DNA of 64,000 nt from Flavobacterium sp. AED. Its GTDB lineage: Bacteria; Bacteroidota; Bacteroidia; Flavobacteriales; Flavobacteriaceae. The translations under genes and the position numbers were made by a program. Shown one piece after another: positions 1 to 64,000 of the stretch (its first letter is position 1; each line of letters begins with the position of its first letter). The stretch covers positions 248,001-312,000 of the forward strand of contig NZ_JSYM01000002.1 in assembly GCF_000812945.1 (NCBI RefSeq). The letters run 5' to 3'. Below the pieces are notes generated by a model, which was not told the origin of the DNA, did not search any database, and saw only the letters and a program-made list of their open reading frames with translations.

Positions 1-2
1 AA

Positions 3-3000
3 CAGCTTTCAGAAACAATAATCAATAATCTTCCGGGTGTTTTTTATCTCTATGATGAATCTGGTAAGTTTGTGAAATGGAACAAAAATTTTGAAGATGT
101 AACGGGTTACAATAAAGCGGAGATAGCCCAAATGACTCCACTTGATTTTTTTGATAAAGAGGAAAAAGAAAAGGTTAGAATAAGAATAAAGACTGTATTA
201 GAAAATAAATCAAAACGGATTGAAAATAAATTACCGGGAATTGAAATTGAATTTTACACTAAAATAAAAAATAAAATTCCTTACTATATTAATTCACTTG
301 CCATAGAATATGAAGGTGAAAAATGCATATTAGGAATGGGCTTAGATTTAACTGACGTTAAAAAAGCGGAGGAACAAATTAAAAGAGCCAATGAACGATT
401 TGAGAGAATTTCGATTGCGACAAATGATGCTATAGCTGAAGTAGACTTATTGACTGGACACAGTTGGAATAATAAAGCATTTATAGAGCTTTTTAATTTT
501 GGTAATAATAGTGAATCAAACACAATCGATAATAAACAAATATGGCGCTCTAGACTCCACCCTGATGACAGGGAAAGAGTTATTAATAAGCTTGAAGAAG
601 CCTATGCGGGTACTACTGAAGTATGGTCTGATGAATTCCGTTTTCAAAAAGGGGATGGTACTTATGGATACTTTTATGACCGTGCTGTTATCATAAGAGA
701 TCAATCTGGAATAGCAAAACGTTTTGTTAGCTCTATGACTGAAATTACCGAATTGAGAAATATTAAAGAGCAGCTTGTTAATAGTGAAGAGAAATACCGC
801 AGCCTTATAGAACAAGCTTCGGATGCTATTTTTATTAATGATGTTTCAGGAAATTTACTAGAAGTGAATGAAAGCGCCTGTATGATGCTTGGTTATACGA
901 AAGAGGAACTTTGTACAAAAAAATTAACAGATTTATATACCGTTGATGAGCTTGTATTGAGACCCATAATGATCAAAGAATTGCTTGGTGGTCAGCAAAC
1001 TCTTATTGAGCGTAATATGCTACATCGAGATCAATCGTTGATTTCTGTGGAAATTACTGCTAAAATGCTTGTTGATAAACGTATTGTAGCAATAGTGCGA
1101 AATGTAAGTAAACGTAAACAAAGTGAAGAAGAGTTTAAGAAAATGCACAAAAAATTGGAGGCTGTATTAGAAGCAATTCCTGATTTACTGTTTGAAGTTG
1201 ATATAGAAGGCAAAATTTATAACTATCATTCCCGTAGAGATGATTTATTAGCATTGCCTGCAGAGCTTTTTCTTGGTAAAACATTTTCAGAAGTATTGCC
1301 GCCAGATGCTTCAAATTTGGGATTGTCAGCAATACGCGAAGCTGCCGAAAAAGGATTTTCTACAGGGAGACAGTATTCTTTACAATTACCGGATGGCTTA
1401 CATTGGTTTGAACTTTCAATAGCACCTATGCAGGAAAGTGAAGATCATGAGATACATTTTATTTGTTTATCACGTGATATTACCGGTGCCAAACAATCAG
1501 ATTATGCACTCCTAAAAAGTGAAGAAAGATACCGTGGTTTAATGTACAATCTTGATGCTGGAATAGTGGTTCATGCTCCGGATACATCCATTATTGTAAA
1601 TAATCAAAAAGCATCAGAATTATTAGGATTAACTGATAGTCAAATGAAAGGGAAAACGGTTGTTGATTCAGCTTGGAAATTTTTGAATGAAGACAATTCT
1701 GTTATGCCAATTGAAAATTATCCGGTAAACCAAATTATAACTAGTAAACAAGCAATTAAAAATTTAAGAGTGGGAGTGAATCGACCAGAAACAAATGATA
1801 TCGTTTGGCTTTTAATTAACGGTTTTCCTGAAATTGATTCCAATGGTGAAATATTTGAAATTGTGATTAGTTTCATTGACGTTACTGAACAAAAAATGAT
1901 GGAAATGGAGTTAGTTAAAGCTAAAGAACAGGCCGAGGCTGCTAATAAAGCCAAGACTGATTTTCTTGCTAATATGAGTCACGAGATTAGGACTCCATTA
2001 AATGGAATAATTGGGTTTACACATTTGTTAATGAAATCTGATCTAAAAAAAAATCAGGCAGAGTATATGACTACAGTTAATGAATCAGCAACTTCATTAA
2101 TGGAAATTGTCAATGATGTATTAGATTTTTCTAAAATAGAATCTGGAAAATTAGAGTTGGATATAGAAGAAATTAATCTTTTCAAATTAACAAATCAGGT
2201 TATTGATTTGTTTAAATATCAAGCCAATCAAAAAAAGATAGATCTTACACTTCATATAGATGAAAAAGTCCCGCAATATATTCTAGCTGATTCAGTACGA
2301 TTAAAACAAATAATAGTAAATCTATTGAGTAATGCTATAAAGTTTACCAATTTTGGAGAAATACGTTTGGACATAGATGAAGTTTCTTCTCCAGAAAAAA
2401 AATGGTCAACTATAAAATTTTCAGTAAAAGATACCGGAATAGGCATAAGAGGAGACAATAATAAAAAAATATTTAATTCTTTTGTACAAGAAGATAATTC
2501 TACAAATCGAAAATTTGGAGGTACGGGATTAGGTTTGGCTATTTCAAATCAACTTTTGGCACTGATGGATAGCAAATTGCAATTAATCAGTAAATATGGA
2601 GATGGAAGTGATTTTTTCTTTGTAATTAAATTTGAAAAGGCAATTCATAAAAAAAATATAGATTCCGTTCTTGCAAATACAATTAATAATGATGCTATTA
2701 TTCGCACAGATATTTTAAGCGATAAAAAGATTTTAATAGTTGAGGATAATAAAATTAATATGCTTTTGGCAAAAACCCTAGTGAAAAGGATAGTCTCTAA
2801 TTGTACTATTTTTGAGGCTAAGGATGGGAATGAGGCTATAGAACAATATATAAAAGAACAGCCGGATGTTATTTTAATGGACATTCAAATGCCTAATAAA
2901 AATGGATATGAGGCAACTGAGGAAATCAGAAAATTAAAAAATTCTGAACACATTCCAATAATTGCTATAACTGCAGGAATAATGGTAGGTGATAAAGAAA

Positions 3001-3095
3001 AATGCTTGGAGGCAGGGATGAATGATTATTTGCCAAAGCCAATTATTCAAGCTGATTTGGAAAAAATATTACACAAATGGTTGCATAAAAAATAA
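3..3095 (+). CDS. PAS-rich hybrid sensor histidine kinase, 5' end cut by window
   Basis: A cytoplasmic-looking hybrid kinase that would pass phosphate from a histidine to its own C-terminal receiver. The frame is open from base 3 through a GTG at 72 with no stop, so the gene begins outside the window. About five PAS modules follow one another (recognisable by repeated SEE(K/R)YR starts), the first being cut. Then come a HisKA domain with phospho-His in [11 protein letters not shown] (residue 637 counting the GTG as 1), a HATPase domain ([26 protein letters not shown]) and a receiver with phospho-Asp in ILMDIQMP (residue 937). No membrane segment is seen in the visible part. The last PAS, kinase and receiver closely match the gene at 6927, so the two are paralogues. 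The signal sensed is unknown. Confidence 0.93.
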
Positions 3096-3114
3096 TTTTA
3101 TTTTTTTTAAATTT

Positions 3115-3147
3115 AAAAAAGTGGTTATTAATTTAATCACTTTTTTT
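3115..3147 (+). terminator. Probable intrinsic terminator after the first hybrid kinase
   Basis: An A-rich arm followed by GTGGTT pairs with AATCAC plus a run of seven T (one G-T pair, 8-base loop). It lies 20 bases after the stop of the first kinase. Confidence 0.6.
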
Positions 3148-3534
3148 GTTTGTAGGCTCAGTTTGTTTAATGATTTTGAATTTAATTTATTTGTAAAAAA
3201 AGTTTATTTTCACTAAATTTAACATTAATTACGTCTAAGTTTAGTTAAATGTCTAATTAATAGTGTTGAAAAATCCAGTTTAATGTAGATAAAATATTTT
3301 ACTCAGTGTTAGATTGATATCTGTTTTTTGAAAAAGGTTAGTCAATTGTTAAATAATACTGATTTATTTGATTGAGGCTACTAATATTTTAATCATTTTG
3401 CTTTTGCAAAAAGCTATAAAATCAGCAATAACATATTAATTTAGCCACACAAATATTTCTGAAATAAAGAGATAATTGAGGATGAAAGAAATCCGACCCA
3501 ATAAATTAAAGCTATAGAAAATTCTAATTTCGTG
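3148..3534. other. Intergenic region before the CheB-CheR fusion
   Basis: About 390 AT-rich bases without a credible gene. The only short open frame, 11 codons near 3482, has no support. The promoter of the CheB-CheR-PAS gene should lie here, but no clear TAnnTTTG box was found. Confidence 0.4.
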
Positions 3535-6500
3535 ATGATAAACAAAAATCAAATCAGTCTGAGGGAAGACAAAGTTTTAGATTTGAAATCAAATTCAATC
3601 TTGCCTGAGGCAGATAATAATGATTTTCCAATTATTGGTATTGGAGCTTCTGCCGGAGGTCTTGAAGCATTAGAATTATTTTTTGAAAAAATGCCAAATA
3701 ACAGTGGTATGGCATTTGTGGTCATTCAACATCTCGATCCTACACATGTTGGGATAATGCCTGAGTTGCTTCAAAGAATGACACAAATGAAGGTTTTACA
3801 AGCAACTGATACACTCAAAGTAAAACCAAATTCAGTTTATGTAATTCCACCTAATAAAAGTTTGTCAATTCTAAAAGGGAAACTGCATTTGTTTGAACCA
3901 CTTGAATCTAGAGGTTTACGATTACCGATTGATGTTTTTTTCCGCTCTTTGGCTCTGGACCGAAAGGAAAAAAGTATTGGAATCATTTTTTCTGGAATGG
4001 GATCTGATGGCAGCGATGGATTAAAAGTGATTAAAGAAAATAATGGATTTGTACTTGTTCAAGAACCTGCTTCGGCAAAATTTGATAGTATGCCACGAAA
4101 CGCAATTGAAGCTGTAATTCCTGATATTGTTGCTCCTGCGGAAGAATTACCTGCTAAACTGATTGCGTTATTAAAATATTTTCCAAAGATAAATACAGAT
4201 TCTGAGGTATATGTTAAAAGCAAAAGTAGCATCGATAAAATTATCATTTTGCTACGTGAACAATCCGGACATGATTTTTCGATGTATAAAAAAAATACAT
4301 TGATGCGTCGTATAGAAAGAAGAAAAGCAATTCATCAGATCGATACTATTCAAACGTATGTCCGTTTTTTGCAAGAAAATCCAAAAGAGGTTGAATTACT
4401 TTTTAAAGAATTATTAATTGGTGTAACCAGTTTTTTTAGAGATACGGCTGTTTGGGAAAAACTCAAAGAGGAAATTATTCCTAATTTGTTGAAAGAAATA
4501 CCGAATGGTTATACTATTCGAGCTTGGGTTCCAGCTTGCTCAACAGGAGAGGAAGCCTATTCTTTGGCAATAATTTTTGAAGAAGTTATAGAAAAAATAG
4601 GAAGGCATAAAAATATTAAACTCCAGATTTTTGCCACTGACTTAGATATAGTTGCTATAGAAAAAGCTAGAAAAGGGTTCTTTTTATCTGATATAGAAAA
4701 AGAGGTGTCTCCAGAGCGAATTAATAATTTTTTTTATATTGAAAAATCAGGTTATCGTGTGAATACTTCCATTCGAGAAATGATTGTATTTGCCCCTCAT
4801 GATGTAATAAAAGATCCTCCTTTTACTAAATTAGACCTATTGACTTGCCGAAATATGTTGATATATATGGAGCCACAATTGCAAAATAAATTAATAATGT
4901 TGTTTAATTATAGTCTGAATCCAGGAGGGATTATGGTACTGGGAACAGCAGAGACTATAGGAAGCAGTATTAAAGGATTTGATATAATTGATTCTAAATT
5001 AAAAATTTTTAAGCGAACTTCGAAATCGGTAATTCCTGAATTTACTAATTTTCCAAGTTCTTTTTCCCAAATTAAAAGATTAACTACTGATATAATGAAA
5101 GAAACTAAGGTTGTTGAAAACATACAAATCCTTGCAGATCAAATTTTGCTTCAGCGTTTTTCACCTGCAAGCATATTAGTTAATGATAAAGGAGATATTA
5201 TTTATATTACGGGTAGAACGGGAAAATATTTAGAGCCTGTAGCTGGTAAAGCAAATTGGAATATACATGCAATGGCTCGTGAAGGATTGAGAAATGAGCT
5301 ACCTGCTGCTTTTCGTAAAGCATTGCAAAGCTTTGATCCTGTAAAAATCGAAAATGTAAAAATAGTTGAAAACGGGAGTAAATATTTTGTAAATTTAACG
5401 CTCCAACAAATTGAAAGTCCGGATGCTTTAAAAGGGATGATTATGTTGGTATTCAGTGATGTGCCTGAAATTTTGGAGTCAGATGTAAATGCTTTAAAAG
5501 AAAAAAAACAAAGTGTTTCCGGTAAACAAAAAGAATTAGAAGCTGAGCTTATACGTTGTAAAGAAGATTTGAACAGTACTCGCGAAGAGATGCAAACCTC
5601 ACAAGAAGAACTGAAATCGACTAATGAAGAATTACAATCGACAAATGAGGAACTACAATCAACTAATGAAGAACTAACAACATCCAAAGAAGAGTTACAA
5701 AGTTTAAATGAAGAATTGCAAACAGTTAATGCAGAACTTCAAAGTAAATTAGTTGATTTTGAACAGGCAAACAATGACATGAAAAACCTGCTCAATAGCA
5801 CTGAAATAGCTACTCTTTTTTTGGATAAGGAATTAAATATACGCAGATTTACGGATCCGGTAACTAAAATATTTAAATTAAGAGCAACGGACACGGGAAG
5901 ACCTTTCACAGATTTAGTTTGTGATTTGAATTACCCGGATATGGGAAGTAACGCATTAGGAGTAATTAGGACATTATCTTCTATTCAAAAAGAAGTTGCA
6001 ACTAATGATGGCCGTTATTATTACGTAAGGATAATGCCTTATCGTACTTTGGATGACCGAATTGACGGGCTTGTGATTACTTTCACAGATATTACAATAG
6101 CAAAACAAGCCGAAGAATCACTAAAAATAGAAAATCGGTACCGTCGTCTCTTTGAATCAGCAAAAGATGGAATTCTGATTCTTAATTCAGAAACGGGGAT
6201 GATTATGGATGTTAATCCTTATTTAGTTGAAATGTTAGGTTATACACATGATCAATTTATTGAAAAATCTATTTGGGAAATAGGTTCTTTGAAAGATATA
6301 GTGGCCAATAAAGATAAATTTTTAGAATTACAGAAGAAGGAATTTGTCCGGTATGAAAACTTACCGCTTGAAACGGCTAAGGGGAAAAAAATAAATGTTG
6401 AGTTTGTAAGTAATGTATTCTTAGTAAATAATATAAAAGTGATACAATGTATTATTCGTGATATTTCTGATCGTGTGATAGTTCAAGACGCATTAGTCAC

Positions 6501-6855
6501 TTTAGAAAATAGGTTTAGGCATCTTTTTGAATCTGTAAAAGAAGGGATTTTATTTCTGGATTCTGAAACCGGAAGGATAGCGGATATAAACCCATATTCT
6601 ACTGATTTGTTAGGTTTATCAAAAGAAAAATGTATTGGAAAAGAAATTTGGCAAATTGAATCTTTGAAAAATATTATTCCGAATATGGAAAAATTCAAAG
6701 AATTAAATAAAAAGGAATTTATTCATTATCATGCTATTGAAATTGAAATAGGGGATGCAAGAAAAATAAAAATTGATTTTACCAGTACAGTTTATCGTGT
6801 AGGAAGTAAAAAGGTAATTCAATGTTTTATTCACGAAATTCCAAGTTTAAACTAA
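3535..6855 (+). CDS. CheB-CheR fusion with coiled coil and PAS domains
   Basis: A fusion of chemotaxis-type methylesterase and methyltransferase, of the kind found in signalling proteins unrelated to flagella. The CheB part (residues ~30-215) has the catalytic Ser in GASAGG (residue 39), a His in IQHLDP (66) and an Asp in GMGSDG. The CheR part (~225-490) has the SAM-binding VPACSTGEEAYSLA and the LLTCRNMLIYM motif. A strongly repetitive coiled coil of EEL-type heptads (~650-740) leads to three PAS-like modules. No kinase or receiver domain is present. I chose the ATG at 3535; a GTG directly before it is also possible. It lies between two paralogous hybrid kinases, so all three probably serve one pathway. 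Substrates are unknown. Confidence 0.93.
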   Translation: MINKNQISLREDKVLDLKSNSILPEADNNDFPIIGIGASAGGLEALELFFEKMPNNSGMAFVVIQHLDPTHVGIMPELLQRMTQMKVLQATDTLKVKPNSVYVIPPNKSLSILKGKLHLFEPLESRGLRLPIDVFFRSLALDRKEKSIGIIFSGMGSDGSDGLKVIKENNGFVLVQEPASAKFDSMPRNAIEAVIPDIVAPAEELPAKLIALLKYFPKINTDSEVYVKSKSSIDKIIILLREQSGHDFSMYKKNTLMRRIERRKAIHQIDTIQTYVRFLQENPKEVELLFKELLIGVTSFFRDTAVWEKLKEEIIPNLLKEIPNGYTIRAWVPACSTGEEAYSLAIIFEEVIEKIGRHKNIKLQIFATDLDIVAIEKARKGFFLSDIEKEVSPERINNFFYIEKSGYRVNTSIREMIVFAPHDVIKDPPFTKLDLLTCRNMLIYMEPQLQNKLIMLFNYSLNPGGIMVLGTAETIGSSIKGFDIIDSKLKIFKRTSKSVIPEFTNFPSSFSQIKRLTTDIMKETKVVENIQILADQILLQRFSPASILVNDKGDIIYITGRTGKYLEPVAGKANWNIHAMAREGLRNELPAAFRKALQSFDPVKIENVKIVENGSKYFVNLTLQQIESPDALKGMIMLVFSDVPEILESDVNALKEKKQSVSGKQKELEAELIRCKEDLNSTREEMQTSQEELKSTNEELQSTNEELQSTNEELTTSKEELQSLNEELQTVNAELQSKLVDFEQANNDMKNLLNSTEIATLFLDKELNIRRFTDPVTKIFKLRATDTGRPFTDLVCDLNYPDMGSNALGVIRTLSSIQKEVATNDGRYYYVRIMPYRTLDDRIDGLVITFTDITIAKQAEESLKIENRYRRLFESAKDGILILNSETGMIMDVNPYLVEMLGYTHDQFIEKSIWEIGSLKDIVANKDKFLELQKKEFVRYENLPLETAKGKKINVEFVSNVFLVNNIKVIQCIIRDISDRVIVQDALVTLENRFRHLFESVKEGILFLDSETGRIADINPYSTDLLGLSKEKCIGKEIWQIESLKNIIPNMEKFKELNKKEFIHYHAIEIEIGDARKIKIDFTSTVYRVGSKKVIQCFIHEIPSLN

Positions 6856-6926
6856 AAGAGAGAAATAAAAAAGTTTACGATTAATAGTTTTCTAATTCTA
6901 TATAGTACAAAAGGCAATATTTAACA

Positions 6927-9083
6927 ATGTTGGGAATTATGAGAAAAACAGAAAATACATCAGAAGCCATGGTAATTCTTCGAGAAAAAGCGGAGGAATT
7001 GCAAAAAAAGAAAGACTTAAAGTTAGATTCAAATCTTTCTGAGGCTGATACGTTAAAACTCATTCATGAATTTGAAGTGCATCAGATTGAACTTGAAATG
7101 CAGAATGAAGAATTGATACTTGCTAAAGAACAGGCAGAAGTTGCTATTGAAAAATATACAGATTTATACGATTTTGCACCATCGGGCTATTTTACATTAA
7201 CAAAAACAGGGAAAATAACAACACTTAACCTAACGGGATCCCAAATGTTAGGCAAAGATAGGTCTCGATTAATAGGCAGCCAGTTTGGATTTTTTGTTTC
7301 TAATGATACAAAACCTGTTTTTAATCTTTTTTTAGAGAATGTATTTAATAGTACTGTTAAAGAATGCTGTGAAATTAAATTATTATTAGGAAGTACTTGT
7401 ATTACGGATGTTTATTTAACTGGTATAGTGACCGAAGACAGGGAACTTGCACTTATTTCTGTTGCCGATATTACGCAACTTAAATTAGCGGAATCAGCAC
7501 TTAAGGACAGTGAAGAGAGGTATCGTGGATTATTAAATAATATTGATGTTGGTATTATTGTTCATGCTCCAGATACTTCTATTATTTTATCTAATCCTAA
7601 GGCATCTGAATTGATAGGTTTGAGTACCAATCAAATGAAGGGAAAAGTGGCAATTAATCCGGTATGGAGATTTATTGATGAAAATTATAATCCTTTACCA
7701 ATTGAAAATTATCCTGTAAGCCAGATTATTAGCCAGAAAAAAGCAATCAAAAATTTTATCATGGGGATTAAAAGACCTGATAATACCAGAACAATATGGC
7801 TTTTATTAAATGGATTTCCCGTTTTTGATTTTCATGGTGAAATAACGGAAGTGGTTACCAGTTTTATTGAGATTACGGAAATGAAAATATTGGAAATTGA
7901 GTTGACAAAAGCAAAAGATCAAGCTGAAGCAGCCAATAAAGCAAAGTCAAATTTTCTCATGAATATGAGCCATGAAATTAGAACACCATTGAACGGAATA
8001 ATAGGTTTTACTGATTTGTTAATGAAGTCAAACCTTGACGAAAATCAGTTAGAATACATGAATACGGTAAAAGAGTCGGCAACAATATTAGCTGATATAG
8101 TAAACAATATTTTAGATTTTTCGAAAATTGAATCAGGAAAGTTAGAATTAAATATAGAAGAAATTGATCTCTTTGAACTGACTCATCAAGTTATAGATCT
8201 TTTTAAATATCAAGCAACTTTGAAAAATATTGATTTAGCTTTAAATATTGATGAAAATGTACCTCACTATGTATTTGCTGATTCCGTACGATTGAAACAG
8301 ATATTAGTAAATTTAATTGGCAATGCATTAAAATTCACAAAAGCAGGCCAAATTCACTTAAATATTTATAATAAATCCAATACCATAAAAAATAAAGCAG
8401 CGATAAATTTTTCTGTAAAAGATACAGGAATTGGGATAAAACATCAAAATCAAGAAAAAATATTCCAGTCTTTTGTGCAGGAGGATAATTCAATAACACG
8501 TCAATTTGGGGGAACTGGTCTTGGATTAACAATCTCAAATCAACTTTTAGGTCTAATGAACAGTAAATTAGAATTAATTAGTAATTATGGTCATGGAAGT
8601 GATTTTTTCTTTACCATTGAGCTTGAAAAGTCAAAACACGAAATAGAATTAAGCGATATTGAAAATAATTTAAAAGCAGAAAATGAAATTTCTTCCAGTG
8701 AAATTTTAAAGACTACTAAAATATTGATTGTTGAGGATAATAATATTAATTTACTTTTGATAAAAACCCTTCTAAAAAAAATAGTTCCTAATTGTATAAT
8801 ATTTGAAGCTTCTAATGGAATTGAAGGAATAAAATTATTTAAAAAAGAGGAACTGGATCTTATTTTAATGGACATACAAATGCCAATAAAAAATGGATAT
8901 GAAACAACTGCTGAAATCAGAAAATTAAAAAAAGCAAAAAATATTCCGATAATTGCCTTAACAGCTGGAATGTTATTAGGAGAAAAAGAAAAATGTTTAG
9001 AATCAGGAATGAATGATTATATTTCTAAACCAATAGTTAAATCAAATTTAGAATTAATTCTGCACAAATGGTTGGATAAATAA
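6927..9083 (+). CDS. PAS hybrid sensor histidine kinase with receiver
   Basis: A soluble hybrid kinase of 718 residues. An N-terminal charged helix ([18 protein letters not shown]) precedes two PAS modules (~75-185 and ~190-320). A HisKA domain (phospho-His 349 in [11 protein letters not shown]), a HATPase domain ([20 protein letters not shown]) and a receiver (phospho-Asp 649 in ILMDIQMP) follow. It looks like a shorter copy of the first kinase in the window: the second PAS ([13 protein letters not shown] versus [13 protein letters not shown]) and the whole kinase core match almost residue for residue. The gene starts 71 bases after the CheB-CheR fusion, so co-transcription is likely. A second ATG at 6939 is an alternative start. 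The stimulus and output partner are not evident. Confidence 0.93.
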
Positions 9084-9144
9084 TTATTGACTAGTGAATG
9101 AAATAGAGTAGACTTTTAGTGTAAATTTAAATTAAGAGTTTTTA

Positions 9145-9891
9145 TCATTTTCTTCTTTCTCCAAACCACCATTTGGATTTATAAGGTTGTTTCTTTAAAC
9201 CAAATTGTTTGATTGCATGTTTTTTTATGTGCGCTATTAATTCTTCAACAGAATCAGTTACAAATAAAAGTTTCATATCTTCAGGGCTAATACTTTCGTT
9301 TTCGGACATTATTTGGATATGATGAATCAGCTCTTCATGGTATTTTTTATCATAAATTACTATCGGGAAATTATTGATTATTTTATTCTGAATTAACGTT
9401 AGCGCTTCAAATAATTCATCCAAAGTACCAATTCCTCCAGGCATTACAACAAACGCATAAGAGTATTTTATTAGGATTACTTTCCTAACAAAAAAGTAGG
9501 GGATGTAAATCCATTTGTGGAGATAAGGATTGGGTTTTTGCTCTACAGAAAGAACAATATTACAACCTACAGAGTAGCCACCGGCTTCATAAGCGCCTTT
9601 ATTTGCCGCTTCCATTATTCCGGGACCTCCGCCAGTCATTACGGTAAATCCTAGTTTGGCAAGTTTAGCACCAATTTTCACTGCATCTTTATAATGGTTT
9701 GTTTCCGGACCAAAACGGGCAGAACCAAACACAGTTACACAAGGTCCTATAAAATGCATTTTTCGAAATGCATTAATGAAGTTATAAAGGACTTTAAATA
9801 AGAAAACTAAGTTTTTAAATCGGGATAATGGTTCCCTTACAAATAAAGATTCGGATTTTGAAAGCCTGTAATATTGAGGGAATTTCTTCAT
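9145..9891 (-). CDS. LOG family protein (nucleotide phosphoribohydrolase-like)
   Basis: A Rossmann-fold protein of the LOG/TIGR00730 family, 248 residues. The diagnostic motifs are present: GGGPGIMEAANKGA and PGGIGTLDELFE, which in characterised relatives bind and hydrolyse cytokinin-type or purine ribonucleoside 5'-monophosphates, releasing the base. There is no signal peptide, so it is cytoplasmic. It starts 28 bases after the stop of the small DUF6132 gene on the same strand and may be the last gene of the sulfur/thiol operon, or may have its own promoter. It converges with the hybrid kinase ending at 9083. The exact substrate cannot be read from sequence, and many bacterial members have no proven role. 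Confidence 0.9.
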   Translation of the reverse strand: MKKFPQYYRLSKSESLFVREPLSRFKNLVFLFKVLYNFINAFRKMHFIGPCVTVFGSARFGPETNHYKDAVKIGAKLAKLGFTVMTGGGPGIMEAANKGAYEAGGYSVGCNIVLSVEQKPNPYLHKWIYIPYFFVRKVILIKYSYAFVVMPGGIGTLDELFEALTLIQNKIINNFPIVIYDKKYHEELIHHIQIMSENESISPEDMKLLFVTDSVEELIAHIKKHAIKQFGLKKQPYKSKWWFGERRK

Positions 9892-9919
9892 ATGCTAAAG
9901 TTATATAAAGGAATCGAAT

Positions 9920-10108
9920 TTATTTATTCTTTACAAACATATTCAATAGTAATCCACCCATTAACCCACCGTATAAAGTACTATTTAATGGCTTTGAAGT
10001 TATAGCGCATGTTCCGGAAGCACAACCTATATGGTAATAATACAGATAACCGGCGATGGCTCCTATAACTATCCCAATTCCTGTAATTAGAATTGCTTTT
10101 CTAGTCAT
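9920..10108 (-). CDS. Small DUF6132-like membrane protein with Cys pair
   Basis: A 62-residue protein with two hydrophobic segments (residues ~5-25 and ~44-58) joined by a loop carrying GCASGTCAI. It resembles DUF6132 proteins of Bacteroidota, which have no established function. Its ATG overlaps the thioredoxin stop codon in a 4-base ATGA, so translation is probably coupled. The Cys-x4-Cys loop closely resembles GCSSNGCTI in the neighbouring 68-residue membrane protein. Together with thioredoxin and persulfide dioxygenase this suggests thiol or persulfide chemistry at the membrane. That role is inference. Confidence 0.8.
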   Translation of the reverse strand: MTRKAILITGIGIVIGAIAGYLYYYHIGCASGTCAITSKPLNSTLYGGLMGGLLLNMFVKNK

Positions 10109-10407
10109 GCATTACTTTTTTCTATAATAGTTTTAATTATTTCTTCTTTAGTTAATACACCGGATTGTCTCCATAATTGTTTTCCGTTTTGAAATAAAAT
10201 CATTGTAGGAACACCTCGTACTTGATATTGAGACGCTATTTGTTGGTTTTTGTCTACATCAATTTTGATGATCGAAACACGGTCTCCCAAACTGTCTTTT
10301 ACTTCTCTCAAAATGGGACTAAGCATTTTGCATGGTCCGCACCATGTTGCAAAAAAGTCTATTAAAACTGGCTTTTCTGATTGGATAATACTGTTGAAAT
10401 TACTCAT
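10105..10407 (-). CDS. trxA: Thioredoxin
   Basis: A classical single-domain thioredoxin of 100 residues, reducing disulfides in the cytoplasm. The active site ATWCGPCKML and the cis-Pro segment RGVPTMILF are intact. I place the start at the ATG at 10407 (MSNFNSIIQSEK). The longer reading from a GTG at 10443 would add residues not typical of the family and would run deep into the preceding gene. With this start the gene overlaps the preceding 68-residue membrane protein by 8 bases and the following DUF6132 gene by 4, a sign of an operon. Its place between two Cys-containing membrane proteins and downstream of a persulfide dioxygenase suggests a role in sulfur transfer rather than general redox housekeeping; that part is inference. 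Confidence 0.93.
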   Translation of the reverse strand: MSNFNSIIQSEKPVLIDFFATWCGPCKMLSPILREVKDSLGDRVSIIKIDVDKNQQIASQYQVRGVPTMILFQNGKQLWRQSGVLTKEEIIKTIIEKSNA

Positions 10408-10606
10408 TTTTACTGTATTTATTGTTTGAAATAGTACAACCATTAGAACTGCAACCTAAATTAAATAGCACTTGAATGAAGAAAAATAACCCAAAGGCGA
10501 TAAACATCCATTCTTGCAATATATAGGCTTGAGCAAATAAAAATAAGGCAAACGCCAGACGAACTAAGCGCATAATATGCCAATTTGTAAATAATAATTC
10601 TTTCAT
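10400..10606 (-). CDS. Small membrane protein with C-terminal Cys pair (DUF2892-like)
   Basis: A 68-residue protein with two hydrophobic helices (about residues 12-28 and 32-50), ending in LGCSSNGCTISNN. Its layout recalls the DUF2892/YgaP-type membrane proteins that accompany rhodaneses, but the match is by general form only. The loop GCSSNGCTI parallels GCASGTCAI in the DUF6132-like protein two genes on. It starts 27 bases after the methyltransferase-HMA gene and overlaps the thioredoxin start, so it belongs to the same operon. It may bind or pass a thiol, persulfide or metal; function unproven. Confidence 0.75.
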   Translation of the reverse strand: MKELLFTNWHIMRLVRLAFALFLFAQAYILQEWMFIAFGLFFFIQVLFNLGCSSNGCTISNNKYSKNE

Positions 10607-10633
10607 TTTTTTGAAAAAAGCTAATTTGTAATA

Positions 10634-11467
10634 CTAGCTTATTTTTTTAACTTGGTACTTTTCATCATAAGAAATTGCATTTTGTAATGCTGTGACTGGA
10701 ATTTCATTTTTACTTACAATTAGTACTTCTGCAAAATCACTGCTCATACTTACATTCACTATTCCGTCTATTGCGGCAAACTTTTTTGTTACAGATTTCA
10801 TGCAACCAATGCAAGTAATCCCTTCAAATTCATATAGATTAACGCTGACTTTATTGTTCTTTTTTAATTCGAAAAATAATTCCGAATTCGCTCTTGGAGC
10901 AATTGAATTGAGACATACATCCATTTTCAAAAAGTCAAAAGCGGCTGCAAAAAGTGTTTCGTATTCTTCTTTGCTTCCACCAAAAGGAGGGCTTATTTCA
11001 AATGTTCTATTAAATAATAATCCTGCCAATTTTCCTTCATCAGCCAAAAGTTGATGCATTTTCCCAACATATTTTTGACGCATAGTAGGAGGCAAAGCAC
11101 AGAAAAAAGTCTGTTCAATGATCAAATCGTATTTCCCCTGATGTTCAAAAAAATCACCTAATATGATTTGGATATTAGGATTATTTTTAAACTTCTCTTT
11201 TAAAACATTGACCAATGTTGGCGCAATATCTATAACGCTAATATTAGTAAAACCCTGTTCCAAAAGGTATTCGGCTTCATAGCTATTACCGCAGCCGGGA
11301 ATCAAAATAGCGATGTTTTTATTTTCTATTGTATCTATATAGGTTTGTAAAGGAGGGGATATTTTACCTAAATCCCAACCGGTGGCTTTGGTTTCGTACT
11401 GGGCTTCCCAATACGCTGCGTCAAGCGGTTTTTCGCATGAAGTTACACAACATTTTATATCTTCCAT
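10634..11467 (-). CDS. TPMT-type methyltransferase fused to an HMA domain
   Basis: A 277-residue two-domain protein. Residues ~15-200 are a SAM-dependent methyltransferase of the thiopurine S-methyltransferase type. It has the entry motif YWEAQYETKATGWDLG, the SAM-binding ILIPGCGNSYEAEYL, an acidic SVIDIAP, and EQTFFCALPP. Residues ~208-277 form a heavy-metal-associated (HMA) fold with the metal-binding GITCIGCMKSV. Extra cysteines occur near the N-terminus (CCVTSC). TPMT relatives methylate thiols and, in some bacteria, selenium or tellurium oxyanions; an attached copper/metal-type HMA domain is unusual. The gene follows the persulfide dioxygenase by 25 bases. Substrate could be a thiol, metalloid or chalcogen; not determined. 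Confidence 0.85.
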   Translation of the reverse strand: MEDIKCCVTSCEKPLDAAYWEAQYETKATGWDLGKISPPLQTYIDTIENKNIAILIPGCGNSYEAEYLLEQGFTNISVIDIAPTLVNVLKEKFKNNPNIQIILGDFFEHQGKYDLIIEQTFFCALPPTMRQKYVGKMHQLLADEGKLAGLLFNRTFEISPPFGGSKEEYETLFAAAFDFLKMDVCLNSIAPRANSELFFELKKNNKVSVNLYEFEGITCIGCMKSVTKKFAAIDGIVNVSMSSDFAEVLIVSKNEIPVTALQNAISYDEKYQVKKIS

Positions 11468-11492
11468 AATTTGTTTTTTTATAGCATTGCTT

Positions 11493-12908
11493 TTATTTCA
11501 AAACTTTGCTTTGGCAAACGAAATCTGTTTTTGGCAAATTTGTTTTTGCAATAGCATTGAAGCCGCCTTCAATTTCAGTGAAATTTCTAAACCCGCGTGC
11601 TTCTAATATAGAAGCGGCAATCATGCTGCGATAACCGCCGGCACAATGCAAATAAAAATGTTCTTTTGGATTAATATCTTTAATCCAATCATTGATAGAT
11701 GCTAATGGCTTGCTAAAGGCTTCCTCAACATGTTCGGCACAATATTCACTTTCTTTACGGATATCTATTATTTTGCTTTCGCCAATTTTTACTTCTTTGG
11801 AAAATTGTTCGGCTGTAATTCTATTTACGGTGTCAATTTCTTTTCCCGCTTTTGCCCAAGCCTTATAACCACCATCCAAATGACCGATTAAGTTATCAAA
11901 ACCCACGCGACTCAAGCGAGTAACGGTTTCTTCTTCTTGTCCTTCTTCGGAAACAATTAGAATTGGTTGTTTCACATCGGCAACTAAAGCACCAACCCAG
12001 GGAGCAAAATCCCCATCAATTCCAATATTTATAGATTGAGGAATGAATCCTTTGGCAAAATCAGTGTTTTTTCGGGTATCTAAAATTAACGCCCCGGTTT
12101 CTTCGGCAGCGGCTTCAAATTCAATTACCGATAAAGCGCGCATTCCCAAGTGTAATACATTCTCGAAACTTTCATATCCTTTTTTATTCATGGCTACATT
12201 CATCCCAAAATAAGCTGGAGGTGGCAATAAACCTTCGGTTACTTCTTGTACAAATTCGGCTTCAGTCATATCCGCTCTTAAAGCATAATTAGTTGTTTTT
12301 TGGTTGCCAATAGTTGATACCGTTTCTTTACTCATATTTTTACCGCAAGCACTTCCTGCACCGTGGGCCGGATATACAATAACATCGTCAGCCAAAGTCA
12401 TCACTTTGTCTCTTAATGAATGAAATAAAATAGCAGCTAATTGTTCCTGAGTCATGTGCGCTGCTTTTTGGGCTAAATCCGGTCTTCCTACATCACCAAT
12501 AAATAAGGTGTCTCCAGAGAAAATAGCATAATCTTTACCGTTTTCATCAATCAATAAAAAGGTTGTGCTTTCCATGGTATGTCCGGGCGTATGTAATGCT
12601 TTTATTTTGATTTTTCCAATGGTGAATTCCTGACCGTCTGTAGCAGAAACACATTCAAATTCACATTTTGCATTTGGACCATAAACAATTGGGGCACCTG
12701 TTTCTCTGCTTAAATCAACATGTCCGGAGACAAAATCAGCATGAAAATGGGTTTCAAAAATGTATTTCAGTTTTACCTGATCGCGTTCCAGTCGGTCTAA
12801 GTAAGGTTGAATTTCACGAAGTGGATCAATTATAGCCGCTTCACCATTTGAAGTAATGTAGTAAGCGCCTTGTGCTAAACAACCCGTATATATTTGTTCA
12901 ATTTGCAT
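11493..12908 (-). CDS. Persulfide dioxygenase-like MBL hydrolase with two rhodanese domains
   Basis: A 471-residue cytoplasmic protein. The N-terminal metallo-beta-lactamase domain carries THFHADFVSGH (residues 53-63), a later HTPGHT and a GDTLFIGDVGRPDL segment as in ETHE1/CstB persulfide dioxygenases. These oxidise glutathione, CoA or other low-molecular persulfides to sulfite using iron. Two rhodanese domains follow. The first (ILDTRKNTDF...) lacks a catalytic Cys (VSEEGQEEE at the loop), while the second keeps Cys in LHCAGGYRSM. The first is therefore probably structural and the second transfers sulfane sulfur. The gene heads a packed minus-strand operon and has a promoter with a Crp/Fnr-type dyad at 12964-12977. 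Sulfite produced here could leave through the TauE protein encoded nearby. Confidence 0.92.
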   Translation of the reverse strand: MQIEQIYTGCLAQGAYYITSNGEAAIIDPLREIQPYLDRLERDQVKLKYIFETHFHADFVSGHVDLSRETGAPIVYGPNAKCEFECVSATDGQEFTIGKIKIKALHTPGHTMESTTFLLIDENGKDYAIFSGDTLFIGDVGRPDLAQKAAHMTQEQLAAILFHSLRDKVMTLADDVIVYPAHGAGSACGKNMSKETVSTIGNQKTTNYALRADMTEAEFVQEVTEGLLPPPAYFGMNVAMNKKGYESFENVLHLGMRALSVIEFEAAAEETGALILDTRKNTDFAKGFIPQSINIGIDGDFAPWVGALVADVKQPILIVSEEGQEEETVTRLSRVGFDNLIGHLDGGYKAWAKAGKEIDTVNRITAEQFSKEVKIGESKIIDIRKESEYCAEHVEEAFSKPLASINDWIKDINPKEHFYLHCAGGYRSMIAASILEARGFRNFTEIEGGFNAIAKTNLPKTDFVCQSKVLK

Positions 12909-12933
12909 GATTACAATTTTTTATTTTACAGTA

Positions 12934-12977
12934 CAAAGGTACTTCTGTTTTTAAGAAAAATTGGTGACTAAAGTTAC
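12934..12977 (-). promoter_or_regulatory. Promoter with Crp/Fnr-type dyad for the persulfide dioxygenase operon
   Basis: On the minus strand a dyad GTAAC-TTTA-GTCAC (12977-12964) is followed after 22 bases by TACCTTTG (12941-12934), a match to the Bacteroidota -7 box TAnnTTTG. The start codon lies 26 bases beyond the box. The same dyad and the same 22-base spacing occur before tauE. The regulator is probably the Crp/Fnr protein encoded at 16462-17088; that link is inference. Confidence 0.6.
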
Positions 12978-13099
12978 ACAAGTTTTTTTAATTTTAGGAA
13001 AAAGTCGTTAATAGAAATTTGGTGTCTTTACTATTTAAAATCTAACAAAAACAAGAGAATAAAGTTGGTTTCTGTAAAAGAAATGTTACTTATAATGGG

Positions 13100-13107
13100 T
13101 AAATTTG
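13100..13107 (+). promoter_or_regulatory. Possible -7 box for cydAB
   Basis: TAAATTTG, a match to TAnnTTTG, lies 26 bases before the cydA ATG. No convincing -33 element or dyad was found at the expected distance. Confidence 0.4.
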
Positions 13108-13133
13108 CAAAACCTCTGATAAAATATATTTGA

Positions 13134-14465
13134 ATGGAAGAAATGCTTTTTTACGACCGAATGCAATTTGCATTTACGATTACCTTTCACTACTTGTTTC
13201 CGCAATTGACAATGGGACTTTCCTTAATTATTATTTATTTCAAATGGAAGTTTTTACGGACCCAAAACGAACAGTACAATCAGGCAACCCATTTTTGGAT
13301 GAAAATCTTTGCACTCAATTTTGCTATGGGCGTGGTAACAGGAATTCCGATGGAGTTTCAATTTGGGACGAATTGGGCCAAGTTTTCTGAATTAACGGGA
13401 GGAATCATTGGACAAACTTTGGCTATGGAAGGGATGTTTTCTTTCTTTTTGGAATCGTCTTTTTTAGGTTTGTTTTTATTTGGAGAAAAATTACTAGGGC
13501 ATAAATGGCACTTTGTGACCGGATTACTGATTTTTATAGGTTCCTGGGCCAGCGGATTTTTAATCATTGCCACGCATTCCTGGATGCAATATCCAGTAGG
13601 GTATGAAATTTTAGCCAATGGTAAATTTGTCCTGAATAACTTTGCTGCACTGTTTACAAACCCTTGGTTATGGCCTTCCTATTTTCACAATCAGGCCGCT
13701 TCAATGGTAACCAGTTCTTTTGTTGTTGCAGGGATTGGTGCTTTTTATATTTTGAGTAAAAAGAATGTGGCTTTCGGGAAATTATTTTTGAAAACGGGAG
13801 TGATTTTTGGATTGGCTTCAAGTCTTATCGTTGCAGTTCCCACCGGAGATTTATTAGCCAAAAATGTTGTAAAATACCAACCCGTTACTTTTGCCGCTAT
13901 GGAAGGAATTTTTCACAGTGAAAAAAAGGGGTCCGAAATTGTTTTGATTGGTCAACCTGACGTAAAAGATAAAAAACTGGACAATAAAATTGCTGTACCT
14001 AATATTCTGAGTTTTTTGACTTACGGAAACTGGCATAGCGAAATTAAAGGGTTAGATCAATTTAAAGAAGAAAATCATCCTACTAATATTTCAGGATTGT
14101 ATTACGCGTATCATATTATGGTTGGGCTCGGAACCGTTTTCATCGGATTGATGGGTTTTGCGGTTTTTCAGCTCATTCGAAAAAAATTATTCGAAACCAA
14201 ATGGATTTTGTGGTCATTGCTTTTTATGCTCCCATTTCCATACATCGCGAATACAACAGGATGGTACACTGCCGAATTAGGAAGACAGCCATGGTTAGTA
14301 TATAATTTGTTGCGCACTGCTGAAGGGGCTTCTCCGACAGTTTCCTCGGGAAATACGTTGTTTACCTTGCTTGGATTTATAGGGTTGTATCTCTTATTAG
14401 GCATGTTGTTTTTACTCTTGGTTGGTAAAATTATAAATAAAGGACCTCAAACAGAAAATAAATAA
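13134..14465 (+). CDS. cydA: Cytochrome bd oxidase subunit I
   Basis: The heme-bearing subunit of the quinol oxidase that reduces oxygen to water in the inner membrane with high affinity. The 443-residue protein begins MEEMLFYDRMQFAF with the usual His of subunit I near residue 19 (TFHYLFPQLT). It shows the conserved segments GIPMEFQFGTNW, the heme-ligand EGMFSFFLES and GWYTAELGRQPWLVYNLLRT. It carries about nine transmembrane helices and a short Q-loop between them. The ATG at 13134 gives the normal family N-terminus. cydB starts 3 bases after its stop, so the two form an operon. It is divergent from the persulfide dioxygenase operon across a 225-base gap. As bd oxidases resist sulfide, the neighbourhood fits sulfide stress; that link is inference. 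Confidence 0.97.
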   Translation: MEEMLFYDRMQFAFTITFHYLFPQLTMGLSLIIIYFKWKFLRTQNEQYNQATHFWMKIFALNFAMGVVTGIPMEFQFGTNWAKFSELTGGIIGQTLAMEGMFSFFLESSFLGLFLFGEKLLGHKWHFVTGLLIFIGSWASGFLIIATHSWMQYPVGYEILANGKFVLNNFAALFTNPWLWPSYFHNQAASMVTSSFVVAGIGAFYILSKKNVAFGKLFLKTGVIFGLASSLIVAVPTGDLLAKNVVKYQPVTFAAMEGIFHSEKKGSEIVLIGQPDVKDKKLDNKIAVPNILSFLTYGNWHSEIKGLDQFKEENHPTNISGLYYAYHIMVGLGTVFIGLMGFAVFQLIRKKLFETKWILWSLLFMLPFPYIANTTGWYTAELGRQPWLVYNLLRTAEGASPTVSSGNTLFTLLGFIGLYLLLGMLFLLLVGKIINKGPQTENK

Positions 14466-14468
14466 ATT

Positions 14469-15545
14469 ATGGAATTCTTTTGGTATGTAGTTTTAATGGG
14501 AATTTTGGCCGTTTACATTGTACTGGATGGTTATGATTTTGGAGCGGGAATTATTCATTTGTTTTTTGCGAAAACAGAGAAAGATAAAAAAGCAATAACC
14601 AGCGCAATTGGTCCTTTTTGGGATGCCAATGAAGTATGGTTAATTGCCGCGGGTGGAGTTTTGTTTTTTGCTTTTCCTACGTTGTATGCTTCTTCATTCA
14701 GTGGGTTTTATTTGCCTTTGATGATGATTTTATGGTTGCTTATCTTCAGAGCTGTAGGTTTGGAATTGCGTGGTCAAATTCATCATCCCATGTGGGAAGT
14801 CATTTGGGATAAAGCCTTTGGGATTGCGAGTTTATTATTAGCCATATTTTTTGGCGTGGCTTTGGGGAATATTGTTCGCGGTGTAAATCTGGGAATGGTA
14901 GAAAATGGTGTTTCAACTCAGGAAGCTCATTTTTTCTTTTTGCCTTTGTGGAATCCAACTTTTAGTCCAAAAGCAGATCAACTGGGAATTATAGATTGGT
15001 TTACCTTATTTTTAGGTGTGGTTAGTGCGGTTACGCTGACGATTCATGGAGCCAATTGGATTATTTATAAAACGAATTCTTCTTTGAATGCCAAATTAAA
15101 AGAGGTAGTATATAAACTCAATTTTGTGTTATTAGGATTAGTAATTATTTCATTATTAATTTGGCACAGAATCGAACCAAAACCTTTTCACAATTTTGTT
15201 GAAAACCCATTTCTTTGGATATTTCCATTGATTGCATTTATAGGTATTTTTGGATTGTTTAAAGTAAAAACATTTAAAAAAGACGGACATGGATTCGTGT
15301 TCTCCAGTATGTTTCTCGTGGGAGGATTTGCCGCAACAACGGCTTCCATTTTTCCGAATGTCTTGCCTTCAACTAATACAGTAAATCCTTCATTAACCAT
15401 TTATAATACTGCTGCTGGTGAATATGGATTGTCAGTAGGCGTGTATTGGTTTGTTATCGCTTTAGCATTAGTTATTGTGTACTTCATAATTCAGTATAAA
15501 GTTTTTAGCGGTAAAATGGACGACATCGGGTATGGGGAGCATTAG
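14469..15545 (+). CDS. cydB: Cytochrome bd oxidase subunit II
   Basis: The membrane subunit that completes the cytochrome bd complex. The 358-residue protein begins with FFWYVVLMGILAVYIVLDGYDFGAG, whose DGYDFGAG stretch is a signature of CydB. It also has GPFWDANEVWLI and the FRAVGLELRG segment, and several further hydrophobic helices. It follows cydA with a 3-base gap and is translated together with it. A bidirectional hairpin terminator lies between it and the convergent tauE gene. No separate CydX-like small subunit was noticed after it. Confidence 0.97.
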   Translation: MEFFWYVVLMGILAVYIVLDGYDFGAGIIHLFFAKTEKDKKAITSAIGPFWDANEVWLIAAGGVLFFAFPTLYASSFSGFYLPLMMILWLLIFRAVGLELRGQIHHPMWEVIWDKAFGIASLLLAIFFGVALGNIVRGVNLGMVENGVSTQEAHFFFLPLWNPTFSPKADQLGIIDWFTLFLGVVSAVTLTIHGANWIIYKTNSSLNAKLKEVVYKLNFVLLGLVIISLLIWHRIEPKPFHNFVENPFLWIFPLIAFIGIFGLFKVKTFKKDGHGFVFSSMFLVGGFAATTASIFPNVLPSTNTVNPSLTIYNTAAGEYGLSVGVYWFVIALALVIVYFIIQYKVFSGKMDDIGYGEH

Positions 15546-15565
15546 TTTTATATTCAATTAAAAAA

Positions 15566-15596
15566 TAAAAAGTATTTCAATTTGGGATACTTTTTT
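15566..15596. terminator. Bidirectional terminator between cydB and tauE
   Basis: AAAAAGTAT and ATACTTTTT arms flank an 11-base loop between two convergent genes, giving T-runs in both directions. Confidence 0.65.
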
Positions 15597-15600
15597 GTTT

Positions 15601-16389
15601 TTAATGAAAGAAAATTTCTTTAGTAATGATGTAAATTCCCATGACTAATACAAACCAACCAAAGATTGGTTTTAGTTTAGCGCCATCAATTTTTTTCGAA
15701 AGTTTGGTTCCTATGATCATTCCTAAAAACGCTACGCCGGTAATCCCTAGTAAAAAAGGATAATTTATAGGTGTGCCAATATATAAATCGCCACCAAAAC
15801 CAATGGAAGAATTGATAAAAATAATGAGTAGGGAGGTGCCAACGGCTTGTTTCATTGGCAAATTAGCAAAAAACAATAAGGCTGGTATGATTAAAAATCC
15901 GCCGCCAGCGCCTAGAAAACCAGTTACAATTCCAACTATAAATCCAATGATTCCCAGTTGTGTGTAGTTTGTTTTTGGAACGTTAGTTACCGGTTTTGTT
16001 TTGCGTATCATGGATATAGCGGCGGCCATCATCAATACTGAAAAAACAATCATAATCAGAAAACTTTTTGATACTTGGTAGGAAGCAATGGAGAATAATG
16101 TAGCTGCTATTTTTGGAAAAATAACTTCCCGGATTATCAGTATTGAAAAAACCGACGGAATGGCGAAGTATAGTGCGGATTTAATTTTAAGATTCCCCAT
16201 TTTATAATGGCTAATACATCCAAATAAAGCGGTAATTCCCACTATAAATAACGAATAACTGGTAGCTAATTCAGGATCTATCTTGAATAAGTAGACCAAA
16301 ATGGGAATGGTTAGAATTGATCCACCGCCGCCTATTAAACCCAATGAAAGTCCTATGATAATTGATGCGAAATAACCTAAATACTCCAT
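15601..16389 (-). CDS. Sulfite exporter TauE/SafE family permease
   Basis: A 262-residue inner-membrane permease with about eight hydrophobic helices and the two family repeats GLSLGLIGGGGSILTIP and GIVTGFLGAGGGFLIIP, spaced as in TauE/SafE proteins. Relatives export sulfite, sulfoacetate or other sulfur anions. It stands alone on the minus strand, 72 bases after the stop of the Crp/Fnr gene. Its promoter carries the same Crp/Fnr-type dyad and spacing as the persulfide dioxygenase operon. A simple reading is that sulfite made by the dioxygenase is pumped out here. The substrate is inferred from context. Confidence 0.92.
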   Translation of the reverse strand: MEYLGYFASIIIGLSLGLIGGGGSILTIPILVYLFKIDPELATSYSLFIVGITALFGCISHYKMGNLKIKSALYFAIPSVFSILIIREVIFPKIAATLFSIASYQVSKSFLIMIVFSVLMMAAAISMIRKTKPVTNVPKTNYTQLGIIGFIVGIVTGFLGAGGGFLIIPALLFFANLPMKQAVGTSLLIIFINSSIGFGGDLYIGTPINYPFLLGITGVAFLGMIIGTKLSKKIDGAKLKPIFGWFVLVMGIYIITKEIFFH

Positions 16390-16406
16390 TTTAAAATTTT
16401 TTGTTG

Positions 16407-16450
16407 CAAAGGTTGTCTGTAAATTTTAGACAAACAGTAACATTTATCAC
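16407..16450 (-). promoter_or_regulatory. Promoter with Crp/Fnr-type dyad for tauE
   Basis: On the minus strand GTGAT-AAAT-GTTAC (16450-16437) is followed after 22 bases by AACCTTTG (16414-16407), a near-match to TAnnTTTG, and the ATG follows 17 bases later. An extra inverted repeat, TTGTCT-N9-AGACAA (16413-16433), fills the spacer and could be a second operator. Architecture matches the promoter at 12934-12977. Confidence 0.55.
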
Positions 16451-16461
16451 ATTGAGAAGAT

Positions 16462-17088
16462 TTATTTCAAAAGTTCAATGTTATTGCGCTGCAAATTGAC
16501 CAATCCTCGTTGTTCCATTTTTTTTAGTAAACGGGAAATAACTTCTCTTGATGTATTCAATTCGGATGCGATTTCTTGATGGGATAGTTTCAAATCCTTA
16601 CAGCCACAAGCATCGGCATGGCGTTTTAGATAAAATTCCAAGCGCTCATCCATTGCTCTAAAAGCGATACTGTCAACAACTTCCAGCACTTCCTCAAATC
16701 GGCTGCGATAGGTATCAATTACAAATTCGTACCAACTGCGGTGTTGCATCATCCATTTGTCCATAAGGGGTAAAGGAATCAGTATCAATTCAACATCTTC
16801 AACAACTTTGGCCATGATTTGGCTTTTTGCATTTTTGGTGGCACAAATCATAGAAATAGCGCACGCTTGACCGGGTTGTAAATAATACATGAAAAATTCA
16901 CTGCCATTTTCATCTTCTCGGTAAATCTTAATCTTGCCACTGATAACTAAAACGGTGTTTTTTATGTATTGTCCAGTTCGCATGATGACATCGCCCGCTT
17001 TGAAGGATTGAACAGTAGCATTGGCATCAACATCTTTGACTAATTCAGTAGAAAATGAAGGAAATAGTTTCTTTATAGGATCAAGCAT
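16462..17088 (-). CDS. Crp/Fnr family transcription regulator
   Basis: A 208-residue regulator. Residues ~15-130 form a cyclic-nucleotide-binding-type beta barrel (FKAGDVIMRTGQYIKNTVLVISG). Residues ~150-205 form a winged helix with the recognition helix in SHQEIASELNTSREVISRLLKKMEQRGLV. Cysteines at CAISMICATKN and DACGCKDL could sense redox or sulfur species, but the pattern is not that of an Fnr iron-sulfur cluster. It is flanked by tauE, a rhodanese and cydAB, and two dyads of Crp type stand before tauE and the persulfide dioxygenase. It is therefore the prime candidate for their control. The signal is unknown. Confidence 0.92.
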   Translation of the reverse strand: MLDPIKKLFPSFSTELVKDVDANATVQSFKAGDVIMRTGQYIKNTVLVISGKIKIYREDENGSEFFMYYLQPGQACAISMICATKNAKSQIMAKVVEDVELILIPLPLMDKWMMQHRSWYEFVIDTYRSRFEEVLEVVDSIAFRAMDERLEFYLKRHADACGCKDLKLSHQEIASELNTSREVISRLLKKMEQRGLVNLQRNNIELLK

Positions 17089-17384
17089 TTTGCTGTTATT
17101 TTAATTTTTTTATATGAGCTATACTGTAAAAGTAGTCTAAAAAGGGAAAAGATTATTGCAATTATAGTATTCAAAAAACAGATTGAGGCAGGAATTATTA
17201 AATGTTTTACCTTATACATTTCCGATGGATTTAATAGACTATTTTTCGCAAAAATAAAGGGCTAATTTATAGTTTCTTGATAGTTAATGTTTTGCGAAAA
17301 CGTTTTCTTATGAATATTATCGAATTAACAAATGGAGGGTTTATTGTTCGGTAAAATCTTTGTATTTTTACAAAAAAAGATACT
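17089..17384. promoter_or_regulatory. Divergent intergenic region between crp-like gene and rhodanese
   Basis: It holds the promoters of two divergent genes. A perfect 12-base palindrome GAAAACGTTTTC (17296-17307) lies 77 bases before the rhodanese ATG and resembles LacI-type operators. AATCTTTG at 17355-17362 is a possible -7 box for the rhodanese. No Crp-type dyad at the 36-base spacing was found. Confidence 0.35.
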
Positions 17385-17690
17385 ATGAATTTAACACAAG
17401 AAGATTGGGTTGCTCAATTCGAAGCTGATGAAAATGCAGTAATATTAGACGTGAGAACCGAAGACGAAACGAATGATGGAATTATAGCTAATGCCATACT
17501 TATTGATATTCACAAGGGACAGGGTTTTATAGATGAAATAGAGGCTTTGGACAAAAGCAAAAACTATTATGTGTATTGCCGTTCCGGAATGAGAAGCGCT
17601 AAAGCTTGCGAAATCATGAACGAGCTGGGTTTTGAAAATACCTACAACTTACTGGGAGGGATTATAGAATGGAATGGCGATATCGTTTAA
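17385..17690 (+). CDS. Single-domain rhodanese
   Basis: A 101-residue cytoplasmic rhodanese, moving sulfane sulfur on a cysteine. It has the family landmarks VILDVRTEDE near the N-terminus, the active loop VYCRSGMRSAKA with catalytic Cys, and the C-terminal NLLGGIIEW. It is a short complete domain without fused partners. It lies 59 bases before the GapN-like dehydrogenase on the same strand and is divergent from the Crp/Fnr gene. With the two-rhodanese dioxygenase and tauE this makes a second rhodanese in the same sulfur neighbourhood. Confidence 0.93.
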   Translation: MNLTQEDWVAQFEADENAVILDVRTEDETNDGIIANAILIDIHKGQGFIDEIEALDKSKNYYVYCRSGMRSAKACEIMNELGFENTYNLLGGIIEWNGDIV

Positions 17691-17749
17691 CCATAAAACT
17701 ATAAACACGACGGCCTCTTTTATTAAATTTTAAATATAACCAACCTATA

Positions 17750-19330
17750 ATGAGTTTTATACCAGAAGAATTTCAAATTAATACGTTACTGAATCAAGAT
17801 ACTTATTTAATTAATGGTGAGCTAAAAAAATGGACTGGTCAAACAACTCCCGTTTTTTCTACGATTTCATCTACTGAAAAATACGAACCTACTATATTGG
17901 GTTCGATTCCATGTATGGGAGAAGTGGAGGCTTTAGAAGCTGTTGAAGCGGCATCTGCGGCTTACAATAATGGACAAGGTTTATGGCCTACAATGAAAGT
18001 TGTGGATCGTATTAAATGCATGGAAAATTTTGTTGCTCAAATGAAAACGACTCGAACAGAAGTTGTTAAACTTTTGATGTGGGAAATTGGAAAATCATTG
18101 GGTGATTCTGAAAAAGAATTTGACAGAACCGTAGAGTACATTTATGATACTATTGACAGCTTAAAAGAATTAAACAGTCGCAGTGCTCATTTTTCTAAAG
18201 TTCAAGGAATAAATGCCATGGTTCGTAGAGGACCGCTAGGTGTTGTATTGTGTCTAGGACCATACAATTATCCATTGAATGAAACTTTTTCGCTGCTTAT
18301 TCCGGCATTAATTATGGGGAATCCTGTAATTTTTAAACCGGCTAAACATGGTGTTTTATTACTATCTCCATTGTTAGAAGCTTTCAAAAGTAGTTTCCCA
18401 AAAGGAGCTATTAATATTGTGTATGGTAGAGGGCGTGAAGTGGCTTCACCTATCATGAAATCTGGAAAAGTTGATATTTTGGCTTTGATAGGAAACAGTA
18501 AATCAGCGATTGCTTTGCAAGACCAACATCCAAATAAAAACAGATTGCGTTTGGTATTAGGTTTAGAAGCAAAAAATCCTGCGATAATCCTTCCGGATGC
18601 CGATTTAGATTTGACTATCCAAGAATGTATAGCGGGATCTTTATCTTTCAACGGACAACGTTGCACCGCTTTGAAAGTATTATATGTGCATGAATCTATT
18701 GCTGACGAATTCAATAAACGATTTGCAGCCAAAGTAGATGCATTGACATTTGGAAATCCATGGGACAAATCAGTATTTCTTACTCCTTTACCAGAAAAAG
18801 AAAAACCGGCTTATATCCAGGAATTAATAGATGATGCTACAGCTAAAGGAGCAAAAGTTATTAATGCAAAAGGAGGAGAGCAAACCGATAATTTTATATT
18901 TCCAGCAGTTTTGTTTCCTATAAATAAGGAAATGCGAGTGTATCATGAAGAGCAGTTTGGTCCAGTTGTGCCTATTATTTCTTTCAAAGACATTCAAGAA
19001 CCATTGAATGATATGGCCGAGTCTAATTACGGACAACAAGTAAGTTTGTTTGGAAAAGACATCAAAACCATTGCACCGCTTATCGATACTTTGGTAAATC
19101 TTGTTTGTAGAGTAAATTTGAATAGTTCTTGCCAAAGAGGACCGGATGTTTTCCCATTTACCGGAAGAAAAGATTCAGCAGTGGGTACTTTGAGTATTCA
19201 CGATGCGTTGCGTTCGTTCTCTATCAGAACCTTTGTTGCTTCTAAAGACAATGACTATAACAATGCTATTTTGCAAGAGTTATTAAACAGCAAAGAATCA
19301 AATTTCATTAATACGGACTATATTTTGTAA
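17750..19330 (+). CDS. gapN: Aldehyde dehydrogenase, NADP-dependent glyceraldehyde-3-phosphate type
   Basis: A 526-residue aldehyde dehydrogenase. The nucleotide-binding and substrate regions are typical: [12 protein letters not shown], the general base Glu in [11 protein letters not shown] and the catalytic Cys in [11 protein letters not shown]. Family members of this sequence type in Bacteroidota are called non-phosphorylating, NADP-dependent glyceraldehyde-3-phosphate dehydrogenase. They oxidise the triose directly to 3-phosphoglycerate and give NADPH without ATP. Assignment to the enzyme rather than another aldehyde dehydrogenase rests on overall resemblance, including a C-terminal extension after the usual domain. 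It probably shares a transcript with the rhodanese before it. A strong terminator follows. Confidence 0.85.
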
Positions 19331-19349
19331 GTATTAAATAGTTATAATT

Positions 19350-19384
19350 GAAGCCGTTTCGTTTTTGCGAGGCGGCTTTTTTTA
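19350..19384 (+). terminator. Intrinsic terminator after gapN
   Basis: AAGCCGTTTCG pairs with CGAGGCGGCTT (two G-T pairs), followed by a run of seven T. Confidence 0.8.
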
Positions 19385-19462
19385 TGGAATTCTGTTTTTA
19401 TCTGTCACTCAATTTAAACAATGTGTTATGTTTTTTTTATTAACCGCAAAAATAACACAGCT

Positions 19463-19507
19463 TTACGTAAAACCGTAATACAATGGAAAAGCATTATGCT
19501 ATATTTG
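19463..19507 (+). promoter_or_regulatory. Dyad promoter before the giant T9SS protein
   Basis: TTACG-TAAAAC-CGTAA (19463-19478) is followed by TA, CAATG and, 14 bases later, TATATTTG (19500-19507), a perfect TAnnTTTG -7 box. Exactly the same order and spacing occurs at 30260-30304. The gene starts 62 bases after the box. The dyad centre would sit near -42, as for an activator. Confidence 0.65.
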
Positions 19508-19568
19508 TGAAAATTACCTTTTTACACTTTGCAATGATAGTGATCGTTGGTTAATTTAAGACGCAATT

Positions 19569-22500
19569 ATGAAAAACCTTTACAAGATTATTTTTCTTTT
19601 TATCTTAATAATTTCAGTTAATAATTTAAATGCCAAAAGTAATTACCCACATTTTGGTGTAGATAAAATAATCATAGAGAGAGAGGTTAATAATTTAGTA
19701 TTGCTAACTGCAACTATTTCTGGTTCAACAACTGTGTGTCAAAATGCAACATCGCCTCAAATAACGTTTACAGGTTCGGGAGGAACTGCTCCTTATACTT
19801 TTACTTATACTGTAACTGGTGTTATTGGAAATCAAGTCATTACAACAACTTCTGGAAATAGTGTTTCCATTTCTGCTCCAACTGGTACAGTTGGTACGTT
19901 CAATTATAATTTAATTAGTGTTCACGACGCTGCAAATTCTACTTCTGAACAATCTAGTCCTGGTACTGCAACGGTTACTGTAAGTTCTCCTCCTGTTGTG
20001 GATTTCACATTTACCAATGACAATTCTTGTTCGGGAACAGTACTTCAATTTTCTTCTTCCACAACAGGTACAGCAACTTATACTTATGCGTGGGATTTTG
20101 GAGATGGCACAACCTCAACGCAACAAAATCCTAATCATTTTTTTACTTCATTAGGATGTGGTACTGCAACATTCAATGTTACTTTAACCGTAACTGGTGG
20201 TGGCTGTGCCGTTACCAAAACAAAAATTATAAACGTAAAACAAAAACCAGATATTAATTTTGAAGATGTGAATAATCCATTTGACCCACTCAATCCATTT
20301 AATAACTGTGCCAATGCATCCTCCAATTCCGTGTACTCGATTAAGGTTGGAAACTCTTCAACTTCCACTTGTATTTCTTCCTTTTCCATAGATTGGGGGG
20401 ATGGAAGCACACAAGCTAATATTTCATTTCCTATTTCCCATACTTATTCTACTATTGGAGCATATTCCATGACCATTACTGCCAATGGAACCAATGGTTG
20501 CGTTAATTCTAAAACCTATATTGTCAAAAATGTTTCCAATCCACTTGGAGGTTTAAATAGTCCCGGATCGACTCAAAATTTATGTGCTCCAACAGCCAAT
20601 CTACAATTTTCCATCTCGAATTGGGGAGCTAATTCACTTGACACAACCTATAAAATAAATTATAATGATGGTTCTCCAATAGTCATTTTAACCCAAAATC
20701 AATTAAACAGCTCTACTTATTATAATTCATCGAGTCCCTTAAATTCTGCCAACTATCCTATTCCACATACTTACACCACAAGTAGTTGTCCAGCACCCAG
20801 TTTTGAAGTAAAATTAGAAATAACCAATGCCTGTGGAATGACACCATTATCATTAGGAAACATATCCATATTAACAAAACCAACGACAAATTTCACGGTG
20901 CCTGCCAATGAATGCGTAAATAACAGTATTCTATTTACCAACACAACAGTTTCAGGCTATGGTCAAAATTGTGTTCAAGGTTCGATTTACACCTGGGATT
21001 TCGGAGATGGCTCGCCTATTGTCACAACTCCGCTATCAGCTCCCCAAAACATTAATCATATCTATTCTAACGCAGGAACATATACAGTTACTCTAAATGC
21101 CCAAAACGGATGTGGAACTGCAACAAAAACCCAACAAATCTGCATTGAACTTCCTCTAGTTCCGCAATTTACGCTTAATACTGCTTCGGGTTGTACTCCT
21201 CTTCCTGTGACTACAAACAATACCACTAATCTTGTTGGTTCCTGTGCCCCGCCAACTTATCAATGGAATGTTACTTATGCTGCAGAAAATTGTGGTATAA
21301 CTTCATCTTATGCATACACCGGTGGAACAACCGCAACGTCTGCAAGTCCTTCTTTCAATTTTGTAACTCCGGGAACGTATAGTATCAGTGTAACTATCAC
21401 AAATTCTTGCGGCTCTGTAGTTTCTCCTATTCAAACAATAACTGTAAAAAAGCCTCCAACAGCCATTATAAATACTATTCCAAATGCTTGTGGGACAGCA
21501 ACTATTTCACCAACAGCTGCAGTACAAGGATGCGCACCTGCTACCAGTGTATTAACCTATGCTTGGAGTTTTCCTGGCGGTACTCCAGCAACTGCAACCA
21601 CGGCAATACCGGGAACCATTACTTATGCTACAGCAGGAAATTATACGGTTTCATTAACAGTAACCAATGAATGTGGTGTTTCTGCAACTGCCACCAAAAC
21701 ATTTTCTGTAAGTGCTACACCAACTTTAACGAATACTGCCTTAACCGAAACCATTTGTTCCGGTTCACAAACGACTTTAGTAAACCTAACGGCTGATGCT
21801 GTTGGAACTACTTTTTCTTGGACGGCAACTGCAACTTCAGGAATCACCGGTTTTATGGCTTCTGGGACAACGAATACAATTCCTGTGCAAACTATTTCAA
21901 CAACAAATACTGCAGTAGGTACTGTTACTTATGCCATTACTCCCATATTAAATGGATGTTCAGGAGCAGTAGTAAATTATGTTGTTACAGTAAACCCAGC
22001 ACCAAATATCACAACCCAGCCCGCTTCAAATACAATTTGCCAAAATGGAATACTTAATGTATTATCTGTTATTTTAAATACTTCATCGGGAACACCAACT
22101 TATCAATGGTATTCAAATACCAGTAATACAACTACTGGAACGCCATTATCTGGAGAAACAAATGCTACTTATGTGCCATTAAGTACAACAATTGGAACAA
22201 TTTATTATTATTGTATTATTACATTGGGTGGTTCTGGAGGCTGCTCCAGTATAACTTCTGCTATTGCAAATATTACAATTACTGCAGGTGCAACAATTAC
22301 GTTACAGCCAACAGCATCGCAAAATCTTTGTGTTGGAAGCACTATAGGCTCACCATTAACAGTAAGTTATTCCGGTGGAACAGGAATTCCGAGTTACCAA
22401 TGGTTTTCAAACACAACCAATACAAATAGTGGTGGAGCTCTAATTTCTGGAGCTACTAATTCAAGTTACACGCCACCAGCTTTCCGATTAACAGGAGTAA

Positions 22501-25500
22501 ATTATTTCTATGCAGTCATAACATTATCAGGAAGCGGATGCGGTCCAATAGCAAGTAATCCTGCAGAAGTTAAAGTTGTTGCCGACCCAATTGTTACTTC
22601 ACAACCATTGCCAACCCAAACTTTATGTCAAAATGTTGCTCCAACAGATTTATCTGTGACTGCCTCTGGAGATGTTAGTGTTGGAGCATTATCTTACCAA
22701 TGGTTTTCCAATGGGACAAATTCAAATAGCGGAGGAACTTTATTAATTGGAGCAACAAATGCTACTTTTACGCCACCTACAACAGCAATAGGAACAATTT
22801 ATTATTACTGTGAAATTTCACAAAGTGGCTTGGGCTGTAATGTCAAAAGTAATGTAGCTGCTGTAATTATAAATCTTGCACCCACAATTACTTTGCAACC
22901 CTCCTCAAGTGCGTTATGTTTAGGAGGAACACCAACACTTTTAAAAGTAGCTTACAGTAATGGAGTTGGTACGCCACAATACCAATGGTATTCTAATCCA
23001 ACTAATTCTACAATAGGAAGTACTTCAATTTCAGGAGCAACAACTGATAGTTTCAATCCGCCCGCTATAACAGTTGGAACAACGTATTATTATTGCATTA
23101 TTACGTTGTCTACTGGAGGATGTTCTGTTTTAACATCCGCAATTGCAGCGGTCAAAATCAATCAAAATCCTGTAATTGCAAATAAAAGTGCAGTATTATG
23201 CAGCGGTACCCCTTTTACGGTTGCACCTGACAATTTAAGCGGTGATATTGTGCCAGTTGGAACCACGTATACTTGGGCAACGCCTGTAATTAATCCTTCG
23301 AATGCTGTTAATGGTGCTCTTGCGGGAACGATTCCTCAAAATAATATTAGCCAAACGTTGATTAATACAACAACTAATCCGGCAACTGTGACTTATACTG
23401 TTATTCCAATTTCAGGAACTTGCGTTGGAACTAATTTTACAATTGTTGTAACTGTCAATCCATCAATAAGTCCCAATAGTATCATCACAAATAGTACTTG
23501 TTTTGGCGTTAATAATGGTTCAATACAAACTAATTTAACAGGAGGAATTCCTTTTACCACTGGCGCACCATACGTAGTTTCATGGGTGGGACCAAACGGA
23601 TTTACTTCGAGTGTACCAAGTATTTCTAATCTGTCAGCGGGAGATTATACACTTTCGGTTTTAGATAATGGAGGTTGTCCATTTTCAAAAAGTTATAAAA
23701 TAACGGAACCTGATGCCCTTGTTATTATTACCGATTTAGAAAAGGATATTACCTGTTTTAATGATGCCAACGGAGCGATTGCAATTACTATAACTGGTGG
23801 CACTTTAAATTATAATTATACTTGGACTAAAGATAATTTACCATTTGTAAATACCGAAGACTTATCGAATCTAAGCCCGGGAGTATATGCTGTTTCTGTT
23901 TCGGATAGTAATAATTGTGGGCCTGTAACAGCTACTTTCACAATTACTGAACCGCCCATTTTAGTTTTAAATTTAATTAGTCAGACCAATATTTTATGTT
24001 TTGGAACTGCAACCGGAGCTATCGATATTAATGTAGTAGGAGGAACACCAATCCAAATTTCTCCTGGCGTTTTTGATTATAATTATGCTTGGACAGGACC
24101 AAACGGATTTACAAGTTCCAATAAAAAGCTAAGTGCTATTTTCGCAGGGGCATATAATTTAACCGTAACAGATAATTCGGGTTGTACCAAAAAGCTATCG
24201 GTTCTTGTAACACAATCTTCAGAAATCGTAATAAAGGCAACAACAACCCCAATTATTTGTTATGGAGGAAATGATGCCTCGATAACCCTTTCTATAACTG
24301 GTGGAATTGCACCTTATAAAATTGTATGGAGTACTTTAGCAAGCGGATTATTTCAAGACAACCTTTCGGCTGGAGATTATTTGGTTACTGTTACCGATGC
24401 TAATAATTGTGTTAATACACTAAATGTAAACATACCCGAAGCGCCAATTTTTACTATTAATCCAGTAGTGAAACAAATTTCTTGTTTTGGAATGAATGAT
24501 GGTAGTATCAATCTAAATTTAGTAGGAGGAATTGCTCAACTAACACTCGTATGGAGCGATGGAAGTACGGCCGGTTTGACTAGAAATAATCTGGGTCCAG
24601 GTTCTTATGCGGTTACTATTGTTGATAGTAAGCCCTGTACGATTATAAGAACATTTATAATACAAGAGCCTCAAATACTAATACTTTCGGCAAATGTTAC
24701 CCATGCATTCGACTGTGATGATGCGAATAGTGGTGCAATCAATTTGATGGTTGCCGGAGGAACACCACCATTTGCTTACACTTGGTCAAATGGAGCAACA
24801 ACAGAAGGTTTAAACAACATTCCAGCAGGAAATTATTTGGTTACAGTCGCTGACAGTAGAGGCTGTTCAAAAACGGCTCAATATGTTGTCAACAGACAGC
24901 TACCAATAGTAATTGGAGTGGAAACAAAAACCGATTTTAACTGTGAAACTAAATATGTGAAACAAACTTTTGTGGCGCAAGTTTCGGGCGGAATGCCTCC
25001 TTATCAATTGACGTGGTCCAGCGGAACGGTAAGCGGAGTCAATAATGAAATGATGAATACCAATCAAAACGGAACTGTAGTTCTAGGCGTTACAGATAAT
25101 TTGGGTTGTACTGCAAATTATACTTTCAATGTGGCTATCCCAAAATTAGGAACGCCTTCCTTTTCAACAAGTTCATATGCTTACTCAACATTTGGGACTT
25201 TTTCAATTAGTGATCCCATACAATTTGCGAATACGGCTACGGCAGATTATATAAGTATTGCTTGGGATTTTGGTGATGGAAGTGTTTCTACTGAAGAAAG
25301 CCCACTTCATTCCTATGTCAAAGAAGGAAGTTATGTAGTGACGCAAACGGTTACTTATGCTTTCGGCTGTATTTATATTCATACGATGACTTTATTGGTT
25401 GATAAAGGATATAAATTAATGGTTCCAAATGGTTTTACCCCCAATGGAGACGGAATTAATGAAACTTTCAAACCAGTTTTCTTAGGATTGAAATCACTTC

Positions 25501-25685
25501 AACTGGATGTGTATGATACTTGGGGAGAATTGATATTTACTGAAACGGGTGAGACGTTACACGGATGGGATGGAAGAGTAAAAGAGAAGGAATCGGAAAA
25601 TGGGAATTATTATTACAAAGTAAAGGCGACTACTTTTTACGGGACAATAGTAAATGAAAACGGTCCTTTTACATTAATCAAATAA
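19569..25685 (+). CDS. Giant secreted PKD/SprB-repeat protein with T9SS type B C-terminus
   Basis: A 2038-residue surface or secreted protein. After a signal peptide (~1-23) come PKD-type modules with WDFGDG (from ~145). Then four Ig-like modules contain YQW(Y/F)SN (~830-1210). Next are six or seven SprB-type repeats with CFG..NGSI...GG (~1290-1790), a further PKD module near 1880, and a C-terminal domain (~1945-2038) with GFTPNGDGINE and YYYKV. That last domain is the type B sorting signal of the type IX secretion system. Such proteins act as adhesins or in gliding; the ligand is unknown. The next gene encodes PorP/SprF, the usual partner for type B cargo, 10 bases downstream. Low-complexity Thr/Ser/Gly sequence gives many DNA repeats. 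Confidence 0.94.
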   Translation: MKNLYKIIFLFILIISVNNLNAKSNYPHFGVDKIIIEREVNNLVLLTATISGSTTVCQNATSPQITFTGSGGTAPYTFTYTVTGVIGNQVITTTSGNSVSISAPTGTVGTFNYNLISVHDAANSTSEQSSPGTATVTVSSPPVVDFTFTNDNSCSGTVLQFSSSTTGTATYTYAWDFGDGTTSTQQNPNHFFTSLGCGTATFNVTLTVTGGGCAVTKTKIINVKQKPDINFEDVNNPFDPLNPFNNCANASSNSVYSIKVGNSSTSTCISSFSIDWGDGSTQANISFPISHTYSTIGAYSMTITANGTNGCVNSKTYIVKNVSNPLGGLNSPGSTQNLCAPTANLQFSISNWGANSLDTTYKINYNDGSPIVILTQNQLNSSTYYNSSSPLNSANYPIPHTYTTSSCPAPSFEVKLEITNACGMTPLSLGNISILTKPTTNFTVPANECVNNSILFTNTTVSGYGQNCVQGSIYTWDFGDGSPIVTTPLSAPQNINHIYSNAGTYTVTLNAQNGCGTATKTQQICIELPLVPQFTLNTASGCTPLPVTTNNTTNLVGSCAPPTYQWNVTYAAENCGITSSYAYTGGTTATSASPSFNFVTPGTYSISVTITNSCGSVVSPIQTITVKKPPTAIINTIPNACGTATISPTAAVQGCAPATSVLTYAWSFPGGTPATATTAIPGTITYATAGNYTVSLTVTNECGVSATATKTFSVSATPTLTNTALTETICSGSQTTLVNLTADAVGTTFSWTATATSGITGFMASGTTNTIPVQTISTTNTAVGTVTYAITPILNGCSGAVVNYVVTVNPAPNITTQPASNTICQNGILNVLSVILNTSSGTPTYQWYSNTSNTTTGTPLSGETNATYVPLSTTIGTIYYYCIITLGGSGGCSSITSAIANITITAGATITLQPTASQNLCVGSTIGSPLTVSYSGGTGIPSYQWFSNTTNTNSGGALISGATNSSYTPPAFRLTGVNYFYAVITLSGSGCGPIASNPAEVKVVADPIVTSQPLPTQTLCQNVAPTDLSVTASGDVSVGALSYQWFSNGTNSNSGGTLLIGATNATFTPPTTAIGTIYYYCEISQSGLGCNVKSNVAAVIINLAPTITLQPSSSALCLGGTPTLLKVAYSNGVGTPQYQWYSNPTNSTIGSTSISGATTDSFNPPAITVGTTYYYCIITLSTGGCSVLTSAIAAVKINQNPVIANKSAVLCSGTPFTVAPDNLSGDIVPVGTTYTWATPVINPSNAVNGALAGTIPQNNISQTLINTTTNPATVTYTVIPISGTCVGTNFTIVVTVNPSISPNSIITNSTCFGVNNGSIQTNLTGGIPFTTGAPYVVSWVGPNGFTSSVPSISNLSAGDYTLSVLDNGGCPFSKSYKITEPDALVIITDLEKDITCFNDANGAIAITITGGTLNYNYTWTKDNLPFVNTEDLSNLSPGVYAVSVSDSNNCGPVTATFTITEPPILVLNLISQTNILCFGTATGAIDINVVGGTPIQISPGVFDYNYAWTGPNGFTSSNKKLSAIFAGAYNLTVTDNSGCTKKLSVLVTQSSEIVIKATTTPIICYGGNDASITLSITGGIAPYKIVWSTLASGLFQDNLSAGDYLVTVTDANNCVNTLNVNIPEAPIFTINPVVKQISCFGMNDGSINLNLVGGIAQLTLVWSDGSTAGLTRNNLGPGSYAVTIVDSKPCTIIRTFIIQEPQILILSANVTHAFDCDDANSGAINLMVAGGTPPFAYTWSNGATTEGLNNIPAGNYLVTVADSRGCSKTAQYVVNRQLPIVIGVETKTDFNCETKYVKQTFVAQVSGGMPPYQLTWSSGTVSGVNNEMMNTNQNGTVVLGVTDNLGCTANYTFNVAIPKLGTPSFSTSSYAYSTFGTFSISDPIQFANTATADYISIAWDFGDGSVSTEESPLHSYVKEGSYVVTQTVTYAFGCIYIHTMTLLVDKGYKLMVPNGFTPNGDGINETFKPVFLGLKSLQLDVYDTWGELIFTETGETLHGWDGRVKEKESENGNYYYKVKATTFYGTIVNENGPFTLIK

Positions 25686-25695
25686 GAATAGCAAA

Positions 25696-26691
25696 ATGAA
25701 AATAAAAATAGTAGCATTAATAATTTTGTTCAGTTTTTCTTTAACGGTTAAGGCACAAGATCCCATTTTTACACAATATTTTATGGTTCCTGAAACGTTG
25801 AATCCCGGATTTACAGGTTTTCTGGAAACGACCAATGCTGGAATATTACACAGAACGCAATGGCCCGATTTGAATTTTAGAGTTGATTCAGATTTTGGGT
25901 TTATCAATACATGGTTAGAAAATGCCAACAGCGGAATAGGGGTAAGTGTTTTGAATCACAGAGAAAAATTTACGAATTATAATTTCACCCAAGTGAATTT
26001 TAATTATGCATATCGGGTTCAATTAAATGACGATTGGTTTTTTAGACCTGCAATCGAAATGGGTTTTGGAAACAAATCCTATGGTTTTCAGAATATTGTT
26101 TTAGAAGACCAAATCAATATCGGGCAAGGAACCATTAATACCTCAAGTGTGGATCCCCTTTTGCTGAATGATAAAGTAACCTTCTTTGATTTTTCAGCAG
26201 GAATGTTACTTAATAATGAAAATGCTTGGTTCGGACTTTCTCTAAAACACATCAATAAACCTAATATTTCATTTTCAAACACTGGAAATGTGCCGTTAGG
26301 AATGTTTTTCTCTGCCAATGCAGGCTATGAATTCCTACTGGGCGATTATATAGATATTACCTATTTTCCTTATGAAACCAAAATGCTTTTAACGTCTAAT
26401 TATATGCATCAAGGGGAATACAGCCGATTTGATTTAGGAACCGGACTTGTTTTCAAAAAGTTTTTCTTCGGGGTCAGTGCAGCTACAAATCCTGGTAAGA
26501 AAGCTAATAATAGTCATTTCCTGACTTCGGTAAATGCCTTTGGGGGATTGCAATATGAACATTTTAAATTTGGATATTCTCATGATTTTAGTACCTCAAG
26601 AATAGGTCAGACAGGTGGAATATATGAACTTTCCGTTACCTATCAATTTGATTTGAAAGTGAAATGTTTTGGTTGTCCCAATTACTATTGA
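25696..26691 (+). CDS. PorP/SprF family type IX secretion outer-membrane protein
   Basis: A 331-residue outer-membrane beta-barrel protein with a signal peptide (~1-21, ending VKAQD). It begins its mature part with PIFTQYFMVPETLNPGFTG, characteristic of PorP/SprF proteins, and ends with a tyrosine/phenylalanine-rich strand (YELSVTYQFDLKVK). In gliding Bacteroidota, SprF-type proteins are needed for export or attachment of the type B protein encoded beside them. The gene follows the giant T9SS protein by 10 bases, so the pair is an operon and this is most likely its dedicated partner. Confidence 0.93.
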   Translation: MKIKIVALIILFSFSLTVKAQDPIFTQYFMVPETLNPGFTGFLETTNAGILHRTQWPDLNFRVDSDFGFINTWLENANSGIGVSVLNHREKFTNYNFTQVNFNYAYRVQLNDDWFFRPAIEMGFGNKSYGFQNIVLEDQINIGQGTINTSSVDPLLLNDKVTFFDFSAGMLLNNENAWFGLSLKHINKPNISFSNTGNVPLGMFFSANAGYEFLLGDYIDITYFPYETKMLLTSNYMHQGEYSRFDLGTGLVFKKFFFGVSAATNPGKKANNSHFLTSVNAFGGLQYEHFKFGYSHDFSTSRIGQTGGIYELSVTYQFDLKVKCFGCPNYY

Positions 26692-26793
26692 TAAATTATT
26701 AATTTTTTTATTTCTAAAAGGTTTTTGTTACAAAAAGGAATCTATTGCTACTAATGTTTCATTAGTATTTATATTATTTCTAAAAACGCCTTC

Positions 26794-28677
26794 ATGAAAA
26801 AAAAATCACTTTTACTAGTATTGTTTGTCGTCGCATTTTTTGCGCAGCATAGTTTCGCACAGGAACTTTATACACCCCGAAATATAAAAGAAGCCTATTC
26901 AAAAGGCAGTCGTTCCAAAGACGGAAAGCCAGGAAAAAAGTATTGGCAAAACCACGGAAAATATGACATGGAAATTACCGTAAATCCAGACACAAAAATG
27001 GTAAGCGGAACCGAAAGTATCGTTTACGAAAACAATAGCAAGGACACCTTGAAAACAATCGTTATTCGTTTTGTAAACAACCTCCATAAACCAACTTCTC
27101 CAAGAGGAGGTGAGGTAAGTGCTGATTTTTTATCAGAAGGGTTGATGATAACTTCTTTCAAAATTAATGGCGAAGTGTACAATGAAAATGCTAAAAATTG
27201 GGGAACAGTTGGCACCATTAAATTGAAAAACCCATTACTACCGAACACAAAAGCTACTTTAGATATTGACTGGAATTATCCTTTATCTAAGGAAAGTGGC
27301 CGTGAAGGTCAAATTGATAATACTACTTTTTTTGTAGCCTATAGTTATCCTCGTGTTTCTGTTTATGATGATTATAACGGCTGGGACAAATTGCCTCATA
27401 CGGACCGTCAGGAATTCTATAATGATTTTAACGACTATACTTTTTCGATAAAAGCGCCCAAAAATTATGTGGTTTATGCCACGGGAGATTTACGTAATCC
27501 GGATGATGTTTTGCAAGCTGAATTCTCGGCGCGATTAAAAAAATCGTACACTTCAGATGCGGTGATGCATATTGCGAATGAGCTGGAAATGAAAGAAGGA
27601 AAAGTAACGCTACAGAACGATTGGAATACTTGGAAATTTGAAGCCAATGCAATTTCGGATGTGTGTTTTGGTTTAAGCAATCATTATGTATGGGATGCCG
27701 GAAGTGTCGTTGTAGACAATAAAACCAATCGTCGGGTGAGTACACAAGCGGCTTATGATGTAAAAGGCACTGATTTTATCAACTCGGTAAAAAACAATAA
27801 TTATGCTTTGGCTTGGTTTTCCAATAATTGGCCGGGAGTTCCGTATCCTTTTTCTAAAATGACTGCTTTTCAAGGTTTTGCTGATATGGAATTTCCTATG
27901 ATGGTGAACGATTCCCAAACAGGGGATGATGTTTTTGCGCAATTGGTACAAGACCATGAAATTGCTCATACCTATTTTCCTTTTTACATGGGAATTAATG
28001 AAACCCGTTATGCTTTTATGGACGAAGGTTGGGCTACAACACTCGAATATTTAATAGGAATTGCAGAACATGGCAAGGAAGCTGCCGATAAGTTCTACAA
28101 ACAATTTAGGGTAAAAAAATATATTTATGATAATTCGACAGAAGAAGATCAGCCTATAATTTCCATGTCATCCCAATTGTCAGGAGCGGGTTACGGCAAT
28201 AATTCATACGGAAAAGCATCTCTTTCTTATTTGGCTTTAAAAGATTTACTTGGGGATGATTTGTTCAAAAAAGCTTTGCACACATATATGGAAAATTGGA
28301 ATGGCAAACATCCAATTCCTTGGGATTATTTTAATTCGGTGAACAGCAGTACCGGTAAAAACCTGAATTGGTTTTTCAATAACTGGTTTTTTAGTAATAA
28401 TTACATTGATCTTGCTGTTGCAAAAGTAAATTCGATAGCGTCTAAAAATTCTATTTCCATTAAGAATGAAGGTGGTTTTGCGATTCCTTTTGATGTGAAT
28501 GTTGTTTATGCTGACGGAACTAAAGAAACGTTGCATAAAACACCGACTGTTTGGGCAACCAACCAAAAAATGACAACGGTTAATTTGAAAGGGACCAAAA
28601 AAATAAAATCAGTAACACTCGATGGAGGACTTTTTATGGATGCTACACCATTAGATAATAGTTGGACCAACAAATAA
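26794..28677 (+). CDS. Exported M1 family zinc aminopeptidase
   Basis: A 627-residue peptidase of the M1 (gluzincin) family, secreted to the periplasm or outer membrane by a signal peptide (~1-22, ending SFAQE). The zinc site is intact: HEIAH (His388, Glu389, His392) with the third ligand Glu411 in FMDEGWATTLE. The region around QGFADMEFPMM is the substrate-binding segment equivalent to GxMEN, here with Asp-Met-Glu. The C-terminal part has the alpha-helical and beta parts of the family. It removes N-terminal residues from peptides. It lies 102 bases after the PorP/SprF gene on the same strand and ends at a strong terminator. No specific link to the T9SS pair is evident. Confidence 0.93.
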   Translation: MKKKSLLLVLFVVAFFAQHSFAQELYTPRNIKEAYSKGSRSKDGKPGKKYWQNHGKYDMEITVNPDTKMVSGTESIVYENNSKDTLKTIVIRFVNNLHKPTSPRGGEVSADFLSEGLMITSFKINGEVYNENAKNWGTVGTIKLKNPLLPNTKATLDIDWNYPLSKESGREGQIDNTTFFVAYSYPRVSVYDDYNGWDKLPHTDRQEFYNDFNDYTFSIKAPKNYVVYATGDLRNPDDVLQAEFSARLKKSYTSDAVMHIANELEMKEGKVTLQNDWNTWKFEANAISDVCFGLSNHYVWDAGSVVVDNKTNRRVSTQAAYDVKGTDFINSVKNNNYALAWFSNNWPGVPYPFSKMTAFQGFADMEFPMMVNDSQTGDDVFAQLVQDHEIAHTYFPFYMGINETRYAFMDEGWATTLEYLIGIAEHGKEAADKFYKQFRVKKYIYDNSTEEDQPIISMSSQLSGAGYGNNSYGKASLSYLALKDLLGDDLFKKALHTYMENWNGKHPIPWDYFNSVNSSTGKNLNWFFNNWFFSNNYIDLAVAKVNSIASKNSISIKNEGGFAIPFDVNVVYADGTKETLHKTPTVWATNQKMTTVNLKGTKKIKSVTLDGGLFMDATPLDNSWTNK

Positions 28678-28698
28678 GGGATAGTATTTGATAAAATT

Positions 28699-28737
28699 AA
28701 AACCGTTTCGTTTTCAATAAACGAAGCGGTTTTTTTA
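28699..28737 (+). terminator. Intrinsic terminator after the M1 peptidase
   Basis: AACCGTTTCGTT pairs with AACGAAGCGGTT (one G-T pair, 5-base loop), flanked by A- and T-runs. Confidence 0.85.
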
Positions 28738-28783
28738 TAGATTCAATTTTGGGATAGTACCGTTTCTTAAATAAACTTATATG

Positions 28784-28885
28784 AATGTCCGCCAAGCGGA
28801 CTATAGTTTTTTCGCCACGAATTCCACAAATTTGCCACGAATTTTCATATTGAAATAAAAAATCAAACACTAATTCGTGGCGAAA
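28784..28885. repeat. Palindromic intergenic repeat (GCCACGAATT type)
   Basis: A small hairpin GTCCGC-CAA-GCGGAC near 28788 is followed by TTTCGCCACGAATT (28810-28823), a partial direct copy TTGCCACGAATT (28832-28843) and the perfect 14-base reverse complement AATTCGTGGCGAAA (28872-28885). It looks like a dispersed non-coding repeat. The rest of the 28740-29172 gap holds nothing I can identify. Confidence 0.55.
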
Positions 28886-29172
28886 TTTTTCTTTAGTATT
28901 ATTTACGGATAGTCATATAAAGGTATATTCTTTTTATGTTTTGCATTTCTTACCATAGGGTGGATATAAGTTCATTTAAGCTTTAAAATGGATTTCAGTA
29001 AATTCGATTTGATTAGGATACAGTTCTTTTTATAGTATTTTGAATAACAAAAACAGAGTGTTAAAATAGTTTTATATTGCCTCATTTTTTTTAACAAATA
29101 AAAACGTAATCATCTCATTATCAGTATTTATTATTATATTTACGTTGTAAAAATAACTTAAAAAATAATAGT

Positions 29173-29892
29173 ATGAAAAACATTAAAATTTTTTTGACAC
29201 CAGTTTTGATATTAGTTTTTACCGTTGCATTTTTATCTTGTAAAAACAATAAAACTGAGAAAGCCGAACCTGAAAAAGCAATGCCAAAAGACACGACTAC
29301 CGCTGTTGCCGTATTTGAACCCTTTAAAGTGATGGTGGTCAAGCACAAAGTGGCTGATTATGATAAATGGAGAAAAGAATACGACGCTCATGATTCGATA
29401 CGAACTGCTTATACTATTTCACATTATATGGTAGGAAGAGGAGCAGATGATGCCAATATAATTGTGACTGCAACTAAATTTCTCGATTTGCAAAAAGCAA
29501 AAGATTTCAGCCAACTTCCATACCTAAAAGAAGCAATGAAAAAAGCAGGGGTGATTGGTAAACCTGAATTTTCGTATTATGAGGTGATACGAAATGATGA
29601 TACACCAATTGAGCAGAAAGATAGATTAATGATTACCCATAAAGTAAAAGATTTTGATGCCTGGCTCAAAGTGTATGATGCCGAGGGAACCGCCAAAAGA
29701 ATGGAAGAAGGATTCATTGACAGGGGTTTGGCTCGAAGCATAGATGATCCAAATATGGTTGCTATCGTATTTGCTATTACTGATATGAAAAAAGCGAAAG
29801 AAAACATAAACTCCGAAGCAAAGAAAAAACTAATGAAGGATGCCGGCGTGGTAGGCGCTCCGGAAATGTTTTTTTATAAAATAGTGGAGTAG
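29173..29892 (+). CDS. Lipoprotein with two ABM-like dimeric-barrel repeats
   Basis: A 239-residue lipoprotein of unknown function. A signal peptide ends at the lipobox FLSC (Cys near residue 23), followed by a charged linker. Two similar units follow, residues ~52-140 and ~148-239. Each starts with (V/I)(V/T)HKV.D(Y/F)D.W...YDA and ends with K.AGV.G.PE..(Y/F)Y. This pattern recalls the ferredoxin-like dimeric barrel of antibiotic-biosynthesis monooxygenase (ABM) domains, in which tandem copies make one barrel. No catalytic residue can be named. The gene is alone between terminators. It should sit in a membrane facing the periplasm. Confidence 0.75.
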   Translation: MKNIKIFLTPVLILVFTVAFLSCKNNKTEKAEPEKAMPKDTTTAVAVFEPFKVMVVKHKVADYDKWRKEYDAHDSIRTAYTISHYMVGRGADDANIIVTATKFLDLQKAKDFSQLPYLKEAMKKAGVIGKPEFSYYEVIRNDDTPIEQKDRLMITHKVKDFDAWLKVYDAEGTAKRMEEGFIDRGLARSIDDPNMVAIVFAITDMKKAKENINSEAKKKLMKDAGVVGAPEMFFYKIVE

Positions 29893-29913
29893 CCTATACG
29901 TTTAAAACATATA

Positions 29914-29952
29914 AAGAAACCGTCTTGTTCATTGGAATAAGACGGTTTTTTT
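29914..29952 (+). terminator. Intrinsic terminator after the ABM-like lipoprotein
   Basis: AAACCGTCTT pairs with AAGACGGTTT around a short loop and ends in a T-run. Confidence 0.85.
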
Positions 29953-29977
29953 ATGGGGTTGAGGTTTTGATTTATTA

Positions 29978-30199
29978 TTGTTAGATATAAAATTTGTATA
30001 GTCCCTGCGGGTCGTTGTATAATGTCGGAATGTAAAATAATTGTTGTTAGATATAAAATTTGTATAGTCCCTACGGGGCAATTTTTGGTTTTGTAATTGT
30101 CGTCTACCAATATTTAGCTCCTAACGGAGCATACCCCATAGGGGTTATATGTTGGTAGAAAATAATTATAATCTACACATAGAAATGTCCCGTAGGGAC
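29978..30199. repeat. Cluster of REP-like palindromes and a direct repeat
   Basis: Two near-identical 33-35 base units starting TTGTTAGATATAAAATTTG and ending TAGTCCCT(G/A)CGGG stand at 29978-30011 and 30044-30078. Three small palindromes follow: GCTCC-TAAC-GGAGC (30117-30130), ACCCC-ATA-GGGGT (30033+100, i.e. 30133-30145) and GTCCC-GTA-GGGAC (30187-30199). An outer pair CTACCAA (30104-30110) and TTGGTAG (30152-30158) encloses the first two. They resemble REP elements mobilised by RAYT (Y1) transposases; no transposase gene is in the window. Confidence 0.6.
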
Positions 30200-30259
30200 T
30201 ATACTATTTATTAGATACTAGTTTGTTAATTAGATTTTATTTTAATAAAAACAGTTGGT

Positions 30260-30304
30260 TTACGAGAAACCGTAAAGCAATGAATACGTTAAGGTTTAGA
30301 TTTG
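30260..30304 (+). promoter_or_regulatory. Dyad promoter before the YwqK/TPR gene
   Basis: TTACG-AGAAAC-CGTAA (30260-30275) is followed by AG, CAATG and, 14 bases later, TAGATTTG (30297-30304). Order and spacing equal those at 19463-19507. The start codon of the next gene lies 150 bases after the box. Confidence 0.6.
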
Positions 30305-30454
30305 TAGGAATAAAATGGTTTGTAATAAATAGTTTATATATTAGCTAATAAATACTAGAGTGATTTATGGCATAAAGCTAACCTAAATAGGATGGATTTT
30401 AGCCATTTTATGGTTGGTATAAATAAGTTAGGGGATATTTTAGAACACCGAAAT

Positions 30455-31603
30455 ATGAAAAGAAACATAATTTTTACAATTGGAATTTTACTTTTAACAA
30501 TGAAATTTTTTGGACAAAATAAGTCTGAAAACATAGTTTATATTGTGGACAAAATAACAATACTTGAAGATCCCGAAAAAGGAAACGAAGTTGTTGAAAG
30601 TGAAATTGCGGATATGAACGTAATCAAAAACAAAGACAGTTTAAAAACTCTTGGTTTTGAAAAATTTGACGGTGCAATTTATATTTACACAAAGGAATAT
30701 AGAAAAAGACCCGAAGAAATAAAACAAATCCCTTCTTCAAAACAAATGGAAAGAAAAACCGGAATTTGGTACTATAACAATGAAATTTATAACGGAAAAT
30801 TTATTGATTATTATTACAGCGGAAGAATTCAAGGAGAAGGAATTCTGAAAAATGGAAAACTTGATGGTTTACGCAAAATGTATTATCAAAATGGTAATTT
30901 ATCTGTTGAAAGATATTATACAAATTCCATTTCAGATGGACTTGAAAAAGAATATTATGAAGATGGAACTTTAAAACAAAAAGGCATATTAATTAATGGC
31001 AAAGAAGATGGAATTTGGGAAACTTATTTCCCAAATGGACAAGTTAAACAAAAAACCAATTTAAAAAATGGAATAGTTGACGGAGAAAGCACAATTTACT
31101 ATTCAACAGGAAAAATTTCATCAGTTGAATTAGGACAAAATGGTAAAATAATTCCTGACAAAAGACTTGAAAAAATTACTCAATTAATGAAAAAGAGTAA
31201 TGAAAGCAACCAAAATGACGATAGAAAATCAGCAATTAAATATTGTAACAAAGTGATTGAATTGGATAGCGAATATGCTGAAGCATATTTTTCGAGAGGA
31301 ACTTTAAAACTTAATGAAATGCAATTTGACGAAGCGATTGCCGACTTTGATAAAGCATTAACAATCGAACCATTTATGACTTTTGCGATTGCTAACAGAG
31401 CATTTGCAAGAATAAGAAAATATGAATTTGGAGGCGACAGGGAATTGTTAAAGAATAGTGAAATTACAGTATTGGCTTCAAAAAAGAAAGGAGAAATTTC
31501 TGCAACCGAAAAAGAAAAAATTTGTAATGATCTAAAACAAGCAATTTTTTTAGGAGACAAAGTGGAAATGATAATGGATGCAGAAACCAAATATTGTAAA
31601 TAA
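30455..31603 (+). CDS. Exported YwqK/MORN-repeat and TPR protein
   Basis: A 382-residue protein of unknown function. A signal peptide (MKRNIIFTIGILLLTMKFFGQ) is followed by repeats of the YwqK/MORN type between residues ~100 and ~235 (for example YYEDGTLKQKGILINGKEDG). Two or three TPR-like helical units occupy ~250-330 (AIKYCNKVIELDSEYAEAYFSRG, AIADFDKALTIEP). Such repeats usually bind proteins or membranes. The YwqK family is sometimes called antitoxin, but no toxin partner is present. I chose the ATG at 30455 because it begins the signal peptide; a longer reading from 30392 adds 21 unlikely residues. It has a distinctive promoter at 30260-30304. The gene ends before an attC-like stem-loop, so it may be a gained cassette. 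Confidence 0.75.
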   Translation: MKRNIIFTIGILLLTMKFFGQNKSENIVYIVDKITILEDPEKGNEVVESEIADMNVIKNKDSLKTLGFEKFDGAIYIYTKEYRKRPEEIKQIPSSKQMERKTGIWYYNNEIYNGKFIDYYYSGRIQGEGILKNGKLDGLRKMYYQNGNLSVERYYTNSISDGLEKEYYEDGTLKQKGILINGKEDGIWETYFPNGQVKQKTNLKNGIVDGESTIYYSTGKISSVELGQNGKIIPDKRLEKITQLMKKSNESNQNDDRKSAIKYCNKVIELDSEYAEAYFSRGTLKLNEMQFDEAIADFDKALTIEPFMTFAIANRAFARIRKYEFGGDRELLKNSEITVLASKKKGEISATEKEKICNDLKQAIFLGDKVEMIMDAETKYCK

Positions 31604-31610
31604 AAAGAAA

Positions 31611-31676
31611 AACAGCTACTAACAGCTAAGGTTTCGTTGCGTGCGCAGCATAAACAATGAAACCTGTGTTGAACGG
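31611..31676. other. attC-like stem-loop
   Basis: AACA (31621-31624) pairs with TGTT (31667-31670). After a bulge, AGGTTTCGTTG (31629-31639) pairs with CAATGAAACCT (31655-31665; one G-T pair), leaving a 15-base loop. Core-like GTTGAAC follows at 31669-31675. The long, bulged stem with an unpaired centre recalls integron attC sites, but the left core does not fit RYYYAAC well. Confidence 0.3.
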
Positions 31677-31840
31677 AACCAATTACACTTTCAATACAAA
31701 TTTTACTAGACTTAGGCACTATTTTTAATTTAAAATTGTTCTTCTAAATCACAGTTTCACTACCCATCAAATGATAATTTATTCCCAAAGCGGAGCAATG
31801 TGTTATAAGGTTCGCAGTAACTTTAGCCAAAAAAATAAAT

Positions 31841-32296
31841 ATGAGTCTATCTGATAAAGTTGAAGAAAAAAATAACACTGCCTTAAATCCCGTAACTTCA
31901 GAGCTTGAAGCTTGGGTTGGAATTTTATATTCTTGCATTTCTGCGGACAATCAAATTAAGGATTCTGAAACCGCATCATTATCCAAATTGTTATATTCGA
32001 AAGAGAAATTTGAAGGAGTCGATATTGCACCTCTTTATGCAAAATCATATCATTTAAAAATGGATTTTGGACAAATAAAATACATTGCGGCTTGTTGCGA
32101 ACTAATTAAAGAAGAAGATAAAGAAACGGTATTTGCAATTGCTTTGGAAATATTGCTTTCGGACGGTTTACTTGGTGAAGAAGAAAAAAACGTAATTGAA
32201 GTGCTATCCAAAGAACTTAAAATAGATTCTGGAATGACCAGCAAAATTATAGAAGTTATCTTCTTGAAAAATAAAGGGAATAGTAAAGAACTATAA
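31841..32296 (+). CDS. TerB-like protein
   Basis: A 151-residue soluble, mostly helical protein. It resembles the TerB/DjlA-N fold, whose two acidic turns are seen here as SCISADNQIKDSE (residues ~30-42) and ILLSDGLLGEEEKNVIEVLS (~108-127). Some TerB relatives are tied to tellurite resistance or stress membranes; most small versions have no proven role. There is no signal peptide. It stands alone, downstream of the YwqK/TPR gene and the attC-like element, with no clear promoter. It could be the second member of a pair of gained genes. Confidence 0.65.
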   Translation: MSLSDKVEEKNNTALNPVTSELEAWVGILYSCISADNQIKDSETASLSKLLYSKEKFEGVDIAPLYAKSYHLKMDFGQIKYIAACCELIKEEDKETVFAIALEILLSDGLLGEEEKNVIEVLSKELKIDSGMTSKIIEVIFLKNKGNSKEL

Positions 32297-33041
32297 ATAA
32301 CTGCTAACAAGATTAAGTCTTTGCTTAAAAATAGATGAAATCCAAAATCACTATTTTTTTTAATCAATCACAGCCCAAAAGAGGATTTCCGCGAGGTCAT
32401 TCTCTTTTTTAATTTATAAGATCTTTATATTAAATTAATTGCTTAATTTAGAGTGTTCTAAGTAGGAATCAACGAGCAATTCTAGCGGTTTAATCTATTG
32501 TTATCTTTAAAATCACTGTATTATCAAAAAGAAAATCAAAATAGTAAAGAATCATGTTCATGAAAGACTCCATAGGGAACCTTACTTTACGCATCCCAGA
32601 TTGAAGTTCATTCCTAATATTATTGTAAATCTGGTTAGTTTTATTTTATCCTTTGCCATAGTGGCTACTTTGCTTTATTTCGTTTTGAATTATTTGATTA
32701 AAAAGTTTTACCATTTAGATTGATAAAGTTTCTCGATTTTCTTTTTTCTAAAAGTCTTTAAATCATCAATTATAAGAAGCTTCCTATGGATTGCGACGCA
32801 AAGAGTGTTTTCGCTCTCTTTTATGCAAAATAGACAGTTGATAATTTTATTTTGAGAACTTTTATATATATTTGAGCACATTATAATTACATCGATTTCG
32901 TTTTATTCCTTTTTCTGTATCAAAGACAAGAACTTCCAAATAATTAGGAGAATCTTAAAAAACGAAAACAATCGATTCAATAGTATCAGCACGGTAGTAT
33001 TGATTTCAGTATATCCAAAAACTCCAAAAACATTTATTCAA
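32297..33041. other. Long intergenic region before the PUL regulator
   Basis: About 745 bases. It contains CTGCTAACAAG near 32301, a weak hairpin TTAAG-N6-CTTAA (32313-32328), a stop-free frame with one membrane helix (32511-32723, listed separately), a small AGAG/CTCT hairpin near 32805 and TATATTTG (32867-32874), a good -7 box for the regulator gene that follows. Confidence 0.45.
32511..32723 (+). pseudogene. Possible remnant or small membrane protein without ATG
   Basis: A stop-free frame of 70 codons with no ATG or GTG. Its second half reads as a credible membrane helix, VNLVSFILSFAIVATLLYFV, followed by a basic tail and a stop; its first half is basic and His-rich (HERLHREPYF). The only usual start is a TTG at 32601, giving a 40-residue peptide. 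It may be the end of a decayed gene or chance. No family recognised. Confidence 0.22.
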
Positions 33042-36000
33042 TTGAAAATTAAAATTTTATTTATTGGTTTTATTTTTATGGGACTTGTCGCTTGTAACAA
33101 TAAAGAAAAGACAGGGGCTTTAGATACACTGGAAACGCGAAGTTTCCAAGCAACTGCGAAAGGTGGTGTCCATATGGATAATGATAAACCACTTTTAGAT
33201 TCATCCAAAACTGTTGATTTAAAATATTCATTGGAGCAATTAGATAACACGAAAGGATTATCTAATAGTTCCGTAAATACTATTTTTCAGGATTCCGAAA
33301 ATTTGCTGTGGATAGGCACTTGGGATGGTCTAAATCGATATGATGGAAATAATTTCAAAATTTTCCGACCTGAATTAGACAATGAAAATAGCCTGAGCAA
33401 TCAGGTAATCCTTAAAATAGATGAGGATAATACAGGACGAATTTGGATATTGACTATACATGGAATTAATCGGTATGATAAGAAAACCGGTATATTTCAG
33501 CAGTATTATTTTTCCAGAAAAAACAAGCCACCATTATCAGAATCAGAGTTTAATATGGCGCTGGATGCTTCAAAAAAAGTATTTTGTGCGGTTAAAGATT
33601 GGGGAATTGGTTACTTTGATGGAACTGAATTTCAAGTGTTGGAAACTAAAAATCTTTTGACAAAAGCAGTTAAAAAAATGGAATTCTCACCAACCGGAGA
33701 ATTATTGGTCTTGTTTGAGAACAATGATCTTTATGCTTTGTCACTTAAAACTACAAATAATGGCAAAAAAATAATTTCAAAAGTAGCCTTGATTTCGAAT
33801 AATATTCGAACATTTGGAATCGTATCAAATCAAAAAGTGTGTTTGATTTCGACAACAGGAAATGCTGTTTTACACTCTTTGGCAGATAAAAAAAATCAAC
33901 TGCTTGCTGAGGATAAAATTAAAAATATCATAGGACACACTCCTGAAGGGCTTGTAATTTCAGGAAAATCAGGCTATTTTATTATTGATAATGCTGGAAA
34001 TAGTGCCACTAAACCTTGGTTGAAATACTTGAACAACCAAAAAATAACAACATTAATACAAGGAAGTGAGAACGTACTTTGGACCGGTACTGATGGTGAT
34101 GGATTGTTTAAAATGTACCCGCTAAAAAGGTCGTTTAATTTAATTTCTAAAGCACAAATTCCAGAATTGGATGGCGGTATTGTTCGGGCATTTTTGGAAG
34201 TGGAGGGGAATTCGTTTTGGGTTGGTACAAAAGGAAAAGGATTATTCCGTTTTCCTTCTAATTTTTATTTAAACCCAGAGAAACCGTTGCAATACACAAC
34301 TTTTAATGAAAGTAACAGCCTTATCAATAACGCCGTATTTGCTTTAAGCAAAGGACAGGATGATTTGGTTTTTATAGGAACTGATGGCGATGGCATTACT
34401 GTTTTTGATTTAAAAAAAGCAAAATTAATCAATTGGTCAGCAATTGAAGGGAGTGAAAAATGGGATTATTTTAAGTCAATATATACTATTTATCAAGATA
34501 AAAAAGGATTTATTTGGCTTGGAACTAATGGTTATGGGATGATTCGTTGCAAAATAACCCGTTCCGGAGAAAAATTAAAAGTAACGGAATTCAAGAAATA
34601 TTTGGCTGCCGATAACGAAAAGAATGCGTTAAGCAGTAATATTATTTTTTCAATACTTCCAAAGAATGAAAATCAGCTTTGGATTGGAACTCGTTTGGGG
34701 GGGCTGAGTTTATTTGACAAAGAATCGGGACAATTTCGTACTTATAAAAATATAAAGAATGACCCTAAAAGTCTATCCAATAATGATATATTGTGTTTGC
34801 AGACGGATGACCTAAATCGACTTTGGATAGGGACAAGCTTTGGTTTGAATTTACTGGAAAATATTAAAAATGACGGAAGCGCTGTATTTAAGAGTTTTAC
34901 AGTCAAAGACGGACTTCCTAATAATACCATACATGGAATTGTTTCGGATAAAAAATCCAATTTATGGATTAGCACGAATTTTGGTTTATCAAATTTCAAT
35001 CTTAATAAATCCAAATTTATCAATTACACCAAAAATGAAGGTCTTCAAAATAATGAATTTGCGGATGGGGCTTTCTATCAAGATTTGAAATCGGATTTTA
35101 TTTTTATGGGCGGGATAAAAGGATTTAATTATTTTTTACCTCAAAAAATAAAAGAATCATCCGTTGTTCCAGATATTCTTATTGATAAAATTAGTGGACA
35201 AAATCAAGCGATCCCGTATTATCAAGGGTTAGTAATAGCGCCAAATGCGACTACGCATCCTTCTATAGTTTTAAATTACAATCAAAACTTTTTTGATATT
35301 GAATTAGCGGCTTTGACCTATGTCAATAGTGAAAAATGCAAGTATGCGTACCAATTGATGAATTTTGATAAAAATTGGAATTTCATCAGTAATCGAAGAA
35401 CTATTTCCTTTACTAACGTACCCAAAGGGAATTACTCTTTGTGGATAAAATGGTCTAATAGTGATGGCGTTTGGAGCAAACCGGTTCATGCTATTGACAT
35501 CCGGATTAAACCCATATTTTGGCAGTCTAATCTTGCCATTATCATCTATTCCGTACTATTTCTACTTTTTATATTGTTTGTGCTCAGTTATTACAAAAAA
35601 CGTCAATCGTTAAGCCAAAATATACTTTTTCGAAAAAGAGAAGAAGAACTTCACGAAAATCGACTTACCTTTTTTACGAATGTTGCCCACGAATTTCAAA
35701 CTCCTTTGACGTTGATTGTTGGACCTATTCAAAAGCTTTCGGAAACAACTAATCTCAGTGAAAGAAACCAAAAGTTCATACACATGATTCAAAGGAATTC
35801 GTCAAGGCTATTATTTCTAACACAGCAATTACTCGAATTCAGAAAAGCAGAATATGATTATTTAGAAGTAACGGCAAGGGAATTTGATCTGGTTAACTTG
35901 GTGGAGCAAATCGCCGAATTGTTTGACGAATGGGCGTTAGATAAAAACATCGATTATAATCTTGACATTCCATCAACATTGCCAGGATGGTTTGATAAAG

Positions 36001-37250
36001 ATAAAATCGAGAAAATAGTATTTAACCTGATGTCTAATGCTTTCAAATATACTCCTGTAAATGGGAAAATTGAGCTTAAATTTCAGATTCAGGATTCAAA
36101 AACATTAAACATTACAATTGTAAACACAGGAAAAGGAATTCCAAAAGAGAAATTAGATTCCTTGTTTGATCGCTTTTTTCTTTCGGATACCAATGCAATA
36201 ACGGAAAACGATATGTTTAGAACGGGTATCGGGCTGGCTTACATTAAAAAACTAGTTACTGTATTAAGAGGTGAAATCTTGGTTTCCAGTATTGCTGATG
36301 AAGAAACAACTTTTACTATTCTGGTGCCTTGCAGTAAAGAAGGATTTAGCGAAAAAGAATTGGATATTGAAATGAGTCCAGTTTTGATTTCGCATCATCT
36401 TAAAAATATTTTGGAAGAAATTCCGAGCAAGTCTGATGATACTCCCAATAAAATTTCATCACTTGAAGTGCTGGAAGACCATCGTAAAACGGTATTAATA
36501 GTCGAGGATGAGAAAGAGATTCACCTGTTCCTAAATGATTTATTAGGCGAGAAATATAAAATCATAGCTACTTATAATGGTGTAGAAGCCATAGAAGTTC
36601 TTGAAAATGTAATTCCGGATATTATTATCAGCGATGTCATGATGCCTTTGATGGATGGAGTGGAACTTTGTAAAAAAATCAAGACTGATATTAAAACTTG
36701 TCATATTCCGTTTATTATGCTTACCGCAAAAGATTCGGTTATCCATAGAATTGAAGGTTTAGAGAGTGGTGCGAATTCTTATATTCCGAAACCTTTTTAT
36801 CCCGATCACTTATTAGTAAGGATTCAAAAATTGCTGGAAGAAAAAGAGCTGCTATTAAAACACTTTACACAAGATACACTAGTCGAAAATCTTTCTACGC
36901 TTCCCATAAATAATGAGGAAAAAGATTTTGTAAAAAGAGTGATAGAACTGATTCGTAAAAATATTGATGATGAAAATCTTCAAAGCTTATTTATTGAGAA
37001 AGAATTAGGTATCAGTAATTCGCAATTGTATCGAAAAGTCAAACAAATTTTTGGCTTTACTCCGGGGGATTTAATTAGAACCATACGATTGAAATTTGCC
37101 GCAGAACTTTTACGTAAGAATGTATTGACGGTTTCTGAGGTGTGTTACCAATCGGGGTTTAATAACCGTTCTTATTTCTACCGTGAGTTTAAAAAAATGT
37201 ATAATACCACTCCAAAAAATTATCAGCTTAAATATAAAACTAAGGGATAG
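33042..37250 (+). CDS. Hybrid two-component regulator (HTCS) of the PUL
   Basis: A single-chain sensor, kinase and transcription factor controlling the following sus-like genes. After a lipobox-like N-terminus (LVAC) there are many two-component propeller repeats (LWIGTWDGLNRYDG and similar) to about residue 720, a Y_Y_Y domain (~750-825) and a membrane helix (~830-850). The kinase has phospho-His 883 in VAHEFQTPLT and the HATPase motif FNLMSNAFKYTP. A receiver carries phospho-Asp 1198 in IISDVMMP, and an AraC-type helix-turn-helix ends the protein (SNSQLYRKVK, FNNRSYFYREFKK). Periplasmic sugar binding is expected to switch the kinase on. I prefer the TTG at 33042, which gives a short hydrophobic signal; an upstream TTG at 33000 is possible. 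Confidence 0.95.
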   Translation: MKIKILFIGFIFMGLVACNNKEKTGALDTLETRSFQATAKGGVHMDNDKPLLDSSKTVDLKYSLEQLDNTKGLSNSSVNTIFQDSENLLWIGTWDGLNRYDGNNFKIFRPELDNENSLSNQVILKIDEDNTGRIWILTIHGINRYDKKTGIFQQYYFSRKNKPPLSESEFNMALDASKKVFCAVKDWGIGYFDGTEFQVLETKNLLTKAVKKMEFSPTGELLVLFENNDLYALSLKTTNNGKKIISKVALISNNIRTFGIVSNQKVCLISTTGNAVLHSLADKKNQLLAEDKIKNIIGHTPEGLVISGKSGYFIIDNAGNSATKPWLKYLNNQKITTLIQGSENVLWTGTDGDGLFKMYPLKRSFNLISKAQIPELDGGIVRAFLEVEGNSFWVGTKGKGLFRFPSNFYLNPEKPLQYTTFNESNSLINNAVFALSKGQDDLVFIGTDGDGITVFDLKKAKLINWSAIEGSEKWDYFKSIYTIYQDKKGFIWLGTNGYGMIRCKITRSGEKLKVTEFKKYLAADNEKNALSSNIIFSILPKNENQLWIGTRLGGLSLFDKESGQFRTYKNIKNDPKSLSNNDILCLQTDDLNRLWIGTSFGLNLLENIKNDGSAVFKSFTVKDGLPNNTIHGIVSDKKSNLWISTNFGLSNFNLNKSKFINYTKNEGLQNNEFADGAFYQDLKSDFIFMGGIKGFNYFLPQKIKESSVVPDILIDKISGQNQAIPYYQGLVIAPNATTHPSIVLNYNQNFFDIELAALTYVNSEKCKYAYQLMNFDKNWNFISNRRTISFTNVPKGNYSLWIKWSNSDGVWSKPVHAIDIRIKPIFWQSNLAIIIYSVLFLLFILFVLSYYKKRQSLSQNILFRKREEELHENRLTFFTNVAHEFQTPLTLIVGPIQKLSETTNLSERNQKFIHMIQRNSSRLLFLTQQLLEFRKAEYDYLEVTAREFDLVNLVEQIAELFDEWALDKNIDYNLDIPSTLPGWFDKDKIEKIVFNLMSNAFKYTPVNGKIELKFQIQDSKTLNITIVNTGKGIPKEKLDSLFDRFFLSDTNAITENDMFRTGIGLAYIKKLVTVLRGEILVSSIADEETTFTILVPCSKEGFSEKELDIEMSPVLISHHLKNILEEIPSKSDDTPNKISSLEVLEDHRKTVLIVEDEKEIHLFLNDLLGEKYKIIATYNGVEAIEVLENVIPDIIISDVMMPLMDGVELCKKIKTDIKTCHIPFIMLTAKDSVIHRIEGLESGANSYIPKPFYPDHLLVRIQKLLEEKELLLKHFTQDTLVENLSTLPINNEEKDFVKRVIELIRKNIDDENLQSLFIEKELGISNSQLYRKVKQIFGFTPGDLIRTIRLKFAAELLRKNVLTVSEVCYQSGFNNRSYFYREFKKMYNTTPKNYQLKYKTKG

Positions 37251-37288
37251 TTATTTTTTAAATAGCTACTAATCAGCATCTTTAATAG

Positions 37289-37327
37289 AGGTGTACACTT
37301 TTGAAGAAATAGTGTACACCTTTTTTT
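37289..37327 (+). terminator. Intrinsic terminator after the HTCS gene
   Basis: Perfect 11-base arms AGGTGTACACT and AGTGTACACCT with an 11-base loop, ending in a run of seven T. Confidence 0.88.
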
Positions 37328-37407
37328 GTGCGCTCCAATTACTTTTATCAAATGATTTTTAAATCAGCTAAAAAAAACCATTAATGCATTTAATTAACCT
37401 AATTTTT

Positions 37408-37461
37408 ATGAACATGAAAAAATTAACTCGAATTATTAATCAATTTAACACATCCCTATGA
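37408..37461 (+). CDS. Possible 17-residue leader peptide overlapping susC
   Basis: An open frame MNMKKLTRIINQFNTSL ends at a TGA that overlaps the first ATG of the SusC gene (ATGA). Its basic start resembles the beginning of many SusC signal peptides, so it may be a coupled leader, or a relic of a longer SusC N-terminus in another frame. No evidence of expression. Confidence 0.3.
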   Translation: MNMKKLTRIINQFNTSL

Positions 37462-40400
37462 TGAGAAAAAATATCATTTATAATATAGTTCTATTGTGGG
37501 CAATATTGTCAGGGAGCGCACTATGTGCTCAAACCGTTAAAGGTGTTGTTTCGGATAACAGTGGTCCTTTGCCACAAGTAAATATTACAGTAAAAGGAAC
37601 AGCTATAAATACTGTTTCTGATTTTGATGGAAATTTCACCATTAATAAAGTAGATTCTAATGCCGTTTTAATTTTTAGTTATATAGGATATTTAACCAAA
37701 GAAATTCCGGTAAAAGGAAACAGTATTATCAATGCAATATTAACTAGTGATTCACAAAAACTAGATGAGGTTGTTGTTGTAGGGTACACCAGTCAAAAGA
37801 AAGCTTCTATAACAGGTGCAGTAAGCTCGGTTAATATGGATGATTTATCAAAAACCAGAGTTGCGGATGTTGGTCAAGCTTTGCAAGGACAAGTAGCAGG
37901 TGTTTTTGTTTCAGCCAATACAGGAGCTCCTGGTGATGGAATCAAAATTCGTATTCGTGGAGAAGGTACACTTGGAAATAATGACGTATTGTATGTGGTT
38001 GATGGAGTTCCTACGCGTGATATCTCTTTTCTTAATCAATCGGATGTGAAATCAATGTCCGTATTAAAGGATGCTGCGGCTGGAGCTATTTATGGTTCAA
38101 GAGCAGCAGGTGGTGTCGTTTTAATTACAACCAAAGGTGGTGTATCGGGGAAATCAAGTTTTGATGTTGATTATTACTCTGGAATTCACTTTGCCACTAA
38201 TCTTCCTAAAATGTTGAATACAGATCAATATTTAACGGTAAAAGATCAAGCTTGGCATAATACAGCGGGAAATGCAGCATCGGCAATTAGTCCTTATGCA
38301 GCTGACAGAAGCAGAACTGATTTGGCAAACACCAATTGGCAAGATGAATTATTTACTACAGGAATATCTAAAAACTTCCAAGCTTCAGCAAGTGGTGGTT
38401 CTGACAAAGTACAATATTTAATTTCAGGAGGTTATTTTGGACAAGATGGTATTGTTGTGGAGAATAATGATAAATACCAACGCTTTAACTTTAGAACAAA
38501 TGTAAACGCAAATCTTTCTGATCGTTTTAAAGTGGGGACTAATTTACAACTTAGCTATGCTAAACAAGATAAATTATCTTCCAGTGGTGATGCGCCGGGT
38601 ATCATTCGTCATGCATTAATTCGTCCTCCGGTTTTGGGCGTTTACAAAGATGTAAATGATCCAACCTATTCTGCAAGTAATCCTTATACTGATTTGCCTT
38701 TTTACACAGGACCTAATGATGGTTGGAGTAAAAATTACGAGTATAGTTCAAACCCAATTGCAATTGTCCACTTTACAGATGACAAAAGAAATACATTTCA
38801 AACTTTTGGAAATTTATATGGCGAGTATGCATTCTTGGGTGATAAATCGTTAAAATTCAGAAGTAATTTAGGTGTTGATATTCAATTTTCGCATAACAAG
38901 AATTTTGGGGAAAATTTTGGAGACGCTAATATTAGCGATACTTCAAATCCATATTACGGTATGGGAAGAAATAACAGACCCAACAGTCTGAACGAAAATA
39001 GAGGTGAAGCAATGACTTTCACTTTCAGTAATACGTTGAATTACTTAAAAACGATTAATGAAAAACACACTATTAATTTATTGTTAGGAACAGAGAATAT
39101 TACTAGTAAATCTTCAGCAATTGGAGGTAGTAGACAAAGTTTTGATAATACTACAGATCCTTTCAGATACCTTGATTATGGAAGTACAACGAACATTTAT
39201 AGTTCAGGATCTGCCAGCAACTGGAGTTTATTATCCTTCTTTGCTTCGGGTACTTATGGTTATGCCAATAAATATTTTGTTACAAGCACCATGAGAGCTG
39301 ATGCTTCTTCCAGATTTGGAGCGAATAATAAATGGGGTTATTTTCCATCTGTTTCCGGAGGTTGGGTAGTTTCTAAAGAGAGCTTTATGGAAAAAGTGGA
39401 CTGGATATCCAATTTAAAATTGAGAGCAAGTTGGGGACAAAATGGAAATCAAGAAATACCTAATAATGCGTATCAAACAATTGTTGATGTAACTTCTGAC
39501 CCACCTGGTGTAAAAAGATACGGAAATGAAGATATAAAATGGGAAACGACTACGCAAACTAACTTTGGGGTAGATTTAGGAATTTTGAAAAATAAATTAT
39601 CCTTTACTGCCGATTATTTTACCAAAAAAACTTCAGATATATTATTGACTGTAGGTTTACCGGCAGTAGCAGTAGGGGTTATAGACAGAACTTTTGTAAA
39701 TGCAGGAGAAGTAAGCAACAAAGGATTTGAATTTGGGTTGAATCTTCAAAACAATGACCATGCATTTAAATACAATGTAAATGCGAACATTGCTACTTTG
39801 ACCAATAGAGTAAATAAACTTCAAACATTTGTAAAAAACATTACTGATGATGCTACACATACAAAAACGGAAGTAGGGCAGCCAATAAGTTCTTATTATG
39901 GTTTCCAATTTGATGGTATTTATCAAAATGCTGCGGAAGTAAGCAGTACTTTATTTGCAAATGCTAATGGAACGCAACCTGGAGACATCAAGTTTAAAGA
40001 TTTAAATGGCGATGGTCAGATTAATGCTGATGACAGAACTTTTATTGGTAACCCAATTCCAAAAGTAACCTATGGTTTTGCTTTTTCCAGTTCGTATAAA
40101 AACTTTGATTTCTCCTTTTTATTACAAGGGGTACAAGGAGTGGATCGCTATAATGATTTGAAACAAATCTTGGACTACGATAGCCGTCCTTTCAATTCAA
40201 CAACGGCGGTATTGAATAGCTGGCATGGAGAAGGAACAAGTAACACAACGCCTAGACTAACTTTTAACAATAATGGTGGTGGAAATGTATCAAGTGTTTT
40301 TGTTGAAGATGCTTCTTACCTGAGATTAAAAAATCTTGAAATTGGATACACTTTTAATACTGAAATAGCTGGGATTAAATACCTGCGTTTGTACGCATCA

Positions 40401-40523
40401 GGTCAAAACTTATTTACAGTAACTAAATACACAGGCTTAGATCCAGAATCTACTTCATTGATTGACAAAGGAACCTATCCTCAGTCTAAATCATTTATTT
40501 TAGGAATAAAAGTTAAACTTTAA
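37458..40523 (+). CDS. SusC/RagA TonB-dependent outer-membrane transporter
   Basis: A 1021-residue outer-membrane transporter that would take up oligosaccharides with energy from TonB. A signal peptide (~1-24, ending LCAQT) is followed by a carboxypeptidase-D-like beta-sandwich (VKGVVSDNSGPLPQVNITVKG). A TonB-box-like stretch LDEVVVVGYTSQ, a plug (residues ~115-230, with VLYVVDGVP and LKDAAAGAIYGSRAAGGVVLITTKG) and a 22-strand barrel ending in SFILGIKVKL come next. The gene follows the HTCS regulator after a terminator and precedes susD by 24 bases. The ATG at 37461 is an alternative start. The substrate is presumably the glycan handled by the GH130 and GH13 enzymes downstream. Confidence 0.97.
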   Translation: MMRKNIIYNIVLLWAILSGSALCAQTVKGVVSDNSGPLPQVNITVKGTAINTVSDFDGNFTINKVDSNAVLIFSYIGYLTKEIPVKGNSIINAILTSDSQKLDEVVVVGYTSQKKASITGAVSSVNMDDLSKTRVADVGQALQGQVAGVFVSANTGAPGDGIKIRIRGEGTLGNNDVLYVVDGVPTRDISFLNQSDVKSMSVLKDAAAGAIYGSRAAGGVVLITTKGGVSGKSSFDVDYYSGIHFATNLPKMLNTDQYLTVKDQAWHNTAGNAASAISPYAADRSRTDLANTNWQDELFTTGISKNFQASASGGSDKVQYLISGGYFGQDGIVVENNDKYQRFNFRTNVNANLSDRFKVGTNLQLSYAKQDKLSSSGDAPGIIRHALIRPPVLGVYKDVNDPTYSASNPYTDLPFYTGPNDGWSKNYEYSSNPIAIVHFTDDKRNTFQTFGNLYGEYAFLGDKSLKFRSNLGVDIQFSHNKNFGENFGDANISDTSNPYYGMGRNNRPNSLNENRGEAMTFTFSNTLNYLKTINEKHTINLLLGTENITSKSSAIGGSRQSFDNTTDPFRYLDYGSTTNIYSSGSASNWSLLSFFASGTYGYANKYFVTSTMRADASSRFGANNKWGYFPSVSGGWVVSKESFMEKVDWISNLKLRASWGQNGNQEIPNNAYQTIVDVTSDPPGVKRYGNEDIKWETTTQTNFGVDLGILKNKLSFTADYFTKKTSDILLTVGLPAVAVGVIDRTFVNAGEVSNKGFEFGLNLQNNDHAFKYNVNANIATLTNRVNKLQTFVKNITDDATHTKTEVGQPISSYYGFQFDGIYQNAAEVSSTLFANANGTQPGDIKFKDLNGDGQINADDRTFIGNPIPKVTYGFAFSSSYKNFDFSFLLQGVQGVDRYNDLKQILDYDSRPFNSTTAVLNSWHGEGTSNTTPRLTFNNNGGGNVSSVFVEDASYLRLKNLEIGYTFNTEIAGIKYLRLYASGQNLFTVTKYTGLDPESTSLIDKGTYPQSKSFILGIKVKL

Positions 40524-40547
40524 ATAAAAAATTAAAAAATATAAATT

Positions 40548-42029
40548 ATGAAAAATTTATTTAAAACGGGTATTCTATTGGGCTTGTTGTCATTGGCGAG
40601 TTGTCAAGACGAACTTACGCAAGACCCAATTGGATTAACAACGTTGGAGCAGGCAAATACGACTCCAACATTAAACACATTGGAAAAATCGGTGAGTTCA
40701 TCGTACCAATTGCTTTCCAACAGATTGAATATTTTGGCCGAATGGGATTGGGGTGGAGGTCTAGTTTTTCAAAATGATTACATCATGCAAGACATCGCAT
40801 CGGATGATATGGAGAAAAAATGGTCTTCTGATGGGGATCAACCTTGGATAGACGAAATTAATAATTTCACATTTACGTCTACTAATGGAGGACCAAACGG
40901 TTTGTGGAAATATGATTACGAAGGAATTAAAAGAATTAATGCCGCAATAGAATTATTGACAAAAGCGGATATTGAAACGGTTACCGGAATCACTGCTGCA
41001 AGAAAAAACCAATTGTTGGGTGAAGCTTATTTCTTAAGATCATACTACTATTTTTCTTTGGTAACTAATTTTGGTGATGTGCCTTTAATTCTGGCACCGG
41101 TAAAAACATATCAGGAAGCTTTTGATGTTGCAGTGAGAGCTGATAAAGGATTGGTTTGGGATAAAATAAAATCAGATTTGGTTTTAGCAAAAGCATTGTT
41201 ACCAAATTCTAAATATTCTTCTCCAACAGAAAAATGGAGAGTTTCTAAAGGTGCTGTTATTGCACTTCAGGCAAAAGCGGCTTTGTATACGGAAAAATGG
41301 ACTGAGGTTCCTACTTTAGTTGATGAGTTAGCTGGACTTGGGTTCAGTTTGAATGCTAATTATTTCGATAGTTTCAGTACCTCTAAAGAATATACTGATA
41401 ATGAAGTTATTTTTTCTTACGATCATCAATCCAATGCAACGCCAAGAAAAGGTAATGGAATTTGTGCTCCTTTGGGATGGGGATTCTTTGCTCCAAGTAC
41501 TAATTTCTTAAATTCATTTGAACCAAATGATCCAAGAAAATTATACACAGTAGATGCAGCCAATCAGAATGTGAATAAAATGTTAGGTAGTTTAGATGGT
41601 GCCAATAAAGGGAATGATGATGCGCCTACAAATAAAGTATATATGCGCTATGCAGATGCCCTGCTTTGGAAAGCTGAAGCACTTAATGAAACAGGAAATT
41701 ATTCAGGAGCGATTGCTATTATCAATCAAATTAGAGCCAGAGCAAGAACTACTGTAACGGCATTAGGAACAATTCCTCCAGTAGGAACTTTGCCAGACAG
41801 AGTAGCTTCTACAGATAAAGCGACTATAAAAGGTTGGTTAATTTCAGAAAGAAGAGCGGAACTTGGTTTCGAAAATCAAAGAATGTTGGATTTAAAAAGA
41901 TGGGGAATTGCTAAAGCAGTTATGACAGCTCATGGAAAAAGTTTCCAAGACAAACACATGTTGTATCCAATCCCTCAATCAGAAATTGATGCTTCAGCAG
42001 GTACTTTGACACAAAATCCAGGGTATTAA
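40548..42029 (+). CDS. SusD/RagB glycan-binding lipoprotein
   Basis: A 493-residue surface lipoprotein that forms a lid on the SusC barrel and binds the glycan. The signal peptide ends at the lipobox LASC (Cys near residue 19). The TPR-like helical core shows the family features AARKNQLLGEAYFLRSYYYFSLVTNFGDVP and the C-terminal ISERRAELGFENQRMLDLKRWG, ending near LYPIPQSEIDAS. It is co-transcribed with susC and followed by a terminator. Length is normal for the family. Confidence 0.97.
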   Translation: MKNLFKTGILLGLLSLASCQDELTQDPIGLTTLEQANTTPTLNTLEKSVSSSYQLLSNRLNILAEWDWGGGLVFQNDYIMQDIASDDMEKKWSSDGDQPWIDEINNFTFTSTNGGPNGLWKYDYEGIKRINAAIELLTKADIETVTGITAARKNQLLGEAYFLRSYYYFSLVTNFGDVPLILAPVKTYQEAFDVAVRADKGLVWDKIKSDLVLAKALLPNSKYSSPTEKWRVSKGAVIALQAKAALYTEKWTEVPTLVDELAGLGFSLNANYFDSFSTSKEYTDNEVIFSYDHQSNATPRKGNGICAPLGWGFFAPSTNFLNSFEPNDPRKLYTVDAANQNVNKMLGSLDGANKGNDDAPTNKVYMRYADALLWKAEALNETGNYSGAIAIINQIRARARTTVTALGTIPPVGTLPDRVASTDKATIKGWLISERRAELGFENQRMLDLKRWGIAKAVMTAHGKSFQDKHMLYPIPQSEIDASAGTLTQNPGY

Positions 42030-42069
42030 TGTTTTAATTAAAGTGGTTTGGTTTAATTAATATCCCCCT

Positions 42070-42117
42070 GAGAAGTAGCAGTTGAATTTAAAAAAGATTG
42101 CTACTTCTCTATTTTTA
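42070..42117 (+). terminator. Intrinsic terminator after susD
   Basis: Perfect 11-base arms GAGAAGTAGCA and TGCTACTTCTC with an 18-base loop and a T-rich tail. It may only attenuate, since the PUL continues on the same strand. The remaining 240 bases before the GH130 gene hold no visible gene. Confidence 0.75.
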
Positions 42118-42359
42118 TATTTTGAATTAATTTCTGATAATTAAAAGTAAAATCTAAACTCATAACGCATACACACGAATTTCATAAATCTGTACCATTT
42201 TTTTAAGTCTAATGGAAATTGATTTTCATTATATATATCTGTAAATAAATAGAATAGTTGTAAATTTTATGAATAAATTTACTGTTAAACTACTCCTTTC
42301 CGTATGTAGAAATGGATTTGGACTTAAAAAAAAAACTAAAAAACTAAAAATAGAATAGC

Positions 42360-43418
42360 ATGAAAGATATTGCAAAACGTTTTATACAAAATCCATTATT
42401 ATCTCCAGCAGATTTACCAGCCAGTAGAGAAGGTTTACAAATTACCTGTCTTCTTAATCCGGGTGTATTTCAATTTAAAGGGAAAACATGGTTGATTGTT
42501 CGCGTAGCCGAAAGACCGGAACAAAAAGAGAATATCATTTCTTTTCCTATTTTAACGGAAACAGGAGCTATTAAAATCATCGAAATTTCTACGGATGACC
42601 CGGAATTAGACGCAAGTGATGCCAGAGTCATTAATTATAAAGGAGTTGATTATTTAACTACTTTATCTCACCTGCGATTATTGTGTAGCGATGATGGGCA
42701 CCATTTCTATGAACCGGAGAATTATCCGTCTTTAGTTGGTGAAGGAATGTTGGAAACATTTGGAGTTGAAGATTGTAGGGTAACTTTTCTTGAAAATAAA
42801 TATTACCTTACCTATACCGCAGTTTCCGATAATGGAGTAGGAGTAGGTTTACGCACCACAACGGATTGGAAAAATTTTGAATCACACGGAATGATGCTGC
42901 CTCCTCACAATAAGGATTGTGCCATTTTTGACGAAAAAATTAATGGTCTGTATTACGCTTTACACCGCCCGAGTAGTGTTGATATTGGAGGAAATTATAT
43001 TTGGATCACTTCCTCTCCAGATGGACTTCACTGGGGAAATCATCATTGTATTATTAAAACAAGGGCCGGTTTATGGGATAGTAAAAGAGTGGGTGCAGGA
43101 GCTGCTCCCATAAAAACAGAAAAAGGCTGGTTGTCTATTTATCATGGAGCGAATGCAGCACATCAATATTGCTTAGGGGCTTTTTTAATGGATTTAGAAA
43201 ATCCAACAAAAGTAATTGCTCGAACAGAAGACCCTATTATGGTACCTACCGCAACCTATGAGTTGACTGGATTTTTTGGAAATGTAGTATTTACTAACGG
43301 GCATGTAATACATCCTGATGGCGATACTGTTACCATTTATTACGGTGCTTCGGATGAGTTTGTTTGTGGTGCGGAGTTTTCTATCAAAGACATTTATTCA
43401 CTTTTAAAATTTAACTAA
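42360..43418 (+). CDS. GH130 family beta-mannoside phosphorylase or hydrolase
   Basis: A 352-residue cytoplasmic enzyme (no signal peptide) of glycoside hydrolase family 130, a five-bladed propeller acting on beta-mannosides. The expected catalytic Asp is residue 138 in GVEDCRVTF. HRPSS near 202 and SIYHGAN near 259-265 are the segments that hold phosphate in phosphorylases. Family members release mannose 1-phosphate from Man-beta-1,4-Glc, Man-GlcNAc or manno-oligosaccharides, while some only hydrolyse beta-1,2-mannosides. The presence of Arg and His at these places favours a phosphorylase, but the subgroup cannot be fixed by eye. Its stop overlaps the MFS transporter start by one base (TAATG), so the two are coupled. 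Confidence 0.9.
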   Translation: MKDIAKRFIQNPLLSPADLPASREGLQITCLLNPGVFQFKGKTWLIVRVAERPEQKENIISFPILTETGAIKIIEISTDDPELDASDARVINYKGVDYLTTLSHLRLLCSDDGHHFYEPENYPSLVGEGMLETFGVEDCRVTFLENKYYLTYTAVSDNGVGVGLRTTTDWKNFESHGMMLPPHNKDCAIFDEKINGLYYALHRPSSVDIGGNYIWITSSPDGLHWGNHHCIIKTRAGLWDSKRVGAGAAPIKTEKGWLSIYHGANAAHQYCLGAFLMDLENPTKVIARTEDPIMVPTATYELTGFFGNVVFTNGHVIHPDGDTVTIYYGASDEFVCGAEFSIKDIYSLLKFN

Positions 43419-44707
43419 TGTTCAAGAAACTAAAAACAGAAATTGGTCATTTTAAAAGTCAGACCCACAATTTTCAAATACTGGTGCTTACAAATCTGGT
43501 CTATGCCATCGTTTTGCCTGTTATAGATATTTTTGTGGCTGCTTATGTGATGAGAAGTTCCAATGATCCCGTAAAAGTGGTGATTTATCAGCTTACTATT
43601 TACACAGGAATTCCGCTTACTTTTTTATTGAATGGCTATTTGTTGAAGCATTTTAACATTAGAAAATTATATTCGGCGGGAATGATGCTCAGCGGAGTTT
43701 CCATGATGATTATGATGTCGTTGAAAACACTCGATTTAGTAGGGATTGGATTTGCTGGAATTACTATGGGACTGTCTTTTGGTTTTTATTGGTCTAACCG
43801 AGATTATTTGGCATTAGCCATTACCAATGATACGAATCGAAATTATTATTATGGTTTAGAAACTTTTTTCTATACCATTATAGCAGTTATCATTCCTATT
43901 ACTATTGGTTGGTTTATTGAATCAAGTGGAGACGAAGCACAGATACATACAGCCTATTTAATCATTACGGGAATCGTGTTTTTAGTGACTGTTGCGGCAT
44001 CTATAGTTTGTTTTAGAGGAACATTTAAAAACCCGGAACAGAAACAATATGTGTTTTTTAAATTTCATCAGTTATGGTATAAACTGCTGTCCTTATCTTT
44101 GTTGAAAGGATTGGTACAAGGTTTTTTGGTAACAGCGCCAGCAATGCTTATTATGTTGTTGTTAGGTAAAGAAGGAGCATTAGGAACGGCACAGTCTATT
44201 GGAGCAATAATTGCAGCGGTAATTATGTATGTTTTAGGAAGGCTTTCTAAACCATCAGATCGTATAAAAATATTTACTGCCGGTTTGTCTTTATTTGCTT
44301 TAGGAGCTGTAATCAATGCTTTTTTATTCAATCAAACAGGCGTAATTTTATTTATCTTATTGTTACTGATTGCAAAACCATTAATGGATTTGGCGTATTT
44401 TCCAATCCAATTTAAAGTAATTGATATTGTTTCAAAAATAGAAAAGAGAGGTGAGTTTGCTTATATTCTAAATCATGAAGCGGGTTTGTTTGTAGGTCGA
44501 TTTTTGGGTGCTGGAACATTTCTTGTTTTGGCTTATGCCATCTCTACTGAAATTGCGTTGCGATACGCTATTGTAATTGTTGCCGTATTGCAGTTAAGTT
44601 CTATTTATGTTGCCAAAAAAATTATTGCAGAAGGAAAATTGCTTTCACCGGAGGAAACAGAAATTGATGTCAAAGTACTGAATGAAGTAGCAGAAAAATT
44701 GGTGTAA
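43418..44707 (+). CDS. MFS family transporter (sugar permease-like)
   Basis: A 429-residue inner-membrane protein with about twelve hydrophobic helices and an MFS-type loop between helices 2 and 3 (NIRKLYSAG). It starts in the GH130 stop codon (TAATG), a strong sign that it imports the disaccharide that GH130 splits. The closing stretch KVLNEVAEKLV is cytoplasmic. No specific sugar can be read from sequence. Confidence 0.88.
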   Translation: MFKKLKTEIGHFKSQTHNFQILVLTNLVYAIVLPVIDIFVAAYVMRSSNDPVKVVIYQLTIYTGIPLTFLLNGYLLKHFNIRKLYSAGMMLSGVSMMIMMSLKTLDLVGIGFAGITMGLSFGFYWSNRDYLALAITNDTNRNYYYGLETFFYTIIAVIIPITIGWFIESSGDEAQIHTAYLIITGIVFLVTVAASIVCFRGTFKNPEQKQYVFFKFHQLWYKLLSLSLLKGLVQGFLVTAPAMLIMLLLGKEGALGTAQSIGAIIAAVIMYVLGRLSKPSDRIKIFTAGLSLFALGAVINAFLFNQTGVILFILLLLIAKPLMDLAYFPIQFKVIDIVSKIEKRGEFAYILNHEAGLFVGRFLGAGTFLVLAYAISTEIALRYAIVIVAVLQLSSIYVAKKIIAEGKLLSPEETEIDVKVLNEVAEKLV

Positions 44708-44756
44708 TAAAACGGTTATTATTTAAAATATAGTGACAACTAAATAAAAATAAGAA

Positions 44757-46481
44757 ATGAATACTATTTTCAAAATCACTTTCGCAGGCCTGTTTTTTAT
44801 CCTTTTCGGAATAAATGGAACAGCCCAAGTTAAACAACAAAAAATAGCTCGTGTGGATCAAATGCCCAACTTGCCAAAACCATTGCAAATCATCGATTAT
44901 AAAAAACTGGCGCTCCGTTTTGATAGTACCGTATTTGATTTCAATGCCAAAGGAAAATTTTGGCCTATGGTATGGATAGACAGTAGTAAAAAGAATTTTC
45001 CTCAAGATGTTGTAGGAATGTACACTGCAGTTGGAGATGTAAGACAAGGAAAAAATAATAAAGGGATGTTTCATGAAGCTTTGGCAACTATGGGAGCCAC
45101 ATTAGGAGCTAGTTTGGTGGGAATAGACAAAAGCAAACAACAAAATCTGGACTATGTTGGAATGCTTAAAAACTATTATAATAAAGAAGCGGGTTGGGAT
45201 ATTATGATGAATAATACGTGTCCGGAAGTTGCTTTATTAGGCGGTGGTTATGGACGTGACTGGTGGTACGATGTATATCCGAATCTCTTGTTTTATGCCG
45301 TTTATGACAAATATCCTAAAGAACCGGGTTTTAAGGAAATCGCTAAAAGTATCGCAGAAAAATTTTTCAAGGCGGATTCTATATTGAATGGGAATTATGA
45401 TTATTCCTATTTTGATTATGGCAAAATGAAACCCATGAAAAATAACATCTGTGCGCAGCCGGATGCAGCAGCCGGTCATGCCTGGGTTTTGTATGCAGCG
45501 TATAAAAAGTTTGGTGATCCAAGATATTTAAAAGGAGCGATGAGTGCATTAACTGCACTAGAATCGCAACCCATAAATCCTACCTACGAATTATTAATGC
45601 CTTTTGGAGCTTATTTATCGGCAAGAATAAATGCGGAGCAAGGGAAGCAGTATGACACTAATAAAATGTTGGGTTGGAGCTTTGACGGAACCGCTGTATG
45701 TCGAGAAGGATGGGGCGTATTAGTAGGGAACTGGAATGGAATTGATATTTCAGGAATTGTGGGCAGCACGGTAGATCATGGTGGTTACGGATTTTTAATG
45801 AACACTTATGATGCGGCATGGCCATTAGTTCCTATGGTTCGATACGATCAATCGTATGCCACGGCAATTGGTAAATGGATGTTGAATGCAGCAAATGCCT
45901 CCCGTTTTTTTTACCCGCAATACATGCCGGATGAGCATGAAACGAATCCTGAACTGGCTGAAGTTTCAAAAGGAGTAATCGGTTACGAAGGCATGATTCG
46001 TCAATCCAGTTATAAAGAGCATGAACATTTAAAAGGTCCCGTGGCACAAGGTGACGGACCACTTTGGGTACTTGGAGAAAATCCAAAGGAATCTCAATTC
46101 AGTGTTTATGGAAGCGGACACGCAGGTATTTTTGGAAGTATTATCCGTGCAACTGATGTTACAGGAATATTACAATTGAATTTATTGGCGACTGATTTTT
46201 ATCATGATAAAGCCTACCCGTCTTTTTTATACTATAATCCGTATACCACTGATAAAACAGTTTCTATAACTGTCGAAAAAGGAAAAAAAGTAGATTTGTA
46301 TAATACGGTATCGGGACGTTTTGTAGCCCGAAATGTTGCTGCTGCTGCTAAAATAAAGATTGCACCAGAAAGTGCAGCAGTAATTGTTTGTGTCCCATCA
46401 GGCGGTAAAATCACGCAGCAAGGCACTAAAATGTTGGTGAATGGTATTGTGGTGGATTATAAGTTTCAACAGAAAAAATAA
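44757..46481 (+). CDS. Exported protein of unrecognised family in the PUL
   Basis: A 574-residue exported protein with a signal peptide (~1-23, ending GTAQV). I do not recognise its family. The middle is helical and rich in aromatic residues (GRDWWYDVYPNLLFYAVYDKYP, GHAWVLYAAYKKFGDPRYLKGA), which suggests an (alpha/alpha) barrel like many polysaccharide lyases and six-hairpin glycosidases. The C-terminal ~90 residues look like a beta-sandwich (TVSITVEKGKKVDLYNTVSGRFVARN). Candidate acids are Asp and Glu in QPDAAAGH and in the YMPDEHETNPE region. It lies 49 bases after the MFS gene and 12 bases before the GH13 ATG, so it is within the PUL transcript. A periplasmic glycan-cleaving role is likely but unproven. 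Confidence 0.6.
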   Translation: MNTIFKITFAGLFFILFGINGTAQVKQQKIARVDQMPNLPKPLQIIDYKKLALRFDSTVFDFNAKGKFWPMVWIDSSKKNFPQDVVGMYTAVGDVRQGKNNKGMFHEALATMGATLGASLVGIDKSKQQNLDYVGMLKNYYNKEAGWDIMMNNTCPEVALLGGGYGRDWWYDVYPNLLFYAVYDKYPKEPGFKEIAKSIAEKFFKADSILNGNYDYSYFDYGKMKPMKNNICAQPDAAAGHAWVLYAAYKKFGDPRYLKGAMSALTALESQPINPTYELLMPFGAYLSARINAEQGKQYDTNKMLGWSFDGTAVCREGWGVLVGNWNGIDISGIVGSTVDHGGYGFLMNTYDAAWPLVPMVRYDQSYATAIGKWMLNAANASRFFYPQYMPDEHETNPELAEVSKGVIGYEGMIRQSSYKEHEHLKGPVAQGDGPLWVLGENPKESQFSVYGSGHAGIFGSIIRATDVTGILQLNLLATDFYHDKAYPSFLYYNPYTTDKTVSITVEKGKKVDLYNTVSGRFVARNVAAAAKIKIAPESAAVIVCVPSGGKITQQGTKMLVNGIVVDYKFQQKK

Positions 46482-46493
46482 AAGGATTTGCTT

Positions 46494-48128
46494 ATGAAAT
46501 CGAGCATAATGATTATTGCGCTACTTTCTTTTTTTATGTTGAATAGTAGCTCAATGGCCGCACAAAATACCCAGAACTCACAAAAATGGTGGAAAGAATC
46601 GGTCTTTTATCAAATCTATATGCCCAGTTATGCGGATAGCAATGGGGATGGATATGGCGATTTTAAAGGAATGACTGATAAGTTGGATTATTTGAAATCA
46701 TTGGGAATAAAAGGAGTCTGGCTCACGCCATTTCTTACTTCTCCAAAAGTAGATAACGGTTATGATATTGCTAATTATTACGAGGTAGATCCCACTTACG
46801 GCAGTAAAGAGGATTTTGATACTTTTTTGAAGGAAGCCCATAAAAGAGGAATCAAAGTAATTATGGATATGGTGCTGAATCATACTTCTACGGAATGCAA
46901 ATGGTTTCAGGAATCCCGGAAATCAATTGACAATCCGTATCGGGATTATTACATCTGGAAAGATAAACCCAACAATTGGGAATCTTTCTTTGGCGGAACA
47001 GCCTGGCAAAAAGACACTGTAACCAACCAATACTACTATCATAAGTTTGATAAAAAAATGGCTGATCTCAACTGGTCCAATCCTAAAGTGGTTGCTGAGG
47101 TTCAAAAAGTGCTTCGATTTTGGTTGGATACAGGTGTGGATGGATTTCGATTGGATGTGATTAATTTTTTAAACACCAACGGGATTACAGCTGATAATCC
47201 TGTCAAAGACGGACTGCAAGTACATAGCAATGACATTGATCAAGAAGGTGTGAAAAATGCCATGCGAATTATAAAATCGACCGTAAACGAGTATGATAAT
47301 CGTTTCATTGTTGGCGAAATAGGAAGTGACAAAATTGAAGTCTTGAAGCAATACCAATCGCAAGATTTATTGGATGTTGTTTTTAATTTCAACTTTGGAA
47401 GCATCAAAACATTTTCTTCGCAGCGTATTTTTGAGGAATTGCAAAGTATGGAAAAAAACATGAGCAATTATCCCACTTTGTTTTTTGGAAGTCATGATAT
47501 GCCCAGAATGATGGACCGATTAGCCAATGGGAATCCTGATAAAGGGTTGGCATTAGCGGCCTTGATGCTTACCGCAAAAGGAGTTCCGTTTGTGTATTAC
47601 GGAGAAGAAATTGGTATGCATAATAGTATTGCCAAGAACTGGAAAGAAATAGTAGATATCCAAGGAAGAACCCATTATGATTTGGCTTTAGCCAAAGGTA
47701 AAAATCCTGATGAAGCACTTGTTGAAGGGAATGAGCACAACCGTGATAAATCTCGAAGTCCAATGCAATGGAATGGCAATGCTTTTGCAGGATTTTCAAC
47801 TGAAAAAACTTGGATAAAAATTAATCCGGATTATAGTCAAGTCAATGTTCATGATTTAATGAACAAAGAAAATTCTATTCTAAACAACTACAAAAAATTG
47901 ATTGCGTTACGGAATAATGAAAAAGTGTTACAATATGGAAAATATGACCTATTAGAGCATCATGATAATCAAATTTTGTTTACCCGATCTTTTGAAGGAG
48001 ACAAAATCACTGTAATCATTAACTTTGGCTTAGCAAAAGAAATCAGGCTTCCAAAAGGAGCAAAAATCCTGATGGGAAATCCAAAATTGAAATCCAATGA
48101 TTTTATTATATATAGAAACCTGCAGTAG
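46494..48128 (+). CDS. Exported GH13 alpha-glucosidase (oligo-1,6-glucosidase-like)
   Basis: A 544-residue glycoside hydrolase of family 13 with a signal peptide (MKSSIMIIALLSFFMLNSSS). The catalytic residues are intact: nucleophile Asp221 in DGFRLDVIN, acid/base Glu275 in FIVGEIGS and Asp335 in GSHDMPR. The Val after the nucleophile in DGFRLDVIN is the form usual in oligo-1,6-glucosidases and related enzymes rather than maltases. It should cleave alpha-glucosides in the periplasm. The ATG at 46494 is preferred over a TTG two codons earlier. Next to a GH130 gene this implies a glycan with both alpha-glucosyl and beta-mannosyl parts, or use of separate substrates. It ends 44 bases before the cupin gene. 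Confidence 0.92.
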   Translation: MKSSIMIIALLSFFMLNSSSMAAQNTQNSQKWWKESVFYQIYMPSYADSNGDGYGDFKGMTDKLDYLKSLGIKGVWLTPFLTSPKVDNGYDIANYYEVDPTYGSKEDFDTFLKEAHKRGIKVIMDMVLNHTSTECKWFQESRKSIDNPYRDYYIWKDKPNNWESFFGGTAWQKDTVTNQYYYHKFDKKMADLNWSNPKVVAEVQKVLRFWLDTGVDGFRLDVINFLNTNGITADNPVKDGLQVHSNDIDQEGVKNAMRIIKSTVNEYDNRFIVGEIGSDKIEVLKQYQSQDLLDVVFNFNFGSIKTFSSQRIFEELQSMEKNMSNYPTLFFGSHDMPRMMDRLANGNPDKGLALAALMLTAKGVPFVYYGEEIGMHNSIAKNWKEIVDIQGRTHYDLALAKGKNPDEALVEGNEHNRDKSRSPMQWNGNAFAGFSTEKTWIKINPDYSQVNVHDLMNKENSILNNYKKLIALRNNEKVLQYGKYDLLEHHDNQILFTRSFEGDKITVIINFGLAKEIRLPKGAKILMGNPKLKSNDFIIYRNLQ

Positions 48129-48172
48129 CATCAATTAGATCAACCGAATAATTACTTTTTAAAACAATAAAA

Positions 48173-48688
48173 ATGAATCTGAACATACCTGATACTTTAG
48201 AAAAAAGTGCTGTTTTTGAACAAATTGCAGCAGCTCTAAAACAAGAAAATTTTACCGTTATAAAACAAGATGAAACGCGTCCTTGGGGAGGTTTTTTTGT
48301 GATTGACGAAAGTCAGGCGCCAGCCTTTGCCGCTAAATTTTTTCCACAACTTGAAATGGAAACAATTAAAATTACCAATAAGCTAAGTCCGAAAATTTTG
48401 GTAGTTGCCCCAAATAAACGGTTGTCATGGCAATTTCACCATCGCAGAGCAGAAATATGGAAAATACTCTCTGGAATTGTTGGGGTAAAAACTAGTTTGA
48501 CAGATGAAGAAGGTGAACTTAAAAAACTGGCTCCGGGTACTTTTATCCAAATGGACAAAGGAGAACGTCATCGCTTGATAGGTCTAGATTCGTGGGGAAT
48601 AGTAGCCGAGATTTGGCAACATACTGACCCTGAAAATCCTTCTGATGAAGAGGATATTGTTCGTTTGCAAGATGACTTCGGCAGATAA
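48173..48688 (+). CDS. Mannose-6-phosphate isomerase-like cupin
   Basis: A 171-residue cytoplasmic single-domain cupin. It resembles the isomerase domain of type II phosphomannose isomerases: ETRPWGGFFVI near the start, the metal-site strand FHHRRAEIWKILSG, GERHRL and the closing EIWQHTDPENPSDEEDIVRLQDDFGR. Isomerisation of mannose 6-phosphate to fructose 6-phosphate would take mannose freed by GH130 into glycolysis; a phosphomannomutase, which would be needed first, is not in the window. Some databases name such proteins phosphoheptose isomerase, which I doubt. It is the last gene of the PUL and is followed by a large hairpin. Confidence 0.8.
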   Translation: MNLNIPDTLEKSAVFEQIAAALKQENFTVIKQDETRPWGGFFVIDESQAPAFAAKFFPQLEMETIKITNKLSPKILVVAPNKRLSWQFHHRRAEIWKILSGIVGVKTSLTDEEGELKKLAPGTFIQMDKGERHRLIGLDSWGIVAEIWQHTDPENPSDEEDIVRLQDDFGR

Positions 48689-48786
48689 AAAAAATGTTTT
48701 GAAAGATTGTGCCAAATTCTCATTTACCTTTTCACAATTCATTTACGGCATTAAATTTCAATTAAATAATTCAAATTTTAAGAATA

Positions 48787-48830
48787 TTAGAAAACTTCAT
48801 GTAGAACAAATTCTACATGAAGTTTTCTAA
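48787..48830. repeat. Perfect 20-base inverted repeat
   Basis: Two perfect 20-base arms around the loop CAAA, starting TTAGAAAACTTC and ending GAAGTTTTCTAA. It contains the GTAGAA-N4-TTCTAC dyad at its centre. As RNA it would be a very stable hairpin and may end the PUL transcript, though no T-run follows. Confidence 0.7.
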
Positions 48831-48868
48831 TGTTCTACAGTATGTTATTTTTAAGCTAGTTATTTTTG
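48801..48868 (+). promoter_or_regulatory. GTAGAA/TTCTAC promoter before the kinase-LuxR genes
   Basis: GTAGAA-CAAA-TTCTAC (48801-48816), 16 bases, a third half-site TTCTAC (48833-48838), 22 bases, then TATTTTTG (48861-48868), a TAnnTTTG -7 box. The same order and spacing is found at 51706-51773. The kinase start follows about 195 bases after the box; nothing else was found in the 48689-49064 gap. Confidence 0.68.
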
Positions 48869-49064
48869 TAGTCAATTATTTTGTATAAAGGAAAAAATAA
48901 ATACAAATTTCAGCGTAAAATGAATGGTATTGAAATATGTTTTTTGTGTTTTTATTAATTAAAAATATTATATTTATGTAATCTCTATCTTAAAAACACT
49001 AAATATAATTTCTGAGTTGGGATTTTATCTTAACTCATTTTTTTATTTAAATAAACAATAAATT

Positions 49065-50816
49065 TTGATTAGAAAATACTTTATATCGAATACCTTTTTA
49101 TCGAAAAGATTAAAATTTGAACATAGGAAAGTTGCTCATTACACCTTGTTGACATGCGTTATTTTTTTGCAGGTTATAGTCGTTATAATTTGGTATAATG
49201 AAACAGCAAATGAAACTAAAGTTTCAAAAGCTTTTGATGATATATCGTCTTCAAATAAAATAGCAAAATTTACAAATAAGGTAAATAATTCTCTTCTTAA
49301 CTCTCAAGAACACTTCAATAATTACATTAATTATAAAGATGAGGTTTCGTTAAAAAAATATTTGGTTTCATTGCATGAAATGAGTTCCTTGATTGACAGC
49401 CTTAATATGGTTGCTAAAGATAATAAGGACTTTAAAAAGATATTGATTAAAAAAAATAATGCTGAGACAGATATTTTTGCTTTAAAAATGTCAATTGATT
49501 CCATTATTGACAAACAAATTAGCCCAAATCACGACGATGTTTCCAAGCTTTTTAAATTTAATAAGTTCGGATTCAAAAAAATATTGGATAGTATTAAAAC
49601 GGACACTTACATGAAGGTGGATAGTGTTTCTCGAAAAGGATTGATTTCAAGATTAGGAGATGCGTTTACGGGAAGATATAGGGTGCAAAAAGAGCAGTTA
49701 AATACGGTTGTCACTATGCAATATAAGGATAAAGTTTTATCTGGTAGTATAGAAGAGCAAATAGCAAATGCATTTTTGACAACCAACAAATATTACGAAA
49801 ATGAATTTAATAACTTGAAAAAGTCGTTTTTAAGTCTAAGAAATAAAGACTTGAATTTAATTGCACTTAATAATGAATTATTAAATTTAGGTCAAAATGT
49901 ATTGCCAAATTACAGTAATTCTGCAAATTTACTTCAAACAGATGGCCAAAAGGATTTATTAAATCAATATCAATCAAATAAAACAGTTAGAAATTATACC
50001 ATAATAATACTGATAGTATTAATGTTTATTATCTCAATTATACTTTTGAGTTTTACACGCTTGGCGTTTGAGTATGAAAAAAGATTAACCATTGCCCAAA
50101 ATCAAATACGTCAAAGTTTGAATTTTAAAAATAGGATTATGGGTATGATAAGCCATGAAATTAGGTCACCGTTAAATATAATATCTATTTATAGCAAAAA
50201 AGTAAGTGCTTCAGTTAAAGATATTGAGATAAAAGATACTTTTAAATCAATTCAGTTTACTACAAATTCATTACTTCTTTTGGCGAATCAAATCTTAGAA
50301 TATTCTAAAGATGAAAATCATAAACCTAAATTAAAAAATAAAAATTTTCATTTAAAAACAGAAATAGATCAAATAATCTCCGCTATGACTTCATTAGTGA
50401 AGACTAAAGAAAATAAAATAAAAGTAAATTCTAATTTAAATTCAGATTCGGAAGTATATTCAGATGCGACAAAAATTCATCAACTCTTTTACAATATAAT
50501 CGGGAATGCTAATAAGTTTACCACAAAGGGATTAATAGCGATTACTATTGATTTAGAGCCTATTTCGGATTACGAAATGAATTTAAAAGTTGAAGTTCAG
50601 GATAATGGAATTGGTATTGCAGAAAATGATTTGAAAAATATATTCGAATCCTATTATCAAGGAACAGTCTCTGAAAAAGTTAATGATTTAGGTGTTGGTT
50701 TAGGACTAAATCTTTGCAAAGAAATAGTTGAATTATTTGATGGGGATATTAGTGTTGAAAGTCAAGAAGGTAAAGGTACTAAGATCACATTTAATTTGAT
50801 ATTAAGTCACATTTAA
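49065..50816 (+). CDS. Membrane sensor histidine kinase
   Basis: A 583-residue inner-membrane kinase. Two membrane helices (~28-47 and ~313-333) frame a ~265-residue periplasmic helical sensor domain (NKIAKFTNKVNNSLLNSQEHFNNY and similar), of no named family. The cytoplasmic part has HisKA with phospho-His 364 in MISHEIRSPLNI, and a HATPase with NIIGNANKFT, DNGIGI and GVGLGLNLCKE. The first Met in frame is far inside, so a TTG at 49065 is the likely start. The LuxR-type regulator gene begins 106 bases downstream, so the pair should form one two-component system. Its promoter region carries the TTCTAC motif, suggesting autoregulation. Confidence 0.9.
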   Translation: MIRKYFISNTFLSKRLKFEHRKVAHYTLLTCVIFLQVIVVIIWYNETANETKVSKAFDDISSSNKIAKFTNKVNNSLLNSQEHFNNYINYKDEVSLKKYLVSLHEMSSLIDSLNMVAKDNKDFKKILIKKNNAETDIFALKMSIDSIIDKQISPNHDDVSKLFKFNKFGFKKILDSIKTDTYMKVDSVSRKGLISRLGDAFTGRYRVQKEQLNTVVTMQYKDKVLSGSIEEQIANAFLTTNKYYENEFNNLKKSFLSLRNKDLNLIALNNELLNLGQNVLPNYSNSANLLQTDGQKDLLNQYQSNKTVRNYTIIILIVLMFIISIILLSFTRLAFEYEKRLTIAQNQIRQSLNFKNRIMGMISHEIRSPLNIISIYSKKVSASVKDIEIKDTFKSIQFTTNSLLLLANQILEYSKDENHKPKLKNKNFHLKTEIDQIISAMTSLVKTKENKIKVNSNLNSDSEVYSDATKIHQLFYNIIGNANKFTTKGLIAITIDLEPISDYEMNLKVEVQDNGIGIAENDLKNIFESYYQGTVSEKVNDLGVGLGLNLCKEIVELFDGDISVESQEGKGTKITFNLILSHI

Positions 50817-50922
50817 AATAGAAACACGAAAATTTTATTTTTTATTTTAAGTAGTAATGGTAAACTATTTGATAATTTATTACCGCACTTATGCATAACG
50901 ATTTTAATTTATTTAATAAAAA

Positions 50923-51573
50923 ATGAAATTATCAAATAACTATTCTTTTTTAATTGCGGATGACCATAGTGTTGTTAGGCAAGGTGTTGCATTGCTAATT
51001 AAAGAGTTGTTTTTAAATGCTAAAATTAGTCAGTCCGGGACTTTTAAAGATACTTTTGAAGTATTAAAAGATACTAAGATTGATTTACTGGTTTTAGATA
51101 TCAATTTTCCGGACGGTAATAGTTTGAATATTATTACTGAGATTAAAAATATTCAACCGGATATTAAAATTTTAATATTTTCGGCCTACGATGAAGACAT
51201 TTATGCCATGCGATACTTGAATGCAGGTGCTTCGGGATATTTAAATAAAGGCAGCTCAGAAGAAGAGATGAAGCAAGCATTAACCAGCATGATTTTATCA
51301 GGAAAATATATAACGCAAAATATTAAAGATAGAATTCTAGACTCTTATATTTCAAAAACACCCATTAATCCATTAGAACAATTGTCTAATAGAGAAGTAG
51401 AGGTTGCCAGATTATTGATTAAAGGATATGGAAATTTAGAAATATCAGAGCTATTGAAAATTAAAAAGACCACCGTTAGTACGTTTAAAAACAGAGTTTT
51501 TGAAAAGCTGGAAATTGATAATTTACCTGCTTTAATAGAACTTTTTCACTTATACTTTGAGGATAGTAAATAG
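50923..51573 (+). CDS. LuxR/NarL-type response regulator
   Basis: A 216-residue transcription factor. The receiver domain (~5-125) has the acidic pair in IADDHSVVR, phospho-Asp 59 in LLVLDINFPDG and a Lys in YLNKGS. The C-terminal domain (~145-210) is a LuxR-type helix-turn-helix (LSNREVEVARLLIKGYGNLEISELLKIKKTTVSTFKNRVF). It is the presumed partner of the kinase just before it. A long perfect terminator follows. It is the best candidate to bind the GTAGAA-N4-TTCTAC dyads that stand before its own kinase gene and again before the next genes; that is inference from position and symmetry. Confidence 0.93.
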   Translation: MKLSNNYSFLIADDHSVVRQGVALLIKELFLNAKISQSGTFKDTFEVLKDTKIDLLVLDINFPDGNSLNIITEIKNIQPDIKILIFSAYDEDIYAMRYLNAGASGYLNKGSSEEEMKQALTSMILSGKYITQNIKDRILDSYISKTPINPLEQLSNREVEVARLLIKGYGNLEISELLKIKKTTVSTFKNRVFEKLEIDNLPALIELFHLYFEDSK

Positions 51574-51616
51574 TTTATAGTTGCTGTTTTTCAAAATCTG
51601 CTTTTTTTATTACCAT

Positions 51617-51664
51617 AATTCAATAACTACTTATTTTATCCAATAGTAGTTATTGAATTTTTTA
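51617..51664 (+). terminator. Intrinsic terminator after the LuxR-type gene
   Basis: Perfect 15-base arms AATTCAATAACTACT and AGTAGTTATTGAATT around a 13-base loop, with a T-rich tail. Confidence 0.85.
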
Positions 51665-51705
51665 TTTACTACATAAAATTATTCTTACTACCAGGTATTT
51701 TTTTT

Positions 51706-51773
51706 GTAGAAATAATTCTACACGGCATTGTTAGATATTCTACGAACTATTGATTTTGTTGGGGTTACATTTG
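51706..51773 (+). promoter_or_regulatory. GTAGAA/TTCTAC promoter before the small membrane protein cluster
   Basis: GTAGAA-ATAA-TTCTAC (51706-51721), 16 bases, TTCTAC (51738-51743), 22 bases, TACATTTG (51766-51773). Every distance equals the promoter at 48801-48868, while the intervening bases differ. It would transcribe the genes from 51924 or 52025 onwards. Confidence 0.68.
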
Positions 51774-51923
51774 CAATATCAGAAGTGGTAGTTGCAGTAA
51801 CCTCTGATTTTATTGAGGTGTTTTGAAATAATAATTAGCAAGTTTATTAGCAGATTTTAATTCATACAATTACAGAAAGCATGAAGTGGTGGTAATTTAT
51901 AAAGTCTAAAAAAATACAAAAAA

Positions 51924-52040
51924 ATGAATGAAAAAACTATTGGAAGTTATATTCTAATAATCCGTTGGTTAGTGTCTTTTGTTTTGGATAATTATAATTT
52001 ACGTTGTTTAATTCAAAATAATAAATGTATCAAAAAGTAA
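51924..52040 (+). CDS. Possible 38-residue peptide upstream of the small membrane protein
   Basis: An ATG-started frame of 38 codons (MNEKTIGSYILIIRWLVSFV...) lies just after the TTCTAC promoter and overlaps the start of the next gene by 16 bases. It has one hydrophobic stretch. It may be a translated leader or chance; no family recognised. Confidence 0.25.
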   Translation: MNEKTIGSYILIIRWLVSFVLDNYNLRCLIQNNKCIKK

Positions 52041-52348
52041 TTTTTGGATTGTTTTTTTGCCTAGTTGGAATACTTTGTATTGATTTTGTTTCTGATTTAT
52101 TTGTAATGGGTTTTACGTATTATTTACTGTCTCTATTTTTTTTGGGATTAGGAATTGTAGTTTATCCGTTGGATTTTAAGTTTAGGTTCAAAACCGATTT
52201 TATGTTTCTTCCGCTGATAGGGTTAGCTATGGCCAACTTTATAAATTTGTTTTTTTTTGCTGATTTTTCATTGAAAATAAATTGCGTTAATATACTAGCA
52301 GGGATAGGTGGGGTTTTATTGGGTGTCTTTCGGAAAAAGATTAAGTAG
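52025..52348 (+). CDS. Small integral membrane protein, unknown function
   Basis: A 107-residue protein made almost wholly of four hydrophobic helices (about residues 3-22, 28-47, 56-78 and 87-103), ending in a basic tail (RKKIK). I recognise no family. It is the first clear gene after the GTAGAA/TTCTAC promoter at 51706-51773 and is followed by a PAS kinase 105 bases later. It could be part of an envelope response controlled by the kinase and LuxR-type regulator before it. Confidence 0.6.
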   Translation: MYQKVIFGLFFCLVGILCIDFVSDLFVMGFTYYLLSLFFLGLGIVVYPLDFKFRFKTDFMFLPLIGLAMANFINLFFFADFSLKINCVNILAGIGGVLLGVFRKKIK

Positions 52349-52453
52349 AGGAGAAAATTTTTCCATTTAATCGGAGCTATTAAAATATTTCATTTTAAAA
52401 AGATTGATTGTAATTTTTTTGTGGTGATTGGAACTTTTTAAAACTAAAAAAAT

Positions 52454-53968
52454 ATGAAATCTGATTTTTATAATACAGATGATTCTATGCATACAAGTGA
52501 TTTTTATAAAAAATTATTTAAAGAATTATCTGAAAAAATTTTCGTGTTTACGGTTTCTTCAGACAATCATTTTCATAGTCCATTAGTGAGTGAATCGATA
52601 TGTGAGATGTTCGAATTGTCAAATAATATTATTTCAGATACTATTATGTCTTTTTTTTATAATAGTATCTATAAGGACGATAAAATTAAAGTACTGCGTT
52701 TTCTTATCGGTTCCAGAAAGATTGAAAAAAAAGGAGATTTAGAATTTAGAAGTGTATTACCTAAAAGAGGATTGTGTTGGTTTAAGGTGTTTTTTAAAAC
52801 AGAATTGCATTCAGATGGGAGTATTGTTTTTTTGGGGAATGTTTTAGATATAACAGATTTTAAAGTGCAACAGTTGCAACTTGAAATCTCGGATAGACGT
52901 TTTCGTTTTGCAATGGAAGCTTCAACATCAGGTGTTTGGGATTGGGACTTGCAAACAAATAGCGTTTTTTATTCCTCACAATCTTTAAAAATATTAGAAC
53001 AAGAATCTACAGATATTTTTGATAATCCGGAACGATGGGATCAGATTGTACATCCGGATGATTTAAAAAAATATTATGCTACGATTCAAAATCATTTTGA
53101 AAATAAAACTCCATTTTATGAAAATTTGCATCGTGTTTTAACGTCAAGTGGAAAATACAAATGGATTCTTGACAGAGGAAAAGTCATAGAAAGAAGCCCT
53201 GATGGGAAGCCCTTAAGAGTAATAGGGACCCATACAGATATTTCTTCGCAGAAGGAAAAAGAATTAGAATTAATCAGCGCAATGGAATTATACAGCGAAC
53301 ACAATAGTCGGTTATTGAATTTTTCCCATACCGTTTCCCATAATTTAAATTCACATGCTGGAAATATTAAATTGCTGCTGGACATGATTGATTTAGAAGA
53401 AAATTCTCTTGAGAATACAGAAACTTTAGGGTATTTAAGAACTGTTTCTGATGATTTGAATGAAACAATAGCTAATTTATCCCAAATAGTGAATATTCAG
53501 AATAATTTGAATGTCATAAAAGAGCCTTTGGATTTGAATCTGTATTTGAAAAAAAACAGCAACATAATTAGTGGTTATAACCATGAAAATAAAGCGAGAA
53601 TTATAAATAATGTTGCTAAGGGAGCTATTGTCACTTTTAATCCTGCTTATCTGGAAAGTGTTTTGTTGAATTTTAGTACAAATGCAATAAAATATGCACA
53701 TCCCGATAGATTTCCGATAATTGAGTTTAATTTTTTTGTAGAAAATGAAAAGAAAGTATTAACCATAACGGATAACGGTTTAGGGATTGATTTAGAAAAA
53801 TATGGGGATTTATTATTTGGGATGTACAAAACATTTCATACCCATGAAAAGGCCCATGGAATAGGTTTATATATTGCAAAAAACCAAATTGAATCTATGA
53901 ATGGCAAAGTAAGTGTAGAGAGTAAAGTAGGAGTAGGAACTACTTTTAAAATTATTTTTAGTGACTGA
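52454..53968 (+). CDS. Soluble PAS-domain histidine kinase
   Basis: A 504-residue kinase with no membrane helix. Two PAS modules occupy residues ~15-140 and ~150-275 (the second with GVWDWDLQTNSVFYS and FGTHTDIS-like closing motif GTHTDISSQKE). The dimerisation domain is of the variant type with SHTVSHNLNSHAGNI; His292 or His296 is the likely phospho-acceptor. The HATPase has NFSTNAIKYAHP, DNGLGI and KAHGIGLYIAKNQIE. No receiver or output domain is attached and no regulator gene follows, so its partner is elsewhere or may be the LuxR-type regulator upstream. Confidence 0.9.
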   Translation: MKSDFYNTDDSMHTSDFYKKLFKELSEKIFVFTVSSDNHFHSPLVSESICEMFELSNNIISDTIMSFFYNSIYKDDKIKVLRFLIGSRKIEKKGDLEFRSVLPKRGLCWFKVFFKTELHSDGSIVFLGNVLDITDFKVQQLQLEISDRRFRFAMEASTSGVWDWDLQTNSVFYSSQSLKILEQESTDIFDNPERWDQIVHPDDLKKYYATIQNHFENKTPFYENLHRVLTSSGKYKWILDRGKVIERSPDGKPLRVIGTHTDISSQKEKELELISAMELYSEHNSRLLNFSHTVSHNLNSHAGNIKLLLDMIDLEENSLENTETLGYLRTVSDDLNETIANLSQIVNIQNNLNVIKEPLDLNLYLKKNSNIISGYNHENKARIINNVAKGAIVTFNPAYLESVLLNFSTNAIKYAHPDRFPIIEFNFFVENEKKVLTITDNGLGIDLEKYGDLLFGMYKTFHTHEKAHGIGLYIAKNQIESMNGKVSVESKVGVGTTFKIIFSD

Positions 53969-54016
53969 ATAATAATTAAATCAGAAATAAATAACATAAA
54001 AACGATTAATGTTAAA

Positions 54017-54349
54017 ATGGAAAAATTTGTAATTAGCAAAAAAGCAACTGGCGAGTTTCAATTTGATTTTATAGATAAGAAAGGAAATATACTTCTTAGG
54101 AGTGGAAGTTACACAAGAAAAACGATGTGTATAAACGGTATCGAATCCGTAAAACGCAACTCACAGGATAACTCAAAGTTTAATCGCAAAAGATCTCCAA
54201 ATGACGAACCTTATTTTAACCTGAAATCCTTCAACGGAAAAATTCTAGGAATAAGTCAAATCTTTGAAGATAAATCTTCGCGAGATAACAGTATTGAATC
54301 CCTAAAAAGTAAAGCGCTAGATGCACCCATTGAAGATCAATCAAAGTGA
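54017..54349 (+). CDS. DUF1508 (YegP-like) protein, first copy
   Basis: A 110-residue soluble protein made of two DUF1508/YegP-type repeats. Each has a beta-rich start (KFVISKKATGEFQFDFIDKKGN; PYFNLKSFNGKILGISQIFED) and an NGIESVKRNSQD-like helix. The second copy at 54885 is nearly the same over its whole length (NSQD(N/D)SKF, PYFNLK). DUF1508 function is not established. The gene lies 48 bases after the PAS kinase. The small receiver-like gene separates it from its twin. Confidence 0.85.
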   Translation: MEKFVISKKATGEFQFDFIDKKGNILLRSGSYTRKTMCINGIESVKRNSQDNSKFNRKRSPNDEPYFNLKSFNGKILGISQIFEDKSSRDNSIESLKSKALDAPIEDQSK

Positions 54350-54471
54350 TCATTATCCAATGAAATTTATTATAATGAAACGGAGTATAAATTGATTTTA
54401 ATCAAATTATTCGGGGATAATTGTAAAAAGAGGTTAAGGTAGAATTTATACCAAATTAAATAAATTCGATC

Positions 54472-54882
54472 ATGATAAATAGGACGTTAGAGCAAATTTT
54501 GGTTTATGATAAACAACATTATTTTGCCAGATTTTTAAAATATGAATTTAATAAAAATTTTGATTTTCAAAAGTTTAAAAAGAATGAGAACTTAAATGAC
54601 ATAGAAAAGAAGTTTTCAATCGTTGTTTTTGTGGTGTATTCAGAAGCAGATTTATTTGATTTTGTTGAAGTGTATAAAATGGGAGTTCAAATCTTAGTAT
54701 GTACTTATAATAAAGAAATATTGAACAAAATGAAAAATGTAAGTAATATAATTTTATTTGATATCTCAATAACAAAATTAGAAATGGTAAAGGAATTGCG
54801 TCATTTTTTTTACCGAACCACATCTCCACATAAACAAATTCAAAATAGTAAAAACATAAAAAACTTAAAACAATCAATTTAA
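54472..54882 (+). CDS. Small receiver-like protein lacking a clear phospho-Asp
   Basis: A 136-residue protein of unknown function. The alternation of hydrophobic strands (ILVYDK, FSIVVFVVYS, VQILVCTYN, NIILFDIS) and helices resembles a two-component receiver domain. The strand that should end in the phospho-accepting Asp ends in VVFVVYSEADLF, and the N-terminal acidic pair is reduced to one Asp. It is therefore either a degenerate receiver or an unrelated alpha/beta fold. It ends 2 bases before the second DUF1508 gene. The low-GC, Lys/Asn-rich tail is disordered. Confidence 0.6.
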   Translation: MINRTLEQILVYDKQHYFARFLKYEFNKNFDFQKFKKNENLNDIEKKFSIVVFVVYSEADLFDFVEVYKMGVQILVCTYNKEILNKMKNVSNIILFDISITKLEMVKELRHFFYRTTSPHKQIQNSKNIKNLKQSI

Positions 54883-54884
54883 AA

Positions 54885-55217
54885 ATGGGAAAATTTGTAA
54901 TTACCAAAAGAACAAACGGGGAGTTTCAGTTCAATTTAACAGCCAATAATGGTCAAACAATTCTTAGCAGTGAAGGTTACACGACAAAACCTAATTGTGA
55001 AAAAGGAATTGAATCTGTGAAGCGTAATTCACAGGATGATTCAAAGTTTGATTGCAAAATAGCTTCAAATGGTAAGCCTTATTTTAATCTGAAAGCTACC
55101 AATGGTCAAATAATCGGCACAAGTCAGCTATATGAGAGCGAAGCTTCACGTGATAATGGAATTGCATCCGTAAAAACGAATGCTCCTGAAGCAATTATTG
55201 ATGACAGGACAAATTAA
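54885..55217 (+). CDS. DUF1508 (YegP-like) protein, second copy
   Basis: A 110-residue tandem DUF1508 protein, closely matching the gene at 54017 (KFVI.K...GEFQF, GIESVKRNSQDDSKF, PYFNLKATNGQIIG.SQ). Repeat 1 spans ~1-50 and repeat 2 ~55-105. The differences are spread along the protein, so the duplication is not very recent. It starts 2 bases after the receiver-like gene, so both are translated from one transcript. Function unknown. Confidence 0.87.
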   Translation: MGKFVITKRTNGEFQFNLTANNGQTILSSEGYTTKPNCEKGIESVKRNSQDDSKFDCKIASNGKPYFNLKATNGQIIGTSQLYESEASRDNGIASVKTNAPEAIIDDRTN

Positions 55218-55327
55218 TCAAATAATGAAAAAGCACATTTCAATTCTTGATTTGTGTACTAACATATCTATTTTCAATAAAGCAATGCTATGTTTTGTTG
55301 AATTTTAATTTATTAAATTTTAAATGC

Positions 55328-55804
55328 ATGAAGAAAATCATTTTATTATGTGCTGTCTCTTTTTTGATAGTTGCATGTAAGTCAACCTCAGTTACAAATG
55401 CAAAATTAGACAGACCTTCTCAAGTTGCAATGAAAGGGAATTGGGAAATCACTAATGTTATTTATCCCGGCTCAGACTATATTAAAGTTAATTCGTTTGA
55501 TCTTGCTGATTCAAAATGCTTTGAAGGAAGCCAATGGAAATTTATTTCGAATAACAACAAAGGGAATATGACATTGAATAGCCCTAATTGTACCGCTTAT
55601 AGTTCAGCTATAACTTGGTTTGTAAATAAAGAAGGACAGTTTGTTATGAAGATTTTAGATGAAGGTTTAAAATCAAAAAAAGTGAGAACTGGATTTGTTT
55701 TAGGTATTGCTAATCAGTCTGAAAACTCTTTTCAGTTAATTGATAAAATAGCTGTTGGAGAAAAACTCACTGATGTTGTTTATCAATTTAAAAAAATTAA
55801 CTAA
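55328..55804 (+). CDS. Lipocalin-like lipoprotein
   Basis: A 158-residue lipoprotein. The signal peptide MKKIILLCAVSFLIVAC ends in a lipobox with the acylated Cys at 17. The rest looks like a small beta-barrel of the lipocalin-like type common in Bacteroidota (MKGNWEITNVIYPGS near the start of the barrel, GSQWKFISNNNKGNM, LIDKIAVGEKLTDVVYQFKKI at the end). It sits 18 bases before the OmpA-family gene, the common arrangement in flavobacteria. The ATG at 55328 is chosen because it begins the lipoprotein signal. Confidence 0.85.
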   Translation: MKKIILLCAVSFLIVACKSTSVTNAKLDRPSQVAMKGNWEITNVIYPGSDYIKVNSFDLADSKCFEGSQWKFISNNNKGNMTLNSPNCTAYSSAITWFVNKEGQFVMKILDEGLKSKKVRTGFVLGIANQSENSFQLIDKIAVGEKLTDVVYQFKKIN

Positions 55805-55822
55805 TAAAAAAACATACGTATT

Positions 55823-56518
55823 ATGAAAAAAATAGCCATTCTAAGTTTAAGTGTCTTGTTTGTTGTAAGCAGCCTTTTTACAAGTTGCGATGCGGTTAAA
55901 AATGCTAATAATACTCAAAAAGGTACTGGAATTGGTGTTGCAGCAGGAGCATTAATCGGTGGGATTCTAGGTAATAATTTAGGAAAAGGTGGTAATGCTG
56001 CTTTGGGAGCGGCTATTGGTGCTGCAGTTGGTGGAGGAACAGGCGCTCTTATTGGAAATAAAATGGATAAGCAAGCCAGAGAAATTGATCAAGCTTTGCC
56101 AGGTGCCGATGTAGAAAGAGTAGGTGAAGGAATTCACTTGACTTTGAAAGAGGATGCTGTTCGCTTTGATACTAATAAAACGACTTTAACCATTCAAGCT
56201 AAAGCTAATTTAGATAAATTGATTCCTGTATTTAATAGTTATGCGGATACAAATATTGAGATTTTTGGTTATACTGATAATACAGGTAAACCAGAATATA
56301 ATTTGACACTTTCTCAAAAAAGAGCAGTATCAGTTAAGGATTATTTGGTTTTAAAAGGGTTAAAAACAAGTAGATTCAAAACGTCTGGTTTTGGAATTGC
56401 GGATCCAATTGCTACTAATGATACACCGGAAGGCAGAAGTCAAAACCGCCGTGTAGAATTTGCAATTACCGCAAATGATAAAATGGTTCAGGATTCTAAA
56501 AAAGAAACGGGCAATTAA
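55823..56518 (+). CDS. OmpA-family lipoprotein with glycine zipper
   Basis: A 231-residue outer-membrane lipoprotein. After a signal peptide ending in SLFTSC, a glycine-zipper region (GTGIGVAAGALIGGILGNN, AALGAAIGAAVGGGTGALIG; residues ~33-80) can insert in a membrane. An OmpA domain follows (~105-220) with FDTNKTTL, the peptidoglycan-binding GYTDNTG and LSQKRAVSVKDYLVLKG, and ends with SQNRRVEFAI. It should anchor the outer membrane to peptidoglycan. It is the last gene of the cluster that starts at 52025 and ends at a bidirectional terminator. Confidence 0.93.
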   Translation: MKKIAILSLSVLFVVSSLFTSCDAVKNANNTQKGTGIGVAAGALIGGILGNNLGKGGNAALGAAIGAAVGGGTGALIGNKMDKQAREIDQALPGADVERVGEGIHLTLKEDAVRFDTNKTTLTIQAKANLDKLIPVFNSYADTNIEIFGYTDNTGKPEYNLTLSQKRAVSVKDYLVLKGLKTSRFKTSGFGIADPIATNDTPEGRSQNRRVEFAITANDKMVQDSKKETGN

Positions 56519-56540
56519 AACGATACTGATTTTAAAAATT

Positions 56541-56578
56541 AAAAAAGCCTGTAAATCTTAGAATTTACAGGCTTTTTG
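56541..56578. terminator. Bidirectional terminator between ompA and eamA
   Basis: AAAAAGCCTGTAAATTC-type arms: AGCCTGTAAAT pairs with ATTTACAGGCT, with A-run and T-run on either side, between two convergent genes. Confidence 0.88.
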
Positions 56579-56595
56579 TTTAAGTGAAGTCCGTA

Positions 56596-57450
56596 TTAAT
56601 TTTCTTGTCTTCTGGAAGTAATTGTTGATCCAGCAGAAGCTATTACCACAAAAAGTACTGCTAAAACTTCATTAAAAGTAAGGTATTCTTGTAAAAATAT
56701 AAGCCCACAAATTGATGCAGCAGCAGGTTCTAAACTCATTAAAATACTGAATGTACGGGCAGGAAGCTGACCGAGTGCTTTCATTTCCAGTGTAAAAGGA
56801 ATCGCACTTGACAAAAGAGCGAGTGCTATACCTAAGGAGAAAAGTTTTGGAGTAAGGCTGTTTAACCCATTTCCTAGAATTCCAAAGGGTACAATTAGTA
56901 TTGCAGCAAAGAGCATTCCTGTTGCTACAGCCTCTCCGCCTTTCATTATTTTAGAAATTTTTCCTCCTAATACGATATAAGCGGCCCATAGTGCACCCGC
57001 TAAAAGCGCAAATACTACCCCTAAGAGGTCTATACCATTACTTGACCATGGAGCGATCAAAACAATTCCTGCGGCTGCCAGCAAGACCCAGAAAAAATCA
57101 ATCATCCGTTTTGAACCCAAAACGGCTACCAATAACGGACCTATGAATTCTAGTGTAACAGCAAGTCCAATTGGAATTCTTTCTATTGCAAGGTAAAAAA
57201 CCAAATTCATCGCACCCAAAGACAAACCGTAAGGAATTACTAATTTCCATTGGTTGGCAGTAATTTTTTTTAGGTTTGGCCTGTAAACAGCCAGTAATAG
57301 CAATGCTGAAATACCAATTCTCAAAGAAGCAGTTCCAGCAGCACCTATAACAGGAAAAAGACCTTTAGCAATAGCCGCTCCTGATTGCACACTTATTATT
57401 GCGAAGAGTACTGCAGGTATAGGAGGAATGTTAATTAATTTATTTTTCAT
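56596..57450 (-). CDS. EamA family transporter (RhtA-like)
   Basis: A 284-residue inner-membrane exporter with about ten hydrophobic helices and two EamA repeats. RLNL-type features such as AIERIPIGLAVTLEFIGPLL and GQLPARTFSILMSLEPAAASICG resemble the RhtA threonine/homoserine exporters. I chose the ATG at 57450 because a TATATTTG -7 box lies at 57467-57460, so a start at 57462 would fall within it; the transcript would then be almost leaderless. The gene stands apart from the nag operon by the terminator at 57519-57568. Confidence 0.88.
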   Translation of the reverse strand: MKNKLINIPPIPAVLFAIISVQSGAAIAKGLFPVIGAAGTASLRIGISALLLLAVYRPNLKKITANQWKLVIPYGLSLGAMNLVFYLAIERIPIGLAVTLEFIGPLLVAVLGSKRMIDFFWVLLAAAGIVLIAPWSSNGIDLLGVVFALLAGALWAAYIVLGGKISKIMKGGEAVATGMLFAAILIVPFGILGNGLNSLTPKLFSLGIALALLSSAIPFTLEMKALGQLPARTFSILMSLEPAAASICGLIFLQEYLTFNEVLAVLFVVIASAGSTITSRRQEN

Positions 57451-57518
57451 GTAAAGATTCAAATATAGGGAGTAAAACTACAAAATTTATAATTTAAATA
57501 GATGTAGAGTAAAAATAG

Positions 57519-57568
57519 AAAAAACTCAGTTTAGAACCCATTTATCATGGTTCTCAAACTGAGTTTTG
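57519..57568 (-). terminator. Intrinsic terminator of the amino-sugar operon
   Basis: On the minus strand AAAACTCAGTTTGAGAACC pairs with GGTTCT-AAACTGAGTTTT (one bulged base), followed by a T-run. Confidence 0.88.
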
Positions 57569-57591
57569 TTATTTGAATTTACGGTTGTTTT

Positions 57592-59529
57592 TTAATAATC
57601 AAAACGTTTAAAAGCTTCAATAGCCTCATATTCAGCAAGACCTAAATCGTCGTAAATCTTTGCGGTATTTTTGTTGCGATCTTCGGCTCTAACCCAAAAT
57701 TCTCTAGAGTCGTTTCCTTGAAACATTACCCTGTCTTTTTGGGATTGATGATACAAAATAGCATGTCTTTTTAGCAAAACTTCATCAGGACTTAAGGGAA
57801 CGGCCATGTCTATTTCATGGATATCCCATTCATGCCAAGCACCTCTGTACAACCATAACCAACAATCACTCATGTAAGGTTTTGATTTGAGTTGTTTCAT
57901 GGCGGAAAATATGGCATTCAAGCAAACTTCATGAGTACCGTGTGGATCTGCCAAATCACCAGCAGCAAAAACCTGATGCGGTTTTATTTTTGCAATAATC
58001 GCTGCAACTATGGCAACATCTTCAGGACCCAATGGGTTTTTCTTCACTCGGCCGGTTTCATAAAAAGGAAGGTCTAAAAAGTGTGTGTTTTCATCTTTTA
58101 ACCCAATGTATCTTGTTGCGGCATACGATTCACGACGTCTGATTAAGCCTTTTAATTTTCGAACTTCAAGAGAATCAATTTGATTTTCGGTTTTGTTATT
58201 AATGAAATTGATTACCGCAGGAAAATCAATATTACAATCGGTTTCTCCAATAAAATCATTGCAAACTTCAGCAAATTTCAATGCTTCATCATCTGTAACA
58301 GCAATATTTCCAGAAGTTTGATACACTACATGAACATCATGACCTTGTTTTATCAATTTAGAAAAAGTTCCTCCCATAGAAATCACGTCATCATCCGGAT
58401 GCGGACTAAAAAGAATGATTCTTTTTTTGGCAGGATTGGCTCTTTCGGGTCTGTGGGAATCATCCGTATTGGGTTTTCCTCCCGGCCATCCTGTTATGGT
58501 ATGCTGCAATACATTGAACATATTAATATTCAAATCATACGCAGAACCTTCTTGCGCCAAAAGATCCGACATTCCGTTATTGTTGTAATCCCTATCGGTC
58601 AGTTTTAATATCGATTGTTTTGTTTCTTGGCAGAGCCAAACAATGGCTTTGTTTTTTAATTCTGTTGTCCAAATGCATTCTCCTACCAACCACGGTGTTT
58701 CAAATCGAGTTAATTCGGAAGCTGCCGATTGGTCTAAAACGAAAGTGGTATTGGTATGATTTTGCAAAAATGTAGCAGGAACCTCAGAGCTTATTTCTCC
58801 TTGAATGGTTCTCTTTATGATGGACGCTTTATTTTGGCCCCAAGCCATTAATACAATTCTTTTGGATCTCAAAATAGTAGAAACTCCCATGGTAATGGCT
58901 CTTTTTGGAACGTTATCAATACCATTAAAATCTGACGATGCATCTATTCTAGTGATATGATCCAAAGTAATGATTCGGGTTCCTGAATTGATGTGGGATC
59001 CCGGTTCATTGAAACCTACGTGTCCCGTACGACCAATTCCCAATAATTGGAAATCAAGTCCTCCGGCATCTTTTATTTTTATTTCATAATCAACGCAATA
59101 TTGATTCAGTTCATCAATCGCTACCGTTCCGTCAGGAACATTTACATTTTCCGGTTTAATATCGATATGATTAAAAAGATGCTGATGCATGAAATAATGA
59201 TAGCTTTGGTTGTTTTCTTTCGTCATTGGATAGTATTCATCCAAATTGAAAGTCACTACATTACTAAAGCTTAGTCCTTCTTCTTTATGCATTCGCACTA
59301 ATTCTTCATAAACCTTTATAGGAGAAGAGCCAGTAGCTAAACCAAGTACGCAAGATTTGTTTACGGCTTGCTTGGATCTAATTAATGCTGCTATTTCTTG
59401 TGCAACAATTTTTGAAGCTTCAACCGAATTTTTAAAAATGGCATTGTGAATTTTTTCAAATCTCGTTTCTTCAAATTTACCGGCACTTTTATAGCTGATG
59501 TCAGGTTTAATTTCTAAAACACTTTTCAT
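57592..59529 (-). CDS. NagB-like domain fused to a PIG-L/LmbE deacetylase domain
   Basis: A 645-residue cytoplasmic protein. Residues ~25-300 form a glucosamine-6-phosphate deaminase (NagB) domain with VVTFNLDEYYPM (Asp97), GIGRTGHVGFNEPGS (His170, Glu175) and GVSTILRSKR. In true NagB the first motif residue before Gly-His is Asp (D141 of E. coli); here it is Thr168. Residues ~365-640 are a PIG-L/LmbE N-deacetylase domain with the zinc motif SPHPDDD (376-380) and a later DLADPHGTHEVC. Fusions of this kind are known in Bacteroides. The protein could deacetylate an amino sugar and deaminate it, or have lost one activity. It is the last gene of the operon, 36 bases after the EamA gene. Confidence 0.9.
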   Translation of the reverse strand: MKSVLEIKPDISYKSAGKFEETRFEKIHNAIFKNSVEASKIVAQEIAALIRSKQAVNKSCVLGLATGSSPIKVYEELVRMHKEEGLSFSNVVTFNLDEYYPMTKENNQSYHYFMHQHLFNHIDIKPENVNVPDGTVAIDELNQYCVDYEIKIKDAGGLDFQLLGIGRTGHVGFNEPGSHINSGTRIITLDHITRIDASSDFNGIDNVPKRAITMGVSTILRSKRIVLMAWGQNKASIIKRTIQGEISSEVPATFLQNHTNTTFVLDQSAASELTRFETPWLVGECIWTTELKNKAIVWLCQETKQSILKLTDRDYNNNGMSDLLAQEGSAYDLNINMFNVLQHTITGWPGGKPNTDDSHRPERANPAKKRIILFSPHPDDDVISMGGTFSKLIKQGHDVHVVYQTSGNIAVTDDEALKFAEVCNDFIGETDCNIDFPAVINFINNKTENQIDSLEVRKLKGLIRRRESYAATRYIGLKDENTHFLDLPFYETGRVKKNPLGPEDVAIVAAIIAKIKPHQVFAAGDLADPHGTHEVCLNAIFSAMKQLKSKPYMSDCWLWLYRGAWHEWDIHEIDMAVPLSPDEVLLKRHAILYHQSQKDRVMFQGNDSREFWVRAEDRNKNTAKIYDDLGLAEYEAIEAFKRFDY

Positions 59530-59565
59530 TTTATTTTCTATTTGAGTTAATTACTTACGTTTTTA

Positions 59566-60483
59566 TTATTTATTTTTTAAAGACATACTGATATATAATC
59601 CGCTTATTACAAAGGCAACACCCAAAAAAGTATATAAACTAATAGGTTCATTCATCATGAAATGAGCAATTATAAAACCAAATATTGGACATAAAAAAAG
59701 CCAATAGGAAGCTTTGATTGGATTGTTTTTCAACAGGTATAACCAAAATTGAACTGCTCCTATAGATACCGGAATTGCTAACCAAGAAACGGAAGCCCAA
59801 AATTTAGCATCAAAAATATTTTGATCGGGTTGGTAGGTTGCCGCTAAAACAGGCAACAAAAAAATACCGCCAATAATAGTCTGCCAGCCATTAATAGTTA
59901 AAATATGCAATCCTTTCCAATTGGCACGGGAATAGTAAATGGTTCCTAACGAATAAGCAATCATGCTTGCCAATAAAATAAGTATTCCGTTAAGAGTTGC
60001 AAAACTGTTTTGCAAAAGGGGATAGGCTGCTAAAATTACGCCGACAAAACAAAGTATCAAACTAAGAATATTTTGGAACCTGATTTTGTGGGATAACCAA
60101 ACTGCTGACATCAATGCAATAAAAACTGGATTGGTGGCTACAGCCAAACTTCCCAAACCCGCCGATACTTGTTGCATGGCGATTACGTACAAACCAAGGT
60201 AAAATGAAATATTCAATACTCCATAAATACTAATCTGTACCCATTCTTTTTTTGAAGGCATTCGATTACGCATCACTAGGTGCGTTACAAACAACATGAT
60301 TGTCCCGGCAATTAGAAATCTAAAAATAGAAATCACAAAGGGTTGCGCAGAATCCAGCCCTATTTTAGTGGCAGTTGATGCTGATGCCCATAAAAAAGCA
60401 AACACTATTCCAATAAAAATGAGTTTCCATTCTTTGGATTTAGTTGTACCTGAAATTGCTATAGTTTTAGTTGCAGTATTCAA
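59566..60483 (-). CDS. EamA family transporter in the amino-sugar operon
   Basis: A 305-residue inner-membrane protein with about ten helices in two EamA repeats (FLWASASTATKIGLDSAQP near the start; WLFLCPIFGFIIAHFMMNEPIS near the end). It starts 10 bases after nagA and precedes the NagB-PIG-L gene, so it belongs to the operon. It may move an amino sugar or a nitrogen by-product; substrate unknown. It is clearly different in sequence from the RhtA-like protein at 56596. Confidence 0.87.
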   Translation of the reverse strand: MNTATKTIAISGTTKSKEWKLIFIGIVFAFLWASASTATKIGLDSAQPFVISIFRFLIAGTIMLFVTHLVMRNRMPSKKEWVQISIYGVLNISFYLGLYVIAMQQVSAGLGSLAVATNPVFIALMSAVWLSHKIRFQNILSLILCFVGVILAAYPLLQNSFATLNGILILLASMIAYSLGTIYYSRANWKGLHILTINGWQTIIGGIFLLPVLAATYQPDQNIFDAKFWASVSWLAIPVSIGAVQFWLYLLKNNPIKASYWLFLCPIFGFIIAHFMMNEPISLYTFLGVAFVISGLYISMSLKNK

Positions 60484-60493
60484 AATATAGTGT

Positions 60494-61615
60494 TTAAATC
60501 GGATTATAGTTTCTGGTTTCTATTCTTGACAGATTATCATTGAAAGTGACAAAACTTGCCGGGAATCCCGGTTTTATTTTACCCAATTGATGTTCCATGT
60601 TAATAGCGGCTGCTACTCGGCAAGTCGCCATTTTAATCGCTTCATCAGCTGATACGTTCAAATGATTGAATGCATTCTGAACGGCTTCTTTCATCGAAAT
60701 ACTGGCCCCGGCTAGATTACCTTCATCATTTCTGTAAAAGCCATTATCGAGATGGGCATCAAAATTTTCCCATTTAAAACTGGAAACTTTACGTCCTAAA
60801 AAAGCAGCATCACTGATTAAAAAGAATTTGTCTTTCTTTAGTTTATATGCTAATCTAGCAGCGGCATAATCACAATGCGCACCATCTAAAATAACAGGTG
60901 CATAAACAGATTCATTTTCGAATGTTGCACCAACTAAACCGGGTTCCCGATGCCCAAATTGAGTCATCGCATTAAACAAATGGGTAACCAATTTAATCCC
61001 TTTAGAAAAGTAATATTGCGCTTCTTTGTAGGTCATGGTAGAATGCCCCGCCGAAATGACGATGTCGCTTTCTAATAGCATATCCAATTGCTCGTCTGTA
61101 AAACATTCCGGAGCAATTGTGATTACTTTTATCACATCTTTACCGTGACGGATAATTTCTTCTAATTCGGAATTGGTAGGTTTACGAACCTGATTAATAC
61201 TATGTGCACCACGTTTTAAAGGATTCAAAAAAGGACCTTCCAGATGCATTCCTAGTACTCCGTTATTGTATTTAGCTTTATAACTGCGAATGGCTTCAAT
61301 TCCTTCAAGAATGGTTTCTTTGGAAGACGATATCAGGCATGGAAGTACATGAGTGGTACCATATTTCAAACTGGTTTCATAAATATCTTGAATGGTTTCT
61401 TCTGTTGGAGTTTGGCTAAAATAAAGTTGCTCTCCACCATTTATTTGGATGTCTATGAAACCAGCAGAAATGTGTTCTCCTTTCAAATCAATTAGGGGAA
61501 TAGTATTGGGAATTTCTTTTTGAACAGAAATAATTATTCCATTTTCTATTATAATGACATCATTATTTATTTCATCGCCAGTATGTACAATTCCGTTAAC
61601 AATGGCTTGTTTCAT
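60494..61615 (-). CDS. nagA: N-acetylglucosamine-6-phosphate deacetylase
   Basis: A 373-residue cytoplasmic amidohydrolase that removes acetate from GlcNAc-6-phosphate to give glucosamine 6-phosphate. The family motifs are intact: GFIDIQINGGEQ, the metal-binding HLEGPFLNPLKRGAHS, ISAGHSTMTY, THLFNAM and the catalytic Asp in LISDAAFLG. Its ATG overlaps the stop of the epimerase gene in an ATGA, so the two are coupled. It supplies the substrate of the NagB-like protein two genes on. Confidence 0.95.
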   Translation of the reverse strand: MKQAIVNGIVHTGDEINNDVIIIENGIIISVQKEIPNTIPLIDLKGEHISAGFIDIQINGGEQLYFSQTPTEETIQDIYETSLKYGTTHVLPCLISSSKETILEGIEAIRSYKAKYNNGVLGMHLEGPFLNPLKRGAHSINQVRKPTNSELEEIIRHGKDVIKVITIAPECFTDEQLDMLLESDIVISAGHSTMTYKEAQYYFSKGIKLVTHLFNAMTQFGHREPGLVGATFENESVYAPVILDGAHCDYAAARLAYKLKKDKFFLISDAAFLGRKVSSFKWENFDAHLDNGFYRNDEGNLAGASISMKEAVQNAFNHLNVSADEAIKMATCRVAAAINMEHQLGKIKPGFPASFVTFNDNLSRIETRNYNPI

Positions 61616-62850
61616 TTTTTATAATTTAAATGTGTTACATCTAGTTTACTACTGGCAACATTCTTATTGTCTTTTAAATACTCATTAAGTAGTTGCAAAC
61701 AATACCATTCCTGTCTTGGCAAATGAAACGGTCCTTTAAACATATTTCCTTTTGCCGTTTGGGCAATAGTTCCGTCTTTATGTAAATAGCCAAACCATTC
61801 TCCATTTGCTGCATCATGGAATTTGCTGTACGCATAATCATGTACCATTTTGTGCCAAGTTGCATATTTTTCATCGCCTGTCATGGTGTAGGCCAGTAGC
61901 GTTGCAATAATCACTTCGTTATGAGGCCACCAAAACTTCATATCCTGCCAGTATTCCTGAACAGGTTTGTCATATACATCACGGTAATATAGAATACCTC
62001 CATGTTCTTTATCCCATCCGCGTTCCCACATATAATCGAGCATTTTGCAGCCCAATTCAATTAAATGAGGATCATTGTTGCGATATTTAGCTTCATGCAA
62101 GATGAACCAAGCTCCTTCAATAGCGTGACCGGGATTCAACGTGCGCCCATCAATGTGGTCTATAATAGAACCATCTGGCGCTACTTGTTCCATCACACAT
62201 TTAATATCATCTTTTACAAAATCGGTTTCAATTTCAGTAATCCAAGTATCAATCCATTCATCACAACGTGGGTCGCCTATATTTTCCCGTAATTGTTGGG
62301 CCGTGTTTATCATAATCATAGGAGTGCCAATTCCTTTTGACGGTCGAGTAGCAGTGAATTTAGGTTCTAATAAATTAGATGTAGTTGAATATTCGATGCA
62401 TTTTCCAAATAAAAAACGTGCTTTTTCGGCAGCAGCCTCATCACCGCTTGCTTTTGCGTAAGCTGACATCGCAATAACCGCAAAGGTTTCCGAAAAATAA
62501 TAACGGCGTTTGCGTATGGGTTGTCCGTCGCGTGTTACGTGAAAAAACATTCGTCCATCGGTATCAAAGCAGTGGTTGTTTAAAAAATCGATGCCTGTTT
62601 TAGAACCTTCTAACCATTCTTGTTTTGGTTCGACTGTATTGTAAAGCGTAGCCAATAACCAAGCGGCGCGCCCTTGTATCCATACTGCTTTGTCATCATC
62701 AATCAAACTTCCATCTTGATCACGCATTAATAAATAACCTCCAAACTCGGTATCGATTGAACGTGGAAACCAAAAGGGCACAGTATCATTTAATAATTGA
62801 TTCTGATAAAAATCTTTTAAGCTGAGAAGATCTGTTTTTGAATAGCTCAT
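61612..62850 (-). CDS. N-acylglucosamine 2-epimerase (AGE/RnBP type)
   Basis: A 412-residue cytoplasmic (alpha/alpha)6-barrel epimerase. DDDKAVWIQGRAAW, RRYYFSETFAVIAM and the C-terminal FWWPHNEVIIATLLAY and RQEWYCLQLLNEYL match the N-acylglucosamine 2-epimerase family rather than cellobiose epimerases. It converts N-acetylmannosamine to N-acetylglucosamine, the step that follows sialic acid lyase in Bacteroidota. With an O-acetylesterase just upstream and nagA downstream it points to sialic acid use. Its stop overlaps nagA. Confidence 0.9.
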   Translation of the reverse strand: MSYSKTDLLSLKDFYQNQLLNDTVPFWFPRSIDTEFGGYLLMRDQDGSLIDDDKAVWIQGRAAWLLATLYNTVEPKQEWLEGSKTGIDFLNNHCFDTDGRMFFHVTRDGQPIRKRRYYFSETFAVIAMSAYAKASGDEAAAEKARFLFGKCIEYSTTSNLLEPKFTATRPSKGIGTPMIMINTAQQLRENIGDPRCDEWIDTWITEIETDFVKDDIKCVMEQVAPDGSIIDHIDGRTLNPGHAIEGAWFILHEAKYRNNDPHLIELGCKMLDYMWERGWDKEHGGILYYRDVYDKPVQEYWQDMKFWWPHNEVIIATLLAYTMTGDEKYATWHKMVHDYAYSKFHDAANGEWFGYLHKDGTIAQTAKGNMFKGPFHLPRQEWYCLQLLNEYLKDNKNVASSKLDVTHLNYKK

Positions 62851-62944
62851 TTTTTAATATATGTTTTGTAACTAGTATTTTTTATGTGTACTAGATGTTA
62901 TTTTTTTGTCTCGTTTAGTCAGTAAATAAAGGATTTGACTTTTT

Positions 62945-64000
62945 TTAGTTTTCAGTAGCAGGATTTAATTCTAGTTTGAAAGTGGAACATGGAAGTCCTG
63001 CTTCATTCACTAAATTGGCTGTAGTAAACGGTTTCCATGCATATAAAACGGTTTTTATTTTTTCTCTTTTTGGGACCGTAATTAATACTTGATTTTTCAC
63101 GATAGTTGCATTGCTTTGAATGTGGATTCCCTTGTCATTTACCAATTCAAAACCAATTAATTCTTTTTTGTCCGAAGTAGTTAATTGTTTTGCAAATGCA
63201 AATGAAACTAGAATGTTGTCGCCTTTTTTTATGGCTTTCAAAGCGTAAGGACCATTCGCAATTACAGCTTTTCCATAGGTATACCGCAAGGCCAAAAGCG
63301 CCAAACGATCAGCCACTTCTTTTTTCTTAATGGGATGTACATTGAGAGCATCTCCATAATCCATACTAATAGCCATCCCGCTGTTAGGTATTTTATTTTG
63401 CAATCTATTTTGCATATCTCTGAATGCTGGCCAAGATGGTCGATCAATACTTGATAATTGTACATAATAGAAGGGTAGGCTAGCCCCCCAGGCGTTGCGC
63501 CAACTTTCTACTAATGTAGGCATGAGATGTTCATACAATTCAACATTATGTGCATTGCTTTCGCCTTGGTACCAAATCACACCTTTTATCGGGAATTTTG
63601 TAAAGGCTTCAACTCCAGCTTCAAAATTGTAACAAGGATCATATGGATGACGTTGTTTTACATTTGTAGCATTTTTCAAATTTACATTGGCACGTTCTCT
63701 GACCCATGGCATGATGAAATCTGATTTACGCCAGTTGGTTAATACATCAACTACTTTATCGTCGTGTTCCAAGGTGTATCTGTCAATCCAGGATTCTATC
63801 GGTGATCCGCCAACGGCAACTTGAATTAAACCCACAGGTACATTTTCTTCGTGGGCGATGTTTTTACCAAAGTAATAGGCAATGGCAGAGAAATCTTTGG
63901 CACTTATCGAATCACATACTGACCAACTTCCGGAAAAGAATTGCAGCTGATTGGTTTTAACTAATGTTATAGAATCCCAAGCCGTTTCATCAGTATCACG
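62945..64000 (-). CDS. Sialate O-acetylesterase-like protein, 5' end cut by window
   Basis: The C-terminal part of an SGNH-type esterase removing O-acetyl groups from sialic acids, usually periplasmic. The frame stays open to base 64000. FSAIAYYFGKNIAHEENVPVGLIQVAVGGSPIESW holds the block IGNSS-like GGS with the likely nucleophile, and KGVIWYQGESNAH is the conserved oxyanion/Gln-Gly-Glu-Ser block. HPIKKKEVADRLALLALR carries the Asp/His-like final motif (NVHPIKK). The gene lies 94 bases before the epimerase start and probably belongs to the same operon. The signal peptide would lie outside the window. Confidence 0.87.
   Translation of the reverse strand, partial: RDTDETAWDSITLVKTNQLQFFSGSWSVCDSISAKDFSAIAYYFGKNIAHEENVPVGLIQVAVGGSPIESWIDRYTLEHDDKVVDVLTNWRKSDFIMPWVRERANVNLKNATNVKQRHPYDPCYNFEAGVEAFTKFPIKGVIWYQGESNAHNVELYEHLMPTLVESWRNAWGASLPFYYVQLSSIDRPSWPAFRDMQNRLQNKIPNSGMAISMDYGDALNVHPIKKKEVADRLALLALRYTYGKAVIANGPYALKAIKKGDNILVSFAFAKQLTTSDKKELIGFELVNDKGIHIQSNATIVKNQVLITVPKREKIKTVLYAWKPFTTANLVNEAGLPCSTFKLELNPATEN

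Follow-up and report, generated by a model that had tools for sequence, protein, structure and literature searches.

A fixed-spacing operator-promoter motif around a kinase-regulator gene pair of Flavobacterium, probably recognised by the encoded NarL/FixJ-type regulator

Analysis of a 64,000-nt stretch of the Flavobacterium sp. AED genome (the window) revealed that the genes of a histidine kinase and a NarL/FixJ-type response regulator are framed by two copies of the pattern GTAGAA-N4-TTCTAC-N16-TTCTAC-N22-TAnnTTTG, located at 48801-48868 and 51706-51773. We consider it probable that this motif is an operator-promoter module through which the regulator encoded at 50923-51573 would activate both its own operon and the envelope operon at 52025-56518. 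The preliminary description of the locus had reported equal distances in both copies with unlike bases between the elements, and direct reading confirmed this arrangement to the base. The copies consist of the following elements:

48801-48816, + strand: dyad of copy 1, GTAGAACAAATTCTAC, 5′ of the kinase gene, made up of GTAGAA (48801-48806), CAAA and TTCTAC (48811-48816) and followed by 16 bases; predicted site of a regulator dimer at about -72 to -57
48833-48838, + strand: third half-site of copy 1, TTCTAC, at about -40 to -35, followed by 22 bases
48861-48868, + strand: -7 element of copy 1, TATTTTTG, with a predicted start at about 48873
51706-51721, + strand: dyad of copy 2, GTAGAAATAATTCTAC, 3′ of the regulator gene, made up of GTAGAA (51706-51711), ATAA and TTCTAC (51716-51721) and followed by 16 bases
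51738-51743, + strand: third half-site of copy 2, TTCTAC, followed by 22 bases
51766-51773, + strand: -7 element of copy 2, TACATTTG, with a predicted start at about 51778

The elements TATTTTTG and TACATTTG both agree with the TAnnTTTG box of the flavobacterial sigma-A promoter. In a start mapping study of F. psychrophilum (PMC9723704), this consensus is given as spanning -12 to -5, which would place the last half-site at about -40 to -35. The half-site had previously been assigned to the position of the -33 element; its predicted position is now refined to just upstream of it.

The genes of the locus are:

49065-50816, + strand: histidine kinase (HisKA and HATPase_c by Pfam), 583 aa, TTG start
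50923-51573, + strand: NarL/FixJ-type response regulator with receiver and GerE/LuxR-type HTH, 216 aa, the proposed binder of the motif
52025-52348, + strand: hydrophobic protein of 107 aa, no family, the first gene called in the target cluster, with a relative in locus L017
52454-53968, + strand: PAS_3/HATPase_c kinase, 504 aa, with a relative 3′ of the regulator in 27 of 38 loci
54017-54349, + strand: DUF1508 protein, with a DUF1508 relative 3′ of the regulator in 26 of 38 loci
54472-54882, + strand: protein of 136 aa with a receiver-like predicted fold and no Pfam family
54885-55217, + strand: second DUF1508 protein
55247-55804, + strand: lipocalin-like protein (Lipocalin_4 22.1 bits, just below the cut-off of 22.4)
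55823-56518, + strand: glycine-zipper/OmpA lipoprotein of the YiaD family

The kinase and regulator genes are adjacent on one strand with 106 bases between them, and co-transcription is predicted for this pair as well as for the envelope operon. Pfam assigned to the regulator Response_reg (PF00072, 72.3 bits) followed by GerE (PF00196, 52.6 bits), both exceeding the cut-off. The acidic pair, the phosphoacceptor aspartate and the conserved lysine of its receiver were read in the sequence as ADDH, LVLDINF and YLNKGSS and align to VraR.

Within the 3.93 Mb genome, the 18 specified bases are matched exactly at the two window copies only, and the reversed pattern has no match with up to one mismatch. 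With up to three mismatches, the real and the reversed pattern gave about equal numbers (11 and 9, respectively), so that only near-exact matches carry meaning. Two TTCTACA half-sites combined with TAnnTTTG, again with up to three mismatches, were found at both copies (0 and 1 mismatch) and at one other place (3 mismatches), the control giving none. For the dyad with up to two mismatches, the 4 occurrences in the window are not above the 2.66 expected by chance. Exact dyads occur three times in the genome; the third (C1:1279149) was dropped as it lies within a large gene and lacks the third half-site. Base composition predicts 0.0003 exact 18/18 matches for the whole genome, a post hoc figure because the pattern was derived from the pair itself; the real test is thus conservation in relatives, where the pattern held. 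No sites other than those on either side of the pair were found, so the regulon of this strain may comprise no more than this locus.

Among loci encoding a regulator at least 71% identical, the site was present 5′ of the kinase gene in 26 of 33 and 3′ of the regulator gene in 30 of 36, and the reversed pattern was absent from the same loci. The former position would correspond to the operon's own promoter, with the conserved site as its predicted operator. The spacing was assessed with 98 distinct perfect dyads, each read both ways and collected with neither TTCTAC nor TAnnTTTG demanded. TTCTAC followed the dyad at +16 in 35 cases, with 4 at other offsets up to 75 bases; for TAnnTTTG, 78 cases lay at +43 to +45 and 14 at other positions. 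In agreement with the earlier view that the arrangement is hardly fortuitous, the dyads are conserved in relatives, the spacing is fixed rather than free, and both the genome search and the 98 dyads indicated that matches elsewhere are rare.

The occurrence of the site follows that of the regulator. In a comparison of 61 genomes, the pattern occurred in 6, and exactly these 6 encode a regulator at least 58% identical, a threshold seen afterwards (Fisher p 1.8e-8, relatedness not corrected for). In a set of 219 Flavobacterium genomes, which includes these 61 and contains relatives that are not independent, the site was found with up to one mismatch in 18 of 21 genomes with a regulator at least 69% identical, in 4 of 19 with a regulator of 48-58% identity (the remaining 15 having no match), and in 6 of 179 below the regulator cut-off. 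Among these last genomes, the match in G061 and one of two in G178 lie within genes; G062 and G201 carry a regulator of 44-49% identity beside the site, and in G164 a regulator of 47% identity (E 1.5e-60), which narrowly misses the cut-off, is encoded at another place on the contig. In G096 a good site stands 5′ of a gene like 54472-54882 in the absence of a close regulator, and the second G178 site is an orphan, likewise with no close regulator. The motif is also kept in four loci (L117, L118, L120 and L121) in which the kinase gene is of another type, about 1000 codons long and convergent. These findings support the LuxR-type regulator, named earlier as the natural candidate, as the putative binder.

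Members of the NarL/FixJ family bind inverted half-sites as dimers, and the motif is very probably the binding site of the regulator. We propose that one dimer, presumably in a phosphorylation-dependent manner, would bind the dyad TGTAGAA-N4-TTCTACA centred at about -64.5, and that a second dimer, anchored chiefly through its promoter-side half, would bind TTCTACA at about -40 to -35, two turns of the helix downstream. Placed next to the would-be -33 element, this second dimer would aid RNA polymerase in initiating from the TAnnTTTG box, which lies 22 bp downstream. By this mechanism, the active kinase would cause the regulator to turn on the kinase-regulator operon together with the envelope operon 52025-56518. 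The third half-site resembles the surviving half of a second dimer site that has decayed, since loci L114 and L112 have retained two near-complete dyads at a distance of 23 bp.

The same regulator might instead act mainly as a repressor that bars RNA polymerase by occupying -40 to -35 until a signal relieves this. Negative autocontrol is common, and a site so near the -33 region could block in this way, but we regard repression as unlikely given the promoter geometry: among 105 site contexts, 87 have the -7 box at a distance of 21-23 from the half-site, and where the box is shifted it is mostly found at 32-33, roughly one turn of the helix off; both suit a required contact more than a block. 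Moreover, inspection by eye of the common class of sites 3′ of the regulator revealed no obvious good -33 element beside the half-site. It is more improbable still that another transcription factor travelling with the system binds the motif. The sites of G096 and G178 would be compatible with such a factor, co-occurrence being a correlation; against it, the compared clusters showed no further HTH gene, and the regulator is kept when kinase and neighbours change. That the repeats arose by chance, or are a terminator hairpin or small mobile repeat unconnected to any regulator, is very hard to credit. Copy 1 does form the core of a 26-nt inverted repeat that is 96% complementary, but such long flanking arms are rare, at least 8 further paired bases being found in 5 of 98 dyads, the bases between the elements differ from copy to copy, and conservation with a fixed promoter-box spacing contradicts this explanation.

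The search was extended to 36 distant loci with the half-site gap left free at 15-18 and the -7 box required, which gave 20 sites in 16 loci and no control match in 1.03 Mb. No recognisable site was found in the other 20, all 6 Chryseobacterium loci included. In this genus, where the regulator is 40-48% identical, five of the six loci have no site of the Flavobacterium type and the sixth has weak ones only. Two Chryseobacterium loci (L058 and L060) have GTAGAT-N4-ATCTAC-N16-ATCTA(A/T) just 3′ of the regulator gene and no clear -7 box, and in L061 a different dyad with this layout occurs 5′ of the regulator gene, which may be chance. The recognition helix is conserved among 45 homologues; variants were too few to relate its residues to changes in the motif.

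With a receiver and a GerE-type HTH, the regulator has over its full length the same layout as VraR, EvgA, DevR and NarL, none of which is an orthologue. VraR (E 9e-18) and EvgA (E 2e-17) were its best matches among solved structures, and it scored far below the cut-offs of all named NCBIfam models. Partner kinases of NarL-type regulators are often of the HisKA_3 type, whereas the kinase found here is of the HisKA type. The operator and its spacing to the -7 box presumably differ from those of VraR, EvgA, DevR and NarL. We assume that the system resembles RcsB, EvgA and BvgA in its TTC- and TA-rich half-sites and its VSTYK-type recognition helix, and take their operators to differ from the motif in sequence, orientation and spacing. 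The passages searched in PMC4222967 and PMC6298664 gave no usable consensus for these operators. TAnnTTTG is common to both copies and the sigma-A promoters of F. psychrophilum, as described in PMC9723704, but here a putative activator-type operator at a fixed distance takes the place of the -33 element; the terms palindrome and LuxR do not occur in the main text of that study. Judged by the titles listed, the literature searched contained no description of such a regulon. The locus is best read as a putative autoregulated two-component regulon with an unusually rigid promoter geometry.

Control of the envelope cluster 52025-56518, as suggested in the preliminary description, gains independent support from genome G148, in which a lipocalin-OmpA pair (69-70% identical) on another contig has its own core copy with 1 mismatch and TAnnTTTG at 33 instead of 22. 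In many related species the site recurs beside the regulator, sometimes 5′ of very large surface-protein genes, and our best reading is that the regulator would also activate giant surface-type proteins there. PorP/SprF genes lie beside the regulator or the site in L043, L048 and L141, as neighbours in loci with incomplete large targets, and L043 also has a type B sorting-domain gene; no sites were seen at the module starts of these three loci. In contrast to them, the window cluster has no type B CTD or PorP-SprF module of type IX secretion among its called genes. A 1682-aa protein of L113 was left unclassified, as it gave scattered repeat-type matches only.

We see about an even chance that these loci together represent a surface-remodelling regulon of Flavobacterium, in which the operator-promoter code stays nearly invariant while kinase and targets are exchanged. 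The exchanged kinase would be either a small HisKA sensor or a large propeller-type sensor. Giant secreted repeat proteins (collagen-like, DUF11, HYR) would be among the targets, as would outer-membrane and OmpA-type proteins. A second PAS kinase with a receiver-like protein would also belong to the targets, with possible feedback on signalling.

To our knowledge, only a small number of regulator binding sites are known from Flavobacteria. In this case the sequence gives access at once to the regulator, the proposed operator, the promoter geometry and the probable targets, and the strict spacing rules yield an easily testable prediction. If true, the proposed control would explain how these bacteria switch on an envelope operon, as well as very large surface proteins in many of the species, and the motif could serve as a guide to the same control elsewhere. 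Should the surface-remodelling regulon exist as described, its code would provide a direct route to the genes that control surface proteins in this genus.

The preliminary description proposed that two promoters of identical layout flank a gene pair for a kinase and a LuxR-type regulator. Each would consist of a dyad (GTAGAA-N4-TTCTAC), a third half-site (TTCTAC) after 16 bases and, 22 bases farther, a -7 box (TAnnTTTG). Direct reading of the sequence confirmed this layout exactly for both copies. The locus is organised as follows.

48801-48868: copy 1 of the site, before the kinase gene
49065-50816: kinase gene
50923-51573: gene of the NarL/FixJ-type (LuxR-type) response regulator
51706-51773: copy 2 of the site, after the regulator gene
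52025-56518: putative target cluster (PAS kinase, DUF1508, lipocalin and OmpA genes)

A search of the Flavobacterium sp. AED genome (3,925,153 bases, 15 contigs) for the 18-base core GTAGAA-N4-TTCTAC-N16-TTCTAC retrieved exact matches at these two copies only, and the core read backwards, used as control, gave no match with up to one mismatch. At three mismatches, real and reversed patterns were about equally frequent (11 vs 9). Two TTCTACA half-sites combined with TAnnTTTG matched the copies at 0 and 1 mismatch and one more place at 3. The dyad with up to two mismatches was not enriched above chance in the window (4 found, 2.66 expected), and the information therefore resides in the full layout. 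A third exact dyad of the genome lies within a coding gene, lacks the third half-site and was discarded. Copy 1 is embedded centrally in an extended inverted repeat (48781-48836; 26-nt arms, 96% complementary), so that a mirror-image half-site is present on its left side too.

Conservation was assessed around regulator homologues found in genome contigs. This search yielded 59 loci, of which 49 (L016-L064) were examined: 6 from Chryseobacterium and 43 whose titles assign nearly all of them to Flavobacterium. Ten distant loci (L065-L074) were omitted. In the 38 close loci (regulator at least 71% identical), sense-strand sites with at most 2/18 mismatches were found within 550 bases upstream of the kinase in 26 of 33 assessable cases and within 800 bases downstream of the regulator in 30 of 36; nine additional matches occurred at other positions. 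The reversed pattern was absent throughout these loci under the same criteria. Among the seven kinase-side misses, L028 carries a perfect site slightly beyond the distance limit, L016, L023 and L062 weaker versions, and L039 a version with a 17-base gap; no site was seen upstream of the kinase in L041 and L043, the latter having a short gene like 54472-54882 immediately upstream of the kinase. Four of the six regulator-side misses (L033, L037, L039 and L041; the others are L048 and L053) show weaker or shifted versions.

The spacing of the elements proved to be fixed rather than free. We collected all perfect dyads of the fetched loci in both directions without demanding any spacing (98 distinct; L001-L015 and L065-L074 omitted). 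For TTCTAC, 35 occurrences fell at offset 16, as against 4 at all other offsets up to 75. TAnnTTTG was located 10 times at offset 43, 66 times at 44 and twice at 45; it had 14 occurrences at other offsets, three of them at 54-55, about one helical turn farther. Long flanking arms of differing sequence surround 5 of the 98 dyads (including L018, L027 and L079). Of 105 site contexts selected by the core pattern without use of the -7 box, 87 had a box with at most one of six bases wrong at distance 21-23, including 67 perfect ones at 22. Their consensus, TGTAGAA-N2-AA-TTCTACA-N15-TTCTACA-N21-TAnnTTTG, extends the search pattern by a flanking T (97%) and A (90% and 86%). All these counts include close relatives and are not independent events.

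Site and regulator co-occur across genomes. Six of 61 Flavobacterium genomes contained the pattern (with no more than one mismatch). They are precisely the six in which the best-matching regulator reaches 58% identity or more, a threshold chosen after seeing the data. In a set of 219 genomes including these 61, 28 had the pattern, 40 the regulator (E <= 1e-60) and 22 both, compared to 9 with the reversed pattern. The pattern was present in 18 of 21 genomes with regulator identity of at least 69%, in 4 of 19 at 48-58% and in 6 of the 179 that fell below the cut-off. The three negatives of the first group (G153, G175, G177) carry weaker versions upstream of the kinase. Of the six genomes below the cut-off, G062 and G201 encode a regulator of 44-49% identity adjoining the site, and G164 one of 47% located elsewhere; the match in G061 lies inside a gene. 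In G096 and G178 the site is intergenic and no close regulator is present: the well-formed site of G096 (L128, 8696) stands upstream of a 54472-54882-like gene, and that of G178 (L129, 9770) is followed by no kinase or regulator gene. Both sites could have been left behind when the pair was lost. In G062 (L130, 5835-8349), a kinase 63% identical to that of the window, with a site upstream, is convergent to the regulator of only 44% identity, and the pair therefore seems rearranged. The regulator frame of G120 (C4, 37005-37631) contains one TAA stop, the dyad of its neighbouring site is altered, and it is possibly a decaying copy.

A search with a free half-site gap of 15-18 and a required box was run on 36 loci whose regulators are more distant, and in which some species may be represented twice. 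It found 20 sites in 16 loci (control, 0), with gap 17 in 8 and box distance 22 in 18 of the 20. In L117, L118, L120 and L121 the kinase gene comprises about 1000 codons and is convergent to the regulator; the L121 kinase, the one of these four scanned for domains, showed HATPase_c and a whole-protein score for the Reg_prop propeller. Two near-complete dyads, spaced 23 bp apart, are present in both L114 and L112, which suggests that the third half-site is the remainder of a second dimer site. Directly after the regulator gene of two Chryseobacterium loci (L058, 6723-6760; L060, 6693-6730) we observed GTAGAT-N4-ATCTAC-N16-ATCTA(A/T), the same layout with a changed half-site. In a family survey of 159 genomes, in which 158 genera are represented by about one genome each, the regulator (E <= 1e-48) was found only in Flavobacterium sp. 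AED and G312, and the system with the exact code is therefore largely a Flavobacterium feature. The G312 regulator (44% identity) is followed just downstream by a three-mismatch version of the layout without box, a suggestive resemblance.

In Flavobacterium sp. AED, the sites lie upstream of the kinase-regulator pair and of the 52025-56518 cluster. Relatives of the PAS kinase and DUF1508 genes follow the regulator in 27 and 26 of the 38 close loci, respectively. In G148, relatives of the cluster's last genes (lipocalin and OmpA) occupy a separate contig with their own site and TAnnTTTG 33 bases past it. In other species, sites precede genes for a large collagen-like protein (L044; whole-protein score, SclB-like but below cut-off), large DUF11-repeat proteins (L120, L136), a large HYR-like-repeat protein (L112, gap 17), a Ppx/GppA-like protein (L131) and an outer-membrane beta-barrel (L141). 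PorP/SprF-family genes also adjoin the regulator or a site in three loci (L043, L048, L141). OmpA genes that score below the cut-off of the CHU_0125 family, to which they are related, occur in the same setting in L043 and L141, as does a gene with a type B sorting domain in L043; type B proteins are anchored via PorP-like proteins according to PMC9143113. Since no sites were seen at the start of these modules in the three loci, the system is linked to type IX secretion solely through gene proximity. The predicted transcript leaders of about 190-250 bases to the first called gene (48874-49064 and 51779-52024) resemble those of several relatives (150-400 bases).

The 136-aa protein encoded at 54472-54882 belongs to no family. 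Structure prediction (mean pLDDT 82.6) gave it an alternating fold like that of receivers. Its model best matched, among solved structures, the VicR receiver (E 7e-4, TM about 0.55). In place of the phosphoacceptor Asp normally found behind the third strand it has an invariant Tyr, and the modelled protein is possibly a pseudo-receiver.

In PMC9723704, the -7 box of F. psychrophilum is placed at -12 to -5. On this scale, about -72 to -57 would be covered by the dyad and -40 to -35 by the third half-site. The latter position would be that of an activator touching RNA polymerase, and the strict box distance fits a required contact. The regulator possesses the phosphorylation residues and a GerE domain. 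Presumably, the neighbouring kinase phosphorylates the regulator, which would then bind the sites and activate transcription. Searches of open-licence literature retrieved no account of this motif or of a regulon of this type. Judged from its sequences, the system would represent an autoregulated two-component regulon, a known kind of regulation, with an uncommonly rigid promoter code.
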